Assembly (NCBI GenBank): GCA_944381485.1
Contig: CALWLI010000004.1
Location: 1-64,000 of the forward strand
Direction: 5' to 3'
Length of the DNA stretch: 64,000 bases
Source: an uncultured Lachnospiraceae bacterium
GTDB taxonomy: Bacteria; Bacillota; Clostridia; Lachnospirales; Lachnospiraceae
Positions 1 through 64,000 of the stretch are shown here, piece after piece (the first letter of the stretch is position 1; each line of letters starts with the position of its first letter). The position numbers and the translations under genes were made by a program. Below the pieces are notes generated by a model. The model ran no database searches. It was given only the letters and a program-made list of their open reading frames with translations, and was not told the DNA's origin.

Positions 1-1287
1 GCAATGATTATGGCAAGCCCTGTGGCGGCGTTTGCAGATGAGGAGTATGATCCCAAGCTCGGAGATCCGAACAGTACGGATACAAGTCTGAAATCCGTAA
101 CTGTAGCCTCAAAAAGCGGAGAGATAGACGGTTCCGATATAACGGTAAAATGTGATTGGCCCGATTATATTACAGACGAGGATGAAATTTATATAAGAGT
201 GGAGGATGATGATAAAAGCTACGGAGTCATAGATCGCTGGATACCTCTGGGAGGAGGAGCGGCGGTGTCCGAAGGCCACACGGTTCAAGACGATAATTAC
301 GCAACAGTGGAGGATTTAAGGACTGATGATGGAGGAAAAACATGGACATTTACCGTGAGGGCTGCGGACGGAGAGACCACGCAGGATTATACTATTTATA
401 TAGATTATGTGAACGAAGCTTTTAACTGCGGCCATGACTCCTACAAGTGGGTGCAGTACGGCCAAACCGGCGACGAGGTTCCGGGATACCATGCACAGAG
501 ATGTACGGTATGCGGAAAATATAAGCCTGACAATAGGGGTTCGGTTGACGACGAACAATGCGACTGGGAGCTTATAGACGAGGGCTATCACGAAACTATG
601 GAAAAGGAAGGACTTGCGGAGCTGTATCAGTGCAGCGTGTGCGGAGCATATCGCGTTCGCGACCGGTGGTCCAATAACATCAGGGTACTGGAAGCCGGAG
701 AGGACGTGGACGAGGCGAGAAGGATCGAATCTACAAACGAGTGGCGTGAGAGGCAGGGAATAGATCCGGGAAGAGATACTCCTTCAATTTATGAGGGAAG
801 GCCCGACGAGGAGGAGTTCCTTGACGAGTGGAACGCTGAGGTTGAAGCAAATAATCAGGCCCGCGAGGAGGCTATGAGCCGCCCCGGAAACGGCACTTGG
901 CTTAAAGATGCCACAGGCTGGTGGTTCCAAAGACACGAGGGGACCTACCCCGCAAATATATGGCAGGAGTGCACTACAGAGGCGGGTTCAGGCTGGTATC
1001 ACTTCGACAGCGCAGGCTACATGGATCACGGCCTCTTTACAGACACCGACGGGAACACTTATTATCTCCATGACATAGAGGACGGAAACTACGGAGCCAT
1101 GCTCACAGGCTGGCAGTGGATAGACGGAAACGGAGACGGACTTAAGGAGTGCTATTACTTCAATCAGACTTCGGGGGAAAACGGACTTCCCCTGGGAGCG
1201 ATGCTTAAAAATGCGACTACTCCCGACGGCTACACCGTAAACGCAAACGGCGAGTGGGTAGTAAACGGTGTGGTGCAGATGAGATAA
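1..1287 (+). CDS. Secreted cell-wall-binding-like protein, 5' end cut by window
   Basis: The reading frame is open from the first base, and its first residues (AMIMASPVAAFA) align with the end of the signal peptide of the paralogue at 2828-4159, so about 20 N-terminal residues lie outside the window. Seen in order: a beta-rich N-terminal region, two CxxC pairs (GHDSY...CTVCGKY and QCSVCGAY) suggesting a metal-stabilised module, an acidic linker, and a C-terminal Trp/Gly/Tyr-rich part (GTWLKDATGWWF, SGWYHFDSAGYM, GAMLTGWQWIDG) resembling the cell-wall/choline-binding repeats of Clostridia. It is probably exported and held non-covalently on the wall; no catalytic motif is visible. The paralogue 1.5 kb downstream shares this layout throughout, which points to tandem duplication. 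Exact function is unknown. Confidence 0.8.
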   Translation, partial: AMIMASPVAAFADEEYDPKLGDPNSTDTSLKSVTVASKSGEIDGSDITVKCDWPDYITDEDEIYIRVEDDDKSYGVIDRWIPLGGGAAVSEGHTVQDDNYATVEDLRTDDGGKTWTFTVRAADGETTQDYTIYIDYVNEAFNCGHDSYKWVQYGQTGDEVPGYHAQRCTVCGKYKPDNRGSVDDEQCDWELIDEGYHETMEKEGLAELYQCSVCGAYRVRDRWSNNIRVLEAGEDVDEARRIESTNEWRERQGIDPGRDTPSIYEGRPDEEEFLDEWNAEVEANNQAREEAMSRPGNGTWLKDATGWWFQRHEGTYPANIWQECTTEAGSGWYHFDSAGYMDHGLFTDTDGNTYYLHDIEDGNYGAMLTGWQWIDGNGDGLKECYYFNQTSGENGLPLGAMLKNATTPDGYTVNANGEWVVNGVVQMR

Positions 1288-1337
1288 CAGAAAAACATAT
1301 CAGTATCTTAGAATAAAGTATCCGGAGTAATATTTTT

Positions 1338-1379
1338 AAAGGAGCTGCAGAGACCCGGAACTGTCTTTGCAGCTCTTTA
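1338..1379. terminator. Hairpin between convergent genes
   Basis: An imperfect inverted repeat (AAGGAGCTGCAGAGAC pairing with GTCTTTGCAGCTCTTT) lies 50 bp after the first secreted-protein gene and just before the 3' end of the antisense ATPase gene. A-rich and T-rich flanks could let it work in both directions. Confidence 0.6.
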
Positions 1380-1389
1380 TGTAACTGAC

Positions 1390-2619
1390 TTATAACGCCG
1401 ATATGGGACAATACCATGATCCCCGATCATATGGTATCAGATCATCGCTCATGCATAGTATTATTCCCGGCTGAATATTCGATTTAAACTGTTGCAGAGC
1501 TCTGAAGTTTTTGTCAGGCTTGGAGGGGGCTTTGTTCTTCTTGATCTCTATCGGGTATATACGGTCGCCCTCCACTATGAGCAGGTCGATCTCACGTCTG
1601 TCGATATCTCGGTAATAAAACAGATCGGCAGGCTTCCCTGCATTGTAATAGCTCTTAACGATTTCCGTTACAACGTAGGTCTCAAGAAACGCACCATCCA
1701 TCGCGCCGTTTTCAAGAGTTTCGGCGCTCGGCCAACGGCAGAGGTAAGCGGCCAACCCTGTATCCATGAAATAAGTTTTAGGCGTTTTTACGAGCCGCTT
1801 CGTAATATTGGAGTGATAGGGCCTGAGTATGTAGATGATTCCGGAGCTTTCAAGGATGGATACCCAGGACTTTGCTGTAGGGGCGGAAACACCTACCACT
1901 TTTGCAATTTCGTCATACTTTAATTCCTGACCTGTCCTGGCTGCCATGAATACGAGGAAGTCATAAAATTCGCTCAGCTTTCCGACTTGAGCAAGCTCTC
2001 TTACATCGCGCTCAATATATGTATTTACATAGTCCATATAAAACCGATCTCTGTCAAGAAAGTTATCAGTACGGAGCTTGGGCATTCCTCCCCTGAAGAT
2101 ATCCGAGTAAATCTCATGTACGGTCTTTACTCTGCTGTAACGGAGGCGCTCCCGCAGCGAATCCGTGTCCGGCCGGAAGAGCATCGCGGGGCGGCCTTCG
2201 ATTTCCGCACATGAAAGGCTTGACATATCAAATATCGCCACACGTCCCGCGAGGGATTCGGATACATCCCGCATCATCCTGAATTTTTGTGAACCTATAA
2301 GCCAAAACATTCCGCTGTTATCTTCGCCGTTTAGAGCTCTTTCATCCACTATCCTTTTTATTTCAAGTAGGATCGAGGGGACCCTTTGAAACTCATCGAT
2401 CAAAAGAGGATAACCATAGGTTTCAAAAAACAGAGAAGGGTCATTTTCGGCAAGCCTGCGGGCATTGCCGTCGTCAAGTGTGACATAACGGCGTCCCTCC
2501 TCTCTTATATGGTTAAGCATAGTGGATTTTCCGACCTGACGCTGTCCGCAGACCATGACCACAGGGTAATGTTTTGAAGCCTCAAGTATTTGTCCTTCCA
2601 AATGTCGTGTTATATACAT
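1390..2619 (-). CDS. AAA-type ATPase with C-terminal DUF4143
   Basis: A 409-residue protein of the AAA_14/DUF4143 family, common in anaerobes and archaea and of uncertain role. Visible motifs are Walker A GQRQVGKST near residues 27-35, Walker B PLLIDE, a central winged-helix-like stretch (DEIAKVVGVSAPTAKSW) and a C-terminal D...EIKK pattern resembling a PD-(D/E)xK nuclease fold. I place the start at the ATG at 2619, because a GAGGTG Shine-Dalgarno sits 6 nt upstream; the upstream GTG at 2628 lies inside that Shine-Dalgarno. It is encoded antisense between two paralogous secreted-protein genes and is monocistronic. Some members behave like mobile or selfish cargo, but no toxin, antitoxin or transposition feature is seen here. 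Confidence 0.85.
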   Translation of the reverse strand: MYITRHLEGQILEASKHYPVVMVCGQRQVGKSTMLNHIREEGRRYVTLDDGNARRLAENDPSLFFETYGYPLLIDEFQRVPSILLEIKRIVDERALNGEDNSGMFWLIGSQKFRMMRDVSESLAGRVAIFDMSSLSCAEIEGRPAMLFRPDTDSLRERLRYSRVKTVHEIYSDIFRGGMPKLRTDNFLDRDRFYMDYVNTYIERDVRELAQVGKLSEFYDFLVFMAARTGQELKYDEIAKVVGVSAPTAKSWVSILESSGIIYILRPYHSNITKRLVKTPKTYFMDTGLAAYLCRWPSAETLENGAMDGAFLETYVVTEIVKSYYNAGKPADLFYYRDIDRREIDLLIVEGDRIYPIEIKKNKAPSKPDKNFRALQQFKSNIQPGIILCMSDDLIPYDRGSWYCPISAL

Positions 2620-2827
2620 ATGTTTCACCTCGATTTAAAAATCCGATATTTCTAAAGTATGCTTTTATTTTAATCGAAATATGGCATGAAATCAATAGCT
2701 TTCGGGCAGTAAGTAAAAGCGGTAAACCGGCTTGTTTTTCCCGGCTGGGGGGTATAATTAGGGCATAGAGACAACCTGTTGCGGCTTAAAAATCAAAAAT
2801 TTAAGAGAGCAAAAGGAGAGGGAAGCT

Positions 2828-4159
2828 ATGCACAAAAAGAGAATATTGAGCCTTCTTATGGCGGGGGCAATGTTTATGGTAAGCCCTGTGGCGGCGTTTG
2901 GGGCCAATTTAGACGTCTATGAGGAGGATGATCCCAAGCACGGAGACCCGAACAGCGATGACACAAGCTTGAAATCTGTAACAATATATGGCGGTGAGGT
3001 AGATATAGACGGCTCCGACATAACTGTAAAATATAGACTTACAGATTACCCTTCGGAATCGGATATTTTTATCAAGGTTACAGATGATGACAAGACCTAT
3101 GAAGATTGGAGAATGGAAAGTACATATTGGGTGCGGGTGAATATTGTAGATGAGCATTATGCCGAGGTGGAGGATCTGAGAACAGATGACGGAGGAAAGA
3201 CCTGGACCTTCACCGTGAGAGCTGCGGACGGGGAGACTACTCAGGACTATACTATCCATATAGAGCTTGTGGAAGACGCTTTCAACTGCGGACATGACTC
3301 CTACGAGTGGGTGCAGTACGTAGGCCACGGCCAAGTTGGCGAAGATGCTGACGGAGAGCATGCACTGCGTTGTACCGTCTGCGGAAAGTATAAACCCGGA
3401 GGAGCAAGAGATGTGGAGACGGAATTCTGCGAGTGGGAACTCATAGACGAGGGCTATAACCGCACTATGGAAAAGGAAGGACTTGCGGATCTGTATCAGT
3501 GTAGTGTGTGCGGAGCCTATAAAGTCTATTTCCATAATACCAGGTATGAAAAGGTGTTGGAACAGGGAGAGGATGTGGACGAGGCGAGAAGGGTAGAATC
3601 CATCAATGAGGAGGCTCGCAATGCATTTGGGACCGAACCACGAGAAGATACTCCCATGATGTATGAGGGAAGGCCTGACGAGGAGGAATTCCTTGACGAG
3701 TGGAATGCGGAGCAGGAGGAAAAACAGGAGGCTCTTGAGGAAGCCTTGAAGCACGGAAACGGTACATGGCAGAAGGACGGGATCGGTTGGTGGTTCCGCT
3801 TCCATGACGGAAGTTACCCTCAGAACACTTGGTGGCTGTGTACAACCGACGGAGGCTCAGGCTGGTATCACTTTGACAGTGAGGGCTATATGCACCATGG
3901 CTGGCTTGCGGGAAGCGACGGACATACCTATTATCTCCATGACACAGAGGACGGAAACTATGGAGCGATGCTCATAGGCTGGCAGTGGATAGACGGAAAC
4001 GGAGACGGGCTTAAGGAGTGCTATTACTTTAATCAGGACGACACAAACAGCCTTGGTCTTCCCCAAGGGGCAATGTTAAAAAATACGACCACCCCTGACG
4101 GCTACACCGTAAATGCAAACGGTGAGTGGGTAGTAAACGGTGTGGTGCAGACAATGTAA
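2828..4159 (+). CDS. Secreted cell-wall-binding-like protein, full-length paralogue
   Basis: A 443-residue protein preceded by a good Shine-Dalgarno (AAAGGAGAG) 7-8 nt before the ATG. It begins with a classical signal peptide (KKR, then a hydrophobic stretch ending SPVAAFGA, cleavage expected near residue 26). Then come a beta-rich domain of about 120 residues, two CxxC pairs (CTVCGKY, CSVCGAY), an acidic Glu/Asp-rich linker near 250-310, and C-terminal aromatic repeats (GTWQKDGIGWWF, SGWYHFDSEGYM, GWQWIDGNGDG) typical of clostridial wall-binding modules. It shares this layout with the gene at 1-1287, and many segments are identical. It is likely exported and wall-associated. No enzyme motif is recognised, so function is unknown. 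Confidence 0.85.
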   Translation: MHKKRILSLLMAGAMFMVSPVAAFGANLDVYEEDDPKHGDPNSDDTSLKSVTIYGGEVDIDGSDITVKYRLTDYPSESDIFIKVTDDDKTYEDWRMESTYWVRVNIVDEHYAEVEDLRTDDGGKTWTFTVRAADGETTQDYTIHIELVEDAFNCGHDSYEWVQYVGHGQVGEDADGEHALRCTVCGKYKPGGARDVETEFCEWELIDEGYNRTMEKEGLADLYQCSVCGAYKVYFHNTRYEKVLEQGEDVDEARRVESINEEARNAFGTEPREDTPMMYEGRPDEEEFLDEWNAEQEEKQEALEEALKHGNGTWQKDGIGWWFRFHDGSYPQNTWWLCTTDGGSGWYHFDSEGYMHHGWLAGSDGHTYYLHDTEDGNYGAMLIGWQWIDGNGDGLKECYYFNQDDTNSLGLPQGAMLKNTTTPDGYTVNANGEWVVNGVVQTM

Positions 4160-4190
4160 TTACAGAAAGACATAAGTTTTAAACTGTAAA

Positions 4191-4217
4191 AAAGAGGAGC
4201 TCAGGGCTCCTCTTTTT
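4191..4217 (+). terminator. Rho-independent terminator
   Basis: A perfect stem (AAGAGGAGC / GCTCCTCTT) with a short loop followed by a T run, 31 bp after the secreted-protein stop codon. Confidence 0.9.
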
Positions 4218-4258
4218 TGCGCATTTAAAAGCGCTTAATATAGAGGGATAAGACAGGT

Positions 4259-4286
4259 TTGCACTTGGTACAAAAACCGGTATAAT
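4259..4286 (+). promoter_or_regulatory. Probable trmB promoter
   Basis: A consensus TATAAT at 4281-4286 lies 38 bp before the trmB start. The -35 region is weak (TTGCAC at 4259, 16-bp spacer). Confidence 0.5.
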
Positions 4287-4323
4287 GACATAAAACCGAC
4301 ATATAAAAAACAGGAGAAAATCT

Positions 4324-5064
4324 ATGAGAATACGCCATATAAAGGGGTCTGAGGAGGCGGTGGCACAAAGCCCCTACGTAATAAATGAGCCCGGAGCTTT
4401 CAAGGGACAGTGGAGAGAAAAGATATTTTTAAACGAAAATCCCATCTACCTTGAGGTGGGCATGGGCATGGGAAAATTCATAAGGACCCACGCAGTAAAC
4501 AATCCGGAAATAAACTATATAGGCTTTGAGATAAACACCACAGTCTTATATAAGTCCTTAAAGAGATACGAGAAGCTCCTTGAGGATCTGAGTAAGGAAA
4601 AGGAAGGATCCGGAGAAATGACTGATGAGGGAGGAGCAGAAAGCGGAGAGCTGCTGAGACCGGGGGAGGGCACAAAGAAGCTCTACAACCTCAGATTCAT
4701 CCGCCAGGACGCCAGATTTCTTGCCGACGATTTTGCCGAGGGAGAGGTGGACAGGATATACTTAAACTTTTCAGATCCCTGGCCCAAGGACAAAAACGCC
4801 AACAAGCGTCTCACCTCGCCTGTATTTATGAAGCTTTACGATCGCATACTGAAGAAAGACGGCATAATAGAGTTTAAGACCGACAACGAGGGACTCTTTG
4901 ACTACTCTCTTGAATCCATACCCGGCTCAGGCTGGAAGCTGGAGGCTGTGACAAGGGACCTCCACAGGGATGCTGCCATGAATGAGGGAAATATCATGAC
5001 AGAGTATGAGGAGAAGTTTTCAGGGAAGGGAAACCCGATATATAAGCTCATAGCATCCAGATGA
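4324..5064 (+). CDS. trmB: tRNA (guanine-N7-)-methyltransferase TrmB
   Basis: A SAM-dependent enzyme that forms m7G46 in the variable loop of tRNAs. The 246-residue product shows the family hallmarks: the SAM-binding loop EVGMGMGKF near residues 44-52, the acidic strand end IGFEI, the catalytic-site segment NFSDPWPKDKN near 148-158, and the C-terminal FKTDNE and YEEKF elements. It is longer than the usual ~215 residues because of a charged, low-complexity insertion (Glu/Gly/Ser-rich, about residues 83-118) between the alpha helix after motif I and the next strand. A short Shine-Dalgarno (CAGGAGAAAA) precedes the ATG. It appears monocistronic. Confidence 0.95.
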   Translation: MRIRHIKGSEEAVAQSPYVINEPGAFKGQWREKIFLNENPIYLEVGMGMGKFIRTHAVNNPEINYIGFEINTTVLYKSLKRYEKLLEDLSKEKEGSGEMTDEGGAESGELLRPGEGTKKLYNLRFIRQDARFLADDFAEGEVDRIYLNFSDPWPKDKNANKRLTSPVFMKLYDRILKKDGIIEFKTDNEGLFDYSLESIPGSGWKLEAVTRDLHRDAAMNEGNIMTEYEEKFSGKGNPIYKLIASR

Positions 5065-5100
5065 TCCCGGGGCATTAAAACAGCCCGCCGGCATTGAGAT

Positions 5101-5138
5101 AAGCCTATAGCATCTATATAAGCCTATAGCATCTATAT
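5101..5138. repeat. 19-bp direct tandem repeat, two copies
   Basis: The unit AAGCCTATAGCATCTATAT occurs at 5101-5119 and 5120-5138, and a third partial copy begins at 5139. The last codons of trmB (ATAAGCTCATAGCATCCAG, near 5042-5060) resemble the unit, so it may have arisen by slippage from the gene end. Confidence 0.8.
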
Positions 5139-5325
5139 AAGCTAATACCATTAAGGAAAATCGGTGCCGTCGGGATAAGCTCCACTCCTTAAATAAAAGA
5201 CAGACTAAAAATAAAAAAAGCCTGAAATAATTATAAATGAAGATTTATGAACTGTTCATACTCCGGAAACAAAAATACTGTAAGATGAAGAAAACTTCAA
5301 AAGGAGATGAAAGGAGATCACTTTT

Positions 5326-5643
5326 ATGGCAAAAATATTTACGGCAGAGGAATTTGACAGCGAGGTATTAAAGGCTGACTGCGCCTTCGTCGATTTCTAC
5401 GCCGATTGGTGCGGCCCCTGTCAGGCCATGGGGCCCGTAATAGACAGGCTGGCACAAAAATATGAGGGCAGGGCCCTTGTGGGAAAGATAAACGTGGACG
5501 CGACTCCTGAGGTGGCAAGGAGATACAGAGTAATGTCCATACCCTCAATGTTTATCTTTAAGAAGGGAGAGCCGGTAAAGAGCTTTATAGGCTATACCGA
5601 CGAGCCTTCTCTGGAAGTGGCTATAGATGAAGCCTTGAGCTGA
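5326..5643 (+). CDS. trxA: Thioredoxin
   Basis: A 105-residue cytoplasmic dithiol-disulfide oxidoreductase. The active site is W28-C-G-P-C32, followed by the usual helix. The buried Asp region (FVDFYADWC) and the cis-proline loop (MSIPSMFIF, proline near 73) are intact, and length matches the family. Two Shine-Dalgarno-like stretches (AAAGGAG repeated) lie just upstream of the ATG; the nearer, ending 9-10 nt before the start, is the likely one. No thioredoxin reductase gene is adjacent, and the gene appears to stand alone. Confidence 0.95.
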   Translation: MAKIFTAEEFDSEVLKADCAFVDFYADWCGPCQAMGPVIDRLAQKYEGRALVGKINVDATPEVARRYRVMSIPSMFIFKKGEPVKSFIGYTDEPSLEVAIDEALS

Positions 5644-5743
5644 TAGGCTTGTGCCTTCCGAGGCAGCAGGGCAAAAAGAAGGAACTCCAATATATAAGCT
5701 CACAGCCCTGTTAACAAAAATTTTATTTTTCCGGAAAAAACTG

Positions 5744-5770
5744 TTGACAAGATTAAGAAAATATTATAAT
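5744..5770 (+). promoter_or_regulatory. tRNA-Lys promoter
   Basis: A perfect TTGACA at 5744-5749 and a TATAAT at 5765-5770 (15-bp spacer; a TAATAT two bases on gives 17). It lies about 40 bp upstream of the tRNA gene. Confidence 0.7.
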
Positions 5771-5774
5771 ATTA

Positions 5775-5806
5775 TGCACGTTCACTCAAGAACGTGCATA
5801 TTTTTT
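5775..5806 (+). terminator. Leader hairpin with T-run between promoter and tRNA-Lys
   Basis: A perfect 9-bp stem (TGCACGTTC / GAACGTGCA, 6-nt loop) followed by T6 lies between the promoter and the mature tRNA 5' end. It could stop transcripts reading through from trxA, act as an attenuator, or serve as a processing signal. Confidence 0.6.
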
Positions 5807-5808
5807 AA

Positions 5809-5881
5809 GCACCCTTAGCTCAGTTGGTAGAGCAGTAGACTCTTAATCTATTTGTCCAGGGTTCGAGTCCCTGAGGGTGCA
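5809..5881 (+). tRNA. tRNA-Lys (anticodon CUU)
   Basis: A 73-nt cloverleaf: acceptor GCACCCT/AGGGTGC with A73, D-loop AGCTCAGTTGGTAGAGC, anticodon loop CTCTTAA (CTT) and TTCGAGT T-loop. CCA is not encoded. A terminator follows directly. Confidence 0.95.
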
Positions 5882-5885
5882 TCAC

Positions 5886-5935
5886 AGAAGTTCTGATTTT
5901 GCGACGGAAGAGCGCGGGGTCGGAACTTCTTTTTT
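5886..5935 (+). terminator. Rho-independent terminator of tRNA-Lys
   Basis: The stem AGAAGTTCTGA / TCGGAACTTCT with a GC-rich loop is followed by a run of T residues. Confidence 0.85.
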
Positions 5936-6049
5936 GTAAAAATTAAGAAACTTTAAATTAAAGTAATATAACTTGAAAAAAATATATATTGAGAGTAAAC
6001 TCTAAGAATAGACCAACCGGAGTAAACCGGTCGGAATTAAGGAGGGAGT

Positions 6050-7129
6050 ATGGCAGACGTAAGAAATACCGGCACATGGCAGAGAGTCGAGAGAGGCTAT
6101 ACTGACATGGGCAACCTCATAAGCAGAGGGGAATACAATCTTGCCTTGGTGAAAGGCCGCCAGACCATGGAGCAGATAATCAGGCTTCGGGCCGCAAAAA
6201 ATTTTGTTATATATACCGACCTTGCTGAAACCATAGACAATCTGTACAGGGACGGTTATATAGGCTCTGATTCCAGAGAAAACTGCCATACCATAAGGAC
6301 TCTGGGAAACAAGGCGGTACACGAGGGGGACAACAGCCCCAAGGACGCAAACGCCGCATTTAAGCTTTTGAAGAGAGAGATGAGCTCCTTTGTAAACGGG
6401 GAGAGAAATATATCCGAGGACAGGACTCCTGTCATGATAGAACCTGAGAGAAATCGTCAGAGATCATACACCGGAAGGCCCGCTCCCGCCCGCAGGAGAG
6501 ATGAGGAGGAGCCTCAGAGAAGAGACAGGGAAGAGGGTTCAGATATAAACCTCGATATGGTTTCGGGAAATCGCGCTCAGAGAGGAAGCTCTGTAAGGCA
6601 GCAGGGCAGGTCACACAACAGACCTCAGTCGGGAAGGAATTCCGGAAGGCGTCCTCAGCAGGGAAGAAGCTCAGGAAGATCCCCGAGAAACGACGGCAGA
6701 AATTCAGGGGGAGTGAATATTTACGATATATTGAGGATACTCATTCCCGTAATATGCATAATACTTTTGGTAATACTTATAAAGAATCTTATCCCCTCAG
6801 GGGATGACACTCCCACTACTCAGGCAGTAGAGACAACACAGGCTGCTCCCGTTGAGACCGAGCCTGTGACCGAGCCTCCCACTACAGAGGCTCCTACCAA
6901 GGCGGTGGTAAGATATAAGATCAGAGGAAACAATGTAAACATCCGCTACGAGCCCAACACAGGAGCCAGGATATACGAGCAGCTTTCCGACGGCACCGAG
7001 ATAGGTGAAGTTGAGGAGGTTGAAGGCGGAAATTGGGTTAAGATCACAAGGGACGGCATGGAGTTATATGTGGGCAGCGATTACATCACTCCCATAGAAG
7101 AGACATCAGAGGAGACAGGAGAGTTTTAA
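6050..7129 (+). CDS. Membrane-anchored DUF4145/SH3b protein
   Basis: A 359-residue protein with an unusual layout. Residues 1-115 match the DUF4145-type helical domain (motifs KGRQTMEQIIRLRAA, IRTLGNKAVHEGD). A very basic, disordered Arg/Gly/Ser-rich stretch covers about 120-220. One transmembrane helix (ILIPVICIILLVILI) lies near 226-245. A Thr/Pro/Glu linker follows, and an SH3b-like domain ends the protein (RGNNVNIRYEPNTGARIYEQL...). The helix and basic side suggest a cytoplasmic N-terminus and an extracellular SH3b domain that may contact the wall. AAGGAGGG lies just before the ATG. The ATPase operon starts 23 bp later, so the two may be cotranscribed. The role is not known. Confidence 0.8.
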   Translation: MADVRNTGTWQRVERGYTDMGNLISRGEYNLALVKGRQTMEQIIRLRAAKNFVIYTDLAETIDNLYRDGYIGSDSRENCHTIRTLGNKAVHEGDNSPKDANAAFKLLKREMSSFVNGERNISEDRTPVMIEPERNRQRSYTGRPAPARRRDEEEPQRRDREEGSDINLDMVSGNRAQRGSSVRQQGRSHNRPQSGRNSGRRPQQGRSSGRSPRNDGRNSGGVNIYDILRILIPVICIILLVILIKNLIPSGDDTPTTQAVETTQAAPVETEPVTEPPTTEAPTKAVVRYKIRGNNVNIRYEPNTGARIYEQLSDGTEIGEVEEVEGGNWVKITRDGMELYVGSDYITPIEETSEETGEF

Positions 7130-7152
7130 GCACAGCATAAGGAGGCATAAGG

Positions 7153-7464
7153 ATGCAGGGACTCATAGAAAAGATCGCCGAGATCGATGAAGAGACCCTC
7201 CGAATCGCGGAGAGCGCCGAGGCGGAAAAGAAAAAGATAGAAAAAGAGATGAAACAAAAGACAGCGGACTATGACAGAGAGCTGGAGCGAGAGACCGAGG
7301 CAAAGATCGAGGAGACAAGAAAAGAACTCTCACAAAAGGCCGAGGAGGAGCTCAAGGCTCTTGAGAGCGCTGTTGAAAATGAGATAAAAAGGGTGGAAGA
7401 GCTCTACAATGCAAGGCACGCCGAGATGGCGAAGGAGATCTTCCTGAGGATAACAGGAGACTGA
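7153..7464 (+). CDS. V-type ATP synthase subunit G/H-like coiled-coil protein
   Basis: A 103-residue, highly charged, almost entirely helical protein (Glu/Lys/Ala heptads over about residues 15-90). It is the expected peripheral-stalk partner of subunit E in V/A-type ATPases (NtpF, AhaH or subunit G/H in different naming schemes). It is the first gene of the ATPase operon, with AAGGAGG 7 nt before the ATG, and it ends 4 bp before the subunit C gene. Sequence alone is low in complexity, so the assignment rests mainly on length, coiled coil and operon position. Confidence 0.8.
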   Translation: MQGLIEKIAEIDEETLRIAESAEAEKKKIEKEMKQKTADYDRELERETEAKIEETRKELSQKAEEELKALESAVENEIKRVEELYNARHAEMAKEIFLRITGD

Positions 7465-7468
7465 TCTT

Positions 7469-8506
7469 ATGATAGCGGATTTCTCTTATGTGGGAATCTC
7501 CACAAAAATAAGAGCGATGCAGAAAAAGCTTCTCTCCGAGGAGGACATAAAAAGCCTTGCAGGATACAACTCGGTCAGGGAAGCGGCGGTACACTTGGGG
7601 GAATTTGAACCCTATGCGGGCATCGCCGAAAAAACCGAAGGCAGGGAGCTCCACAGGACCAATGTGGAGAAGCTGCTTTACTATTCTCTGTTTGACGACT
7701 TCGAAAAGCTTTACAGATTTGCGGTCTTCCGCCAGAGAAAATATATGGCCCTTTACTTCAAGCACATTGAGGTGAAGATTTTGAAAATCTGTTTGGAAAA
7801 TTGTATGGGAGGCCGTAGAGATATTCTTGGCCTCTCTAAATATGCGGAAATTTTGAACAGACATTCCAAAATAGATATAAAAAACCTGGTGGAAGCTGAC
7901 AACCTCTCCGAGTTTATCGAGAGGCTTCAGGGGACAGAGTATTACTCTATATTAAAGCGTATAGAGGAGAGCGGAAAGGGCAGCCTTCTTGACTATCAGA
8001 CAGCCATAGACATGAGATATTTCAACACCATGTGGAAGCTCAAGGACGAGGCCCTCACAAAGCGGGATGCGAAGATCATAGCCAACACCTACGGCGTGAA
8101 CATAGACCTTCTCAACATAAATTGGATATACCGCTCAAAGAAATACTTCGGGCTTACCAGGGAGGAGCTCTTAAACATACTCATACCTGTAAGGTTCAAG
8201 CTCACTCAGGAGAATATTTCCGAGATGATAAATGCTCCTGACTTAAACGCTTTTTACGAGGCGGAGAAAAAGATAAAGTACAGCGACATGATACTCAAGT
8301 ACAGAAAGAATGAAAAGAGCTTGACAGAGGTCTATGACAAGCTTATAACCGCAATATACAAGGCGGAGAGCAGAAAACGGCCCTACTCGGTAGCCGCCAT
8401 CAACACTTACTTTTACTTAAAGGAAAAGGAAATCAGAAATATAGTCACAGCTCTGGAAAGCATACACTATAAGGTGCCTTTCGGGGCGAAGGAGGTCAAG
8501 CCTTGA
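7469..8506 (+). CDS. ntpC: V-type ATP synthase subunit C
   Basis: A 345-residue all-helical protein matching the subunit C/d family, the socket linking the central rotor stalk to the membrane proteolipid ring. Family features include the N-terminal FSYVGISTKIRAMQKKLLS segment, repeated KLYRFAVFRQRKYM/YFNTMWKLKDEAL-type helices, and a C-terminal YLKEKEIRNI motif. Start is the ATG at 7469, 4 bp after the previous stop. The stop overlaps the start of the subunit I gene (TTGA). Confidence 0.92.
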   Translation: MIADFSYVGISTKIRAMQKKLLSEEDIKSLAGYNSVREAAVHLGEFEPYAGIAEKTEGRELHRTNVEKLLYYSLFDDFEKLYRFAVFRQRKYMALYFKHIEVKILKICLENCMGGRRDILGLSKYAEILNRHSKIDIKNLVEADNLSEFIERLQGTEYYSILKRIEESGKGSLLDYQTAIDMRYFNTMWKLKDEALTKRDAKIIANTYGVNIDLLNINWIYRSKKYFGLTREELLNILIPVRFKLTQENISEMINAPDLNAFYEAEKKIKYSDMILKYRKNEKSLTEVYDKLITAIYKAESRKRPYSVAAINTYFYLKEKEIRNIVTALESIHYKVPFGAKEVKP

Positions 8507-10449
8507 TACAAAAAATGACTTTTCTAACGGTCACAGGCCCTCGGGACGATATAGACAGGGTAACCGAAAAATATATAAAGAAATATGAATTTCAGCCCGA
8601 GAACGCAGTGACGGAAATTAAAAATGCAGGCCAGCTGACTCCCTTTGCCGAGGAGAATCCTTACAAAAAGGAAACAGAGGATATTGCCTCCGTATTTAAG
8701 GACTTCGGCAACATCATAACAGAGGACGGCAAGGGAAAAGAGTCCACCATAGAGGAGGCTGTGGATACAGTAAAGGACCTTAGGGCGGAGCTCAACGATC
8801 TCTTTGTGAAAAAGACCGAGCTCAGAAAGAAGGAGGAGGAGTACACCATATCCTACAAGAAGATACTTCCCTTCAGAGATATGGACTACGATCTCTCAAA
8901 GATCCTTCACTTCCAAAATGTAAAGTTCAGCTTCGGAAGGATGCCCTGCGAATACTACACCAAATTTATGGAGTACGCTTATCCTGACACGGATGTCCTG
9001 GTCTTTGAGTGCAGACGGGACAGCGAATTCGTGTGGCTTGTGTACTTCACTCCGAGACAGTGCGAGGATAAGACTGACGCGGTGTTTGCCTCCATGTATT
9101 TTGAGAAGGTGTTTATACCGGATGAGTACATAGGCTCCCCGGGAGATGCCATAGAGAGCCTCCATCTCAAGATAAAGGAGATACAGGAGGAGATATTCAC
9201 CATAGACATGAAGGTGGCCTCATATCTTCAGGATCACAGCGCCGACATAAGCGCGGCCCTGCATAAGCTCAAGGATTACAGCCTGAACTTTGACATAAGA
9301 AAGTACGCGGCCTACACAAAGAATTCCGTACACAGCTTCTACATACTCTGCGGCTGGATGCCGGAGGAGGAGGCTTCGAGGTTTATCGAAGAGATAAAGG
9401 ACGATGAAAAGGTGTTCTGCTTTGTGGAGGACGACATAAAGAAGCTGGGGACAAAGCCCCCCACAAGACTTATCCACAAGGGGATCTTAAAGCCCTTTGA
9501 GATGTTCACAAGGATGTACGGGCTTCCGGCCTACAACGAGATGGATCCCACTCCGGTTTTGGCTCTTACCTACTCGGTATTTTTCGGATTCATGTTCGGA
9601 GATCTGGGCCAGGGAGCGCTGCTCTTTGTAGGAGGACTTCTCCTCTACAAGCTCAAGAAGCTTAACCTTGCAGGGATCATCTCCCTTTGCGGAGTGTTCT
9701 CCATGGTATTCGGAGTCCTCTTCGGCAGCGTCTTCGGCTTTGAGGATCTGCTTTCTGCCGCCTGGCTCAAGCCTCAGGAGGCCATGACCAACCTTCCCTT
9801 CATAGGGAACTTGAACACGGTCTTTGCCGTTGCTGTGCTCATAGGAATGATAGTGATAATCTTCACTATGATACTCAACATAATCAATGCGGCCAAGGCG
9901 GGAGATAAGGGAAGGATGCTCTTTGACACCAACGGTGTGGCAGGACTTGTGTTTTACTCAAGCCTTGTGGCAGCCATCATATCCTTCATGGCGGGAAAAA
10001 ACATAGTGTCGGGCCTGTTTATAGTCATACTCTTCCTTGTTCCTCTGGCTGTGATATTCTTCAAGGAGCCATTGGAAAACGCCATAAGCGGAAAGAAGGA
10101 GCTGATTGAAGGCGGTGTGGGAATGTTTATTACCCAGGGCATATTTGAGCTCTTTGAGGTGATGCTCTCATTCTTCTCCAACACCCTTTCCTTTGTCCGT
10201 ATAGGAGCCTTTGCCGTGAGCCATGCTGCCATGATGGGTGTTGTAATGATGCTGGCGGGAGCTGAGAACGGCGGGAACATAAACATTATAGCCGTGATCC
10301 TCGGAAACCTCTTTGTCTGCGGCATGGAAGGCCTTATAGTGGGCATACAGGTGCTGAGGCTTGAGTACTACGAGCTGTTCTCGAGATTTTACAGCGGTTC
10401 CGGAAGAGAGTTCTGCCCCTACGGAAAGACGGAAAAGAAAAAAGCATAA
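8503..10449 (+). CDS. ntpI: V-type ATP synthase subunit I (membrane a-subunit)
   Basis: A 648-residue subunit that carries the proton or sodium half-channels against the K ring. Residues 1-330 form the cytoplasmic coiled-coil arm. The rest holds about seven or eight membrane segments, starting after PAYNEMDPTPVLALTYSVFFGFMFGDLGQG, with the conserved SFVRIGAFAVSHAAMM helix near 565-580. The likely start is the TTG at 8503: GGAGGT ends 6 nt upstream and the TTG overlaps the preceding TGA. The next ATG (8515) would leave an 18-nt gap. Ion choice (H+ or Na+) cannot be read from this alone. Confidence 0.93.
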   Translation: MIQKMTFLTVTGPRDDIDRVTEKYIKKYEFQPENAVTEIKNAGQLTPFAEENPYKKETEDIASVFKDFGNIITEDGKGKESTIEEAVDTVKDLRAELNDLFVKKTELRKKEEEYTISYKKILPFRDMDYDLSKILHFQNVKFSFGRMPCEYYTKFMEYAYPDTDVLVFECRRDSEFVWLVYFTPRQCEDKTDAVFASMYFEKVFIPDEYIGSPGDAIESLHLKIKEIQEEIFTIDMKVASYLQDHSADISAALHKLKDYSLNFDIRKYAAYTKNSVHSFYILCGWMPEEEASRFIEEIKDDEKVFCFVEDDIKKLGTKPPTRLIHKGILKPFEMFTRMYGLPAYNEMDPTPVLALTYSVFFGFMFGDLGQGALLFVGGLLLYKLKKLNLAGIISLCGVFSMVFGVLFGSVFGFEDLLSAAWLKPQEAMTNLPFIGNLNTVFAVAVLIGMIVIIFTMILNIINAAKAGDKGRMLFDTNGVAGLVFYSSLVAAIISFMAGKNIVSGLFIVILFLVPLAVIFFKEPLENAISGKKELIEGGVGMFITQGIFELFEVMLSFFSNTLSFVRIGAFAVSHAAMMGVVMMLAGAENGGNINIIAVILGNLFVCGMEGLIVGIQVLRLEYYELFSRFYSGSGREFCPYGKTEKKKA

Positions 10450-10504
10450 AAGCCTCAGGGCTTTAAATAAACAATAAAGCATAAAGAAAAAGGAGATCAA
10501 AGAA

Positions 10505-10951
10505 ATGTCTACAGGAGTTAAGATCATTTTGGCAATAGCATTAATTCTCAGCATAGGAATTCCTTTCGGAAGCTTTATAGCGGGAGAAAAGACAAAGGGT
10601 CGCTACAAGAGAGCGATGCTCTTAAATATAGCAATGTTCTTCGGAACCATGGCCACAGCCGTATTCATGATGGGCTCAGGAACAGCCTTTGCAGCAGAGG
10701 GAGCCGAGGCTGCGGCAGCAGCTACAGGAGCCGTGTCCTCAACAGGCCTCGGATATCTTTCAGCCGCACTTGCCACAGGACTTTCCTGCCTGGGAGGCGG
10801 CATAGCCGTTTCCTCTGCCGCATCAGCAGCTCTTGGAGCTATCTCCGAGGACGGCTCCATACTCGGTAAGTCCCTCATCTTCGTAGGACTTGCGGAAGGT
10901 GTCTGCCTTTACGGACTTATCATAAGCTTCATGATACTCGGACAGCTTTAA
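10505..10951 (+). CDS. ntpK: V-type ATP synthase subunit K (proteolipid)
   Basis: A 148-residue, four-helix c-type proteolipid. Helices lie near 5-27, 40-64, 82-108 and 122-147. The ion-binding carboxylate is in the last helix (FVGLAEGVCLYGL). The first hairpin has no equivalent acidic residue and ends in an Ala/Glu-rich loop resembling a signal-peptide cleavage region (GTAFAAEGAEAAAAA). The Gly-rich helix GLGYLSAALATGLSCLGGG is typical. AAAGGAG lies upstream of the ATG. Each subunit would therefore carry one ion site on four helices, which affects the ion-to-ATP ratio. Confidence 0.9.
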   Translation: MSTGVKIILAIALILSIGIPFGSFIAGEKTKGRYKRAMLLNIAMFFGTMATAVFMMGSGTAFAAEGAEAAAAATGAVSSTGLGYLSAALATGLSCLGGGIAVSSAASAALGAISEDGSILGKSLIFVGLAEGVCLYGLIISFMILGQL

Positions 10952-10992
10952 TACAGGAAACGAAAGTTCCGGATAATTCGGGAGCCTAAATT

Positions 10993-11298
10993 ATGAAAAT
11001 GTTTCTAATAAGTGATAATCAGGATACTCTCACGGGAATGCGCCTTGCAGGGGTCGAGGGCTCAATAGCCAAGAGCCGAAGCGAGCTGGAGGAGCTTTTG
11101 GACCGCGCCTTCAGGGACAAGGACATAGGAATAGTCCTTATCAACGAGAGATTTTCCGTAAAATATCCCGAGGTCACAAATGCAGCAAAGATGAACAGAG
11201 AAACCCTGGTGATAGAGATACCCGACAGGCACGGAACAGGGCGCAGGCCTGACTTTATCACCTCATATATAAATGAGGCAATAGGAGTAAAGCTATGA
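10993..11298 (+). CDS. ntpG: V-type ATP synthase subunit F
   Basis: A 101-residue Rossmann-like small subunit of the central stalk (F in the general scheme, NtpG in Enterococcus). Typical features are the start MFLISDNQDTLTGMRLAGV, the GIVLINE strand and the IEIPDRHG loop. Its TGA overlaps the ATG of subunit E (ATGA), which suggests translational coupling. Confidence 0.9.
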   Translation: MKMFLISDNQDTLTGMRLAGVEGSIAKSRSELEELLDRAFRDKDIGIVLINERFSVKYPEVTNAAKMNRETLVIEIPDRHGTGRRPDFITSYINEAIGVKL

Positions 11299-11870
11299 CA
11301 ACAGAGGAAAAATTAAAGCGATTCAGAGAGCTTTGTATAGACGACGAGAAAAAGCGTACCTCAAGGATAATTGAGGAGTACAGAGCCGGCCTCGAGGCCT
11401 CCTTTGAGGAGCACAAAAAACACGCTTTAAAAAGACAGACGGAGGAATTTGCGGCAGAGAAGGAGAAGCTTGACAGACAGATAAGGAGCGAGATAGCTCA
11501 GAGACAGCAGCAGCTCAAGGTAAAAGCCGGAAAGAGAAGCGAGGAGCTGAAGGAGAGCCTGTTCTCTGAGGTAAAGGATAAGCTTGCCTCTTTCAGGTCA
11601 GGTCCCGACTACAAAGTGCTCATAGAAAGAGAGCTTAAAGCCATAGAGAAGACCGCGGACGGAGCAGCTTTCAAGGTGTTTGTTGACCCTGGAGAATCGG
11701 AGCAGATAAAGGCTTATGCAAAGAGTCTTTTGCCGGAAAACGGAGAGCTCTCAGAGGGTGACGGCGGCTTTTTGGGAGGAGTCATGGCCATAATCGAGTC
11801 TAAAAATATACTTATAGACAATTCGTTTTTGACAAAACTCCTCAAGGAAAAGAATGAATTCAGCTTTTAA
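11295..11870 (+). CDS. ntpE: V-type ATP synthase subunit E
   Basis: A 191-residue peripheral-stalk subunit. The N-terminal half is a long charged helix that would pair with the G/H subunit. The C-terminal half is a mixed alpha/beta head ending in GGFLGGVMAIIESKNILIDNSF, the family signature. It starts at an ATG overlapping the stop of subunit F, and the A subunit follows after 18 bp. Confidence 0.92.
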   Translation: MTTEEKLKRFRELCIDDEKKRTSRIIEEYRAGLEASFEEHKKHALKRQTEEFAAEKEKLDRQIRSEIAQRQQQLKVKAGKRSEELKESLFSEVKDKLASFRSGPDYKVLIERELKAIEKTADGAAFKVFVDPGESEQIKAYAKSLLPENGELSEGDGGFLGGVMAIIESKNILIDNSFLTKLLKEKNEFSF

Positions 11871-11888
11871 ATGGGAGAAGCCTAAGAT

Positions 11889-13700
11889 ATGAACAACAAT
11901 GCTTTGGATCTGATATTGAGATCGGACAAAAATAAAGTTCCCGAGGGAGAGATATACGGCATAAACGGACCTGTAGTCACAGTTCCCGGCAACCCCGGCT
12001 TTAAGATGAACGAGATGGTATATGTCGGAGACTTGAGGCTTGTGGGAGAAGTCATAGGCCTGACCTCGGAGAAAACTACCGTGGAGGTCTACGAGGAGAC
12101 ATCGGGACTTAAGCCCGGAGAGAAGGTAGTGGGTTCGGGAAGCCCCGTATCCTGCGTTTTGGCTCCGGGAATAATAAGCAATATATTTGACGGGATAGAG
12201 CGCCCCTTAAATCTCATAAGAGAGAAGGAGGGGGCATACATAAGCAAGGGCGTCAGCGTTGACTCCCTGCCTGAGGACAAGCTCTGGGAGACCCACATAA
12301 CAGTAAAGCCCGGAGACCGCCTGTCAGGAGGAAGCATCATCGCTGAGGTCAGGGAGACAAGGGCCATAGTTCACAAGGTAATGCTGCCTCCGGGAACAGA
12401 GGGTACAGTCACTGAGGTCTGCCCGGACGGAAGCTACACCATAAAGGACAAGCTCATAACAGTTGAGCTCGCCTCCGGAGAGAAAAGGGACATGACCATG
12501 TGCCAGAGATGGCCCATAAGAGTTCCCAGGCCTGTTGAGAGGAGATACTCCCCCACCATGCCCCTTGTAACAGGACAGAGGATAATAGATTCCCTCTTCC
12601 CCATAGCAAAGGGAGGCACGGCGGCCATTCCCGGGGGATTCGGAACAGGAAAGACCATGACCCAGCACCAGATCGCAAAATGGTCTGATGCGGACATAAT
12701 AATATACATAGGCTGCGGAGAGCGTGGAAATGAGATGACACAGGTCCTGGAGGAGTTTACCGAGCTGGTTGACCCCAAGACAGGAAATCCCCTTATGGAC
12801 AGGACAGTCCTCATAGCAAACACTTCCAACATGCCGGTTGCAGCCCGTGAGGCAAGCCTCTACTCAGGACTTACCCTTGCGGAATACTACAGAGATATGG
12901 GCTACCACGTAGCCATAATGGCGGACTCCACCTCCAGATGGGCAGAGGCCTTGAGAGAGCTCTCCGGAAGACTGGAGGAGATGCCCGCCGAGGAGGGTTA
13001 TCCCGCTTACCTGGCATCAAGGCTCGCCATGTTCTACGAGAGAGCAGGCTTTGTAAAGAACTTAAACGGCACTGAGGGATCCGTATCCATAATCGGAGCC
13101 GTATCCCCTCAGGGAGGAGACTTCTCCGAGCCTGTCACCCAGAACACCAAGAGATTCGTGAGATGCTTCTGGGCCCTTGACAAGTCTCTGGCATACGCAA
13201 GACATTACCCGGCCATACAGTGGTTAAGCTCCTACTCCGAATACACAAAGGACCTTTCAGGCTGGTATTCCGAGCATGTGGACAAGCGCTTTATGGATTA
13301 CAGAAATCAGCTCTACTACATACTTACTCAGGAGAGCAAGCTTATGGACATAGTAAAGCTCATAGGCTCGGACGTGCTTCCCGACGATCAGAAGCTCACA
13401 CTTCTCATAGCAAAGGTCATAAGGATAGGCTTTTTGCAGCAGAACGCCTTCCACAAGGAGGACACCTGCGTGCCCATGGAAAAGCAGTTCAAGATGATGG
13501 AGCTTATACTCTACCTCAACAAGAAGTGCAAGGCTCTCATTGCTCTGGGCATGCCTGTGTCTGTTTTGGAGAGATATGACATCTTCGACAAGATAATAAA
13601 CATAAAGTACGACATGCCTAATGACAAGCTTGAGATGTTTGAGGAGTATACAGAAGCAGTTGACAGATTTTATGACGATGTTTTGGAGAAAAACGGTTAA
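11889..13700 (+). CDS. ntpA: V-type ATP synthase catalytic subunit A
   Basis: A 603-residue catalytic subunit that hydrolyses or makes ATP in the A3B3 head. Visible are the N-terminal beta-barrel ([15 protein letters not shown]), the non-homologous bulge region specific to A subunits (about 115-190), Walker A GGFGTGKT near residue 248-255, the GERGNEM catalytic-glutamate motif, and the [12 protein letters not shown] Walker B region. Length is normal. A Shine-Dalgarno (GGGAG) precedes the ATG. Confidence 0.97.
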
Positions 13701-13714
13701 GGAGGAAGAGGATA

Positions 13715-15094
13715 ATGATAGAATATCTCGGACTTAAGAGCATAAACGGTCCTCTGGTAATCCTTGAAGGGATCAAAGACGCCGTATTTGACGAGATGGT
13801 GGAGTTTGATACCGATGCCGGAAGAAGACTGGGAAAGATAATAGAGCTCTACGGAGACAAGGCCATAATCCAGGTGTTTGAGGGTACCGACAACATGACC
13901 CTTGACGGCACCCACACCAGGCTCACAGGTCATCCCATGGAGATAGGAGTCTCCGAGGAAATGCTGGGAAGAAGCTTCAACGGAATAGGCATTCCCATCG
14001 ACGATCTGGGAGAAGTAAGGCCGGAAAAAAAGCTTGATATAAACGGAATGCCCCTAAACCCTGTTTCGAGAGAATACCCCAGAAACTACATAAGGACGGG
14101 TATCTCCGTAATAGACGGACTCATGACACTGATAAGAGGGCAGAAGCTTCCCATATTTTCCGGAAACGGACTGCCCCACGACATGCTGGCAGCCCAGATA
14201 GTAACCCAGTCATCTCTGGGAGATAACGCGGGAGACGACAAGTTCGCCATAGTCTTTGCCGCCATGGGAGTCACCCATGATGTGGCCCAGTTCTTCAAGA
14301 GGACCTTTGAGGAGAGCGGAGCCGCGGAGCATGTGGCCATGTTCGTAAACCTGGCTGACGACCCGGTAGTAGAGAGGCTTATAACGCCGAAGGTGGCCCT
14401 CACCCTGGCTGAGTACCTTGCCTTTGAGAAAAACATGCACATACTTGTGGTGCTGACGGATATGACCTCCTACTGTGAGGCCATGAGAGAGGTGTCCTCA
14501 TCAAAGGGAGAGATACCCTCGAGAAAGGGCTATCCCGGATACATGTACTCGGATCTCGCCTCCATATATGAGAGAGCGGGAATAGTAAAGGGAGTAAACG
14601 GCTCTGTCACCCAGATCCCCATACTCTCAATGCCCAACGATGACATAACCCATCCCATTCCGGATCTTACAGGATATATCACTGAGGGACAGATAGTCCT
14701 TGACAGGACATTAAACGGAAAGGCCGTATATCCCCCTGTAAGCGTGCTCCCCTCCCTGTCTCGTCTGATGAAGGACGGCATAGGAGAAGGCTTTACCAGA
14801 GAGGATCACCAGGATGTGGCAAACCAGCTTTTCTCAAGCTACGCCCATTCCGAGGATGCCAGAAATCTGGCGGCGGTAATAGGAGAGGAGGAGCTCTCGG
14901 ACACAGACAAGGCCTACCTGAAATTCGGAGATGCCTTTGAGAGCCGCTTCATAGGACAGGATCCTTCCGACAACAGGACCATAGTAAGGACCCTGGATCT
15001 CGGATGGGAGCTTCTGGGAATGCTGCCCAGAGCCGAGCTTGACAGGATAGACACAAAGCTTCTTGACAAGTACTACAAGGCGGCAGAGGAGTGA
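13715..15094 (+). CDS. ntpB: V-type ATP synthase subunit B
   Basis: The 459-residue non-catalytic head subunit. It shares the RecA-like fold with subunit A but lacks Walker A (the loop reads [17 protein letters not shown]). Other B-subunit signatures are [37 protein letters not shown] (given here as consecutive short motifs) and [24 protein letters not shown]. Start at the ATG with AAGGAGGA upstream, 14 bp after the A gene. Confidence 0.97.
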
Positions 15095-15129
15095 TAAGCC
15101 CCGATCATGCGTGAAGGAAGGTGACCGGT

Positions 15130-15747
15130 TTGAATTTGAATACATTTCCCACCAAGGGAAATCTGATACTTTGCAAAAACTCTCTGGCCCTTGCGGAGCA
15201 GGGCTACAGCCTTATGGACAAAAAGAGGAACGTGCTCATAAGGGAGCTGACGGACCTCATAGAGGAGGCAAAGGGCATACAGTCAGAGATAGACAGCACC
15301 TTCACCGAGGCCTACAAGGCCCTTCAGAAGGCAAATATAGACCACGGTATAAGTAATGTTCAGGACATTGCAAAGACCATACCGGTGGAGGACAGCATAA
15401 AGGTCAAGTACAGGAGCATAATGGGCACGGACATTCCCCTTGTGGAGTACGAGAAAAAGCCCTTAAAGCTCACCTACTCCCTGTATGAGACAAGGGAATC
15501 CCTGGACAATGCCAGAGTACAATTTGAGAGAGTGAAGGAGCTTACACTGAAGCTTTCCATGGTGGAAAACTCAGCCTACAGGCTGGCGTCTAACATAAGA
15601 AAAACTCAGAAAAGAGCAAACGCTCTCAAAAACATAACCATACCCATGTACCAAAAGCTGGTGAAGGACATAGGCAACGCCCTCGAGGAGAAAGAGAGGG
15701 AGGAGTTTACCAGACTTAAGGTCATAAAGGGAAGAAAGACCGAATAA
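15130..15747 (+). CDS. ntpD: V-type ATP synthase subunit D
   Basis: The central rotor-shaft subunit, about 205 residues, forming a long antiparallel coiled coil. I choose the TTG at 15130 because AAGGAAGG (15114-15121) is then spaced about 8 nt away and the protein begins MNLNTFPTKGNL, as in other family members. The in-frame GTG at 15121 would overlap the Shine-Dalgarno. The motif RALKNITIP is preserved as ANALKNITIPMYQKL. It is the last gene of the operon and is followed by a large structured terminator. Confidence 0.92.
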   Translation: MNLNTFPTKGNLILCKNSLALAEQGYSLMDKKRNVLIRELTDLIEEAKGIQSEIDSTFTEAYKALQKANIDHGISNVQDIAKTIPVEDSIKVKYRSIMGTDIPLVEYEKKPLKLTYSLYETRESLDNARVQFERVKELTLKLSMVENSAYRLASNIRKTQKRANALKNITIPMYQKLVKDIGNALEEKEREEFTRLKVIKGRKTE

Positions 15748-15840
15748 AAGGTGAAAAGGTCTATTGAAAAAAGGCCTACCGAAAAAAGGTTTGTCGAAAA
15801 AAGAATTATTGAAAATAGATCTACCGAAATAGCCATATTA
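15748..15840 (+). repeat. Imperfect short repeats after ntpD
   Basis: A stretch of about 16-17-nt degenerate units of the form (A/G)T(C)TATTGAAAAAAGG..., (CC)TACCGAAAAAAGG, TTGTCGAAAAAAG, TTATTGAAAATAG, CTACCGAAATAG. There is no coding signal; origin by slippage is likely. Confidence 0.55.
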
Positions 15841-15940
15841 AAAACCCGCTGTAAGTAAAGTAAAAATTGATATGTATCCGGAAAACCGGATATCTGCTTA
15901 GGAACTTACATATCAAATACTTAGCTTACAGCGGTTTTTT
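15841..15940 (+). terminator. Nested three-stem terminator structure after the ATPase operon
   Basis: Three nested inverted repeats share one centre: outer AAAACCCGCTGTAAG / CTTACAGCGGTTTT (15841-15855 with 15925-15938), middle TTGATATGTA / TACATATCAA (15867-15876 with 15907-15916) and inner ATCCGG / CCGGAT (15876-15881 with 15886-15891). A T run follows. The outer stem plus T run is a good intrinsic terminator. Confidence 0.75.
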
Positions 15941-15950
15941 ATTTTTATGC

Positions 15951-16260
15951 TGATTTCAGGGCCTTGGGCAAAGAAATTTTTGATTTTTTAATTTTTTTTG
16001 CCCATTCCACAGGTTTTGAGCAAAGATTTTTATATTTATGAAAAATTCTTGGCTCAAACTTTGGGCTCTGGGCCAAGATTTTTCGATGTTTTTCAATTAT
16101 CTTTGCTCGATTTCGAGCATTGCAGCAAAGATTTTCTGTGTTTTATATATTTCTTTGCCTAAACCGACCGGTATGAGCAAAGAAATTTTTAACTTATCTC
16201 ATTTTCTTTGCCAAATTTCCTCACCCCATACCCATAAAATCTACTTTTGTTAGTTTTTCA
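15951..16260 (-). repeat. Diverged relative of the 105-bp repeat family
   Basis: This AT-rich stretch between convergent genes carries recurrent fragments: GGGCAAAGAAATTTTT, GGTTTTGAGCAAAGATTTTTAT, GGCTCTGGGCCAAGATTTTT, GAGCATTGCAGCAAAGATTTT, TGAGCAAAGAAATTTTT and CATTTTCTTTGCC. Read on the minus strand of the 53.4-54.9 kb array, the same order of words occurs (GGTTTGAGCAAAGATTTTATC, then TTATTTTCTTTGCC). I read it as a decayed copy of that family. No gene is supported in 15941-16407. Confidence 0.6.
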
Positions 16261-16407
16261 GGGCCAAAGCTTGTTGCCACACACCATGAAAATTCTTACA
16301 ATCGGATTTATAAGGGTTATATGGGCATTCAATCACTATAATCACTAGAATCACTATAATCGCTATATGATCATATGATCTGACTCTCTGATCCGACTCT
16401 CTGCTTC

Positions 16408-17481
16408 CTACAATTTCTTAAGGGCCTCCTCTAAGCCAATGCCCTCCTCGGACTCAAGTATGGCCTTAAGCCTTTTCAGCTTCAGGGGACTCAGGTTTTC
16501 CCCTCCGAAAACAGGGGTGTAGTTTTCGTGGAATTTTTTGTCCCTCTCCTCGTGGGAGGCTGTGAGGGAGGAAAGCTCCGAATCCGTCGCCTTCATCTTT
16601 TCCTCCAGGGAGGAGATCTCTCCCTGAGCCTTCTCCGTTATCTCCCGGGTAAGCTCGGGAGCAGTGGAGTCGTCAAAAAAGTCCAAAGCCTTTTTCTTCT
16701 CCTCATTGGCGGCCGCAAGGGCCTCCTCCGCCTGATTTATCTTCTCGTCAAACTCGGTGAGATTATATTTCGTCTCGTCCGGATCCTTCTTTATGCTCTT
16801 TGAAATGCCCCTCATCCGTCTTTTGTTCTCGTTTATCTGATTCATGAAGGCTCTGCCTTCCTTAAAAACCTCAGGGCTCTTATGTCTTGTGCTGTTTGCG
16901 ATAAAGACATAGGCTCCTCCGAATACAAATATGAGGGCCAGATAAAGGAAGGCAAAGAGAAACAGGCCCATATTGGGGAAGAGCATTATGGCTACGAAAG
17001 GAAGTACCGCAAATACAAAGGCAAAGGAAAGGGCGGCAATGAGATATTCCTTCAGGCCCTTAGGCATAAACAGAGCATAGTAGATCCCGCTCCTGCAGAA
17101 GGCAGGTATGCGGTTTTCCCGAAACAGGGACGAAAAGCGCCTTTTCAGCTCCTCGTTCTCCTTCCTGAGATAGGAGGTGTCAACGCCTATCTTTTCGCTG
17201 ACCTTTTTCTTCTTCTCCCTGATCTTCAGATCTTTCTTTGCGGAAAGCTCCTTTTTTGCCTTTGCTATCTTTAAGTCAGCCTCTCTTGAGATCTCCTTCC
17301 TCTTTGAGGAGACAGTATTTTTTATATCCTTGTCTCTTGTCTTTATGGCGGAGGACAGGCTGCGGGACAGGTTCTCGGACTTGAGCTTAAGCTCCGATAG
17401 AGCCAGAGCTTCCCTCTCAAGCTCTTCAGCCTCTGCGATGGCTCCTGCCAGATACTCTTTAATATTTTCGGGACAGGTCAT
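16408..17481 (-). CDS. Coiled-coil protein with two central membrane helices, unknown
   Basis: A 357-residue protein, not recognised. Residues 1-125 are strongly charged and helical (EREALALSELKLKSENLSRSL..., many Lys/Glu heptads). Two adjacent hydrophobic helices occupy about 145-170 (IAALSFAFVFAVLPFVAIMLF) and 173-196 (FLFAFLYLALIFVFGGAYVF). Residues 205-320 are again coiled coil. Both coiled-coil ends would be on the same side of the membrane, probably cytoplasmic. The start is sound: GAGGAGG sits 5 nt before the ATG. It is convergent with the ATPase operon and divergent from the small gene at 17599. No enzymatic motif is visible. Confidence 0.75.
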   Translation of the reverse strand: MTCPENIKEYLAGAIAEAEELEREALALSELKLKSENLSRSLSSAIKTRDKDIKNTVSSKRKEISREADLKIAKAKKELSAKKDLKIREKKKKVSEKIGVDTSYLRKENEELKRRFSSLFRENRIPAFCRSGIYYALFMPKGLKEYLIAALSFAFVFAVLPFVAIMLFPNMGLFLFAFLYLALIFVFGGAYVFIANSTRHKSPEVFKEGRAFMNQINENKRRMRGISKSIKKDPDETKYNLTEFDEKINQAEEALAAANEEKKKALDFFDDSTAPELTREITEKAQGEISSLEEKMKATDSELSSLTASHEERDKKFHENYTPVFGGENLSPLKLKRLKAILESEEGIGLEEALKKL

Positions 17482-17598
17482 AATATCCTCCTCGTGATGC
17501 GAATAACATGGTGAAACAGGTATTTACAAGTATTTATTTGATTATAACATTTAAAGGAAGCCTTTACAATTGCCGCCTCGGACAATATACTTAACAGT

Positions 17599-17865
17599 AT
17601 GTTTAGGATGAGCGGAAGCATAAAAAGGGACAACAGAATAATTGCTGAGACTGTAGTGACAGACGAAACCGCGGGAAAGACAAGGACAAAGAAGGTCTTG
17701 GACTGCCTCAATGAGATATGCATGGAGCTGAACCTTCAAGTGCCCATATGGCTTGACTCTCAGATAAGGGAGTTTCAGAGGAGCTCCCACACAAGCTTTG
17801 GAAGGGACAGCTTTATTGAGGAGACTGATTTTGACTTCTTGGAAATACAGGTCCTTGAGGAATGA
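17599..17865 (+). CDS. Small conserved-looking hypothetical protein
   Basis: An 88-residue protein (85 if the in-frame ATG at 17608 is used). Neither start has a clear Shine-Dalgarno. The sequence is ordinary and globular (DCLNEICMELNLQVPIWLD, FIEETDFDFLEIQV). I recall similar short uncharacterised proteins in Clostridia, but cannot assign a function. It is divergent from the coiled-coil gene; the asnS promoter overlaps its last codons. Confidence 0.65.
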   Translation: MFRMSGSIKRDNRIIAETVVTDETAGKTRTKKVLDCLNEICMELNLQVPIWLDSQIREFQRSSHTSFGRDSFIEETDFDFLEIQVLEE

Positions 17866-17890
17866 CAAAAAGGATTTGTTATGCTATAAT
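17862..17890 (+). promoter_or_regulatory. asnS promoter
   Basis: ATGACA at 17862-17867 and TATAAT at 17885-17890 with an exact 17-bp spacer. The leader to the asnS start is about 105 nt and shows no T-box core. Confidence 0.75.
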
Positions 17891-18003
17891 TTTTAGCTGA
17901 ATATCAGCCTGAGAGAAAGACCATAGGCAGACCAAAAAAGACAAGCAGATAAAATATACAGGCATACTTAAACATACAAACAGATATTTTGCGAGGAGAG
18001 ATT

Positions 18004-19395
18004 ATGGAAAAACTTATTACTGTAAGAGAGATATTTGAGGACAGAGACAAATACCTTGGAAAGGAGCTCAGCATAGGAGGCTGGGTCAGGAGCGTAAGGG
18101 ACTCAAAGAGCTTCGGATTCATAGTTATAAATGACGGATCCTGCTTCGAGACTCTGCAGGTCGTATACCACGACAACATGGAAAACTTCAGCGAGGTCTC
18201 AAAGCTCAATGTGGGCTCCGCTCTTATAGTAAAGGGCAAGCTCGTGGCTACACCTGAGGCGAAGCAGCCCTTCGAGATACAGGCTGAGGAGGTGATCGTT
18301 GAGGGAGCGTCCTCACCGGACTATCCCCTTCAGAAGAAGAGACATACTCTTGAGTACTTAAGGACCATGACTCATTTGAGACCCAGGACTAACACCTTCC
18401 AGGCCGTGTTCCGCGTAAGGTCCATACTCGCCTTTGCCATACACAAGTTCTTTCAGGAGAGAGGCTTCGTCTATGTTCACACTCCCCTCATAACAGCATC
18501 CGACTGCGAGGGAGCGGGAGAGATGTTCCAGGTGACCACTCTTGACCTTGACAAGGTGGGAGCTTCAGGCAAGGAGCCTGACTACTCAAGAGATTTCTTC
18601 GGAAAGCCCACCTTCCTCACAGTGAGCGGACAGCTTGATGTGGAGGACTTTGCCATGGCCTTCAGAAATGTATATACCTTCGGCCCCACCTTCAGAGCCG
18701 AGAACTCCAACACACCCAGACATGCGGCGGAGTTCTGGATGATAGAGCCGGAGATGGCCTTTGCCGATCTTGACGACATAATCGAGGTCGAGGAGGCAAT
18801 GATAAAATACATAATCAAATACGTGCTTGAGAACGCCCCCAAGGAGATGGAGTTCTTCAACAGCTTCATCGACAAGGGCCTTAAGGAGAGACTTGAGCAT
18901 ATACTTAACTCAGACTTCGGAAGGATAAGCTATACAGAGGCTGTGGACATACTTAAGGAGCACAACGACAGATTCGCCTACAAGGTGGAGTGGGGCTGTG
19001 ATCTCCAGACAGAGCATGAGAGATTCCTCACAGAGGAGATATTCAAAAAGCCTGTATTTGTCACAGACTATCCCAAGGATATAAAGGCTTTCTACATGAA
19101 GCTTAACGAGGATAAAAAGACGGTGGCAGCTGTTGACTGCCTTGTACCCGGAGTGGGAGAGATAATGGGCGGAAGCCAAAGGGAGGATGATTACGATCTC
19201 CTTCTCACAAGGATGAAGGAGCTGGGACTTGATCCCGAGGCCTACAAGGCTTACCTTGATCTGAGAAAGTACGGCTCCGTGAGACATTCAGGCTTCGGCC
19301 TTGGCTTTGAGAGAGCTGTAATGTACATAACAGGAATGTCAAACATAAGAGACGTGCTGCCCTTCCCCAGAACAGCGGGAGCCTGCGAGCTGTAA
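18004..19395 (+). CDS. asnS: Asparaginyl-tRNA synthetase
   Basis: A class IIb synthetase of 463 residues that charges tRNA-Asn. The N-terminal OB-fold anticodon domain ([27 protein letters not shown]) is followed by the catalytic core. Motif 2 reads [21 protein letters not shown] (split around residue 230) and motif 3 reads [15 protein letters not shown] near 428-442. AsnRS-type residues (for example [11 protein letters not shown]) separate it from AspRS. The start is the ATG at 18004 with GAGGAG upstream; the in-frame TTG at 17989 lies before that Shine-Dalgarno. Confidence 0.96.
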
Positions 19396-19436
19396 TAAGG
19401 CGGCCGTTATAGGAGAAGTATCGGAGGGAGCTGCAT

Positions 19437-20543
19437 ATGAGATTTATACATGCCGGCGACATAAACATAGGCGCAAAGCCCGACAGCGACAAGCGCTGGG
19501 GCAAGGAGAGAGCCGAGGAGTTTAAAGATACTTTAAAGAAGGTTGTGGATAAGGCGAAGGAGATTGACTGCGATCTCCTTCTTATATCCGGCAACCTTTT
19601 TTGTCATCAGCCGGTGACAAAGGAGCTTTACGACATAAACCTGCTCTTTTCCACCATACCCGCCACCAGGGTCATCATAACAGCGGGAAGCTCCGACAGG
19701 CTGAGGAAGAACTCCTCTGTTTTGGACTTCAAGTGGAGCAGCAATGTAAGCTTTGTGCTCTCGGAGAGCTATGACAGGATAAACATACCCTCTCTGCACA
19801 CGGTAGTCTATGCCATCTCCTTGAGAGAGGGGGGCTCAGACATAAGTGAGCTTGTAAAAGAGATAAAGGCGGAGGCCAAAAAGGACAGCGGTTACACGGA
19901 CATACTCATGTTCTTTAACGAGAGACATGGAGACGAGGCCTATGAGCGGGAACTTACAGAGCTTATAGGGGCTCAGAGCTTTTCCTACACCGCTCTGGGA
20001 GGAGCCGAAAGCTTCAGAGAGCTCGAGAGAGGAAGGATAGCCTACCCGGGATTTCTCACTGCCATGGACATGCACACTACGGGAGAACACGGGGTCATAG
20101 TAGGGGACATAAGCTCCGCCACAGGAAAAATGATAGGGCTGGAGTTTGTGAAGCTTGCTGACACCTGCTACATCCCCATAAGCGTGGAGATAAATGAGAG
20201 AGTAAAGGCCGCCGAGCTTAGAGAGAGGCTTGAGGCCGAGATGGATAAAAGGGGAAGAAACAACATCTATAAGCTCAGGGTGACGGGAAAGCGGGTCCCC
20301 GAGGAGGAGCCGGAGCTTGAAGCCCTGAGGGACCGGTTCAAGATAGTGGAAATATCGGATGAGACAGAACCGCAGTACGATTTTTCAAAGCTTTTTTCCG
20401 AGCATCCTGACGACATCATAGGCTTTTACATAAGCTCGGTCATGAAAAACGGTGACGAGGAAAAGGGGAGTCTTGAAAGAAGAGCCATGCATTATGCGGT
20501 GGACGCCCTCCTCGCCACAGAGAGAAAGAGGTCTCAGAGTTGA
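19437..20543 (+). CDS. YhaO/SbcD-like metallophosphoesterase with degenerate metal site
   Basis: A 368-residue protein whose layout is that of SbcD/Mre11-type nucleases (YhaO in Bacillus), paired with the AAA ATPase downstream. The metal-ligand motifs are altered at each place I can align: DxH reads GDINIG (His to Asn at residue 10); GDLF reads SGNLFCHQP (Asp to Asn near 52); GNHD reads AGSSDRL near 83-88; GHxH reads ALGGAES near 186-192. The following YPGxLxxxDxxxxGEHGVIVGDI capping region is kept. The fold is therefore likely retained with catalysis lost or changed. GGAGGGAG precedes the ATG. Its stop overlaps the TTG start of the next gene. Confidence 0.8.
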   Translation: MRFIHAGDINIGAKPDSDKRWGKERAEEFKDTLKKVVDKAKEIDCDLLLISGNLFCHQPVTKELYDINLLFSTIPATRVIITAGSSDRLRKNSSVLDFKWSSNVSFVLSESYDRINIPSLHTVVYAISLREGGSDISELVKEIKAEAKKDSGYTDILMFFNERHGDEAYERELTELIGAQSFSYTALGGAESFRELERGRIAYPGFLTAMDMHTTGEHGVIVGDISSATGKMIGLEFVKLADTCYIPISVEINERVKAAELRERLEAEMDKRGRNNIYKLRVTGKRVPEEEPELEALRDRFKIVEISDETEPQYDFSKLFSEHPDDIIGFYISSVMKNGDEEKGSLERRAMHYAVDALLATERKRSQS

Positions 20544-22432
20544 AACTGAAAAGCCTTTACATAGACGGATTCGGAAAATTTCATAATAAAAGCATAGAGT
20601 TCGGAGATGGCATCAACCTTATATACGGAAAAAACGAGGCGGGAAAATCCACACTGCACACCTTCATAAAGGCCATGCTCTTCGGCCTTTCAGAAAGTCC
20701 TAAGGGCAGGGAGAGCTCGGAGTACGAAAAGTACGAGCCCTGGACCGGAGAGACATACGGCGGAAGCATGGAGCTCTACACCTCAGATGGACTCTTAAGG
20801 ATAGAGAGAGACTTTAAAAAGGGGCCTCGGGACCTTAAGCTTTTCACTATAAGGGAGGGGCAAAAGATACCCATGCAAGGAGCTGAGGCCGCAAATTTCC
20901 CGGAAGGCCTCACGGAAAACGCCTACAAGAATACTATAAGCATAGGCCAGCTCAAGGCCCGGACGGAGAAGGGCATGGCCCGGGAGTTCAAGGACACGGT
21001 AAAAAATCTGAACACCACAGGAAGCTCAGAGCTATCCTATGACAGGGCCATAGAGTATCTTGAAAAGAAAGAGAAGGCCATAGACGAGAGCATAGACGAG
21101 GACGCCGCCATAAACTACAGCAGGCGCATGGGGCGCATAAGGAATCTTGAGAGGGAGCTATCGGAGCCCAAGTACGAAAACAGGATCCCTGTATATACGG
21201 AGCTGAGAGACAAGATGAAGGACAGGCTCTCTGAGCTTACAAAGCGCAGGGAGGAGCTTGTACTGAAGACTGAGAGGGCGGAGGATATACTTAAGCAAAA
21301 CGGCTTTACCGACGAAGCCTCCATAGATGAGTGCGAGAAAAAGGCGGAGGGGGCCTTCTCCGAGTACAGAGCCTGCGAAAGAGCCCTTAAAAAGAAGGCG
21401 GCAAAGGCTGCAGCTTTTATATTTGCCGTAATAGGCATAGCCTCATGCACACTCGGAGCCTACCTTATGTTTTTGAGCCTGACCTCTCCTGAAGGCTTTT
21501 ACACCCCGGTATATGCGGTGGGAAGAAGCTTTCCTGCAGGCATAAACGGAATAATATTTTGCGCAGCCGGGCTCTTATCCCTAATTATCTTTCTCATGAT
21601 CTTTATGGGAAGGAGAAAAAGGAGAAGGAGATATGACCTGGCCGCTTCAAGCCTTGCCAAAATACTTGCGGCCCATACGGGAAACGGGGACATAAACGAG
21701 GAGGCCATGTCAAGCCTCAGGGAGAGACTTCAGGAGTTCAGAAAGCTCATAAAGGCCCTTAGGGAGTCGGAGGAAGAGCTGTCCTCTGTGAAGGACGAGC
21801 TCATAAAGCTCCACGAAAACCATGACAGCTGCCTTGAGATAATAGGAAAAGAGGAGAAGGTAAGGGCGGAGCTGGAGGATAAGCTGACAGAGCTCAACAA
21901 CTTGAAATGTGAGGCGGAGGAGCTCAAGAGGACTATAGACAAAAACAACACACTCAGGGAAAACCGGGATGCCATAGAGCTTGCAAAGGAAAACCTGGGA
22001 GCCTTGTCTCAGCGCATAAGGAATTCCGTAGGAATATATCTCAACAGGGAGGCGGGAAAGCTCATAAAAAGCATAACCGGCGGGGCCTACGACAGCATGG
22101 ACGTATCTGACGACATGGATATCTTCCTCAATGCGGGAGGCCGCATGATCACCCCCGAAAGGGTCAGCGCCGGCACCATGGATCAGATATACCTGGCCTT
22201 AAGACTCTCAGCGGTGAGACTTCTGGAGAGGCAGGGGAGGACCTACCCCCTTATCTTTGACGACAGCTTTGCCCTCTATGATGACGAGAGGCTTGAGCTC
22301 TCACTGAAGGCTGTAAGGGACATGGAGAAAGAGGGAGAAAAAAGGCGCCAGATCATCATATTTACCTGCCACCGAAGAGAGGAGAGCATCTTAAAAAGGG
22401 AAGAGGCGGATTTTAAAATCATAAATATGTGA
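20540..22432 (+). CDS. YhaN/SbcC-like AAA ATPase with internal membrane hairpin
   Basis: A 630-residue SMC-type ATPase. Walker A GKNEAGKST lies near 31-39 and the N-terminal MKLKSLYIDGFGKFHNKSI is typical of the RecF/SbcC/YhaN group. A coiled coil follows. Two hydrophobic helices (about 293-314 and 330-352) interrupt it, joined by a 15-20-residue loop and followed by GRRKRRRRYD. The C-terminal half has the signature VSAGTMDQIYLALRLS and a Walker B of LIFDDSFALYDDERL. It starts at a TTG overlapping the previous stop, so the two proteins should be coupled. The membrane hairpin would tether the complex to the membrane. It is shorter than typical SbcC. Confidence 0.8.
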   Translation: MKLKSLYIDGFGKFHNKSIEFGDGINLIYGKNEAGKSTLHTFIKAMLFGLSESPKGRESSEYEKYEPWTGETYGGSMELYTSDGLLRIERDFKKGPRDLKLFTIREGQKIPMQGAEAANFPEGLTENAYKNTISIGQLKARTEKGMAREFKDTVKNLNTTGSSELSYDRAIEYLEKKEKAIDESIDEDAAINYSRRMGRIRNLERELSEPKYENRIPVYTELRDKMKDRLSELTKRREELVLKTERAEDILKQNGFTDEASIDECEKKAEGAFSEYRACERALKKKAAKAAAFIFAVIGIASCTLGAYLMFLSLTSPEGFYTPVYAVGRSFPAGINGIIFCAAGLLSLIIFLMIFMGRRKRRRRYDLAASSLAKILAAHTGNGDINEEAMSSLRERLQEFRKLIKALRESEEELSSVKDELIKLHENHDSCLEIIGKEEKVRAELEDKLTELNNLKCEAEELKRTIDKNNTLRENRDAIELAKENLGALSQRIRNSVGIYLNREAGKLIKSITGGAYDSMDVSDDMDIFLNAGGRMITPERVSAGTMDQIYLALRLSAVRLLERQGRTYPLIFDDSFALYDDERLELSLKAVRDMEKEGEKRRQIIIFTCHRREESILKREEADFKIINM

Positions 22433-22447
22433 TAAAAGCGATAAAAG

Positions 22448-22484
22448 TGCCGGGTGGGATATCATTCCGGCGCTTTTTTGTGTG
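22448..22484 (+). terminator. Rho-independent terminator
   Basis: The stem AAAAGTGCCGGG / CCGGCGCTTTT followed by T residues, directly after the ATPase gene. Confidence 0.8.
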
Positions 22485-22575
22485 GTTTAATGAAAAATTA
22501 ACTGTGTTTAACATTGAATTAACGGCAATCGTCAAAATTTTGCATAAAAATCACCTGTTAATACTAATTTATTTG

Positions 22576-22604
22576 TTCACAATAAATAAAATAAGTGTTA
22601 TAAT
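22576..22604 (+). promoter_or_regulatory. glgC promoter
   Basis: TTCACA at 22576-22581 and TATAAT at 22599-22604 with a 17-bp spacer, 34 bp before the glgC start. Confidence 0.75.
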
Positions 22605-22637
22605 TAGAATACTTAATTTTGTGGCGAGGTGATTCTG

Positions 22638-23912
22638 ATGATTAAGAAGGAAATGATAGCAATGCTTCTTGCCGGGGGGCAGGGAAGCCGTTTGGGAGTT
22701 CTTACCCAACACATAGCAAAGCCTGCGGTTTCTTTCGGAGGAAAGTACAGGATTATTGACTTCCCCTTAAGTAACTGTATCAATTCAGGCATAGACACAG
22801 TGGGTGTGCTCACCCAGTATCAGCCCTTGAGGCTTAATGCCCACATAGGCATAGGTATCCCTTGGGATCTGGACAGGAATATAGGCGGAGTTTCCGTGCT
22901 GCCGCCCTATGAGAGGAGCGCAGGTTCCGACTGGTACTCAGGGACGGCAAATGCCATATATCAGAATCTTTCATATATGGAAAGCTTCAATCCGGACTAT
23001 GTTTTGATCCTTTCCGGAGACCATATTTACAAGATGGACTATGAGGTAATGCTTGATTACCACAAGGCCTGCGGAGCGGATGTGACCATCGCCACCATGC
23101 CTGTGCCCATAGAGGAGGCATCCCGCTTCGGTATAGCAATTACCGACGGCAAGGGAAGGATCACCGAATTTGAGGAGAAGCCCGAGCATCCCAGATCAAA
23201 TCTGGCATCGATGGGTATATATATATTCAGCTGGAAGGTTCTGAGGGAGGCCCTTATAGAGCTCAAGGACCAGCCCAACTGTGACTTCGGAAAGCACATA
23301 ATTCCCTACTGCCACGGAAAGGACATGAAGCTTTTCGCCTACGAGTTCAACGAGTACTGGAAGGATGTTGGAACTCTTGAGTCCTACTGGCAGGCAAATA
23401 TGGAGCTGGTGGACATAATCCCCGAGTTCAACCTCTACGAGGAGTACTGGAGGATATACACAAAGAGCGACAACATAAAGCCCCAGTATATAGGTGAGAA
23501 GGCCGAGATCTCAAGGAGCATCATAGGAGAGGGCTGCGAGATCCTGGGAAAGGTTGAGCACTCCGTTCTCGGCTCCGGAGTAGTAGTCGAGGAAGGCGCC
23601 GAGGTCAAGGATTCCATCATAATGGCCGACACTGTAATAGGTGCCGGAACTAAGGTGGAGAAGGCCATAATCGCCGAGGAAGTAAAGGTGGGAGCAGGCT
23701 GCGAGCTGGGCGTGGGAGAATACGCCGAGAGCAAGCTTGACAAAAAGGTATACAAATTTGACATAGTCACTGTCGGAGACTGTTCAGAGATCCCCGACGG
23801 CGTAAAGATAGGAAAGAATACCGCCATATCGGGAAAAACCTGTGCCGAGGATTACCCCGGAGGTCTGCTTGAAAGCGGTTCGTACATCATAAAGGAGGGC
23901 GGCATAAGATGA
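22638..23912 (+). CDS. glgC: Glucose-1-phosphate adenylyltransferase, catalytic subunit
   Basis: It makes ADP-glucose for glycogen synthesis. The 424-residue product shows the nucleotide-binding loop [13 protein letters not shown], the [19 protein letters not shown] segment, the DHIYKMDY metal-binding aspartate region and the C-terminal left-handed beta-helix hexapeptides (about 290-400). The start is taken as the ATG at 22638, with GAGGTG spaced 7 nt; the GTG at 22629 overlaps that site. Its stop overlaps the ATG of glgD, the usual Firmicute pairing. Confidence 0.95.
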
Positions 23913-25027
23913 GAGCAATAGGAATCATACTTGCGGGAGGAAACTCCAAGAGGATGAGGGAGCTCAGCAACAAGAGAGCCATCTCCGCCATGCCTGTAGC
24001 CGGAAGCTTCAGGAGCATTGACTTTACGCTGAGCAATATGACAAATTCACATATACAGACTGTAGCTGTACTCACCCAGTACAACTCCAGATCCCTTAAT
24101 CTCCACCTGAATTCATCAAAGTGGTGGGATTTCGGAAGAAAGCAGGGGGGACTCTACGTATTCAACCCTACCATAACCCCGGATTCCAGCGACTGGTACA
24201 GAGGAACAGCTGATGCCCTCTACCAGAACCTCTCGTTTTTGAAGAGCAGCCACGAGCCCTATGTGGTACTTGCTGCAGGAGACGGAATATATAAGCTTGA
24301 TTACAACAAGGTTCTTGAGTATCATATAGAGAAAAAGGCTGACATCACTGTTGTGTGCAAGAAGATGCCTGAGGGCGAGGATATCACCAGATTCGGCTGT
24401 GTAAAGATTAACGACGACGGCCGCATAGTGGACTTTGAGGAGAAGCCCATGATATCCGACACAAACACCATATCCTGTGGTATCTACGTCATAAGGAGAA
24501 GGCATCTCATAGAGCTCATAGAAAAGTGCGCCGAGGAGGACAGATACGATTTTGTAAAGGACGTACTTGTGAGATACAAGAACTTAAAGAGGATATACGC
24601 CTACAAGATCGACGACTACTGGAGCAACATCGCCAGTGTGGAGTCCTACTACAGGACCAACATGGACTTCTTAAAGAAGGAAGTAAGAGATTACTTCAAG
24701 GCTGATCCCCAGATATACACAAAGGCGGAGGACCTTCCTCCCGCAAAGTACAATCCGGGAGCATCGGTAAAGAACAGTCTTGTGTCAAGCGGCTGTATCA
24801 TAAACGGAACGGTTGAGAACTCACTTCTCTTCAAGGACGTTTATGTAGGAAATAATACAGTGATAAAGAATTCAATAGTGCTCAACAACGTATATATCGG
24901 CGACAACACAGTCATAGAAAACTGCATTGTGGAGTCGAGAGATGTTATAAGAGCCAACTCCACTCATATCGGAACTCCCGATGACATAAAGATAGTAGTG
25001 GAGAAGAATGACAGGTATATGGTATAG
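23909..25027 (+). CDS. glgD: Glucose-1-phosphate adenylyltransferase, GlgD subunit
   Basis: A 372-residue partner of GlgC, in Firmicutes a regulatory or weakly active subunit that forms a heterotetramer. The nucleotide-binding loop is altered ([13 protein letters not shown]; catalytic GlgC has GGxGxRLxxLT) and GlgC's DHIYKMDY becomes [11 protein letters not shown]-terminal beta-helix is present. Start by ATGA overlap with glgC. No glycogen synthase, branching enzyme or phosphorylase gene follows in this window. Confidence 0.93.
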
Positions 25028-25076
25028 CATAATAATAATGCTGTATAATTATATATCATATAGTAGGAGGAGAGTT

Positions 25077-25364
25077 ATGCAGATAACAGACATCAGGGTC
25101 AGAAAGATCGACAAGGAAGGAAAGATGAGGGCCGTTGTGTCCATCACCTTTGACAATGAGTTCGTAGTACACGACATCAAGGTGATAGAGGGCGACCAGG
25201 GACTTTTCATAGCCATGCCCTCAAGAAAAGCGGCAGACGGAGAGTACAGAGATATAGCACATCCCATCAACTCCGACACGAGAGCTTCCATTCAGAAGGC
25301 CATTCTGGAGAAATATGAGGCCGTATTAAAGGAAGAAGGAGAGGAAGAGAAAACTGTTGATTAA
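25077..25364 (+). CDS. spoVG: SpoVG, RNA/DNA-binding regulator
   Basis: A 95-residue protein with the family signatures [44 protein letters not shown] and [13 protein letters not shown]. The start is the ATG at 25077, with AGGAGGAG 4-5 nt upstream; an upstream in-frame extension from 25008 would overlap glgD and is unlikely. SpoVG is widespread in non-sporulating Firmicutes, where it acts as a nucleic-acid-binding global regulator, so it is not evidence of sporulation. Confidence 0.95.
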
Positions 25365-25386
25365 AATAAAGTGATATGGTATCATT

Positions 25387-25433
25387 GAGGCTGCTGTTTG
25401 GGGATATGAAAACCCCGGGCGGCAGCCTTTTTG
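25387..25433 (+). terminator. Rho-independent terminator after spoVG
   Basis: The outer stem AGGCTGC / GCAGCCT with inner GGGG / CCCC pairing is followed by T5. Confidence 0.85.
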
Positions 25434-25444
25434 AGGCTTTGAAA

Positions 25445-25555
25445 ATAAAACAGCCTGCCCTTATGTAAAGAGGTATTATGTAAAGAGACAAAGAGACATA
25501 AAGGGCACTAAGTCAGGAACCGAAGACACCCCCTCCAAGGGAAAATCTTCGGATA
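25445..25555 (+). other. Leader region with two inverted repeats before the flavoprotein gene
   Basis: GCCCTTATGT (25456-25465) can pair with ACATAAAGGGC (25497-25507), one base bulged. CCGAAGA / TCTTCGG flank a C-rich loop (about 25520-25553). TTATGTAAAGAG is directly repeated. No known riboswitch core is recognised. Confidence 0.4.
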
Positions 25556-25578
25556 TTAGTATGTTTAAGGAGAAGAAA

Positions 25579-26976
25579 ATGTTTAAAGGCGACTATGATG
25601 TCATTATAATCGGAGCGGGACCATCAGGAATATTCTGTGCCTACACTCTCATAGAGAAAAGGCCTGATATGAAGATACTTATGATAGAGAAGGGAAGACC
25701 CATAGAAAAGAGAGCATGCCCCAAGAGAAAGACCAAGGTCTGCGTGGGCTGCAAGCCCTGCAACATAACCACAGGCTTTGCAGGCGCCGGAGCATTCTCC
25801 GACGGAAAGCTCTCCCTGTCCCCCGACGTGGGAGGAACACTTCCCGAGATACTGGGATACGACAAGGCCCTTGAGCTCATACACGAGTCCGACAGCATCT
25901 ACTTAAAGTTCGGCGCGGACAAGAATGTGTACGGTGTGGACAAGCAGAAGGAGATAGAGGATATAAGGAGAAAGGCCATAAACGCCAACCTTAAGCTCAT
26001 AGAGTGCCCCATAAGACATCTGGGCACAGAGGAGGGCTACAAGATATACCAGAGGATACAGAACTATCTTCAGGAGAAGGGCATAACCATGAGCTTCAAC
26101 ACCATGGTTACAGACATTATCATAGAGGACGGAAAGGCCGTGGGAGTGATCACCGACAAGGGCGATGAGTACCATGCTCCCCATGTTGTGGCAGGCATAG
26201 GCCGCGAGGGCTCGGACTGGTTCAATCAGATCTGCATAAGGCATGACATAGAGACCCAGGTGGGAACAGTTGATATAGGAGTCAGGGTAGAGGTGAGAGA
26301 CGAGGTCATGAAGTTCCTCAACGAGAACCTCTACGAGGCAAAGCTGGTATACTACACCCCCACCTTTGACGACAAGGTAAGGACCTTCTGTACCAACCCC
26401 TCAGGAGAGGTGGCTACAGAGTACTATGATGACGGCCTGGCTGTGGTAAACGGACATGCCTACAAGTCAAAGGAGTACAAGACCTCCAACACCAACTTCG
26501 CCCTCCTTGTATCAAAGAACTTTACAAAGCCCTTTAAGACACCCATAGAGTACGGCAAGCATGTGGCTCAGTTGTCAAACATGCTCTGCGACGGAAAGAT
26601 CATGGTGCAGACCTTCGGCGACTTCCTGAGAGGAAGACGTACGACAGAAGAGAGGCTCTGCAGAAACAACCTCATCCCCACATTGAAGGATGCGGTGCCT
26701 GGAGACCTCAGCCTGGTGCTTCCCTACAGGATAATGCTGGACATAAAGGAGATGCTCTTTGCCCTTGACAAGGTAACTCCCGGAATAGCTGCGGACGAGA
26801 CCCTTCTCTACGGCGTGGAGGTAAAGTTCTACTCAAACAAGGTTGTAGTGGACAAAAACTTTGAGACCTGCGTAAAGGGACTCTACTCCATAGGAGACGG
26901 AGCCGGAGTCACAAGAGGACTTCAGCAGGCGTCGGCAAACGGAATAAGCGTGGCAAGAAGCATACTTGAGGCATAA
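25579..26976 (+). CDS. NAD(P)/FAD-dependent oxidoreductase, COG2509 type
   Basis: A 465-residue flavoprotein. The N-terminal dinucleotide-binding motif is DVIIIGAGPSGIFCAYTL, and the C-terminal FAD contact is GLYSIGDGAGVTRGLQQASANGI. A Cys-rich segment near residues 50-62 (KRKTKVCVGCKPCNITTG) is typical of the uncharacterised COG2509 dehydrogenases found in many anaerobes, whose substrate is unknown. The ATG at 25579 is preferred because AAGGAG lies 6 nt upstream; the ATG at 25561 has no Shine-Dalgarno. The next gene, pth, begins 37 bp after its stop. Confidence 0.88.
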   Translation: MFKGDYDVIIIGAGPSGIFCAYTLIEKRPDMKILMIEKGRPIEKRACPKRKTKVCVGCKPCNITTGFAGAGAFSDGKLSLSPDVGGTLPEILGYDKALELIHESDSIYLKFGADKNVYGVDKQKEIEDIRRKAINANLKLIECPIRHLGTEEGYKIYQRIQNYLQEKGITMSFNTMVTDIIIEDGKAVGVITDKGDEYHAPHVVAGIGREGSDWFNQICIRHDIETQVGTVDIGVRVEVRDEVMKFLNENLYEAKLVYYTPTFDDKVRTFCTNPSGEVATEYYDDGLAVVNGHAYKSKEYKTSNTNFALLVSKNFTKPFKTPIEYGKHVAQLSNMLCDGKIMVQTFGDFLRGRRTTEERLCRNNLIPTLKDAVPGDLSLVLPYRIMLDIKEMLFALDKVTPGIAADETLLYGVEVKFYSNKVVVDKNFETCVKGLYSIGDGAGVTRGLQQASANGISVARSILEA

Positions 26977-27013
26977 TGGTTTCAGAATATTCAGGCTGCG
27001 AAAGGAAGGAGCT

Positions 27014-27604
27014 ATGTACATCATTGCGGGTCTCGGGAACCCCGAGAAAAAATACGAGGGCACAAGGCATAACGCCGGCTTCGAGGCGGCGGATGAGCTT
27101 AGAGACATGTTCAAGCTCAAGCTCTGTGAGAACAAATTCAACGCCGTATGCTCCTCCTTCTTTGCTGAAGGCAGGGAGGGCAGGGAGAAGGTGCTTTTAA
27201 TGAAGCCCCTCACCTATATGAACAGGAGCGGTGACAGCATAAAGGCGGCAGCCGACTATTACAAGGTGCCCAACGAAAACATTATAATCCTTTACGACGA
27301 TATAAACTTCCCCGTGGGAAGACTGAGGATAAGACCTCAGGGCTCAGCGGGAGGACACAACGGCATAAAAAGCATAATAGGCAGACTGGGAAGCGAGGAT
27401 TTCCCCAGAGTCAGGATAGGCGTGGGAGGCCTCTCTGAAAACGAGGACATGATCTCCCATGTGCTGGGACATTTCTCCCCCGAAGACACCGCCGTAATGA
27501 GGGAATCCTACAAGGCTGCGGCCGAGGCTGCCCTCACCATCATAAAGGAAGGCTGTGAGGCGGCCATGAACCGCTTCAACGGCATGAGCATAACGAAGGC
27601 TTAA
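27014..27604 (+). CDS. pth: Peptidyl-tRNA hydrolase
   Basis: It releases tRNA from stalled peptidyl-tRNA. The 196-residue product shows GLGNPEKKYEGTRHNAGF, with N9 and catalytic H19, LMKPLTYMNRSG, and the DDINFPVGRLRIRPQGSAGGHNGIKSI region split around residue 95-115. The start is the ATG at 27014 with AAAGGAAGGA upstream. It sits directly before mfd, as in Bacillus and many Clostridia. Confidence 0.96.
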   Translation: MYIIAGLGNPEKKYEGTRHNAGFEAADELRDMFKLKLCENKFNAVCSSFFAEGREGREKVLLMKPLTYMNRSGDSIKAAADYYKVPNENIIILYDDINFPVGRLRIRPQGSAGGHNGIKSIIGRLGSEDFPRVRIGVGGLSENEDMISHVLGHFSPEDTAVMRESYKAAAEAALTIIKEGCEAAMNRFNGMSITKA

Positions 27605-27607
27605 GCT

Positions 27608-30600
27608 ATGTACGATCCTTTTAAATCCATAGATAAATACAATGAACTTGCTCTGCTCCTCAAAAGAGGGGCAGGGCTTTTTGCACTGAGCGGATGCTCC
27701 GAGTCGGAGGACGCCATGCTCTGCGCAAGGCTTTCCGAGGGCTACAAAAAGAAACTCATAGTATGCTCTGATGAGAAGAAGGCCTACAGGATGCAGAGGG
27801 ACTGCCTGAACTTCACAAAGTCGGTGTACATGTATCCTGCAAAGGATCTTCTGTTTTATGATGCGGACATAAGGGGCAATCTCATAACCGCCGAGAGGAT
27901 AAGCGTGCTCAGGCATCTCATAGAGGACGACAGCACTACGGTCATAACCACCATAGACGGCCTTATGGACAAGATAGCCTCAGAGGAGAACATAAGGGAT
28001 GAGGCCTTAAGGCTGACTGAGGGCATGGTCATAGCCTCCGACAATATAAAAAAGATACTTGTGCGCCTGGGATACGAGAGAGTGGGCCAGGTGGAGACCC
28101 CCGGGCAGTTCTCCGTAAGGGGAGGGATAACGGACATATATCCCCTGACGGCTACGGAGCCTGTGAGGATAGAGTTTTTTGATGACGAGATAGACACCAT
28201 AAGAAGCTTTGACCCGGAGAGCCAGCGCTCTGTGGAGAGAGTTGAGGAGGTCACAATATACCCTGCCGGGGAGGATGCCTCAAAGGGAGGCGGAGTATCC
28301 CTCCTAAGCTACTTCGGGGATGACTCCCTCATAATACTGCAGGAGCCCTACAGACTTTCGGAGAGGGCCGATGCGGTGGAGACGGAGTTCAGGGAGAGCA
28401 TGTCCATGAGGCTTGAAAAGGGCTACACCAACTCCGAAAACGCCGACCTCATATTTTCAAAGGAGCAGATCTTTTCAGAGCTGGAGAGCCATAGGGGACT
28501 TCTCCTTGCCGGGGCGGGAGACAGCCTCAAGGGCTTTGACGTGAAAAAGTGCTTCGACCTTCAGTCTGTCCCCGTAAGCTCCTACAAGGACAGCTTTGAG
28601 CTCCTGATAAAGGATCTTGAGGGCTTTAAGAAGAAGGGCTACAGAGTCACACTTCTCACCCCCTCAAGGACCAGGATGTCGAGGCTTGCGGAGAACCTGA
28701 GAAGCTACGGCCTGTCGGCCTACTGCCCTGACGAGGGGGCGGATCAGCCTGCAGGAACCATAGAAGTGGTATTCGGAAACCTTAAAAGGGGCTTTGAGCT
28801 TCCGGAGATAAAATACGTGCTCATCACCGAGGGAGACATGTTCGGCAGCATGAGCACGAAGAAAAAGCGGAGAAAAAAGAAGTACGAGGGCTCCGAGATA
28901 ACAGGCTTAAACGAGCTTTCCATAGGGGATTATGTGGTCCATGAGAGCCACGGTATAGGCATATACCGGGGAATAGAGAGGATAACAAGAGACGGAGCCG
29001 ACAAGGACTATATAAAGATAGAGTACGCTGACGGGGGAAATCTCTATCTGCCGGCCACAAGGCTTGCCGCCGTTCAAAAGTACGCCGGAAAGGACGCCTC
29101 AAAGCCCAAGCTCAACAGGCTCAACAGCCCGGAGTGGAAGAAGACAAAGGAGAGGGTGAGAGGCAAGGTAAAGGACATTGCAAAGGAGCTCATAGAGCTC
29201 TACGCAAAGCGCCAAAACGCCTCGGGCTTTAAGTACAGCGAGGACACGGTGTGGCAGAAGGAGTTTGAGGAGATGTTCCCCTTTGAGGAGACGGAGGACC
29301 AGGCTGCCGCCATAGAAGCCACGAAGGAGGATATGGAGAGCGGCAAGGTCATGGACCGGCTCATATGCGGAGACGTGGGCTACGGCAAGACAGAGATAGC
29401 CCTCAGGGCCGCCTTCAAGGCCGTCCAGGACGGCAAGCAGGTGGCCTACCTGGTGCCCACCACCATACTGGCAAAGCAGCACTACAACACCTTCTGTGAC
29501 AGGATGGAGAGCTTTCCCGTAAAGATAGGGCTCATGTGCAGATTCAGGACGGCGGCGGAGAACCGGGAGACGGCAAAGGCCTTAAAAAACGGCAGCGTGG
29601 ATATAGTCATAGGGACCCACCGGCTCCTTTCCGAGGACGTGGGCTTTAAGGACCTGGGGCTCCTCATAATAGACGAGGAGCAGCGCTTCGGAGTCACCCA
29701 CAAGGAGAAGATAAAGAGGCTCAAGTCAAGTGTAGACGTGCTGACCTTAACGGCCACCCCCATCCCCAGGACCCTCCACATGTCTCTTGCGGGGATAAGA
29801 GATCTGAGCATACTTGAGGAGCCCCCTGTGGACAGGGTACCTATCCAGACCTATGTCATGGAGTACAACGAGGAGGCGGTGAGAGAGGCCATAGACAGAG
29901 AGCTTCAGCGAGGCGGCCAGGTCTACTATGTCTACAACAGAGTGAAGGACATAGAGGAAAAGACGGCAAGGATAAGGAGCCTTGTTCCTGACGCCGTGGT
30001 GGACTATGCCCATGGTCAGATGCCGGAGAGGGAGCTGGAGGACATAATGATGGACTTCATTGAGGGTGAGACGGATGTTTTGGTATCCACCACCATCATA
30101 GAGACCGGCCTTGACATACCCAACGCCAACACCATAATCATAGACGGGGCCGAGAGGATGGGCCTTTCTCAGCTCTACCAGATAAGAGGAAGAGTCGGAA
30201 GGAGCAGCAGGAATTCCTACGCCTTCCTCATGTACAAGAGAGATAAGATACTCTCAGAGGAGGCGGAAAAGAGGCTTACCGCAATAAGAGAGTTCACAAG
30301 GCTGGGCTCAGGCATAAGGATAGCCATGAGAGACCTGGAGATAAGAGGGGCGGGAAATGTGCTGGGAGCAGAGCAGCACGGCTTTATGGAGGCTGTGGGC
30401 TACGACCTCTACTGCAAGCTCTTAAATCAGGCGGTGAAGCTCCTTAAGGGAGAAGCCGGAGAAGAGGAGGAGTTTGAGACGGCTGTGGACTGCGACATGG
30501 ACGCCTTCATACCGGACAGCTACATAGGAAACGAATTCCAAAAGCTTGACACCTACAAAAAGATAGCAGGCCTTTCCTCCGAGGAGGAATTCAGCGACAT

Positions 30601-30922
30601 GGAAGATGAGCTAATCGACCGCTTCGGAGACATACCTAAGGAGGTGGAGGGCCTCATAAGGCTTGCAAAGCTTAAGCTCCTTGCCCACAGTGCCTACATG
30701 ACAGAGGTGGTCATAAAGAAGAGCTCCATAAGGATAATGATGTACCCTCAGGCGAAGATAAATACGGATGCCATACCCCTTCTAATAGAGAACGAGAGGG
30801 GAAAGCTGAGATTCATAAGAGGCAAGGATCCGAAGTTTGTATACACGGACACAAAGCCCCACAGCGACTGTGAGGCCATGCTCCTTAAGACAGAGGAGAT
30901 CATAGAAAAACTTAAACTTTAA
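27608..30922 (+). CDS. mfd: Transcription-repair coupling factor Mfd
   Basis: An 1104-residue translocase that removes stalled RNA polymerase and recruits UvrA. Seen in order: an N-terminal UvrB-like region (about 1-330), the RNA-polymerase-interacting domain near 436-500 (LSIGDYVVHESHGIGIYRG), and an RecG-like SF2 motor with Walker A GDVGYGKTE near 587-596, DEEQRFG near 690 and TATPIPRTLHMS. Helicase motif VI (QIRGRVGRSSR) and the C-terminal TRCF domain follow. Length is close to the family norm. It starts 4 bp after pth with a weak AAGG, which suggests coupling. Confidence 0.97.
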   Translation: MYDPFKSIDKYNELALLLKRGAGLFALSGCSESEDAMLCARLSEGYKKKLIVCSDEKKAYRMQRDCLNFTKSVYMYPAKDLLFYDADIRGNLITAERISVLRHLIEDDSTTVITTIDGLMDKIASEENIRDEALRLTEGMVIASDNIKKILVRLGYERVGQVETPGQFSVRGGITDIYPLTATEPVRIEFFDDEIDTIRSFDPESQRSVERVEEVTIYPAGEDASKGGGVSLLSYFGDDSLIILQEPYRLSERADAVETEFRESMSMRLEKGYTNSENADLIFSKEQIFSELESHRGLLLAGAGDSLKGFDVKKCFDLQSVPVSSYKDSFELLIKDLEGFKKKGYRVTLLTPSRTRMSRLAENLRSYGLSAYCPDEGADQPAGTIEVVFGNLKRGFELPEIKYVLITEGDMFGSMSTKKKRRKKKYEGSEITGLNELSIGDYVVHESHGIGIYRGIERITRDGADKDYIKIEYADGGNLYLPATRLAAVQKYAGKDASKPKLNRLNSPEWKKTKERVRGKVKDIAKELIELYAKRQNASGFKYSEDTVWQKEFEEMFPFEETEDQAAAIEATKEDMESGKVMDRLICGDVGYGKTEIALRAAFKAVQDGKQVAYLVPTTILAKQHYNTFCDRMESFPVKIGLMCRFRTAAENRETAKALKNGSVDIVIGTHRLLSEDVGFKDLGLLIIDEEQRFGVTHKEKIKRLKSSVDVLTLTATPIPRTLHMSLAGIRDLSILEEPPVDRVPIQTYVMEYNEEAVREAIDRELQRGGQVYYVYNRVKDIEEKTARIRSLVPDAVVDYAHGQMPERELEDIMMDFIEGETDVLVSTTIIETGLDIPNANTIIIDGAERMGLSQLYQIRGRVGRSSRNSYAFLMYKRDKILSEEAEKRLTAIREFTRLGSGIRIAMRDLEIRGAGNVLGAEQHGFMEAVGYDLYCKLLNQAVKLLKGEAGEEEEFETAVDCDMDAFIPDSYIGNEFQKLDTYKKIAGLSSEEEFSDMEDELIDRFGDIPKEVEGLIRLAKLKLLAHSAYMTEVVIKKSSIRIMMYPQAKINTDAIPLLIENERGKLRFIRGKDPKFVYTDTKPHSDCEAMLLKTEEIIEKLKL

Positions 30923-31005
30923 AGCTGCTTTGGAGCCTTAATTTTTGAATATAAATTACTTTTTTTTAAAAATGGCTTGCATAAAGCTTTTAAAAGTGCT
31001 TTTGC

Positions 31006-31034
31006 TTGACAAACAGAATAAAAGCTTATATAAA
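31006..31034 (+). promoter_or_regulatory. hup promoter
   Basis: A perfect TTGACA at 31006-31011 and TATAAA at 31029-31034, exact 17-bp spacer. Such strength fits an abundant nucleoid protein. Confidence 0.8.
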
Positions 31035-31091
31035 AGATATTGAACATTTAAAGGTTGCTTTTAAGGCACTATAAAGATTTGGAGGAGTACA

Positions 31092-31370
31092 ATGAACAAG
31101 ACAGAATTACTTAATGCAATTGCTGAGGATTGCGGAGTTGCAAAGAAGGACATAGAGAAAGTTTTAAAGTCTCTCACAACAGCTATTCACAATGAGCTCA
31201 AGAACGGCGGAAAGGTACAGATCCCTGATCTCGGAAGCTTCAAGATAACAGAGAGAGCAGCAAGAACAGTAAGAAATCCCAGAACCGGCGAGACCATGAC
31301 CTCAGAGGCATGCAAGGCTCCCAAGTTCACAGCTGCAAAGGCTCTTAAGGACAACGTAAACAACAAGTAA
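31092..31370 (+). CDS. hup: HU family DNA-binding protein
   Basis: A 92-residue histone-like protein. It has the N-terminal helices NKTELLNAIAEDCGVAKKDIEKVL, the beta-arm segment beginning GGKVQIPDLGSFKI and the DNA-contact tip RNPRTGET. GGAGGAG is well placed before the ATG. It sits between mfd and rqcP, with its own strong promoter. It is expected to bend and compact DNA. Confidence 0.95.
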   Translation: MNKTELLNAIAEDCGVAKKDIEKVLKSLTTAIHNELKNGGKVQIPDLGSFKITERAARTVRNPRTGETMTSEACKAPKFTAAKALKDNVNNK

Positions 31371-31374
31371 TTTT

Positions 31375-31614
31375 ATGCGTCTCGACAAATATTTAAAGGT
31401 CTCAAGGCTCATAAAGAGGAGGACCGTGGCCTGCGATGCCTGCAACGCCGGAAGGGTAAGCGTGAACGGCGAGGTCAGGAAGGCTTCCTACGATGTGAAG
31501 CAGGGAGACATAGTAGAGATACGATTCGGAGAAAAGTCTGTGAGAGCACAAGTGCTCTCCACAAAGGAGACCACCAAGAAGGACGAGGCCTCCGAGCTTT
31601 TCAAATATCTTTAA
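31375..31614 (+). CDS. rqcP: RqcP (YabO-type) S4-domain ribosome quality-control factor
   Basis: A 79-residue protein that is almost only an S4 RNA-binding domain (MRLDKYLKVSRLIKRRTVA, ACNAGRVSVNGEVRKASYDVKQGDIVEI). In Bacillus the orthologue stabilises peptidyl-tRNA on the obstructed 50S subunit during RqcH-driven alanine tailing. It starts 4 bp after the hup stop and has no clear Shine-Dalgarno, so translation is probably coupled to hup. The place before divIC matches Bacillus yabO, but the yabP and yabQ genes expected next are missing. Confidence 0.9.
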   Translation: MRLDKYLKVSRLIKRRTVACDACNAGRVSVNGEVRKASYDVKQGDIVEIRFGEKSVRAQVLSTKETTKKDEASELFKYL

Positions 31615-31726
31615 AAAGCTTATACGGGCTGCCGCCAATTTAGGCGGCAGCTCTTGATTTCGGAAACTGTATATATTAAAATGCAGTTAACACCACGAAA
31701 GGAAGGGCTTGGGCGAGGACTTAAGG

Positions 31727-32029
31727 ATGGCCATAAAGAGAAAAAAGGATCACGTAAACAGAATAGCGCTTTTCGGCATTACTGTAGTGGTAGTGAGCCT
31801 TGCTGCGGTCATAGGAGTGAGGAGCCAAAGCCTAAAGGAGAGGGAGCAGAGCTACATAACTCGTGAGGAGCGCCTTAACTCGGAGATAAAGGCCGAGGAG
31901 AACAGGACGAATGAGCTCAACGAGTACAAGGTCTATGTAAAGACAAAACAGTATATTGAGGAGATAGCCAAGGAAAAGCTCGGCCTGGTAAACCCCGATG
32001 AGATAATCCTTAAGGAATCTGAAGATTAA
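31727..32029 (+). CDS. divIC: Septum formation initiator, DivIC/FtsB family
   Basis: A small bitopic division protein of 100 residues. It has a short basic N-terminus (KRKKDHVNR), one transmembrane helix (IALFGITVVVVSLAAVIGV) and an extracellular coiled coil (REERLNSEIKAEENRTNELNE), ending in a conserved-type IEEIAKEKLGLVNPDEI. The ATG at 31727 follows GAGGA by 7 nt. An in-frame TTG at 31709 has a stronger AAAGGAAG before it and would add six residues. It would join the FtsL/DivIB complex. Confidence 0.88.
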   Translation: MAIKRKKDHVNRIALFGITVVVVSLAAVIGVRSQSLKEREQSYITREERLNSEIKAEENRTNELNEYKVYVKTKQYIEEIAKEKLGLVNPDEIILKESED

Positions 32030-32031
32030 AA

Positions 32032-32069
32032 AAGAGGGCTGCTGATATGAGAATACCGGCAGCCCTTTA
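32032..32069 (+). terminator. Hairpin between divIC and tilS
   Basis: AGGGCTGC / GGCAGCCCT with a 13-nt loop, followed by TTTATT. The T run is short, so some read-through into tilS is likely. Confidence 0.65.
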
Positions 32070-32083
32070 TTCTGACTGAATAT

Positions 32084-33073
32084 ATGGACAAATTCTGTGA
32101 AAAAATATTAAAGACCATAAGAGAAAATGAACTGATAAGGGGAGGCGAGACAGTCACCGTGGGCCTCTCAGGAGGAGCTGACTCCGTATGCCTCCTTATA
32201 GCCTTAAAAAAGATGGAGAGGCTTTTAAAGATAAAGCTTAATGCCGTACACATCAACCACTGCCTGAGGGGAGAGGAGGCCCTGAGGGACGAGGAGTTCT
32301 GCAGAAAGCTCTGCGCTGAAAATGAGGTTTCCTTTGAGGCGGTGAGAGTGGATGTCAAAGGCTATGCCGAGGAACACAGGCTGTCAACGGAGGAGGCAGG
32401 GCGCATCCTGAGATACGAGATACTCCTTTCAAAGACTCCGGAGGGAGGGCTTGTGGCCACGGCCCACCACGCAGACGATCAGGCTGAGACGGTGCTCTTA
32501 AACATACTGAGAGGCGGAGGCTTAAGAGGGCTCTCCGGCATACTCTACAGGAGAGACAATATCATAAGGCCCCTCCTTGACCTAGGAAAGGAGGAGATAC
32601 TTGCCTATGCCAAGGACAAGGGCATAGACTTTGTCACCGACTCCACCAACCTGGAAAACGACTACACGAGAAACAGGCTGAGAAACGAGATAATACCCCT
32701 ACTTAAGAGGGATGTGAATGAGGGAAGCGCCCTTCACCTTAAGGAGCTGGCTGTGGCGGCCTCGGAGGCGGACGCCTTCATAAGAGGCCTTGCAGAGAGA
32801 GCCGTATCGGACAATGTGAGCTTTGAGGAGGACAGGATAACCATACCCCACGGCTTTATAAAAGACAGAGAGCGCATCTTCAGGATATATGTTATAATGG
32901 AGAGCATGAGAAGGGGCGGCATAGGCTTAAAGGACTGGGGCAGCGTCCACTTCAGAGATATAGACAAGGCACTCTTTAAGGGAAAGGGCTATATGCTTGA
33001 TCTCCCCGGGGGAGTGAAGCTCATAAACGAATACAAGAGATCAGTCATAATCAAAAAAAAGCAGCAAATGTAA
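32084..33073 (+). CDS. tilS: tRNA(Ile)-lysidine synthetase, short form
   Basis: It converts C34 of the CAU-anticodon isoleucine tRNA to lysidine. The PP-loop reads VGLSGGADSVCLL near residues 26-38, and downstream motifs HINHCLRGEEALRDEEF, TAHHADDQAETVL and DSTNLENDYTRNRLR are intact. At 329 residues it lacks the large C-terminal domain of the Bacillus and E. coli enzymes and resembles the short form seen in some bacteria. No Shine-Dalgarno is seen before the ATG, which is 15 nt after a terminator-like hairpin. The hpt and ftsH neighbours match the usual order. Confidence 0.93.
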   Translation: MDKFCEKILKTIRENELIRGGETVTVGLSGGADSVCLLIALKKMERLLKIKLNAVHINHCLRGEEALRDEEFCRKLCAENEVSFEAVRVDVKGYAEEHRLSTEEAGRILRYEILLSKTPEGGLVATAHHADDQAETVLLNILRGGGLRGLSGILYRRDNIIRPLLDLGKEEILAYAKDKGIDFVTDSTNLENDYTRNRLRNEIIPLLKRDVNEGSALHLKELAVAASEADAFIRGLAERAVSDNVSFEEDRITIPHGFIKDRERIFRIYVIMESMRRGGIGLKDWGSVHFRDIDKALFKGKGYMLDLPGGVKLINEYKRSVIIKKKQQM

Positions 33074-33112
33074 AAATCAAAAGGACAGCAAAAATATAAC
33101 AGGAGGCAGATA

Positions 33113-33640
33113 ATGGCATATCATATTGAAAAACTCATTGACGAGAGAGAAGTCATAGAGGGAATCAAAAAAGTCGCTGAGAAGATAAACAGGGACTATC
33201 AGGGAAAGAGCATAAGACTTGTGTGCATACTCAAGGGAGGAGTATTTTTCCTCACCGAGCTTTCCAAATACCTTGAGGGAAATATCACCATAGACTTTAT
33301 GTCCGTGTCCAGCTATGGGGCGGGCACAGTATCCTCAGGCATAGTCAAGATCATAAAGGACCTTGATGAGAGCATAGAGGGGGAGAATGTCATAGTCATT
33401 GAGGACATAGTTGACACGGGAAACACCCTCTCCTACCTTTTGGAGCTTTTGAGAGACAGGAAGCCTGCGAGCGTAAAGCTCTGCACTCTCCTTGACAAGC
33501 CCTCCAGAAGGACAAAGGATATACAAGCCGACTATGTGGCCTTTACCATCCCCGACAAGTTCGTCGTGGGCTTCGGACTTGATTACGACCAGTGTTACAG
33601 AAATCTTCCCTATGTAGGAGTTGTGGAATTTGATGACTAA
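33113..33640 (+). CDS. hpt: Hypoxanthine phosphoribosyltransferase
   Basis: A purine salvage enzyme of 175 residues that makes IMP or GMP from bases and PRPP. The PRPP-binding loop VIVIEDIVDTGNTLSYL lies near 92-108, and the ILKGG, MSVSSYG and DKFVVGFGLDY segments are all present. Shine-Dalgarno AGGAGG is 7 nt before the ATG. Its last codons overlap the start of ftsH. Confidence 0.96.
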   Translation: MAYHIEKLIDEREVIEGIKKVAEKINRDYQGKSIRLVCILKGGVFFLTELSKYLEGNITIDFMSVSSYGAGTVSSGIVKIIKDLDESIEGENVIVIEDIVDTGNTLSYLLELLRDRKPASVKLCTLLDKPSRRTKDIQADYVAFTIPDKFVVGFGLDYDQCYRNLPYVGVVEFDD

Positions 33641-35444
33641 AAGAAGCTTAAAAATACAGTGGATGTTTACCATACTCATTGTGGTAATGCTCATGCTTTT
33701 GGCTCTGCCCTTTGAGATCTTTTCAAACAAGATATCTAATGACGCCCTGACAAACTATATCAGCAATCCGGAAAATATCTCCGAGGTCAACATAAGCCAG
33801 AATGCGGAGGTGCCCACCGGGTCAGTGACCATAGTTTTCGACAATAACGACACGGCAAAGGCCTATGTGCCGGATGTGAATGAGCTGACGGACCTCCTTG
33901 AAGAAAAGGGCATAGACTACTACATGGACGACGTCAGCAGGGCGGGAGAGATGCTCAACATACTTGTCCCTGTCCTTATAAGCGTGGCCCTCGTCATCTT
34001 TTTCATAGTCATGCTCAACATGAGGGCGGCGGGACAGAGTGGCGGCATGAACGCTCGCATGATGAACTTTTCAAAGAGCCGGGCAAGGCTCTCAGTGGAC
34101 AACAAGCTCAGCTTCAAAAATGTCTCCGGACTCTACGAGGAGAAGGAGGAGCTGGCAGAGGTGGTGGAGTTCCTCAAAAATCCCCTTAAGTTCAGAGACA
34201 TGGGAGCGAGGATACCTAAGGGAATAATCCTTGTGGGAGTTCCCGGAACCGGAAAGACCCTGCTTGCAAAGGCTGTGGCGGGAGAGGCCAATGTGCCCTT
34301 CTACTCAATATCCGGCTCAGACTTTGTTGAGATGTACGTAGGTGTGGGAGCGGCGAGAGTCAGAGACCTCTTTGCCGAGGCCAAGGCAAACTCCCCCTGC
34401 ATCATATTCATAGACGAGATAGACGCCGTGGCAAGGCGCAGAGGCACAGGGCTGGGAGGATCCCACGACGAGAGAGAGCAGACCTTAAACCAGCTTTTGG
34501 TGGAGATGGACGGATTTACCCCCAACCAGGGCATAATAGTCATGGCAGCCACAAACAGGGCTGACATACTTGACCCGGCCATACTAAGGCCCGGAAGATT
34601 CGACCGCAAGGTGACGGTGGGAAGGCCTGATGTGAAGGCCAGAAAAGAGATACTTGAGCTCCACGCAAAGAACAAGCCCTTAAGCGACGATGTGGATCTC
34701 ATGAGGATAGCTCAGACCACAGCAGGCTTTACGGGAGCAGACCTGGAGAATCTTCTGAACGAGGCCGCCATTGAGGCTGCGGCAAAGAACAAGGAAAAGA
34801 TAGAGAGGGCTGACATAGACTCGGCCTTCATAAAGACAGGCATAGGAACGGAGAAGAAGTCCAAGGTCATAAGCGACCGGGACAAGAGGATAACGGCCTA
34901 CCACGAGACAGGACATGCCATACTCTTCCATGAGCTGGAGGATGTGGGCCCTGTGCATATGATAAGCATCATACCCACAGGAGAGGGAGCGGCAGGCTAC
35001 ACAATGCCCCTTCCCGACAAGGACGATATGATGGTGACAAAGGGTCAGCTGAAGCACATGATGATGGCGGCCATGGGCGGAAGGATAGCCGAGGAGCTGG
35101 TCTGCGACGACATTACCACAGGGGCTTCTCAGGACATACGCCAGGTGACAAAGATAGCAAGGGCCATGGTCATGCAGTACGGCATGAGCGAAAAGATAGG
35201 CATGATAAACTATGACGACAACGCGGACGATGTGTTCCTGGGATACGATATAGCCCATTCCAGAAGCTACGGAGACGAGATATTAAAGCTCATAGACGAT
35301 GAGATAAGAAGGCTTGTGGACGAGTGCTATGAGAAGGCCAAGGAGATAATAATGGCTCACAGGGACGTGCTGGAGAAAAGCTGCGAGCTTCTCTTGGAAA
35401 AAGAGAGGCTTACGGGGGAAGAGTTCAACAAATTGTTCGATTGA
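33633..35444 (+). CDS. ftsH: ATP-dependent zinc metalloprotease FtsH
   Basis: A membrane-bound AAA+ protease of about 603 residues. TM1 is near residues 8-27, an extracytoplasmic domain follows, and TM2 (LVPVLISVALVIFFIVML) is near 105-125. The AAA module has Walker A GVPGTGKT near 200-208, Walker B CIIFIDEIDA and the SRH ending RPGRFDRKV. The zinc site HETGH lies near 424-428. The ATG at 33633 overlaps the hpt stop; in-frame TTGs at 33621 and 33630 are alternatives, since TAGGAG lies 12 nt before the ATG. It degrades membrane and regulatory proteins. Confidence 0.96.
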   Translation: MTKRSLKIQWMFTILIVVMLMLLALPFEIFSNKISNDALTNYISNPENISEVNISQNAEVPTGSVTIVFDNNDTAKAYVPDVNELTDLLEEKGIDYYMDDVSRAGEMLNILVPVLISVALVIFFIVMLNMRAAGQSGGMNARMMNFSKSRARLSVDNKLSFKNVSGLYEEKEELAEVVEFLKNPLKFRDMGARIPKGIILVGVPGTGKTLLAKAVAGEANVPFYSISGSDFVEMYVGVGAARVRDLFAEAKANSPCIIFIDEIDAVARRRGTGLGGSHDEREQTLNQLLVEMDGFTPNQGIIVMAATNRADILDPAILRPGRFDRKVTVGRPDVKARKEILELHAKNKPLSDDVDLMRIAQTTAGFTGADLENLLNEAAIEAAAKNKEKIERADIDSAFIKTGIGTEKKSKVISDRDKRITAYHETGHAILFHELEDVGPVHMISIIPTGEGAAGYTMPLPDKDDMMVTKGQLKHMMMAAMGGRIAEELVCDDITTGASQDIRQVTKIARAMVMQYGMSEKIGMINYDDNADDVFLGYDIAHSRSYGDEILKLIDDEIRRLVDECYEKAKEIIMAHRDVLEKSCELLLEKERLTGEEFNKLFD

Positions 35445-35481
35445 AAATTGTGCAATTTATATAAAGGAGGAATTGAGCTTA

Positions 35482-35506
35482 AAAAAAATTTTATTTAAAC
35501 TCAATC
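35482..35506 (+). terminator. AT-rich hairpin after ftsH
   Basis: TTGAGCTTAAA / TTTAAACTCAA-type inverted repeat with an A/T loop, about 30 bp after the ftsH stop. It is weak as a terminator, since no clean T run follows. Confidence 0.45.
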
Positions 35507-35544
35507 ATGACAGAAAACGAGGCTTTTGCTATTATAATAGACGT

Positions 35545-35637
35545 AACCCCCAATACATTATATAGTTTTGCTACACCCCATAAGAAACGAAATACCTTCT
35601 CCTGAAAGAGCCGACTACCCCGTCGGCTCTTTCATTT
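35545..35637 (+). ncRNA. Candidate C-rich small RNA
   Basis: A TATAAT at 35533-35538 is followed after about 7 bp by a roughly 90-nt segment. The segment has no ORF, contains unpaired C-rich words (AACCCCCA, ACACCCCAT, CTTCTCCT) and ends in a strong terminator (35604-35637). The layout resembles C-rich, Shine-Dalgarno-pairing sRNAs of Firmicutes such as RsaE, but homology is not claimed. The -35 region is poor. Confidence 0.4.
35604..35637 (+). terminator. Strong rho-independent terminator
   Basis: A perfect 11-12-bp stem GAAAGAGCCGAC / GTCGGCTCTTTC with a 6-nt loop and a T-rich tail (ATTTTG). It stands 160 bp after ftsH and probably ends the preceding small transcript. Confidence 0.85.
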
Positions 35638-35657
35638 TGTGTAAAAATATGGGTCCT

Positions 35658-35711
35658 GATATATTGAAATTATTATGAAAGCGCGGCTCACTCGCAATAT
35701 TTCAATATATC
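35658..35711. repeat. 13-bp perfect inverted repeat upstream of the amylase gene
   Basis: GATATATTGAAAT (35658-35670) and ATTTCAATATATC (35699-35711) are separated by 28 nt. The repeat ends 30 bp before a TATAAT at 35741-35746, so it could be a regulator-binding site or a hairpin. Confidence 0.65.
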
Positions 35712-35740
35712 TTAAGGTATAAATAAGGGACAAGCTATGC

Positions 35741-35746
35741 TATAAT
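35741..35746 (+). promoter_or_regulatory. Probable -10 box of the amylase promoter
   Basis: A TATAAT about 75 bp before the first ATG. No good -35 is present 17 bp upstream (TATAAA), which would fit an activator-dependent promoter. Confidence 0.45.
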
Positions 35747-35800
35747 TATCTCAAAATCGGCGCATTATGCGCTGCTGTTTAATAATAAACGTTAAAGAGG

Positions 35801-35818
35801 GGCAGGAAGAGTCCTGCC
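35801..35818 (+). promoter_or_regulatory. Hairpin overlapping the ribosome-binding region of the amylase gene
   Basis: GGCAGGA / TCCTGCC form a perfect 7-bp stem with a 4-nt loop, ending 4 nt before the first ATG. The only purine-rich Shine-Dalgarno candidate (AGGAAGAG) lies inside it. Confidence 0.6.
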
Positions 35819-35822
35819 GAAT

Positions 35823-37967
35823 ATGGATACAGACAATATGGATACAGACAATATGGATATAGACTATATGAATGCGGACAAAATGGATACAGACAAAACT
35901 CGTGACCGTATAATAAGGGAAGCTGTGTTTTCCGATGAGACGGAAAACTTTCGTACACCGCTTTTTGTAAAGAGCGGCGAAAAAATGTGTATAAAGCTGA
36001 GGACAGCCAAGGAAGATGTGGATAAAATCCTCATTGTCCTCTGCTCAAATAGCCCGGAGGGCTCCTGTGAAAAGACAGAGCTTCCCATGGAAAAGACAGA
36101 AAGCGACAAATACTTCGACTGCTACAGTGCAGAGCTCACTGTGGGAGAGGAGGAGTTCAGATACTGCTTTAGGCTTATAAAGGCTGAGGAGAGCATAGTC
36201 TACTCAAAGGCGGGCTGCACGGATGAGTACGAATTCAGGGACCTTTTTTCCGTGATCCCTGATTTTTCGGTGCCTGAATGGCTCATAGGGGCTGTCATAT
36301 ACCAGATATTCACAGACCGCTTCTATAACGGCGACGAGGAAAACGACGTCAGAGACGGCGAGTACACCTACCTTGAGGAGGAGGCCCGAAGGGCGGAGAG
36401 CTGGGACTCTCCGGTCTCTGCCTTTGACGTGGCCAGATTTTACGGCGGAGACATAAAGGGCATAGAGAAAAAGCTGGGATATTTAAAGGAGCTGGGAATA
36501 GAGGCCATATACTTAAATCCCATCTTTGTCTCCCCCTCAAACCACAAATACGACTGCCAGGATTACGAGCACATAGACCCCCATCTGGGCGTCGTTCTGG
36601 AGGGAGAGAGCTATGAGGACATAAGCACCTCCAGGCTCAACTTGAGGGAGTCGGACAGATGCTTCAGAGAATTTGTGGAGAAATGTCACGAGGCGGGAAT
36701 AAGAGTCATAGTAGACGGAGTGTTCAACCACTGTGGTTCCTTCAACCATATGATGAACAGAGAGAGGCTCTACAAGCCTGAAAACGGCTACGAGAAGGGG
36801 GCCTATGAGTCGAGAGACAGCGCCTTCCACGACTTTTTCAGCTTCGAGAGGGATACAGAGGCTGACTGGCCGGACAATGACAGCTATGAGAAGTGGTGGG
36901 GCATGGAGACTCTGCCGAAACTCAATTACGAGAGCGCCGGCAAATGTGAAAAATACATATTCGACATAGCCAGAAGGTGGATAAAGCCTCCCTACAGCGC
37001 CGACGGCTGGAGGCTGGATGTGGCGGCTGATCTGGGCCACAGCGAGGATTACAACCACAGCTTTTGGAAAAGATTCAGGAAGACAGTGAAGAAGGTAAAT
37101 CCGGAGGCCTGCATAATCGCCGAGCACTACGGAGACGCAGGAGCCTGGCTCAGGGGCGATGAGTGGGACACGGTGATGAACTATGACGCCTTTATGGAGC
37201 CTGTTAGCCGCTTTTTGACAGGAATGGAAAAGCACAGCGACGACTACAGCGAGGAGATGTGCGGAAACGGAGATCTCTTCTTTGACACACTCTTTAATGC
37301 CCAGAAAAGCTTCGGCGTGCTGTCTCTGTACTCGGCCATGAACGAGCTCAGCAACCATGATCACAGCCGCTTCCTCACAAGGACAAATAAGAAGGTGGGA
37401 AGACTTGCCACCATGGGAGCCGAGGAGGCGGGAAAGGACATAAACTACGGGCTCTTCAGTGCAGGAGTTATCATGCAGATGACCCTTCCCGGAGCCCCCA
37501 CCATTTATTACGGCGACGAGGTGGGAGTATGCGGCTGGACAGACCCGGACAGCAGGCGCAGCTATCCCTGGGGTAGAGAGAACCATCAGCTTCTCGACTT
37601 CCACACATATATGATAGCCCTGCACAAAAACGATGTGTTCAGGAGAGGATCCCTCATAAAGCTTTTCTCCCGCAGATTCATCATAGCTTACGGCAGGATG
37701 CTGGGAAAGCATGCGGCGGTAGTTGTGGTGAATGCCGGAGACAGCAAGCAGGAGATAAGGCTCCCCCTGTGGAAACTGGGCATAGACGACAACATGACCG
37801 TCACCAGAGTTATGGAGGCGGACAGCAGCAGATACAATGTAGGACTCTACCACAGAGGCACAAAAAACGGTGAGCTTCGCTGCACCCTGGCACCCTATTC
37901 GGCAAAGGTATATATCAACTGGGCCGAGGAGGAGTATGACCTTGAAAATGTGGAGAGGGAGATATAG
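35823..37967 (+). CDS. GH13 alpha-amylase family enzyme (neopullulanase/cyclomaltodextrinase-like)
   Basis: A 714-residue alpha-glucan hydrolase, cytoplasmic since no signal peptide is seen. After an N-terminal beta domain (about 30-150) comes the TIM barrel, which opens IGAVIYQIFTDRFYNGD. The four GH13 regions are DGVFNHCG near 297, GWRLDVAAD near 394-402 (nucleophile Asp), IIAEHYGDA near 430 (acid/base Glu) and LSNHDHSRF near 508. A C-terminal beta domain closes the protein. It begins with five pentapeptides each starting with Met (MDTDN twice, MDIDY, MNADK, MDTDK), so the true start is uncertain. The likely role is breakdown of maltodextrin or glycogen. Confidence 0.9.
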   Translation: MDTDNMDTDNMDIDYMNADKMDTDKTRDRIIREAVFSDETENFRTPLFVKSGEKMCIKLRTAKEDVDKILIVLCSNSPEGSCEKTELPMEKTESDKYFDCYSAELTVGEEEFRYCFRLIKAEESIVYSKAGCTDEYEFRDLFSVIPDFSVPEWLIGAVIYQIFTDRFYNGDEENDVRDGEYTYLEEEARRAESWDSPVSAFDVARFYGGDIKGIEKKLGYLKELGIEAIYLNPIFVSPSNHKYDCQDYEHIDPHLGVVLEGESYEDISTSRLNLRESDRCFREFVEKCHEAGIRVIVDGVFNHCGSFNHMMNRERLYKPENGYEKGAYESRDSAFHDFFSFERDTEADWPDNDSYEKWWGMETLPKLNYESAGKCEKYIFDIARRWIKPPYSADGWRLDVAADLGHSEDYNHSFWKRFRKTVKKVNPEACIIAEHYGDAGAWLRGDEWDTVMNYDAFMEPVSRFLTGMEKHSDDYSEEMCGNGDLFFDTLFNAQKSFGVLSLYSAMNELSNHDHSRFLTRTNKKVGRLATMGAEEAGKDINYGLFSAGVIMQMTLPGAPTIYYGDEVGVCGWTDPDSRRSYPWGRENHQLLDFHTYMIALHKNDVFRRGSLIKLFSRRFIIAYGRMLGKHAAVVVVNAGDSKQEIRLPLWKLGIDDNMTVTRVMEADSSRYNVGLYHRGTKNGELRCTLAPYSAKVYINWAEEEYDLENVEREI

Positions 37968-37974
37968 GGCTTAA

Positions 37975-38060
37975 AAGACCGGGCGGTATGGCATATGGGA
38001 TATACGTGTGCCTGCCGCCTGTCGCCTGCTTCATGCAGCCCACCGCCGGGTCTTACGGAT
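37975..38060 (+). other. GC-rich imperfect hairpin after the amylase gene
   Basis: AAGACCGGGCGGT near 37976 pairs, with one mismatch, with ACCGCCGGGTCTT near 38041-38055, enclosing a GC-rich segment with repeated GCCTG words. It is probably a terminator-like structure, though no T run follows. Confidence 0.4.
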
Positions 38061-38118
38061 CAGGGCGTTTAAGAAGCCGGCTTTCAGCCTCGGTATAAAA
38101 TAAAATTCAAATTTGGAC

Positions 38119-38147
38119 TTGACATATTTGTTAAAAAAATGTAGAAT
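38119..38147 (+). promoter_or_regulatory. Promoter of the tRNA-Phe/tRNA-Gly unit
   Basis: Perfect TTGACA at 38119-38124 and TAGAAT at 38142-38147 with a 17-bp spacer, 35 bp before tRNA-Phe. Confidence 0.8.
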
Positions 38148-38181
38148 ACCTTCGTTACCCTTGATAATAACTTGGGTTTAG

Positions 38182-38254
38182 GCCTCGGTAGCTCAGTTGG
38201 TAGAGCAAAGGACTGAAAATCCTTGTGTCGCTGGTTCGATTCCTGCCTGAGGCA
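38182..38254 (+). tRNA. tRNA-Phe (anticodon GAA)
   Basis: A 73-nt cloverleaf: acceptor GCCTCGG/CTGAGGC (one G-U pair), anticodon loop CTGAAAA, T-loop TTCGATT and A73. The T-stem GCTGG/CCTGC contains a T-T mismatch at the middle pair. CCA is not encoded. Confidence 0.92.
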
Positions 38255-38281
38255 TTTGGATTTTCCAATATATATTTTTTT

Positions 38282-38353
38282 GCGCGAGTGGCTCAGTGGT
38301 GGAGCGTCGCCTTGCCAAGGCGAAGGTCGCGGGTTCGATCCCCGTCTCGCGCT
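38282..38353 (+). tRNA. tRNA-Gly (anticodon GCC)
   Basis: A 72-nt cloverleaf: acceptor GCGCGAG/CTCGCGC with U73 as expected for glycine, anticodon loop TTGCCAA and T-loop TTCGATC. It lies 27 nt after tRNA-Phe, probably in one transcript. Confidence 0.95.
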
Positions 38354-38365
38354 TTTTTATTTGTC

Positions 38366-38405
38366 AGCGGAAGCCCGTAAAATAAGGGGTTTCCGCTTAT
38401 TATTT
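38366..38405 (+). terminator. Terminator of the tRNA unit
   Basis: AGCGGAAGCCC / GGGGTTTCCGCT stem followed by a T-rich tail. Confidence 0.75.
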
Positions 38406-38443
38406 TATATATAGGTCAACCGGATAAGCTAAGGAGGGAAGCC

Positions 38444-39154
38444 ATGTTTAAAACAGAAACTGTAAATTACGGCGGCGGTATATACGCCTTTGATCAGGGG
38501 ATGGTGAGGGCCTTCCTTATACTCGGAAAGGAGAGAGCCCTTCTGTTTGACACAGGGATAGAGCCCTTTGATCTCAAGTCTGCTATAGGCGAGATAACAC
38601 CACTCCCTGTGATACTTTATCTCAGCCACAGCGACATAGACCATATAGGCGGGATAGGAGAGTTTGACACTATATATGTCCATGAGGCCGAGGTGAAAAG
38701 GCTCATGGCTGCAGAAAAGACTGAGAAATCAAACATTATTCCCCTTAAGGAGGGCTTTGAGTTCGACCTTGGAGAAAGAAGGCTTGAGCTCATACACTGC
38801 CCCGGACATACACCCGGCTCGGGAGCTCTTCTTGACAGCAAAAACAAGCTGCTCTTTTCAGGGGATACCATCTCCTACGGCCCTGTATATATGTTCGGCG
38901 AGGGAAGAGATGACAGTGAATACTTAAGGACACTTGGAAGACTCTTAGATATGTACAAGGATGAGCAATTTGAGAAGGTATATCCCTGCCACAATACCTG
39001 CCCCATAGACGGTGGGGTGACAGAGGATCTGATAAAATGCATGGAGGAGATAAGGGAAAGGCCTGAAAACCGCATAAAAACTCCCATGAAGGACAATGAG
39101 GGGCGGACTGTATTTGAGTACAGAAAGGGAAAGTGCGGCATATACCATATTTAA
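38444..39154 (+). CDS. MBL-fold metallo-hydrolase
   Basis: A 236-residue metallo-beta-lactamase-fold hydrolase of unknown substrate. The metal motif reads HSDIDHIGG near residues 62-70, an HxDxDH variant common in this superfamily. Further ligands appear in CPGHTPGSG near 120-128, in FSGDTI near 145 and in the C-terminal YPCHN near 178-182. AAGGAGGG precedes the ATG. It stands alone, facing the metQ gene. Confidence 0.85.
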   Translation: MFKTETVNYGGGIYAFDQGMVRAFLILGKERALLFDTGIEPFDLKSAIGEITPLPVILYLSHSDIDHIGGIGEFDTIYVHEAEVKRLMAAEKTEKSNIIPLKEGFEFDLGERRLELIHCPGHTPGSGALLDSKNKLLFSGDTISYGPVYMFGEGRDDSEYLRTLGRLLDMYKDEQFEKVYPCHNTCPIDGGVTEDLIKCMEEIRERPENRIKTPMKDNEGRTVFEYRKGKCGIYHI

Positions 39155-39181
39155 AAAGCTGCATTAAAAAGTCACATTAAA

Positions 39182-39227
39182 AAGCTGCCGCAAGGCAAGG
39201 CGAAAAAGCCTTGTCTGCGGCAGTTTT
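39182..39227. terminator. Bidirectional terminator
   Basis: AAGCTGCCGCA / TGCGGCAG with an internal AAGGC / GCCTT stem, flanked by A5 on the left and T5 on the right. It can serve the MBL gene (plus strand) and metQ (minus strand). Confidence 0.8.
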
Positions 39228-39266
39228 TCTGTTCTGTTGGTGTAAGATCTTAAAACAAAGCTGCAC

Positions 39267-40115
39267 TTAAAACAGCGGAACCACAGCTCCGTCATAGCTG
39301 TCCTCTATGAAGCTCTTTACCTCATCGCTCTTAAGGGCATCAAGGAGGGCTTTTGTCTTCTCGTTCTCCTCATCCCCCTCTCTTACAGCCACTACATTGC
39401 CGTAGGTAACTGCAGCCTCGGAGTCTGAGGCCTCAACAGCCAGGGCGTCAGATACCTTCAAGCCCGCATCTATCGCGTAGTTGCCGTTTATGACAGCTAT
39501 GTCCACATCCTGCAGCGAGAGGGGTATCTGAGCCGCCTCCACCTCAAGTATGTCAAGGTTTAGGGGATTTTCCTCTATGTCATTTCTTGTGGCGTCAAGC
39601 CCCGCTCCCTCCTTAAGCTTAAGAAGTCCCTGAGCTTCAAGAAGAAGGAGAGCTCTGGCCTCGTTGGTGGTGTCGTTGGGTACCGCCACAGTGGCTCCCT
39701 CCGAAAGCTCGTCCAAGGAAGATACCTTTCCGCCGTAGATGCCGAAGGGCTCATAGTGGATAGCCCCTGCGCTCGCAAGATGTGTGCCCTGCTCCTTGTT
39801 AAACTGCTCAAGGTAGGGGAGATGCTGGAAGTAGTTGGCGTCAAGCTCTCCGTCCTCAAGGGCGATATTGGGCTGTACATAGTCTGTGTACTCAACTATC
39901 TTAAGGGCGTAGCCCTCCTTCTCAAGAAGGGGCTTTGCGGCCTCAAGTATCTCCCCGTGGGGAGCGGGGCTTGCCCCAACCGTGATCTCTGTAAGCTCCG
40001 GAGACTTGTCTTCCTCGGCCTTCTCGGATTTCTCCCCACCTGAGCAGGCTGAGAGAGCGACGGCAGCAAGGAGAGCTGCAGCTGTGATCTTAAGTTTCAG
40101 TTCATGTCTTTTCAT
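39267..40115 (-). CDS. metQ: Methionine ABC transporter substrate-binding lipoprotein MetQ
   Basis: A 282-residue NlpA-family lipoprotein. The lipobox LSAC puts the acylated Cys at residue 24 and would anchor it on the outer membrane face. Family segments ITVGASPAPHGEIL, EYTDYVQPNIALEDGELDANYFQHLPYL and VPNDTTNEARALLLLEAQGL are present in order. It is last in the metN-metI-metQ operon, with GAGGAG before the ATG. Confidence 0.94.
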   Translation of the reverse strand: MKRHELKLKITAAALLAAVALSACSGGEKSEKAEEDKSPELTEITVGASPAPHGEILEAAKPLLEKEGYALKIVEYTDYVQPNIALEDGELDANYFQHLPYLEQFNKEQGTHLASAGAIHYEPFGIYGGKVSSLDELSEGATVAVPNDTTNEARALLLLEAQGLLKLKEGAGLDATRNDIEENPLNLDILEVEAAQIPLSLQDVDIAVINGNYAIDAGLKVSDALAVEASDSEAAVTYGNVVAVREGDEENEKTKALLDALKSDEVKSFIEDSYDGAVVPLF

Positions 40116-40176
40116 AGTATGTTCTCCTCTTAAAAAAATTTATGATTTTTATGCCGCTGATTGCGGCTTGCGGCTC

Positions 40177-40839
40177 TTAATTTATCCTCTTGTCAGTGCA
40201 CTTTGCCAGCTTTAAGCCCAGCTCCTGGATCAGCTGCACAAGGAGCATGAGAAGTATGACGGCCCCCCACATTATGACAGGCTCCCTTCTGTAGTAGCCG
40301 TAGTTGATGGCTATGGCTCCCAGGCCGCCTCCCCCAAGGCTTCCCGCCATGGCGGAGTAGCCGAGTATAGTGGTCACAGAGATGGCAGCTCCCACAAGGA
40401 GAGAGGGCTTAGACTCGGGTATCAGCGCCTTGAGTATTATCTGCAGTGTGGAGGCGCCCATGGACTTTGCCGCCTCTATGACTCCCTTGTCCACCTCCTT
40501 GAAGGAGGACTCCGCCATCCTTGCCACATAGGGGGCGGCGGAGATGACAAGCGGGGGAATCACAGCCTTTGCCCCGAGAGTGGTCCCCACCGTAAGCCTT
40601 GTAAGGGGGAGAGCGATCACTATCATTATCAGGAAGGGCACTGAGCGAAGCAGGTTAGTCACAAGCCCCAGGCACTTATTTACAAAGGGGAGAGGACAGA
40701 TGCCTCCCTCGTCAGTCACCGCAAGGATCACCCCCAGGGGCAGCCCTATAAGGTAGGAGATGAGTGATGAGAGAAGCACCATGTACACAGTGGAGCCTAT
40801 CTCAGTGCGAAACAGTTCAATAAATTCAGAATTAAGCAT
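40177..40839 (-). CDS. metI: Methionine ABC transporter permease MetI
   Basis: A 220-residue inner-membrane permease with about five helices. The EAA loop (EAAKSMGASTLQIILKALIPESKPSL) and the family stretch LLRSVPFLIMIVIALPLTRLTVGT are clear. Its start overlaps the end of metN by 8 bp, with AGGAGGTAAGG upstream. Confidence 0.94.
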   Translation of the reverse strand: MLNSEFIELFRTEIGSTVYMVLLSSLISYLIGLPLGVILAVTDEGGICPLPFVNKCLGLVTNLLRSVPFLIMIVIALPLTRLTVGTTLGAKAVIPPLVISAAPYVARMAESSFKEVDKGVIEAAKSMGASTLQIILKALIPESKPSLLVGAAISVTTILGYSAMAGSLGGGGLGAIAINYGYYRREPVIMWGAVILLMLLVQLIQELGLKLAKCTDKRIN

Positions 40840-41635
40840 TTGTAAACCTTACCTCCTGTGATAAAACTTCCATGTAAGCTCCCCCTATTAGCCTTCTTCC
40901 TATATCGGACTTGGGATCTGAGAAAACCTCCCTGACACTTCCCGACTCAACTATCCTGCTGTTGTGGATGACGGCTACTCTGTCACAGACAGCCTCTATG
41001 ACTCTCATCTCGTGGGTTATGATGATGACTGTTATGCCGAGCTCTCTGTTTATGCGCTTAAGGAGGGCCAGGATGGACTTTGTCGTGTCCGGGTCGAGAG
41101 CGGAGGTGGCCTCATCGCACAGAAGCAGCTTGGGCTCGGCGGCTATGGCCCTTGCTATGGCCACCCTCTGCTTCTGGCCTCCTGAGAGCTGAGAGGGGTA
41201 GGCCTTCGCCTTTTCCGAGAGGCCCACAAGCTCAAGTAGCCTCTCAGCCCTGGAGTAGGCCTCCTTTTTCGGAACCTTTGCCAGCTCCAGGGGAAAGAGC
41301 ACGTTCCTTATGACATTTCTCTGCTCCAAAAGGTTGAACTGTTGAAATATCATGCCCATGGACTGCCTGGCAAGGCGCTGCTCCCTTGCTTTAAGGGAGG
41401 AGAGCTCCTTTCCGTCAAAGACGACCTTCCCCGAATCGGGAGTTTCCAGGAGATTCATACACCTTACCAGAGTGCTCTTTCCGGCCCCCGACAGGCCTAT
41501 GATTCCGAAGATCTCCGACCTTGAAATGCTCAAGTTTATGTCCTCAAGAGCCTTCACCGGGCCTGAGGAGGTCTTAAACTCCTTTGAAAGCTCCCTCAGC
41601 TCTATGATGGGTCTGCTGTCCTTATCCGTGTTCAT
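40832..41635 (-). CDS. metN: Methionine ABC transporter ATPase MetN, without NIL domain
   Basis: A 267-residue ATPase: Walker A GLSGAGKST near 47-55, QQFNLLEQRNV Q-loop, signature [14 protein letters not shown] and Walker [17 protein letters not shown]. Full-length MetN is about 340 residues, with a C-terminal NIL/ACT domain that binds methionine for trans-inhibition. Here the chain ends about 20 residues after the ATPase core. The short end is not a recent frameshift, since metI follows in overlap. AGGAGGAAAGGAG precedes the ATG. Expression is probably set by the leader described at 41709-42081. Confidence 0.93.
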   Translation of the reverse strand: MNTDKDSRPIIELRELSKEFKTSSGPVKALEDINLSISRSEIFGIIGLSGAGKSTLVRCMNLLETPDSGKVVFDGKELSSLKAREQRLARQSMGMIFQQFNLLEQRNVIRNVLFPLELAKVPKKEAYSRAERLLELVGLSEKAKAYPSQLSGGQKQRVAIARAIAAEPKLLLCDEATSALDPDTTKSILALLKRINRELGITVIIITHEMRVIEAVCDRVAVIHNSRIVESGSVREVFSDPKSDIGRRLIGGAYMEVLSQEVRFTNA

Positions 41636-41708
41636 TTAAAGCTCCTTTCCTCCTGAAAAACTGAATAAACAAAAGTATGAGACATACGATCAAGCAAAAG
41701 CTTGAAAC

Positions 41709-41744
41709 AAAAAAATCGCAGGCCTGCATGCACAGACCTGCGAT
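41709..41744 (-). terminator. Attenuator terminator in the metNIQ leader
   Basis: On the minus strand ATCGCAGGTCTG (41744-41733) pairs with CAGGCCTGCGAT (41726-41715) around a 6-nt loop, followed by T6-T7. It sits between the leader peptide ORF and metN (start 41635), so full expression of the transporter needs read-through. Confidence 0.85.
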
Positions 41745-41846
41745 GATAATATTAAAAGCTGCAAAATACTTACAAAAAACTTGCAAAAGATACTTACAGT
41801 CTTATAAAGTCATATCCTCGACTTGGGCTCAGATTAAAATACTGAT

Positions 41847-41914
41847 TTCCCGGACGCTCTATAAATCATATAAAAATACTGATCAATAAAAGCCGCTTAA
41901 AGAGCGTTCGGAAG
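41847..41914 (-). promoter_or_regulatory. Leader stem formed by the end of the leader ORF
   Basis: CTTCCGAACGCTCTTTAA (41914-41897, the last leader codons and stop) can pair with TTTATAGAGCGTCCGGGAA (41865-41847), with a bulge and one or two mismatches. A ribosome reaching the leader stop codon would disrupt it. Confidence 0.6.
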
Positions 41915-42019
41915 GTCCATGCTTTTCGTATGAAATTCAGGCATAGCTGACATTCGGCACATGTACATCATGCCGAACATAACTGCCATATTCATCATCA
42001 TACGAGAAGTATGGAACAT
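41897..42019 (-). CDS. Methionine-rich leader peptide of metNIQ
   Basis: A 40-residue ORF with 12 Met (positions 1, 7, 8, 9, 11, 14, 17, 18, 20, 23, 26, 34). The core reads RMMMNMAVMFGMMYMCRM. AAGGGG lies 5 nt before the ATG at 42019; the stop is TAA. It follows a consensus promoter and precedes a terminator and the methionine transporter genes. This is the layout of a translated attenuation leader like those of trp or his, with Met codons as the sensor. The peptide itself probably has no function. An in-frame upstream ATG at 42034 lacks a Shine-Dalgarno and would add five residues. Confidence 0.85.
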   Translation of the reverse strand: MFHTSRMMMNMAVMFGMMYMCRMSAMPEFHTKSMDLPNAL

Positions 42020-42052
42020 AAGAGCCCCTTTCATTTGAGTTTTATGAGCTGA

Positions 42053-42081
42053 ATCATAAATGAAAGGCAGAAATTTGTCAA
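42053..42081 (-). promoter_or_regulatory. metNIQ promoter
   Basis: On the minus strand, TTGACA (42081-42076) and TATGAT (42058-42053) with an exact 17-bp spacer. Transcription would begin near 42046, about 27 nt before the Met-rich leader ORF. Confidence 0.85.
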
Positions 42082-42182
42082 GGAAAAAATATTTGACTGT
42101 TATTTTTAACAGATGAAAGTAATGAAAATGAAAAAAATTCATAAAATTTCATAAAAATCGAGCGAATTCATTTGCTTTTATG

Positions 42183-42230
42183 ACGATAACGTTATATAAT
42201 GTTATATAATAAATAATATTATTATAACAA
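42183..42230. promoter_or_regulatory. AT-rich operator/promoter region of the frlB-like gene
   Basis: Overlapping ATAAC/GTTAT words and a direct repeat (GTTATATAAT twice) lie just before the Shine-Dalgarno. Similar GTTATATAA words occur upstream of the kinase gene (near 49034-49070) and the gntR gene (near 44190), so they may be sites for the local GntR regulator. Confidence 0.5.
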
Positions 42231-42242
42231 GGAGAAAAGACT

Positions 42243-43211
42243 ATGAATGCGAAAGAAATTGTTGCCTTGATAAAGGCCGAAAAGCCTGAGATCAGCTCGG
42301 TTTATTTTGTGGGCTGCGGTGCTTCACAGGCGGATCTGTACCCCGGAAAGTACTTCCTTGAGGCTAATGCGAAGAAGCTGCGCACAAGCCTTCACACCGC
42401 CAACGAGTTTTTCTACTCCACACCTAAGGCGGTAGGCCCTGACTCAATAGTTATCACCTGCTCCTTGAGCGGTAACACACCTGAGACAGTGGCAGCAACC
42501 AAGAAGGCAATGGAGCTGGGTGCAGAGGTAGTTTCAGTTACAATGAACAAGGATTCAGGCCTTGCAAGAGAGTCCAAATACCAGATCATCCACGGCTTTG
42601 CAGAGAGCTATGCGGCAAAGATGGAGAAGATGACAAATGTTCTCGACCTTGCCTGCGAGATACTCAACGCCTACGAGGGATATGAGCATTATGACGAGTT
42701 AAAGGACGGAGTATCAAAGATCTACGGACTTATTAACGAGTCTGTAAAGTCACTCCTTCCCAGAGCGGCAGAGTTCGGAAAGGCCTACAAGGACGCTCCC
42801 TACATCTATGTAATGAGCTCAGGAGCAACAGCAATGGTAGCTTACTCCTTCTCAATGTTCCTCATGATGGAGATGCAGTGGATACCTTCAAGCTCCTTCA
42901 ACTGCGGAGAGTTCTTCCACGGTCCCTTCGAGCTTGTAGACAAGGATGTTCCCTACCTGCTCCTTATGAACGACGGACCTACAAGAGCTATGGACGCAAG
43001 GGCAATGACCTTCCTTCAGAGATTCGACGCAAAGCTCACAGTAGTTGACGCCAAGGACTTCGGACTTGCAAATGTAGTTGACTCATCAGTTATAGAGTAC
43101 TTCAACCCCATACTTCTCTCAGGAGTGCTTCGTATGTACGCCGAGCAGCTGGCAGACGAGAGAAAGCATCCCCTCACAATGAGAAGATACATGTGGAAGC
43201 TTGAGTACTAA
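42243..43211 (+). CDS. frlB: SIS-domain sugar isomerase, FrlB-like deglycase
   Basis: A 322-residue protein of the GlmS-isomerase-like group. Two SIS domains are visible: FVGCGASQADLYPGKYFLE and SIVITCSLSGNTPET in the first, and YVMSSGATAMVAYSFSMFLMMEM in the second. The GEFFHGPFELVDKDVPYLLL segment and the Arg-Arg-Tyr...LEY ending resemble E. coli FrlB, which splits fructoselysine-6-phosphate to glucose-6-phosphate and lysine. Shine-Dalgarno AAGGAG. With a FrlD-like kinase, a GntR regulator and an ABC transporter nearby, a role in Amadori-product use is likely. The exact amino-acid moiety is unknown. Confidence 0.8.
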   Translation: MNAKEIVALIKAEKPEISSVYFVGCGASQADLYPGKYFLEANAKKLRTSLHTANEFFYSTPKAVGPDSIVITCSLSGNTPETVAATKKAMELGAEVVSVTMNKDSGLARESKYQIIHGFAESYAAKMEKMTNVLDLACEILNAYEGYEHYDELKDGVSKIYGLINESVKSLLPRAAEFGKAYKDAPYIYVMSSGATAMVAYSFSMFLMMEMQWIPSSSFNCGEFFHGPFELVDKDVPYLLLMNDGPTRAMDARAMTFLQRFDAKLTVVDAKDFGLANVVDSSVIEYFNPILLSGVLRMYAEQLADERKHPLTMRRYMWKLEY

Positions 43212-43307
43212 TCACAGCTTTTAAGCTTACTTAAAGCTTAACTAAGCTTATCCTCTTATTGCCCCGAAAGCCGAGAGGACTTAGAGGGCGGATACAGTTC
43301 TCATATG

Positions 43308-43350
43308 AAAAGGAGCCGTTTAAGGAAGTTTTCCCTAAACGGCTCCTTTT
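43308..43350. terminator. Bidirectional terminator between frlB and gntR
   Basis: A perfect stem AAAAGGAGCCGTTTA / TAAACGGCTCCTTTT lies between convergent genes, with A and T tracts on the two sides. Confidence 0.9.
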
Positions 43351-43363
43351 TGAAATTTTCTGA

Positions 43364-44077
43364 TCAAAACTCTATGGTGAGAGCGAATCTCTCCGGGTTT
43401 ATGACGAGCTTGCTGATAAGGATGATATTTCCCTTCTCGTCCATGACCATGTCCGTGTGATGAAGGAGAGGCTCCTTGGCCTTCACCTCAAGATACTTTT
43501 CCTCCCGCTCCCCGGCATATACGATGCTTATGGTCTTTTTAGCGTGGGCGGGGAAGGTTCCGTGTTCGCTGAGCATGGCGTAGATGGAATCGCTCAGGTC
43601 CCCCTCGGAGACAAAATTGTACTCGGAAGGTATGTAGGTCTCCTCGATCATCACAGGGATCCCGTCACTCTTTCTGACTCTCACTATCTTGAGGATCTCA
43701 CTGTCCTGAGGGATCTCCAGCTCAGAGGCAAGCTTCTTGTCAGCCCTGCACCTGTCCACGGAAAGTATCTCTGCTGATGCCTTTTTGCCGTCTGCTGCGC
43801 AGATCTCGGTAAAGCTCATAGGCTTTCCGGGATTCATGACGCGGCCCAGCTTCTTTGATGTGACAAAGGTCCCTATTCCCTGCTTCTTTGTTACAAACTC
43901 ACCCTCGACCAAAAGATTTATGGCCTGGCGAACGGTGATGCGGCTCACATTGTACTTGTCGCAGAGCTCCGCCTCCGTCATAAGACGCTCCGACTCCTTG
44001 AGCTCTCCCGAAAGTATCTGCTGCTTTATGCTGTCAGCCAGCTGCTTGTACATGGGAACGATAGAGTTTTTTGTCAC
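43364..44077 (-). CDS. GntR/UTRA family regulator (FrlR-like)
   Basis: A 237-residue HutC-subfamily repressor. The winged helix (MYKQLADSIKQQILSGELKESERLMTEAELCDKYNVSRITVRQAI, split into motifs) fills residues 9-75, and the UTRA ligand domain follows (about 95-235). The start codon is GTG at 44077 with AGAGG 4-5 nt upstream; the nearby ATG runs into a stop. It sits inside the Amadori locus and is likely to sense a phosphorylated Amadori compound, as FrlR does. A long palindrome flanks its own -10 box, which suggests autoregulation. Confidence 0.88.
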   Translation of the reverse strand: MTKNSIVPMYKQLADSIKQQILSGELKESERLMTEAELCDKYNVSRITVRQAINLLVEGEFVTKKQGIGTFVTSKKLGRVMNPGKPMSFTEICAADGKKASAEILSVDRCRADKKLASELEIPQDSEILKIVRVRKSDGIPVMIEETYIPSEYNFVSEGDLSDSIYAMLSEHGTFPAHAKKTISIVYAGEREEKYLEVKAKEPLLHHTDMVMDEKGNIILISKLVINPERFALTIEF

Positions 44078-44126
44078 TACCTCTTCATTTGTCTGTACGA
44101 TAAAAATCGACCCCCTTTGACTCTAA

Positions 44127-44171
44127 AATAAGCCCTTTATCAATGTATTATAACATCATAAAGGGCTTATT
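44127..44171 (-). promoter_or_regulatory. gntR promoter with perfect 14-bp inverted repeat around the -10
   Basis: AATAAGCCCTTTAT and ATAAAGGGCTTATT flank a 17-nt loop that contains, on the minus strand, TATAAT. A weak -35 (TTGGAA) lies 17 bp upstream of it. It may be an autoregulatory operator, or a terminator of the upstream operon. Confidence 0.6.
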
Positions 44172-44224
44172 CCAATACATTACTCAGATATTGTTATATA
44201 AGATCCTCGATCTAAGCTCAGGCA

Positions 44225-45199
44225 TTAGCCGACGATAAGATCCTTAAGAGCTTCCTCGTCAAGCTGGTTAGCTGCGTCGATCTGCATCTGATCCCAGAGA
44301 CCCTCAGCGTCGATGTCGGCAAAGAATGCGCTTGCCCAATCAGCGAAGTCCTCATTGCCGTAAGCCATGCAAAGTCCGCAGCCCTGATCGAAGTCATCAG
44401 TGGGCTCCCAGGTAAGGCTGTCAACTACAGCAAGGTCAGGGTTAGCTACTACAGCCATCTGAGCCTGAACAGCGTTCATGCAGGCAAGGTCAGCTCTGTC
44501 GTTCTTTACAGCAAGAAGAAGGTCGGGTGTTGCTGAGAGCTGCTGAAGCTCGGCATCGGGATAGAGATGCTCTGTCATTGTAAGGTCTATAGAACCCATC
44601 TGTCCTGCAACTGTAACTCCCTCAAGAGTTCCTGTGAACAGAGGATCGTCAACTCTTTCCTTCTTTGCAACGTAGCACTCGTCAGACTTGTGATATACGT
44701 CTGTGAAGAGCCAGTTCTCCTTACGCTCGTCGGTAGGAGAAAGTCTTGTTATAAAGTGGATCTGGTTAGCCTGAAGAGCTGAAGTACATCCTGTAAGGTC
44801 TGACTCATAGAAGTCAACGCTTACATCTCTTCCAAGGTAATCTGAGAGACGGTCAGCCATCTCATACATACCTGCAACCTCGAATCCTACCAGCTGATCC
44901 TCACCGTCTATTATGGTGTGGAAGCAGAAGGTGGGAGAGTTTCCGATGATACCTACCTTCATTACGCCGTTCTCGGCAATGTCCTTAAGGATGGGTCCCA
45001 TCTCTGAAACGTCGGGAGCCTCAGCCTCTGCGGCCTCAGACTCAGCCTCGGTCTCTGCGACAGTTGTCTCTGCAGCTTCAGTCTCTGCAGCGGTGGTCTC
45101 AGCTGCAGTTGTCTCTGTAGTGGCGGATGAGCCACAGGCTGCAAGTGAGAGAGCTACTGCTCCTGTCAAAAACACTGATACTAATTTTTTGAGTTTCAT
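44225..45199 (-). CDS. Polar amino-acid-type ABC transporter substrate-binding lipoprotein
   Basis: A 324-residue lipoprotein: lipobox LAAC, acylated Cys at residue 22, then a Thr/Glu/Ala-rich linker (about 23-65) typical of surface lipoproteins. The bacterial extracellular binding domain (SBP_bac_3) follows: GVMKVGIIGNSPTFCFH, VGFEVAGMYEMADRLSDYLGRDV, FITRLSPTDERKENWLFTD. GAGGAGG precedes the ATG. It is the last gene of the transporter set (permease, ATPase, this protein). The context suggests uptake of Amadori compounds, not free amino acids. Confidence 0.88.
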   Translation of the reverse strand: MKLKKLVSVFLTGAVALSLAACGSSATTETTAAETTAAETEAAETTVAETEAESEAAEAEAPDVSEMGPILKDIAENGVMKVGIIGNSPTFCFHTIIDGEDQLVGFEVAGMYEMADRLSDYLGRDVSVDFYESDLTGCTSALQANQIHFITRLSPTDERKENWLFTDVYHKSDECYVAKKERVDDPLFTGTLEGVTVAGQMGSIDLTMTEHLYPDAELQQLSATPDLLLAVKNDRADLACMNAVQAQMAVVANPDLAVVDSLTWEPTDDFDQGCGLCMAYGNEDFADWASAFFADIDAEGLWDQMQIDAANQLDEEALKDLIVG

Positions 45200-45263
45200 A
45201 CTTTTTTCCTCCTCTTTTAGTTTTGAAACTTAAATATTATGCCCGAAAGCTTTTTTACTTAGA

Positions 45264-46022
45264 TTAGAGCATCTTGCTGAGGAAATCCTTGGTCCTCTGA
45301 TGCTGAGGGTTGGCCATTATCTCTCTGGGATTGCCCTGCTCGACGATATATCCGCCGTCCATGAATACCAGCTCGTCTCCGACCTCTCTTGCAAAGCCCA
45401 TCTCATGGGTTACGACCACCATGGTCATGCCGTCCTCTGCAAGCTTTCTCATGATCTGAAGTACCTCTCCGACCATCTCCGGGTCAAGGGCTGAGGTTGC
45501 CTCGTCAAAGAGTATTACCTCCGGCTCCATGGCAAGGGTCCTTGCTATGGCAACTCTCTGCTTCTGGCCTCCTGAAAGCTGTGAGGGGTAGGCGTCCATC
45601 TTGTCCCCAAGGCCAACTCTCTTAAGGAGAGCGGCTGCTCTCTCCTCCGCCTTCTCCTTTGACTCCTTCTTCACCTTGCGGGGCCCTATGGTCACATTGT
45701 CAAGGACGCTGAGATTGTCAAAGAGATTGAAAAGCTGGAAGACCATGCCGAATTTCTCGCGGTACTTGTCTATCTTTAAGTTCTTTCCCAGTATGGACTC
45801 ACCGTGGAATAGTATATCTCCGTCAGTGGGCTTCTCCAGGAGGTTGAGGCATCTCAAAAATGTGGATTTTCCTGATCCTGAGGGGCCGATGACGACCACA
45901 GCCTCTCCCTTTCTTATCTGAAGGTCTATGCCCTTTAAGACCTCCAAATGTCCGAAATTCTTTTTAAGTCCTTTTACCTCTATGATGACTTCGCCATTGT
46001 TTTTTTCGGTAGTATTAGTCAT
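45264..46022 (-). CDS. Amino-acid-type ABC transporter ATPase
   Basis: A 252-residue GlnQ/HisP-class ATPase. Walker [10 protein letters not shown] near 46-54, Q-loop [22 protein letters not shown] and Walker [15 protein letters not shown] are intact. The ATG at 46022 is chosen because AAAGGAGG lies 10 nt upstream; the gene overlaps the permease stop. Confidence 0.92.
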
Positions 46023-46668
46023 GAGCGTGCAGCCTCCTTTCAAGAACTCCTACTAACTTCTTGAGAACATAAGTTACGATAAAATAAAGGACTGCGGTAA
46101 CGATAAGGGGCTCAAAAGCAAGGAAGGTGTTTGCCCTTACGGTGTTTGAGGTGTATGTCAGCTCGTGAACCGCGATTACCGAAACTATGGAGGTATCCTT
46201 TATGAGAAGGATGAACTCATTACATAGAGAGGGCAATACGTTCTTTATGGCCTGGGGAATGATGATGTAGCGGTTTGCCTGGAATTTGGACATTCCTATA
46301 CATCTTGCGGCCTCCATCTGGCCCTTGTTTACCGCCTGCATACCTGCTCTTGTGTGCTCAGCGATATAGACCGAGCTGTTGACCGTGAGAGATACTACAG
46401 CCGCCCAGAAGGCCGGGAGAGTAGTGGCGATACCATAGTAAACTATGAATATCTGAACCATGACAGGTACGCCTCTTATGAAGTTTATCCATCCGTCTAT
46501 GATGACGTTTAAGGTCTTGTGGTTCTGAACACGGAGAAGTCCCATGGCAACTCCGACTACGGTTCCGCATATCAATGTCCAGAAGGAGAGCTGAAGGGTG
46601 ACCTTAAGGCCGTCCCAGTAATAAAAGGAGTATTTCTCCAAAAACGAAAAGTTAAATCCTAAAAACAT
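46015..46668 (-). CDS. Amino-acid-type ABC transporter permease
   Basis: A 217-residue HisM/GlnP-family permease with about five helices. The family pattern [24 protein letters not shown] and the EAA motif ([30 protein letters not shown], in parts) are clear. Only one permease gene is present, so the channel is probably a homodimer. Shine-Dalgarno GGAGGT. Confidence 0.93.
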
Positions 46669-46708
46669 ATGTTTACCTCCGGTTTAACCTGCAGGTCAGA
46701 GAGGGAGT

Positions 46709-47137
46709 TTACTCCCCCATGACCATTATCATGTACCTGCGGATCTGAAGTCCGTCAAACTCTACAAAGTAGATGTTCTGCTCGCCTCCTGTCACCATTT
46801 TTCCGTCTATAACGGGGAACATGCAGTGGTTTCCCGCAAGCATTGACTTGAGATGTCCCGGGGCATTTCCTGAGCAGGTGCCGTAGGTGGGAAGCATGTG
46901 GGTGTGAACATAGGGGTAATCCTTGGGGACAAGCCTATCCATTGTGATCTCTATGTCCTTCTCCACGCAGGGAAGAGCCTCGTTTATCATTATGCCTGTG
47001 GTGGTGTGCTTTGTGATAACGGCAACCACACCGTTCTTTATTCCGCTCTCCGCCACGGCAGCCTTCACCTCGTCGGTGATCTTTATCATTTCAAATTCTT
47101 TCTTGGTAGTTAATTTCCTCTCAAACAGCTTGACCAT
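46709..47137 (-). CDS. YjbQ (UPF0047) family protein
   Basis: A 142-residue protein of the YjbQ family, which forms trimers with clustered histidines. Signatures are ITKHTTTGIMINE, HLKSMLAGNHCMFPVIDG and GEQNIYFVEFDG. E. coli YjbQ has a weak thiamine-phosphate synthase activity; the true role is unsettled. GGAGGT lies 5 nt before the ATG and the upstream gene ends 1 bp away, so it is tightly coupled to the amidohydrolase. Its place in an Amadori operon suggests an accessory catalytic role here (inference). Confidence 0.88.
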   Translation of the reverse strand: MVKLFERKLTTKKEFEMIKITDEVKAAVAESGIKNGVVAVITKHTTTGIMINEALPCVEKDIEITMDRLVPKDYPYVHTHMLPTYGTCSGNAPGHLKSMLAGNHCMFPVIDGKMVTGGEQNIYFVEFDGLQIRRYMIMVMGE

Positions 47138-47138
47138 A

Positions 47139-47990
47139 TTAGACCTCCAATCCTAAGAAACGAACAGCGTTGCCGCCCAGCACAGCTTCCATGACGTCAT
47201 CCCTCAGAGGAAGGTTCTTGATTCCGTCAAGGCTTCTCACATGTCTGAACCTGGGATTGTTGGAACCGAACATCACCTTGTCGGCAAAGCAGTTCTGAAG
47301 CCAGTTCAGATTCATATTTACAGAGAAGAGATGAGAGTAGTAGTTGCGGGGTGAGTCCATATATACCATGGAGGTATCCGCATACACATTGGGATACTTC
47401 ATAAGCATCATTATGGTCTCATTCCACCAAGGCCAGCCCATGTGGGCAAGGCAGATGTTCATCTCGGGGTACTCCTCGGCAACACACTCAAAATTGATGG
47501 GCTCCGAGAACTTGGCGGGAGTATTGGGCTCCCAGCTGTAGCCTGCGTGGAACATGATGGGCTTTTTCCTTGCGGCACAGACATCATACAGAGGCTTTAA
47601 CATGGGATCGTCAGGATAAATGTGAAGCCTTGAAAGGTTCAGCTTGAGTCCCTGGAGCTTAAGCTCGTCGAAGGCTCTCTCCAGCTCCTTCTTTGCGTCC
47701 TCCCTGCGGGGGTCGATGCCTGCAAAGCCGATGAAGCGCTCCGGGCACTTTGCCACTATGGAGGCCATCTCATCGTTGGAAACTATGGCCTTTCCCATAT
47801 CCTTGGAGTAATCCTCGGGAAGCCAAACAACCTTGTCGATGCCGGCGTCATCCAGAAGCACCAGCTCAAAGTCTATGGGGTTTATTCCCGACTTGAAAAC
47901 TCCGAAGCTCTTCCTTCTGAATTCAAATGTGTCCGGATCTTTATTGATCCCATCCAGTAATACCGGATGTGCATGAATGTCTATAACCAT
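47139..47990 (-). CDS. Amidohydrolase (PF04909-type) family protein
   Basis: A 283-residue TIM-barrel hydrolase or decarboxylase-like protein. Metal motif DIHAHP (H6, H8), then MFHAGY near 146, LAHMGWPWW near 183 and FGSNNPRFR near 244. The last motif is normally GSDxP, whose Asp is a metal or catalytic residue; here it is Asn. AAAGGAG precedes the ATG. It lies between the kinase and YjbQ genes, with a 187-bp AT-rich gap on the kinase side. Confidence 0.85.
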   Translation of the reverse strand: MVIDIHAHPVLLDGINKDPDTFEFRRKSFGVFKSGINPIDFELVLLDDAGIDKVVWLPEDYSKDMGKAIVSNDEMASIVAKCPERFIGFAGIDPRREDAKKELERAFDELKLQGLKLNLSRLHIYPDDPMLKPLYDVCAARKKPIMFHAGYSWEPNTPAKFSEPINFECVAEEYPEMNICLAHMGWPWWNETIMMLMKYPNVYADTSMVYMDSPRNYYSHLFSVNMNLNWLQNCFADKVMFGSNNPRFRHVRSLDGIKNLPLRDDVMEAVLGGNAVRFLGLEV

Positions 47991-48177
47991 ACCTGCAAAC
48001 TCCTTTCCCTTTTTTGATTTTTAAGCTTTGATTTTTAATTTCCAAGCTTTAATTTCTTATTTTTAGGCTTTTATATCTTTAAATATTTTAAATATATTTT
48101 TGCTTTTTCCTCTGCAGTCTCCCGGCAGCCTTCCTATAGCTCGCTTACAACTCCACTGCAGCTTCTTTAAGCTCTCA

Positions 48178-48987
48178 CTACAGATAGGGGTCGAAGACCG
48201 AAACGATTATGGCGGATCTCTTTGCTCCCTCAGCCATACATTCCTCTATAGGCTTTTCATCAAGGAAGCCTGAGATGAATCCTGAAAAATAGGAGTCTCC
48301 CGCGCCTACGGTGTTCACCACCTTCTCGGCCTTCTCTATGCCGTGGCGGTAAAAATTCTTTCCGTCATAGGCCATGGATCCGTCGCTTCCGAAGGTTGCA
48401 AGAGCTATATGAGTTCCGAGAGCTACTGCATGCTCAAGGAATTCATGGGCCTTATCCTCCTCCCCCTTCTCAAAGGATGCGAGGCAGCAGTAGCAGTTTT
48501 CAAGGACAGAGTCCACATCCTCCCTGTCTCTGCGGGTGCTGAGGTCGAAAAATATCTTTACGCCTCTCTCCTTTATCTCCTTGAGCCTTCCCATAAGCTT
48601 TCCGGTGAAATCCGAGAGCATTATCTCGTGCTCACATATAAAGTCCACCGCCTCGTCGGAGAACTCGTAATCCCTCATGACGCCCCTTACGGGAGTGCCG
48701 TAGGTGCGCTCGTTGTTCACAAGATAGAGGGGGACCCTGGGAGTCTCTCCACCGGGTATTACCTCAAGGTGGGAGCAGTCAATGCCCATCTCGGAAAACT
48801 TAGCGAGGGCAGCCTTTCCGTACTCGTCATCAGAGACCGCTGAAACTACAGAGGCCTTAACATCCTTCCTCATCTGAAGAAGATTGATAATGACGTTCAC
48901 TCCGTTTCCTGTAACATAAAACCTGTTGTCAAAATCGGGATAAAAATCTGTAGTCACATATCCCGCCGCCGTGATCTTTCTCATCAT
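48178..48987 (-). CDS. frlD: PfkB-family sugar kinase, FrlD-like
   Basis: A 269-residue ribokinase-fold enzyme. The substrate side has GNGVNVIINLLQ, and the phosphoryl-transfer motif is NTVGAGDSYFSGFISGF near 225-241. Several stretches (GVMRDYEFSDE, FGSDGSMAYDG) are close to E. coli fructoselysine 6-kinase FrlD. GGGAGG lies before the ATG at 48987. It is the first gene of the minus-strand Amadori operon and probably phosphorylates the incoming fructosyl-amino acid before FrlB cleavage. Confidence 0.8.
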   Translation of the reverse strand: MMRKITAAGYVTTDFYPDFDNRFYVTGNGVNVIINLLQMRKDVKASVVSAVSDDEYGKAALAKFSEMGIDCSHLEVIPGGETPRVPLYLVNNERTYGTPVRGVMRDYEFSDEAVDFICEHEIMLSDFTGKLMGRLKEIKERGVKIFFDLSTRRDREDVDSVLENCYCCLASFEKGEEDKAHEFLEHAVALGTHIALATFGSDGSMAYDGKNFYRHGIEKAEKVVNTVGAGDSYFSGFISGFLDEKPIEECMAEGAKRSAIIVSVFDPYL

Positions 48988-49016
48988 GTAGCCTCCCGGT
49001 CAATATATTCGACTTT

Positions 49017-49072
49017 GATATCACAGGTGATATCGTTATTATATAACAACATATATCGTTATATATTCTTTG
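49017..49072 (-). promoter_or_regulatory. Candidate operators upstream of the kinase gene
   Basis: GATATCAC-AG-GTGATATC is an 18-bp palindrome at 49017-49034. Next to it are ATATAAC/GTTATAT words (about 49034-49070). They lie between the promoter at 49081-49109 and the kinase start, as expected for repressor sites. Confidence 0.6.
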
Positions 49073-49080
49073 ATACTGCA

Positions 49081-49109
49081 ATATTACTCTAATAAAAGAC
49101 GTTTGTCAA
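49081..49109 (-). promoter_or_regulatory. Promoter of the Amadori operon
   Basis: On the minus strand, TTGACA (49109-49104) and TAATAT (49086-49081) with a 17-bp spacer, about 95 bp before the kinase start. The region 49110-49310 shows no other feature I can support. Confidence 0.8.
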
Positions 49110-49314
49110 TGTATGAGGGACTTGGACTTATATATTTTTCGCAATATATACTAATTTAAACGGATAGAATTGTGCAATATATATAAGACATTTCAGGGCG
49201 CTTCGTAAAATGAGACAAAAAGGGTGAAAAAATTCACAATATGCCCTCCGGAGGTTGTCATATCCCCTCTTTTCCCTGCGATTGACATTTTTCAGGGCTC
49301 TGCTATACTATAGT

Positions 49315-49398
49315 AGAATCCCGGGGAGTCAAATGACTGAGAGTGAGAAATCTGACCCGTTGAACCTGAACCGGATAATACCGGCGGAGGGAGTGAGG
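49315..49398 (+). promoter_or_regulatory. TPP riboswitch aptamer
   Basis: The THI-element core words are present in order: CGGGGAGTC, ACTGAGAG, GACCCGTTGAACCTGAACC, GGATAATACCGGCGGAGGGA. It senses thiamine pyrophosphate and stands before ykoF-ykoE-ykoDC. Confidence 0.95.
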
Positions 49399-49420
49399 AA
49401 TTTTTTGTTATGAGGAAATT

Positions 49421-49456
49421 GGCCTCCGTGGATAATACTATCTTCGGAGGCTTTTT
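49421..49456 (+). terminator. Expression platform: terminator that also hides the Shine-Dalgarno
   Basis: GCCTCCG (49422-49428) pairs with CGGAGGC (49445-49451), followed by T5. The GGAGG of the 3' arm is the only Shine-Dalgarno for the ykoF ATG, 8 nt further on. CGGAGG at 49385-49390 in the aptamer end is the obvious competing partner for CCTCCG. Confidence 0.85.
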
Positions 49457-49458
49457 AT

Positions 49459-50109
49459 ATGGAAAAAAAGGAATATGTGACCTACGGAAACAAGGGAGCC
49501 TGCGGCTGTGGCTGCGGCGCTGATAAAGAGGGCATGGGCAATGCCACAGGCATAACCGGCTGCCGCTTTTCCCTCTCCCCCATGACCGACAGCTTTGTGG
49601 AAATAATACTTGACGCGGTGAAAAAGACCCGCACAGACAAGGTCTGGCAGGAGACAGGCAAGCTCTCCACCATCTACAGGGGAAGGCAGATACATGTGGA
49701 GGACGCCCTCAAGGGCTGCTTCATAAACGCCTACAGAGAGGGAGTGCACATGACGCTGGAGGCCACCTACTCCAAGGGCTGCCCCGGAGACATAAAGGGG
49801 GATTCCTTCATGGCGGCGGACGATGAGCTCCTTAACGAGCCGGAGATAAAAGACGTGCATTTTCCTGTGGCGGCAAAGATCTCCCTCTATCCCATGGGCA
49901 TACCCGACTACATGAAATACATAGCTGAGGTGGTAAACCACGCCATAGATCTGGGCATATATGAGAAGTCGGCCCACTACTGCACAGTATTAAGCTGCGA
50001 CGTACAGCAGCTCTTTGACTACATACACTATGTCAACAGCTATTGCGGCGAGAAACTCAGCCACTATATATTTGAAGTTACGATTTCGGTAAACAGTCCC
50101 ACAAAGTAG
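49459..50109 (+). CDS. ykoF: YkoF family thiamine/HMP-binding protein
   Basis: A 216-residue cytoplasmic protein of the YkoF family, which in Bacillus binds thiamine and its pyrimidine precursor HMP through two ferredoxin-like ACT-type repeats. Two repeats are visible (GCRFSLSPMTDSFVEIILDAVKK near 34-56 and VAAKISLYPMGIPDYMKYIAEVV near 139-161). A Cys/Gly-rich N-terminal segment (GACGCGCGAD) precedes the first repeat and could bind a metal. First gene of the riboswitch operon. Confidence 0.88.
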   Translation: MEKKEYVTYGNKGACGCGCGADKEGMGNATGITGCRFSLSPMTDSFVEIILDAVKKTRTDKVWQETGKLSTIYRGRQIHVEDALKGCFINAYREGVHMTLEATYSKGCPGDIKGDSFMAADDELLNEPEIKDVHFPVAAKISLYPMGIPDYMKYIAEVVNHAIDLGIYEKSAHYCTVLSCDVQQLFDYIHYVNSYCGEKLSHYIFEVTISVNSPTK

Positions 50110-50118
50110 GAGGAAGAC

Positions 50119-50718
50119 ATGAGAGAGAGTTGGAAATTAAAGGACATACTTATGATAGCCGTGACAGGAGTACTGTTCGGAGTGATATTTTTGGGAGCCA
50201 CCTACAGCGGAGGTTTTTTGAGCGGCATACTTACGCCCCTCGGCATGGCACAGCTGGGCTACGAGCCCTTCTACGGCATCTACTTTATGGCGGGAGCCTT
50301 CGGAGGATACGTGCTGAGAAGGCCGGGAGCAGCCATAATATCCGAGATGCTTGCGGCAGTGATCGAGTGTCTTCTGGGAAATTACTTCGGCCCCATAATC
50401 ATACTCTCAGGCTTTGTTCAGGGCCTTGGCATAGAGCTGGTGTTGGCCGTTTTCGGCTACAAAAAATATGATTTGAAAACTATGCTTATAGCATCGGTCT
50501 GCTGCTCCGTAATAACCATGGGCTACAACCTTGTAATAAGCGGTTACAGCACCATAGCACCTTCCGTGCTCATGATCATGCTCATAGTAAGGATAATAAG
50601 CGCAATGCTCATAACCGCCTGCTTCACAAAGTATCTGGCTGACCGCCTGGCAAAGGCCGGAGTCTTAAGGGGCTATGCTGTGAGCAGAGGAATAGAGCTT
50701 CAGGATGAGGAAGAGTGA
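50119..50718 (+). CDS. ykoE: YkoE-type ECF transporter S component
   Basis: A 199-residue membrane protein with about six helices, the substrate-specific subunit for HMP or thiamine. Family segments WKLKDILMIAVTGVLFGVIFLG, GPIIILSGFVQGLGIELVLA and YSTIAPSVLMIMLIVRIISAML are clear. Shine-Dalgarno GGAGGAAG; the 3' end overlaps the next gene. Confidence 0.9.
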   Translation: MRESWKLKDILMIAVTGVLFGVIFLGATYSGGFLSGILTPLGMAQLGYEPFYGIYFMAGAFGGYVLRRPGAAIISEMLAAVIECLLGNYFGPIIILSGFVQGLGIELVLAVFGYKKYDLKTMLIASVCCSVITMGYNLVISGYSTIAPSVLMIMLIVRIISAMLITACFTKYLADRLAKAGVLRGYAVSRGIELQDEEE

Positions 50719-53317
50719 TTTGAAAGAAGAGATGCCTGCTGTCTCTGCAAAAGACATAAGCTTCAGATATTATGAGAAGGGAAAGCGCAGCATACTTGAC
50801 CATGTCAGCATAGAGATACCTGCGGGAAAAATAACTGTACTTGCGGGAAGCAGCGGCTGCGGGAAAAGCACCCTGGGTCTGGTACTTTCAGGGCTGCTTC
50901 CTGAAAACGGAGGATTTTTGGAGAGCGGGGAGATAAGGCTCTTCGGACAGGATATAAGAGGGCTTAAGGCCTCGGAGAGGGCGAGGCTCTTCGGAATAAT
51001 GTTCCAAAATCCTGACCTTCAGTTCTGCATGGACAGCCTGAGGCGGGAGCTCATATTTTGCCTTGAGAACCTGGGCACAGCTCCTGAAGACATGGACAGG
51101 AGAGTGGAGGAGGCGGCTCTTGCCTTTAAGCTTGAAGGCCTTCTTGACAGAAAGCTTCAAAGCCTCTCCGGCGGCGAGAAGCAAAAGTGCATACTGGCCT
51201 GCCTCTACGCCATGGACACCCGCTGCCTCTTTCTGGACGAGCCCTTTGCAAACATCGACCCTGACTCGGCAGGTGAGATACTCGCCTTCCTGTCAAGGCT
51301 GAGAGAAGAGGGCCGCAGTATCATAGCCATAGACCACAGACTTGACTGCTGGCTCCCCTATGCGGACGAGATACGCATAATGGGGGAGGGCGGAAAGATA
51401 CTCGCCGAGGGAATAGACAGAGATAATTTCCGCAGCTACAGGGAAGTCTTTTTGAGGGAAGGCATATATTATCCCGGGGAGGAAGAAGCTTCGATAAAAG
51501 CGGGGGAAGAGGGTGAACTCGGAGCCGAGAAAATTCCCGGATCAGAGGCCGGGGAAAATTACGAACCCGAAGCCGGGGAAAAAGCTGAAGCTGAGACAGA
51601 GCCGGGACCTGCCTCGGACCCGGTGACGGATTTAGCCACGGGAGAAGATTGTGAACCCGGATCCGAGGCCGGAAAAAAGTATGTGCCCGCCGCTGAAGAA
51701 AATTGTGAATCCGGATCCGAGGGCAAGTATGCTGTGAGCATAGACATAAAGAAGCTCTACAGAAGAGAAGAAGACCGGGGGAAAATCTCCGGAAGAAAGC
51801 CCCTTACAGAAGACCTTAGGCTCTCCTTTAAGAAGGGGAGCGTAAATGCCATAATGGGGAGGAGCGGAGTGGGAAAGACCTCCCTTCTCCTTGCCCTTTT
51901 GGGGCAGTGCCCCTTTGAAGGGGAGATAAGCATAGCGGGAAAGAACCTGAGAGCTTACAGAAGCCGGGAGCTCTACTCAAAGCTCGGCATAGTATTCCAG
52001 AATCCGGCGGACCAGTTCATAAGCCAAAGGGTGGAGGACGAGGTGAAGGAGAGTCTGAGACATCAAAGCCCTCGGCTCTCCGAAGAAAGCCTTGAGGACA
52101 AGGCTTTGGAGCTTCTTGAGTCCTACGGCTTAAGACGCTTTAAGAACTATTCTCCCTTTATGCTGAGCCAGGGGCAGCAGAGGCGACTTGCAGTGCTCTC
52201 CATGCTGGCGGGAGGACAAAAGATACTCCTTCTTGACGAGCCCACCTACGGCCAGGACTACCGCTCCACAAAGGCCATAATGGATCAGCTGAAAGATAAG
52301 GCCTCAAGGGAAGGCCTTACAGTCATATTCACAACTCATGATACCATGGTGGCGGCCCGCTGGGCGGACAAGATAATACATATAAGCTCTGAGGAAGATG
52401 GGGTCCCGGAGGATCCCGGGGAGACCTCCGATGCGAGGTCGGCTGAAGGGAAAACTGCGAAGACTGAGGCAGCTGCAAAAGCAGAAGCGGGGCTGTTGGA
52501 AGGAGCAGTGTCGGCAGAAGCAGCGAAGCCGAGAGAAGCTTCAGACTGCGGAGGATATCACAAAATATTCGGATTTGCTTCTCTTCTGAATCCCTCCGTA
52601 AAAGCTGTCACCGTATTGATTCTCGCCCTTATACTTGCTTTCCAATATAATACAGAGCTTAATATCTCAGTATTTGCATGCTGCATGGCACTTACCTTAT
52701 TCTTTTCCGGAAAGCGGAGACCGGGAGAATTCAAGATACTTATACCCGCCGTTATTGCCGCTGCGGGAATGTTTTTCATGGGTCTGTACTTTTCGAGAGG
52801 GCAGAGCATTACTGACGCTCTCGGAGAGGGAGGAAGCCACGCCGCAATTTCCTATGCGGTGCAGACTGCCGCCGCAGGCAACCTGGGAAATGCCCTTGCT
52901 CTCGGAAGCCGTATACTTGCCTATGCAGGGCTAGGCATATTTTTCGTCCTCTCCACAGAGCCGGAGGAGTTTGTGACAAGCCTTATAAAACAGCTTAAGC
53001 TTCCTGTAAAGTTCGGCTACGGCATACTGGCAGCCCTCCATATGGTGCCGGACATCCGTAGAGAGTATGATGTCATAAGACTTGCCTTTCGAATAAGGGG
53101 AGTTCCTGTGAGGGCCCTGTCTGCAAAGGCGGTTTTCGTAATGCTTGTAAACTGCATACGCCGTTCCGACAACGTGGCCATGGCCATGGAGTCCAAGGGC
53201 TTTTCGGGAGAAGATGACAGAAGCTGCTACAGCCGGCCCAAGGTGAGAGCCCGGGACCTGATATTTGCACTTGCAAGCATAGCCGCCGTGATCGCGGCCT
53301 CAGTGCTTGGATGGTGA
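50705..53317 (+). CDS. Fused ECF ATPase-ATPase-EcfT protein (YkoD+YkoC)
   Basis: An 870-residue energising module in one chain. ATPase 1: Walker A GSSGCGKST near 48-56, LSGGEKQK, Walker B CLFLDEPFANID. An acidic low-complexity linker (Glu/Gly/Ala/Pro-rich, about 255-345) follows. ATPase 2: Walker A GRSGVGKTS near 383-391, LSQGQQRRLAVLS, Walker B ILLLDEPTYGQD. A second Ala/Glu/Lys linker (about 560-610) leads into a C-terminal EcfT-like membrane domain with the Ala-Arg-Gly-type coupling helices (RLAFRIRGVP, AMAMESKGFSG). In Bacillus, YkoD and YkoC are separate. It overlaps ykoE by 14 bp. Confidence 0.88.
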   Translation: MRKSDLKEEMPAVSAKDISFRYYEKGKRSILDHVSIEIPAGKITVLAGSSGCGKSTLGLVLSGLLPENGGFLESGEIRLFGQDIRGLKASERARLFGIMFQNPDLQFCMDSLRRELIFCLENLGTAPEDMDRRVEEAALAFKLEGLLDRKLQSLSGGEKQKCILACLYAMDTRCLFLDEPFANIDPDSAGEILAFLSRLREEGRSIIAIDHRLDCWLPYADEIRIMGEGGKILAEGIDRDNFRSYREVFLREGIYYPGEEEASIKAGEEGELGAEKIPGSEAGENYEPEAGEKAEAETEPGPASDPVTDLATGEDCEPGSEAGKKYVPAAEENCESGSEGKYAVSIDIKKLYRREEDRGKISGRKPLTEDLRLSFKKGSVNAIMGRSGVGKTSLLLALLGQCPFEGEISIAGKNLRAYRSRELYSKLGIVFQNPADQFISQRVEDEVKESLRHQSPRLSEESLEDKALELLESYGLRRFKNYSPFMLSQGQQRRLAVLSMLAGGQKILLLDEPTYGQDYRSTKAIMDQLKDKASREGLTVIFTTHDTMVAARWADKIIHISSEEDGVPEDPGETSDARSAEGKTAKTEAAAKAEAGLLEGAVSAEAAKPREASDCGGYHKIFGFASLLNPSVKAVTVLILALILAFQYNTELNISVFACCMALTLFFSGKRRPGEFKILIPAVIAAAGMFFMGLYFSRGQSITDALGEGGSHAAISYAVQTAAAGNLGNALALGSRILAYAGLGIFFVLSTEPEEFVTSLIKQLKLPVKFGYGILAALHMVPDIRREYDVIRLAFRIRGVPVRALSAKAVFVMLVNCIRRSDNVAMAMESKGFSGEDDRSCYSRPKVRARDLIFALASIAAVIAASVLGW

Positions 53318-53397
53318 TGGTAAAGGTAAAGTAAGGTGCGGGCTCGCCGAGGGGCAGGGAGGGTGACGCCGGAGATTAGGAGCTCTGTGGGACCCCG

Positions 53398-54936
53398 AGG
53401 GCCAAGAAAATAAGGGAAACGATAAAATCTTTGCCCGAACCGAGGCCCCGGAGCCAAGAAAAAGTGAGAAATAAGAAATTTCTTTGTGCCGGCCGAGGTT
53501 TTTCGGCAAAGAAAATAAGAAAAATGATAAAATCTTTGCTCAAACCAAGGCCCCGAGGCCAAGAAAAAGTGAGAAACAAGAAATTTCTTTGTGCTCGCCG
53601 GGGTTTTTCGGCAAAGAAAATAAGAAAAATGATAAAATCTTTGCTCAAACCAAGGCCATGGAGCCAAGAAAAAGTGAGAAACAAGAAATTTCTTTGTGCC
53701 TGCCGAGGTTTCTCGGCAAAGAAAATAAGGGAAACGATAAAATCTTTGCTCAAACCGAGGCCCCGGAGCCAAGAAAAAGTGAGAAACAAGAAATTTCTTT
53801 GTGCCCGCCGAGGTTTCTCGGCAAAGAAAATGAGGGAAACGATAAAATCTTTGCCCGAGCAGAGGCCCCGAGGCCAAGAAAAAGTGAGAAACAAGAAATT
53901 TCTTTGTGCCAGCCGGGGCTTCTCGGCCAAGAAAATAAGGGAAACGATAAAATCTTTGCTCAAACCGAGGCCCCGGAGCCAAGAAAAAGTGAGAAACAAG
54001 AAATTTCTTTGTGCCCGCCGGGGTTTCTCGGCCAAGAAAATAAGTGAAACGATAAAATCTTTGCTCAAACCGAGGCCATGGAGCCAAGAAAAAGTGAAAA
54101 ACAAAAAATTTCTTTGTGCCGGCCGGGGCTTCTCGTCCAAGAAAATAAGGGAAATGACAAAATCTTTGCCCAAACCGAGGCCATGGAGCCAAGAAAAAGT
54201 GAGAAACAAGAAATTTCTTTGTGCCGGCCGGGGCTTTTCGGCCAAGAAAATAAGGGAAACGATAAAATCTTTGCTCAAACCAAGGCCCCGAGGCCAAGAA
54301 AAAGTGAGAAACAAGAAATTTCTTTGTGCCGGCCGAGGCTTCTCGGCCAAGAAAATAAGGGAAACGATAAAATCTTTGCCCAAACCGAGGCCATGGAGCC
54401 AAGAAAAAGTGAGAAACAAGAAATTTCTTTGTGCCCACCGAGGTTTCTCGGCAAAGAAAATAAGTGAAACGATAAAATCTTTGCTCAAACCGAGGCCATG
54501 GAGCCAAGAAAAAGTGAGAAACAAGAAATTTCTTTGTGCCCGCCGAGGTTTCTCGGCAAAGAAAATAGAGGAAACGATAAAATCTTTGCTTAAACCAAGG
54601 CCCCGAGGCCAAGAAAAAGAGAGAAACAAAAAATTTCTTTGTGCCGGCCGAGGTTTTTCGGCAAAGAAAATAAGAAAAATGATAAAATCTTTGCTCAAAC
54701 CAAGGCCCCGAGGCCAAGAAAAAGTGAGAAACAAGAAATTTCTTTGTGCTCGCCGAGGTTTCTCGGCCAAGAAAATAAGGGAAGCGACAAAATCTTTGCC
54801 CAAACCGAGGCCATGGAGCCAAGAAAAAGTGAGAAACAAGAAATTTCTTTGTGCCGACCGAGGTTTCTCGGCAAAGAAAATAAGGGAAACGACAAAATCT
54901 TTGCCCTCGCCAAGGGCATGGAGCCAAGAAAAACAG
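53398..54936. repeat. 105-bp minisatellite, about 14.5 units
   Basis: The word AAGAAAAAGTGAG recurs at 53456, 53561, 53666, 53771, 53876 and so on every 105 bp to 54821, with a last truncated unit at 54926 and a partial unit before 53456. No insertions or deletions occur in about 1.5 kb. Units differ at a few fixed positions (for example CCCCGAGGCC or CCATGGAGCC, GGCAAAG or GGCCAAG). Each unit holds a palindrome CCGAG-GTTT-CTCGG inside TTTCTTTG / CAAAGAAA; changes in the stem keep pairing through G-T. The array lies between the convergent ends of the ECF gene and hsp20. Because 105 is a multiple of three, long open frames appear on both strands; I do not consider them genes. Confidence 0.95.
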
Positions 54937-54978
54937 GGGCTGCAATTGAAACTCCTTAATTTCAACTGCAGCCCCTGT
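54933..54978 (-). terminator. hsp20 terminator
   Basis: ACAGGGGCTGCA plus TTGAAA pairs with TTTCAA plus CTGCAGCCCCTGT around a short loop. On the minus strand it is followed by a T run (CTGTTTTTC). It abuts the last repeat unit. Confidence 0.85.
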
Positions 54979-54991
54979 GATGTTTTAAGCT

Positions 54992-55456
54992 TTAACCTTC
55001 AATTGAGATATACTTGTTCTCGGGGATAGCGGGTTTTGCTTCCTTCTTGGGGATGTTTATAGTGAGGATTCCGTGCTTGAACTCACACTTTATATCCTCA
55101 TTTGTGAGGGCATCACCTACATAGAAGCTTCTCTCGCAGGCACCTGCATATCTCTCTCTTCTTATATATCTTCCTGTCTCCTTGTCCTGCTCATCCTTAT
55201 CCAGGCCTCTTGCGGCGCTTATGGTAAGATAGCCGTTCTCGAGAGCTACCTTTATCTCATCCTTCTTGAATCCGGGCAGATCCATTATCAGCTCATAGCC
55301 TGTGTCGTTCTCCTTGATATCAGTCTTCATGAGGTTCTTGCTGTGTCTTCCGTAGAGCTTTTTCTCTATATCATTCTGAGACCTGTCATTGTAAAAAGGA
55401 AAATCATTGAAAAACTCGTCAAACAAATTCTCTCCAAAAATACTCGGCATCAACAT
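54992..55456 (-). CDS. hsp20: Hsp20/alpha-crystallin small heat-shock protein
   Basis: A 154-residue holdase chaperone. The N-terminal arm is Phe-rich (NLFDEFFNDFPFYNDRS). The alpha-crystallin domain runs from about 44 to 140 (YELIMDLPGFKKDEIKVALENGYLTI, FKHGILTINIPKKE). The IxI-type tail motif appears as YISIEG at the end. AGGAGT lies 9 nt before the ATG. A CIRCE operator and consensus promoter stand upstream, so HrcA control is likely. Confidence 0.94.
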   Translation of the reverse strand: MLMPSIFGENLFDEFFNDFPFYNDRSQNDIEKKLYGRHSKNLMKTDIKENDTGYELIMDLPGFKKDEIKVALENGYLTISAARGLDKDEQDKETGRYIRRERYAGACERSFYVGDALTNEDIKCEFKHGILTINIPKKEAKPAIPENKYISIEG

Positions 55457-55556
55457 AAATCATCACTCCTTTTCTATAAACAAAACTATGTTTTATACCA
55501 CTTATTTTCGGACTCGGGAAGCTTTCCTTGAGATCCTCTTCCCTTGTTCTGATTGT

Positions 55557-55585
55557 GTTATAGCACTGTTTGTTAGCACTGTCAA
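55557..55585 (-). promoter_or_regulatory. hsp20 promoter
   Basis: On the minus strand, TTGACA (55585-55580) and TATAAC (55562-55557) with a 17-bp spacer. The CIRCE element overlaps the -35 box. Confidence 0.85.
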
Positions 55586-55599
55586 TAGGTGAGTGCTAA
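55573..55599. promoter_or_regulatory. CIRCE operator (HrcA site)
   Basis: TTAGCACTG-N9-GAGTGCTAA matches the CIRCE consensus TTAGCACTC-N9-GAGTGCTAA with one mismatch. The site covers the hsp20 -35 box, so HrcA binding would block RNA polymerase. Confidence 0.93.
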
Positions 55600-55735
55600 T
55601 TTTTTTAAAATTTTTTCATGCGCCCACAATAAATTCCCGCCCGTGCTATAATATTAAAATTAAATCCTTTATCCAAAGTAAATGATTTGCAACATGTAAA
55701 TGATTCGCATAAACAAGCTCAGGAGGGCCAAGGGC

Positions 55736-56452
55736 ATGCCCGGAATAGGAACCATAGTAAATTCCATCGCCGTCATTTTGGGCGGCATAGCAGGACTTCT
55801 CTTAAAGAAGGGACTTGAGGAGAGATACCAGACTACAATAATGCAGGCCACAGGCCTCGCCGTAATATTCATAGGCATAGGCGGAGCCATGGAAAAAATG
55901 CTTCTTCAGGGGGAGTCGGGCCTTGTGTCCGACGGCGGCATGGCGGCTGCAATAGCTCTCGCCGCGGGAGCCCTCATAGGAGAGAAGATAAATATAGAAA
56001 AGAAGATAAGCCGCTTCGGTGATTACCTCAGACAGAAGGCGGGGCAGGGAGGGGACAGCCGCTTTACAGACGGCTTTGTCATGACATCCCTTACCATTTG
56101 CGTGGGAGCCATGGCCATAATAGGCCCTATACAGGACGGCCTCATGCACGACCCCTCAATGCTCTACACAAAGGCCATACTGGACGGAGTGATAGTGGCC
56201 ATATTCTCCTCGGCCTTCGGTCTCGGGGCAGTGTTCTCCGTAATACCTCTCTTTATATTTCAGGGCTCGGTCACAGTGCTTTCAGGCCTCATAAGAGGAT
56301 TTCTGACTCAGCCTATGCTGGACGGTATATCAATGGTGGGCTCAATGCTCATCTTCTGCGTGGGAGTAAATCTCATATTCCCTGTAAAGATAAAGGTGGC
56401 GAACATGCTGCCCTCACTTCTTATTATCGCCGTTTACAAAATGATTTTTTGA
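55736..56452 (+). CDS. DUF554 membrane protein (YdfK/YqgA family)
   Basis: A 238-residue protein with about seven hydrophobic helices. Family segments are GTIVNSIAVILGGIAGLLLKKGL at the start, GALIGEKINIEKKISRFGDYL in the first cytoplasmic loop and FTDGFVMTSLTICVGAMAIIGPIQDGL. Function is unknown for the family. The ATG at 55736 has AGGAGG 9 nt before it; the ATG at 55700 does not. A TATAAT at 55647-55652 may be its -10 box. Confidence 0.9.
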   Translation: MPGIGTIVNSIAVILGGIAGLLLKKGLEERYQTTIMQATGLAVIFIGIGGAMEKMLLQGESGLVSDGGMAAAIALAAGALIGEKINIEKKISRFGDYLRQKAGQGGDSRFTDGFVMTSLTICVGAMAIIGPIQDGLMHDPSMLYTKAILDGVIVAIFSSAFGLGAVFSVIPLFIFQGSVTVLSGLIRGFLTQPMLDGISMVGSMLIFCVGVNLIFPVKIKVANMLPSLLIIAVYKMIF

Positions 56453-56480
56453 GCCTGATAAGTCAGAAATCGACACCAAA

Positions 56481-56640
56481 ACCAAAACAAATCCTGCATA
56501 AAAACCAAAAAATTTGACATAAAATGAAATCAGAAACAAGACCAAAATAAATCCGACATAAAAACTGAATCGACACCAAAACCAAAATAAATCCGACATA
56601 AAAATCAAAAAAAAACCAAAAACAAATCCTGCATAAAAAC
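56481..56640. repeat. Four imperfect A-rich repeats
   Basis: The core ACCAAAA(C/T)AAATCC(T/G)(G/A)CATAAAAA recurs near 56481, 56541, 56581 and 56615 in the gap between the DUF554 gene and the ABC exporter. Spacing varies from 34 to 60 bp. No gene is supported in this gap. Confidence 0.75.
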
Positions 56641-56689
56641 CGGAATTAAAAACGAAACAAGAAGCTGAATAAAAAGGAAGTGCATCCCA

Positions 56690-58435
56690 TTGAAAGATCT
56701 GAAGCTCGTATTCTCATACATTAAGCCATACAGAAAGGACCTTATCACAGCGGTGATACTTGTGTTCGCCGAGTGTGTATTTGAGATGGTCATCCCCCTT
56801 CTCATGTCCGATATAGTGGACATAGGAGTGGCGGGACACGATGTGGGCTTTATGCTGATGCAGGGAGGAAGGATGGTTGCCTGCGCCCTGCTCGCCCTTT
56901 TGACAGGGCTCATGTACGCCCGCTTTGCGGCGAGAGCCGCCAACGGCTTCGGGGCGGAGCTGAGGCTTGCCCAGTACAGGAAGCTTCAGAGCTATGACTT
57001 TTCAAACCTGGATCACTTCTCCACCCCCTCTCTGGTCACAAGGCTGACAACCGACGTGACGGTAATGCAGAATGCGGTAAACGGCGGCTTAAGGCCCTTT
57101 GTCAGAAGCCCGGTGATGCTCATTATGGGCATAGGCATGGCCTTCATACTTGACAGAAAGCTTGCTATGGTCTTTGTCATAGCCTCCCCCATATTGGGGA
57201 CGTCCCTGGCCCTTATAGTAAGGAAGGTGGGGCCCCTCTACAACAGACAGCAGAGGGCAGTGGACCATGTGAACGCCAAGGTGCAGGAGGACCTTACGGC
57301 CATCAGGGCCATAAAGGCCTTTGTGAGAGAGGACTACGAGGAACAGCGCTTTGACGAGGCCAACAGGGAACTGGCGGAGGCCTCCCTCTCCACCTTCAAA
57401 AACGCCGTCTTAAACCAGCCTGTCTTTCAGCTCATAATGTACACCACAGTCATATGCATCATGTGGCAGGGCGGAAGCTTTATACTGATAGGATCAATGA
57501 CAGTGGGAGAATTGACAGCCTTCCTGAGCTATGTGCTTCAGGTGATGAACTCCCTTATGATGATATCAAATGTATTCCTTATGATCACAAGGTCTCTTGC
57601 AAGCGCAAAGCGCATAAGGGAGGTACTTGAGGAAAGGCCTGTGCTTCATGAGAGCAAGGACCCCATAAAAAAGGTGGAGTCGGGAAGCATAGACTTTGAA
57701 AAGGTGTCCTTCAAATACTCGGAGGAGGCTGAAAAATACGCCCTCTCAGACATAGACCTGCACATACCGGAGGGAAGCACCGTCGGGATAATAGGAGGCA
57801 CAGGCTCCGCAAAAAGCAGCCTGGTGCAGCTCATACCGAGGCTCTACGATGCGACCGAGGGGAGAGTGCTGGTGGGAGGAAGAGATGTGAGGGACTATTC
57901 CATAAGCATACTAAGGGATGCTGTGGGCATAGTCCTCCAGAAGAATGTCCTCTTTTCGGGAACCATAAGAGAAAACCTCCTCTGGGGAGATCCGGAGGCC
58001 ACAGATGAGGAGCTTTGGCAGGCCTTAAGGGCGGCCTGTGCAGACGAGTTCGTCTCCCGCATGGAAAAGGGCCTTGATACGGACCTTGGACAGGGAGGAG
58101 TTAACGTCTCCGGGGGACAGAAGCAGAGGCTCTGCATAGCAAGGACACTTATTAAAAAACCTAAGATACTCATATTTGACGACTCCACAAGTGCCGTGGA
58201 TACAGCCACCGAGGCAAGGATAAGAAAGGCACTGTCAGAGCTTTCAGGGGTGACAAAGATCACCATAGCCCAGAGGATAAGCTCCGTCAAAGAGGCGGAC
58301 ATGATAATAGTCATGGAGGACGGCAGAGTAAGGGCCGTCGGAAGCCACAGAGAGCTCCTTACAGGAGACGAGGTATACAGGGAGATCTACGAGTCACAGA
58401 TGAAGGGAGGGGACGAGGATGGCAAGGATATTTAA
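56690..58435 (+). CDS. Heterodimeric ABC exporter, subunit 1 (degenerate ATPase site)
   Basis: A 581-residue half-transporter: six-helix exporter domain (1-330), then the ATPase. Walker A is GGTGSAKSS near 364-372, signature NVSGGQKQRL, and Walker B ILIFDDSTSAVD, where the catalytic Glu is Asp. This is the usual mark of the non-catalytic half in heterodimers such as BmrCD or TM287/288. The start is a TTG at 56690 with AAGGAAG 9 nt upstream. It overlaps the next gene by 17 bp. Substrate is unknown (multidrug or lipid). Confidence 0.9.
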   Translation: MKDLKLVFSYIKPYRKDLITAVILVFAECVFEMVIPLLMSDIVDIGVAGHDVGFMLMQGGRMVACALLALLTGLMYARFAARAANGFGAELRLAQYRKLQSYDFSNLDHFSTPSLVTRLTTDVTVMQNAVNGGLRPFVRSPVMLIMGIGMAFILDRKLAMVFVIASPILGTSLALIVRKVGPLYNRQQRAVDHVNAKVQEDLTAIRAIKAFVREDYEEQRFDEANRELAEASLSTFKNAVLNQPVFQLIMYTTVICIMWQGGSFILIGSMTVGELTAFLSYVLQVMNSLMMISNVFLMITRSLASAKRIREVLEERPVLHESKDPIKKVESGSIDFEKVSFKYSEEAEKYALSDIDLHIPEGSTVGIIGGTGSAKSSLVQLIPRLYDATEGRVLVGGRDVRDYSISILRDAVGIVLQKNVLFSGTIRENLLWGDPEATDEELWQALRAACADEFVSRMEKGLDTDLGQGGVNVSGGQKQRLCIARTLIKKPKILIFDDSTSAVDTATEARIRKALSELSGVTKITIAQRISSVKEADMIIVMEDGRVRAVGSHRELLTGDEVYREIYESQMKGGDEDGKDI

Positions 58436-60284
58436 CGGAAAAAGGCCTGAAAACCTGAAAGACACCCTCTCAAGGCTGATCACCTACATAGGAAGACACA
58501 AGCTCATGATGGCTGTGGTGGCCATCTGCGCCGCCGTAAGCGCTGCGGCAAACCTCCTTGGGACCTACATGATAAGGCCCATAGTAAACTCCGTCACTGA
58601 CGGCTCAGGCTTTCAGGGCCTTTTAAGAGGTGTGCTGACAGCATTGGTCATCTATGCTGTAGGAATAGTTTCCACCCTCAGCTACACTCAGATAATGGTG
58701 AGAGCCGCTCAGAAGATACTCTACGATATAAGGAAGGACATCTTCTGCAAGCTGCAGACTCTCCCCATAAGCTACTTTGACAGCAGCAAAAAGGGAGACC
58801 TGATGAGTCTCTTTACAAACGATATGGACACACTGTCGGACGCCCTGAACAACAGCTTTTCCATGCTCATACAGAGCCTTGTCCAGACTGTGGGGACCAT
58901 AGTGCTTCTATTTGTCCTTAATCCCAAGCTCACCCTTCTTGTCATACTGGGCTACATAGCCATGTTTTTGTACATACGCTACAGCATGAAAAAGAGCAAA
59001 TATTACTTTGCCAAGCAGCAGACAAGGCTGGGAGAGCTGGACGGCTACATGGAGGAGATGGCGGCAGGACAGAAGGTGGTGAAGGTCTTTAACAGAGAGG
59101 CCGCAAACCTTGAAACATTCCGGAAAAAGAACGAGGAATTGAGAAGGGCGGGGACAAGCGCCCTTAGCTACTCAGCCACCATGATACCCGCTGTGGTGAG
59201 CATAGCCTACATAAACTATGCGGTCATAGCCATAGTAGGAGGAATGATGGTGCTTAGGGGAAGCTCTGACATAGGAAGTCTGGCAAGCTACCTGGTATTT
59301 ACCAGGCAGTCCTCCATGCCCATAAATCAGCTTACCCAGCAGGGCAATTTCATACTTGCCTCACTGGCGGGAGCCGAGAGGATATTTGCGGTAATGAAGG
59401 AGGAGGCGGAGCCGGACGAGGGAAGAGCTGAGCTTGTAAACGTGAGAGAGGATGAGGAGAAGGGCCTTGTGCCCTGCCGGGAAAAGACCGGGCTTTGGGC
59501 ATGGCAGATACCGCCTGAGAAAGACTGCGAAAAGGAGAGGCTCATACCTTTAAGAGGCAGAGTAAGCCTCGAGCACGTAAGCTTCGGCTACGAGACCGGA
59601 AGAGACATACTTAAGGATATAACACTCTACGCAAAGCCCGGACAGAAGGTGGCCTTTGTGGGCAGCACCGGAGCGGGAAAGACCACCATAACAAACCTCA
59701 TAAACAGGTTTTATGACATAAGAGAGGGGAGTATAAGCTACGACGGAATAGACCTTAAAGACATAAAAAAAGCGGATCTCAGAAGGAGCCTTGGCATAGT
59801 CCTTCAGGACACTCATCTCTTCACAGGTACTGTGGAGGAAAACATACGCTTCGGAAAGCTCGACGCCACAAGGGAGGAGATAGAGAGGGCCGCCAAAATA
59901 GCAAATGCGGACTCCTTCATCACAAGGCTCCCCAAGGGCTATGAGACCCCTGTGACGGGAGACGGGGCAAACCTGAGCCAGGGCCAGAGACAGCTCCTTG
60001 CCATAGCCAGAGCCGCAGTGGCGGATCCGCCTGTGCTGATACTGGACGAGGCCACCTCCTCGGTGGACACCAGGACGGAAAAGCTCATAGAGAGGGGCAT
60101 GGACGCGCTCATGAAGGGCAGGACGGTATTTGTCATCGCCCACAGGCTCTCCACAGTAAGGAACGCGGACGTGATAATAGTGCTTGAACAGGGTCAGATA
60201 GTGGAAAAAGGAAACCATGAGGAGCTAATAGCTCAAAAGGGCGTGTATTATCAGCTCTATCAGGGGATGTTTGAATTGTCATAG
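58419..60284 (+). CDS. Heterodimeric ABC exporter, subunit 2 (catalytic half)
   Basis: A 621-residue half-transporter. The membrane domain spans about residues 20-320. A 40-residue charged insert (about 330-385, containing GLVPCREKTGLWAWQIPPEKD) lies before the ATPase, as in many second subunits. Walker A GSTGAGKTT, signature NLSQGQRQLLAIAR and a canonical Walker B VLILDEATSSVD mark the active site. Its ATG lies within the last codons of subunit 1, so stoichiometric synthesis is expected. Confidence 0.92.
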   Translation: MARIFNGKRPENLKDTLSRLITYIGRHKLMMAVVAICAAVSAAANLLGTYMIRPIVNSVTDGSGFQGLLRGVLTALVIYAVGIVSTLSYTQIMVRAAQKILYDIRKDIFCKLQTLPISYFDSSKKGDLMSLFTNDMDTLSDALNNSFSMLIQSLVQTVGTIVLLFVLNPKLTLLVILGYIAMFLYIRYSMKKSKYYFAKQQTRLGELDGYMEEMAAGQKVVKVFNREAANLETFRKKNEELRRAGTSALSYSATMIPAVVSIAYINYAVIAIVGGMMVLRGSSDIGSLASYLVFTRQSSMPINQLTQQGNFILASLAGAERIFAVMKEEAEPDEGRAELVNVREDEEKGLVPCREKTGLWAWQIPPEKDCEKERLIPLRGRVSLEHVSFGYETGRDILKDITLYAKPGQKVAFVGSTGAGKTTITNLINRFYDIREGSISYDGIDLKDIKKADLRRSLGIVLQDTHLFTGTVEENIRFGKLDATREEIERAAKIANADSFITRLPKGYETPVTGDGANLSQGQRQLLAIARAAVADPPVLILDEATSSVDTRTEKLIERGMDALMKGRTVFVIAHRLSTVRNADVIIVLEQGQIVEKGNHEELIAQKGVYYQLYQGMFELS

Positions 60285-60295
60285 AAGAAAGAACG

Positions 60296-60328
60296 GCTGC
60301 TCTCAGAATGTCCGGGAGCAGCTTTTTT
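60296..60328 (+). terminator. Rho-independent terminator
   Basis: GCTGCTCT / GGAGCAGC stem with an 11-nt loop and T6, 12 bp after the exporter operon. Confidence 0.88.
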
Positions 60329-60488
60329 GCGGAGTTAAATCCCTGTACAAGCTTCATAAAAATTCACCTCAAATATTGTGAAAAACCACCCGAATTTTCA
60401 TGAAAACATTAACTTCTTTCGGTCAAAAGAAAAAAAGACATTGGTAAGGACAGCGTACAATATTTTTCAGCATGGCTTATAAACTTTA

Positions 60489-60497
60489 GGGGGGGGG
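60489..60497 (+). repeat. G9 homopolymer tract
   Basis: Nine consecutive G residues lie 6 bp upstream of the -35 box of the surface-protein promoter. A second, G6 run is at about 60622-60627, next to a Shine-Dalgarno-like AAGGAGGG. Confidence 0.95.
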
Positions 60498-60503
60498 TAG
60501 AGA

Positions 60504-60532
60504 TTGCAATTCATTAGCTGATATGCTAAAAT
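60504..60532 (+). promoter_or_regulatory. Surface-protein promoter
   Basis: TTGCAA at 60504-60509 and TAAAAT at 60527-60532 with a 17-bp spacer. The 5' leader would be about 125 nt. Confidence 0.65.
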
Positions 60533-60609
60533 TATAGCCAAATAGTGATAAAACTTGATGATTTTGCCGAATCGTCTTTTATTTTTATCCATTTTTTATC
60601 CTTGAAATA

Positions 60610-60663
60610 GAAAGGAGGGCAGGGGGGTTATTATTTTTTTAAAGAAAATAATACATACCCTGT
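60610..60663 (+). promoter_or_regulatory. Structured 5' leader of the surface-protein gene
   Basis: AAGGAGGG lies about 45 nt upstream of the first ATG, too far for normal initiation. Between them TATTATTTT and AAAATAATA form a 9-bp hairpin, and CAGGG may pair with CCCTG just before the ATG. Folding would bring the Shine-Dalgarno near the start, or hide it. No closer Shine-Dalgarno is seen. Confidence 0.5.
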
Positions 60664-63600
60664 ATGGTTATGAAAAAAAGATTCAAAAGGTACACAGCAT
60701 TAGTTCTGGCGGCGTCCATGGTGTTCAGCTCGTCAGGAATGACAACACTGGGTGCGGAGGTGAAGGCGGCCACATCAGGCTCTGAATCCTCAGGGGGCTC
60801 AGAAGGAGGAGCCGGAGGAAGCGGCTCTGAAGGAGGAAGCGAGACAGGAAGCGGAGGAGCTCCGAGCTCATCCGATAACGGAAGCGGCTCCACAGGAGAA
60901 AGCTCAGGCGGCGGAAATTCAGATGCAGGAGGAGCGGGCGGAAGCTTGAGCGGATCCGGATCCTCAACCGGCTCCGAAAATTCGGGCTCAGCATCCGGAG
61001 AAGGAAGCGGCGAAGGCTCGGGAGCAGGCGGTAACGAAGGAAGCGGCTCTGCAGGCGGAAGCGGAGCGGGAAGCCAGGAAGGCACAGGCTCATCCGATGG
61101 CTCAGGCAGCTCAGAGGAGAGCGGTGATCAGGGCGCAGGCGGTAACGAAGGAAGCGGCTCTGAGGGAAATGCTGCGGGAGAGTCAGGCTCAAACGGAGAG
61201 AGCGGTGAAGGCTCAGGAGACGGCAGTGAAACAGGCTCCGAAGGGGGCTCTGACAATAAAGAAGATTCGGCTGAAAATACAGGTAATAATGCAGGAGGCG
61301 CGGGAAATTCCGAAGAGGGAGGAGACGCGTCCGCTTCTGATGATAAGAATAATTCGGAAAATGGGCAGGAAGGAAATAAACCCTCAAACGAGACCCAAGA
61401 AGGCGACAACGATAATAAGAATCCCGAGGGAAGTAAGCCTTCAGGCGACTCAGGTTCGGGAGCAGGCGGACCCGGAACAGTAGCCGGAGATGGCAATGAG
61501 AACGAAAATCCTGACGGAGAAGCGGGACCTGAGGAAGATGAAAAGGATACTCCCGAGGATACTGAGGACAAAAAGGACGAGGACGATGAGGATGTAAAGG
61601 ACTACATCCTTGAAGCCATAGTATTCCCCGAGCAGGACAGGGCTGCAAAGAGCGTGGGCAGCGGAGCACTTATGTATGCCCGCAGCTTTGCCACACCCGG
61701 AATCTCTCCCCTCTCGGAGCTTGCCGAGAACGGCCTTACAGAGGAAGAGAGCGAGGAGCCCGATACAGGCAATTACCTCGAGAGACATATTAATGTGGGA
61801 GATACTATAGAGGACCTTAACCTTCCCAAGGAGATCATACTCAAGGTGCGCCCTGTAGAGGACGAGGAGGAAGCCGAGGAAGAAAGCAAAAAGACTGAGG
61901 AGAAATCTGAGGTTACAGAGGAGTCAAAACCTATAGAGATAACCACAGAGGAAGCAGATCCCACAAAAAATGAGGCTGAGAGCAATGTCACCATAGAGGA
62001 GACAGAGGCTGTCACAGAGAGCGCTGCCGAGGAGACAAAGAAATCCGAGGAGGACACTTCAGAGGAGTCTTCAGAGGCAGAGGAGAATAAGGACGAAGAA
62101 ATAGACCCCTCATTGACAGGAGTGGGAGCAGGGCTCATAAAGGCGGCAGAGCTTGAGGTAATGGAGAGCGCCGCTGCAGTCGGAAATCTCAACAAGCTTC
62201 AGTCAACGGAGAATAAGGAGAAGACAGGGGAGGAGTCTGAGACTCCCGAGTCGGAAGAGAAGGACAATACAGATAGTACCGAGACAAAAACTGAGACAGA
62301 TACCAAAACAGAGCCTGAAAAAGATCAGAAGACTGACACAGAGACAGGTAATGTTGAGGTCACAGGTACAGACGCAACAACAACCACGACCACAGACACA
62401 ACCACAGCTACAGCTACAGACACAACGACAGCTACAGATACTGAAGTAGGTAAAGTCACAGTATCCGACAAGAAGATAGAGGAAATAAAGATAAAGCTTG
62501 GGGAAGAGGATTGGCTTATATCCTATCCCGATGATTTTGCGGGAAGCGATCTCAGCGCATTTACCTCAGAGGGAGCAGATATCCTTGATGAGGAGGGCAA
62601 CCCCACAGGGGAGAAGAGCGAGGACACAGCAGAGTATCCTGTATGGGTATTCTATCCCAACCTTGCAGATATAGACATTGAGAACATGGAGGGAAGCTAT
62701 ATAGACCCTTCAGATTTCCTGAGCGCAAATAATGAGTCTACCCTTGACACCTACGCTGCCAAGGCCCTTGCGGTAACTGCAAGAGTCGGAGTGCAGCCTC
62801 AGGTGGGAGGGGCAGTAAGGATACCTATAAATAAACTTGAAATGGGAATAGATGAGAACGACCCGATAAAAAAATATTTTGATTATTCAAATGGAATCCT
62901 TACTCTAAAAGACAATACAGAATTTGAATTGTATATCGATAATACAGTACCTAATCCGACAGGAACTTTGGATCTCTCAATTAACTTTGATGCAGAAAGT
63001 ATCCCTGAAACAGGAGCGAAAAAAAATGTCAAGTTGACACTTGACTCAAATCATGCTCCTAATTTCCCTATAGAAATTACTGCGGTCAGTCAAAACCCCT
63101 TAATTGATATGACAGGTATAGATGAATTGACTCTTGGTTTTAAAGGAACATCGAATTTGACAGGCGCGAGAAGTGCGGATGGGATAAGAGTTCCTCAAAA
63201 TAGTATATTAAATATATCGGGAGATGGCAAAATTACAATAGAATCAGGTTCAGATGTAGTTGTTGGAACAAGTGCCATCGGGGAAAATATGGGAACTGTA
63301 AATATCAATAGAGGAACTGTTGATATTATAGGAGCCGAAGATAGTGTTGGTGTAGGCTCATTATCAGGCGATATCGAATCGGATCCCGGAATATTAAACA
63401 TTAATGGCGGAACAGTTAGTATTTCAGGAGGACATGAAGATGAAGGGTTATTCCCTTTGCAATACCTGAATTTGAAAGTGGCAAATTACCCTGAAAGTGA
63501 TTTTTTAATACATTCAGCTAACATTAATAATAATTCCATAATAAATATAGAACATAGTAGCGCCTTGCTTAGAGGATATCTTGAGAACGGTGTAAAGGAT

Positions 63601-64000
63601 GAAGATATTACAATAAGAATAAAAGGTAATCAACATCACACGGGAAGCGAAAGAGATCCTGAGAGAAAATTAGTTTTAAGCAAAGCAGATAAAGGATTTA
63701 TGATTAATTTAGCCGGATATGATACCTATAGTTTAGAGGGGACGAGAGATGTAGTCGGAAGTGACGGAACAGTAAAAGGACAAAAGGACTTCAGCTATAT
63801 AGGCATTCCTTCAAACTTGACAGAAAATGATTATACCGGAAGTTTTACTGTAGACAATGATGTCACTATTACATATAAAAAGATAAAATCAACAGAACCT
63901 CCTGTGTTTTGGGACAATTCTGCAGATCTTTCGGGAGACTTTGAACAAAATAATATTAATCTGAAGGTGAATCTGTCTGCTGCAGTAGATATAAACTCGG
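60664..64000 (+). CDS. Large Ser/Gly-rich secreted surface protein, 3' end outside window
   Basis: The frame is open for 1112 codons to the window end. A signal peptide (MKKRFKRYTALVLAASMVFSSSG, starting from the second ATG at 60670) is followed by a very long low-complexity Ser/Gly/Glu stretch (about 35-320), an acidic Glu/Asp/Lys part, a Thr-rich run near 560-600, and a globular region. From about residue 735 the sequence turns into a beta-helix-like domain with recurring Asn-Ile-X-Gly-Gly-Thr-Val words (VNINRGTVDIIGA, LNINGGTVSISGG). An adhesin or glycan-binding stalk protein is likely. Base composition becomes clearly more AT-rich from about 62850. Confidence 0.85.
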   Translation, partial: MVMKKRFKRYTALVLAASMVFSSSGMTTLGAEVKAATSGSESSGGSEGGAGGSGSEGGSETGSGGAPSSSDNGSGSTGESSGGGNSDAGGAGGSLSGSGSSTGSENSGSASGEGSGEGSGAGGNEGSGSAGGSGAGSQEGTGSSDGSGSSEESGDQGAGGNEGSGSEGNAAGESGSNGESGEGSGDGSETGSEGGSDNKEDSAENTGNNAGGAGNSEEGGDASASDDKNNSENGQEGNKPSNETQEGDNDNKNPEGSKPSGDSGSGAGGPGTVAGDGNENENPDGEAGPEEDEKDTPEDTEDKKDEDDEDVKDYILEAIVFPEQDRAAKSVGSGALMYARSFATPGISPLSELAENGLTEEESEEPDTGNYLERHINVGDTIEDLNLPKEIILKVRPVEDEEEAEEESKKTEEKSEVTEESKPIEITTEEADPTKNEAESNVTIEETEAVTESAAEETKKSEEDTSEESSEAEENKDEEIDPSLTGVGAGLIKAAELEVMESAAAVGNLNKLQSTENKEKTGEESETPESEEKDNTDSTETKTETDTKTEPEKDQKTDTETGNVEVTGTDATTTTTTDTTTATATDTTTATDTEVGKVTVSDKKIEEIKIKLGEEDWLISYPDDFAGSDLSAFTSEGADILDEEGNPTGEKSEDTAEYPVWVFYPNLADIDIENMEGSYIDPSDFLSANNESTLDTYAAKALAVTARVGVQPQVGGAVRIPINKLEMGIDENDPIKKYFDYSNGILTLKDNTEFELYIDNTVPNPTGTLDLSINFDAESIPETGAKKNVKLTLDSNHAPNFPIEITAVSQNPLIDMTGIDELTLGFKGTSNLTGARSADGIRVPQNSILNISGDGKITIESGSDVVVGTSAIGENMGTVNINRGTVDIIGAEDSVGVGSLSGDIESDPGILNINGGTVSISGGHEDEGLFPLQYLNLKVANYPESDFLIHSANINNNSIINIEHSSALLRGYLENGVKDEDITIRIKGNQHHTGSERDPERKLVLSKADKGFMINLAGYDTYSLEGTRDVVGSDGTVKGQKDFSYIGIPSNLTENDYTGSFTVDNDVTITYKKIKSTEPPVFWDNSADLSGDFEQNNINLKVNLSAAVDINS

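Follow-up and report, generated by a model that had tools for sequence, protein, structure and literature searches.

A probable ribosome-mediated methionine-codon attenuator upstream of metNIQ in a Lachnospiraceae bacterium

Comparison of leader sequences suggests that the metNIQ operon in the window (the whole 64,000-nt stretch of DNA analysed here) is very probably controlled by a ribosome-mediated transcription attenuator sensing charged elongator tRNA-Met. The initial annotation had proposed a Met-codon attenuator at this locus, and the proposal is supported by recurrence of the leader before metN, by the in-frame position of its ATG triplets and by paired changes in its helices. What the comparison shows directly is the set of leader parts, the repeated occurrence of these upstream of metN and, for some of the lineages, base pairing that survives paired changes. 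To the earlier proposal we add an anti-antiterminator (1:2), a hairpin within the Met cluster (P0) and an interchange with Met T-boxes.

Classical leader-peptide attenuators are textbook devices for several amino acids, and those of the trp/his type follow a 1:2/2:3/3:4 scheme of RNA arms. Like the trp/his type, the window leader has regulatory codons within a short ORF, alternative helices and a terminator, and the operon behind it handles the amino acid specified by these codons; it differs in its putative Met specificity, its occurrence in Lachnospiraceae, the transport function of the operon and the presence, among the clustered regulatory codons, of an additional hairpin that shows paired changes.

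We infer translation, stalling, kinetic competition and the inducing signal as follows. The leader would be transcribed from its own promoter and then translated. When charged elongator tRNA-Met is short, a ribosome would stall on the early Met codons (7-11) and cover arm 1; arm 2 would thereby be freed to pair with the emerging arm 3, the terminator would not form and metNIQ would be transcribed. When methionine is plentiful, the ribosome would reach the stop codon and, where arm 2 forms part of the end of the ORF, as it does in the window, cover this arm; alternatively, it would leave, and the 1:2 helix would re-form. Either way, arm 3 would then join arm 4 and transcription would end.

The leader and the genes behind it

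The promoter, the leader Shine-Dalgarno sequence, the 40-codon ORF with 12 Met codons, the terminator and the metNIQ genes described in the initial annotation were all recovered at the positions it had given (Table 1). The leader ORF putatively encodes MFHTSRMMMNMAVMFGMMYMCRMSAMPEFHTKSMDLPNAL, and 14 ATG codons are observed in the window ORF when its in-frame upstream extension is included. Among 5000 dinucleotide shuffles of the upstream 607 nt, not one placed 8 or more ATG codons in a single ORF of 10-90 codons; the Met-rich ORF of the window is far outside chance. The terminator, separated from the leader stop codon by 152 nt, lies in a stretch (41750-41709) with a folding energy of -22.3 kcal/mol (z = -6.28 relative to 200 shuffles).

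Table 1. Positions of the leader elements and of metNIQ in the window
Feature	Position	Strand	Basis
Promoter TTGACA-N17-TATGAT	42053..42081	-	11/12 consensus match
Shine-Dalgarno AAGGGG of leader ORF	42025..42030	-	read from sequence
Leader ORF, 40 codons, 12 Met including start	41897..42019	-	ATG at 42019; homologues in relatives
Arm 1, codons 2-9 over Met 7-9	41994..42015	-	window ORF fold
Hairpin P0 within Met cluster, core TTCGGCA...TGCCGAA	41950..41980	-	fold and paired changes
Arm 2 GCATGGACCT, codons 33-36, antiterminator 5' strand	41913..41922	-	pairing with arm 3
Arm 3 AGGTCTGTGC, terminator 5' arm and loop, antiterminator 3' strand	41730..41739	-	pairing with arm 2
Intrinsic terminator (3:4), then T run	41715..41744	-	13 bp stem
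metN, ATP-binding subunit, 267 aa	40832..41635	-	best NCBIfam model MetN
metI, permease	40177..40839	-	best NCBIfam model MetI
metQ, substrate-binding lipoprotein	39267..40115	-	best NCBIfam model MetQ

No Rfam family reached its gathering score on the window leader, including T-box (RF00230) and SAM (RF00162), consistent with the earlier remark that an S-box or T-box core is absent; the best permissive match was to the L20 leader, at 25.1 bits against a cut-off of 58.7. With no matches, an S-box, a T-box or another Rfam RNA was ruled out as the identity of the leader. Cysteine sensing was also rejected: although relatives repeatedly have Cys codons, there is one in the window ORF versus 12 Met codons. 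Elsewhere in the window, a TPP riboswitch is located at 49312-49410 on the plus strand.

MetN, MetI and MetQ are the best NCBIfam models for the three genes, yet all three score below the curated cut-offs; the Pfam match of MetQ to Lipoprotein_9 (NlpA) is above its cut-off. The window MetN (267 aa) and that of locus L009 (274 aa) are short compared with the 337-350 aa found in 40/44 leader-bearing relatives, among which L042, L046 and L059 are the other exceptions. In their C-terminal part, MetN proteins carry a methionine-binding regulatory domain. In the window protein this part appears to be absent, and the transporter may therefore be free of direct feedback inhibition.

Alternative pairings in the window and in relatives

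The initial annotation had paired 41922-41913 with 41739-41730, and the duplex stands as claimed: GCATGGACCT and AGGTCTGTGC pair at 10 positions, two of them wobbles. The same annotation had proposed a candidate second stem, between the leader stop region (41914-41897) and 41865-41847. In relatives, arm 2, typically UGUAUGGAUU, is located close to the end of the ORF, and its partner, typically AGUCYGUGCA, comprises the terminator 5' arm and loop. A strict arm motif occurs in 27/59 leaders (19 unique triples), and a looser one in 37/59 (duplicates kept, window left out). Across the 19 unique leaders, 95.3% of cells in 2:3 are paired, versus at most 60.0% when the arms are slid, part of this pairing being preset by the selection of leaders through motifs for both arms. 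The four double-change cells and the covariation score were matched by 0/500 shuffles, pairs with double changes by 6/500 and further pair types by 97/500, a comparison in which related sequences may exceed shuffles without any structure. When the MQ group is taken by itself (16 unique leaders), 357/2000 shuffles reach its 2:3 pairing; support for the predicted 2:3 helix comes from comparison between lineages, not from within the largest lineage. Two leaders outside the arm definition, L105 and L109, were located by the same motif, and in both 2:3 is paired at 10/10 positions, with 1:2 paired at 11/13 and 13/13. A C-G to U-A exchange and wobble changes distinguish arms 2 and 3 of the window from their counterparts in L009/L097, which belong to the same genus.

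Antiterminators are weak or unclear in the MYNSKS and MFAAKA lineages. In MFAAKA leaders, the best duplex of terminator arm and leader end has -8.9 to -12.9 kcal/mol and falls in the same place in 7/7 (values without a null), and the pairing probability lies under that of most shuffles in 4/7; L063, of a type related to MFAAKA, ranks 1.00. In L059 the arm sequences are unrelated and the 1:2 and 2:3 topology is the same, according to a maximising search without its own null.

Arm 1 of the window (41994-42015) pairs with 41936-41916, masking half of arm 2, and the fold of the leader ORF, with P0 nested in 1:2, has a z of -3.07 (0/200 shuffles equally stable). The corresponding strand in relatives covers codons 6-10, typically CCAUGCAGAUGAA, and pairs with UUCAUCUGUAUGG, which overlaps arm 2. 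This 1:2 helix is 81.8% paired versus at most 38.1% when slid, and its covariation score was matched by 0/500 shuffles, its pairs with double changes by 26/500 and its further pair types by 153/500. Within the MQ group, 1:2 pairing was reached by 33/2000 shuffles, a weak signal.

Hairpin P0 was found in 55/59 leaders (not L038, L046, L059 and L065), of which 23 are unique. These are 97.1% paired at P0 versus at most 42.0% when slid, although the pieces were selected with a peptide pattern in which the Cys codon is constant, so that the two pairs with the first two bases of this codon are largely given. In four of the six pairs, both partners vary between relatives; the covariation score was matched by 0/500 shuffles and the pairs with double changes by 6/500. 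G16/R22 is replaced by S16/C22 where G-C gives way to A-U, and in the Arg codon the third base in most cases tracks the second base of codon 15. Leader peptides are identical across two genome collections (L095/L015, L096/L066, L097/L009, L099/L021, L102/L047, L110/L012 and L111/L010), and the genomes are therefore not all independent; the conservation counts for 2:3, 1:2 and P0 were made on unique sequences.

These changes in P0 bear on whether the peptide, rather than its codons, could stall the ribosome. In 23 aligned leaders, positions 1, 11 and 21 (M, M and C) never vary and positions 7 and 20 hardly do, as might be expected of a nascent-chain arrest peptide in which the leader sequence (e.g., its GM..MCRM part) would stall the ribosome for a ligand, methionine or SAM, and operate the same RNA switch. 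However, G16, C21 and R22 are also explained by P0, the codons of which covary (GGC/CGT, AGC/TGT and GAC/TGT), and peptide-specific arrest is less likely because the P0 codons show these paired changes. Furthermore, the number (6-13) and spacing of Met residues vary among leaders, and other metN copies carry AUG-specifier T-boxes, which read tRNA charging. We consider the arrest peptide improbable. Since P0 nested in 1:2 is a sizeable ribosome-free structure, it could alternatively belong to an undescribed riboswitch that binds Met, SAM or a tRNA, with the Met ORF being secondary. Yet P0 and arm 1 are situated within the Met-rich frame, the leader has no Rfam match and the helices identified are simple, which makes such a riboswitch extremely unlikely.

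Folding models of the proposed switch

Modelled transcripts ended in the terminator loop, and P(2:3) denotes the probability of antiterminator pairing. In the window, P(2:3) was 0.93-0.98 with a ribosome at codons 7-11, 0.66 without a ribosome and 0.00 with a ribosome at the stop codon. The intermediate value without a ribosome means that the off state is not clean, and 1:2 in the window competes only partly. Stalls at codons 14-26 gave 0.66-0.81 if the RNA behind the ribosome may pair and 0.98 if it may not. In the full window transcript at equilibrium, the terminator was dominant in every modelled state (0.92-0.98); antitermination must therefore be kinetic. Among the 37/59 leaders modelled (the others, the window among them, were omitted for want of a motif or terminator), mean P(2:3) was 0.61 for a ribosome stalled at codon 9, 0.14 without a ribosome and 0.45 with the ribosome at the stop codon. 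With this last mean, many leaders must depend on 1:2 re-forming after release.

A motif-free test on 51 unique leaders, from which L009, L097 and L065 were omitted (terminator score < 18), gave 0.68 for stalled leaders, 0.47 without a ribosome and 0.53 for shuffled sequences, with a modest mean rank of 0.73. Ranks of 0.95 or more were obtained for 19/51; no excess was seen in most leaders of the MYNSKS and MFAAKA lineages or in several of the MQ type. Terminator-arm pairing in the window ranked 0.82 among 40 shuffles. Taken alone this pairing is unremarkable; what is remarkable is its recurrence and the paired changes in relatives.

Occurrence among relatives, precedents and other methionine sensors

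Loci were fetched by MetQ similarity (the best 80 of 368 confirmed relatives), and 73/80 had metN with a readable upstream region; metN was absent from L026, L032, L081 and L083 and cut in L058, L067 and L080. A Met-rich leader ORF precedes metN at 44 of the 73 loci and a T-box lies directly before it at 6, while 23 have neither, with the metN start uncertain in three of these (L053, L060 and L074, where 3-15 codons are shown). L065, which has enough Met codons by the 5-Met criterion but no good Shine-Dalgarno sequence or terminator, was classed as leaderless, and L046 and L059 were included in the 44 despite short, divergent leaders; that of L059, at -208 to -145 before metN, has 20 codons with Met and Cys. 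The Rfam scan covered 25/29 leaderless loci (not L073, L078, L086 and L088) and 8/44 leader-bearing loci, and in these 8 there was no T-box or SAM match. According to record labels, most of the leader-bearing sequences come from Lachnospiraceae genera or from clostridial MAGs of uncertain family. L043, L044 and L049 are labelled Paenibacillaceae, and their leaders are nearly identical to those of Lacrimispora.

The 50 unique leader ORFs have 20-59 codons and 6-13 Met, with a mean Met fraction of 29%, and their ATG triplets number 505 in frame versus 16 and 26 in the other two frames. In all relatives with enough upstream sequence for scoring (42/42), the highest-scoring promoter within 110 nt of the leader start codon consists of TTGACA separated by 17 nt from a hexamer that begins with TA, with agreement at 10 or 11 of 12 consensus positions. 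Terminator-like hairpins were found at 44/44 leader loci by at least one of two scripts, the relatives being assessed without a null. An SD-like sequence (broad pattern) precedes 49/50 ORFs and, with the frame kept, the ORF looks translated, as would also be the case for a functional Met-rich microprotein (e.g., metal-binding) followed by an ordinary terminator. However, the leader peptide has no Pfam match, C-terminal parts cannot be aligned between lineages, and pairs between the terminator arm and the leader 3' region change together; we give the microprotein hardly any credence.

The initial annotation had set out a pattern in which Met codons, terminator and antiterminator pairing persist while the peptide is otherwise free to vary. 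Among relatives, Met codons, promoter and terminator were indeed kept while much of the peptide varied, but the antiterminator pairing only in part (27/59 leaders with the strict motif). The refuting pattern, a terminator kept with the Met ORF lost, was found in one relative, L016. This locus has no Met-rich ORF or Rfam match before metN (1625-2075), and a TTGACA-N17-TACAAT promoter and a terminator-like hairpin can be recognized by eye; it is apparently a shortened leader. L057 has neither leader ORF nor terminator.

A profile built from 23 leader peptides and run over whole genomes matched 15/299 family genomes, including that of the window, at one place each. All 15 matches are directly upstream of metN (L105 confirmed), and 9/15 matched peptides were absent from the 23 used for the profile. 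The RNA architecture would fit any stall over arm 1, and a translation-coupled attenuator without Met specificity could in principle free metNIQ upon any slowing of the ribosome, Met richness being otherwise caused. This is very unlikely given the mean Met content of 29% in the 50 unique ORFs, the strong frame preference and the position of 15/15 profile matches before metN.

A class-level search of 391 genomes retrieved the genome of the window and one more of the same family, in which the leader is followed, by eye, by a metN start. Within the genus, the leader occurs in 4/25 genomes, the peptides of all four being already in the profile; these are exactly the genomes in which MetQ shares at least 78% identity along almost its full length. 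One genome (G700) has an 86% MetQ fragment at a contig start, with the upstream region not visible, and the remaining MetQ matches in the genus have 61% identity or less. The leader of the same-genus genome G117 is identical to that of L009. MetQ-type lipoproteins are encoded by 170/299 family genomes, compared with 15 that carry the leader, so only a minority of the family has this device.

The type of switch is known, and methionine specificity is scarcely described. The his ribosome-mediated attenuation mechanism is described in the available part of PMC9413887, and leader peptides for histidine are known in Firmicutes (available parts of PMC2965389 and PMC9413887). These are likewise leader-peptide attenuators, in some cases where relatives carry T-boxes, but they concern histidine and, in the same parts of those sources, Bacillus, Peptostreptococcaceae, Lutispora and Erysipelotrichales. 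The closest precedent is Streptomyces lividans metL, a predicted Met-codon leader before the same operon, metNIQ; it has 29 aa, two Met besides the start and a leaderless start, and its authors report no typical Rho-independent terminator, with no antiterminator described in the part of the article available (PMC8079986). The initial annotation knew of no well-described Met-codon attenuator in Clostridia, and we found none in the literature covered; the metL prediction, as far as that source was available, means that the idea of a Met leader nevertheless has a precedent, though not a clostridial one. That was the single example of a Met leader attenuator in the literature covered, a scope that most subscription papers fell outside. 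Nothing on a Met leader was found in the available parts of PMC3766115 and PMC9373788, and PMC1262725, in its available part, reports no conserved RNA structure at the methionine operons of the Actinobacteria studied.

T-boxes with an AUG specifier precede metN at L027, L036, L071, L079, L085 and L087 and at a paralogue in the genome of the window; the T-box of L074 is not before metN. GAA-N-AUG is present in 7/7 metN T-boxes examined, its AUG being taken as the specifier. T-boxes bind tRNA directly. The Met T-box is found with the same operon, in the same position at other loci, and probably shares the signal, Met-tRNA charging; it differs from the window leader, which has no T-box match, in this direct binding. 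The genome of the window has four T-boxes, one with an AUG specifier before the metN paralogue (56% identical), and a single SAM riboswitch match, the ORF behind which is presumably metK. The SAM (S-box) riboswitch, also a device of methionine-related control, is thus present in the genome and not on the window leader. Methionine functions in this genome thus appear to be served by three different types of sensor.

If the attenuator operates as proposed, ribosome stalling would be usable for an amino acid that also starts translation, and a Met leader could occupy the place where other metN copies have a tRNA-binding T-box. The leader is a directly testable cis-element for methionine sensing. 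A further, doubtful possibility is a band-pass sensor, with moderate elongator tRNA-Met shortage opening metNIQ and severe shortage shutting it again, in a Met-attenuator family exchangeable with Met T-boxes. Since Met is also the initiator, severe shortage would halt initiation as well and leave the ribosome-free 1:2/P0 structure. Lachnospiraceae would then have a Met-specific, T-box-exchangeable attenuator family with a non-monotonic response.

On contig C10 of G000, at ~158389-161429, a second metN and metI-like and MetQ-like genes lie behind an AUG-specifier T-box, and a TPP riboswitch is located nearby on the strand opposite to this second metN locus.
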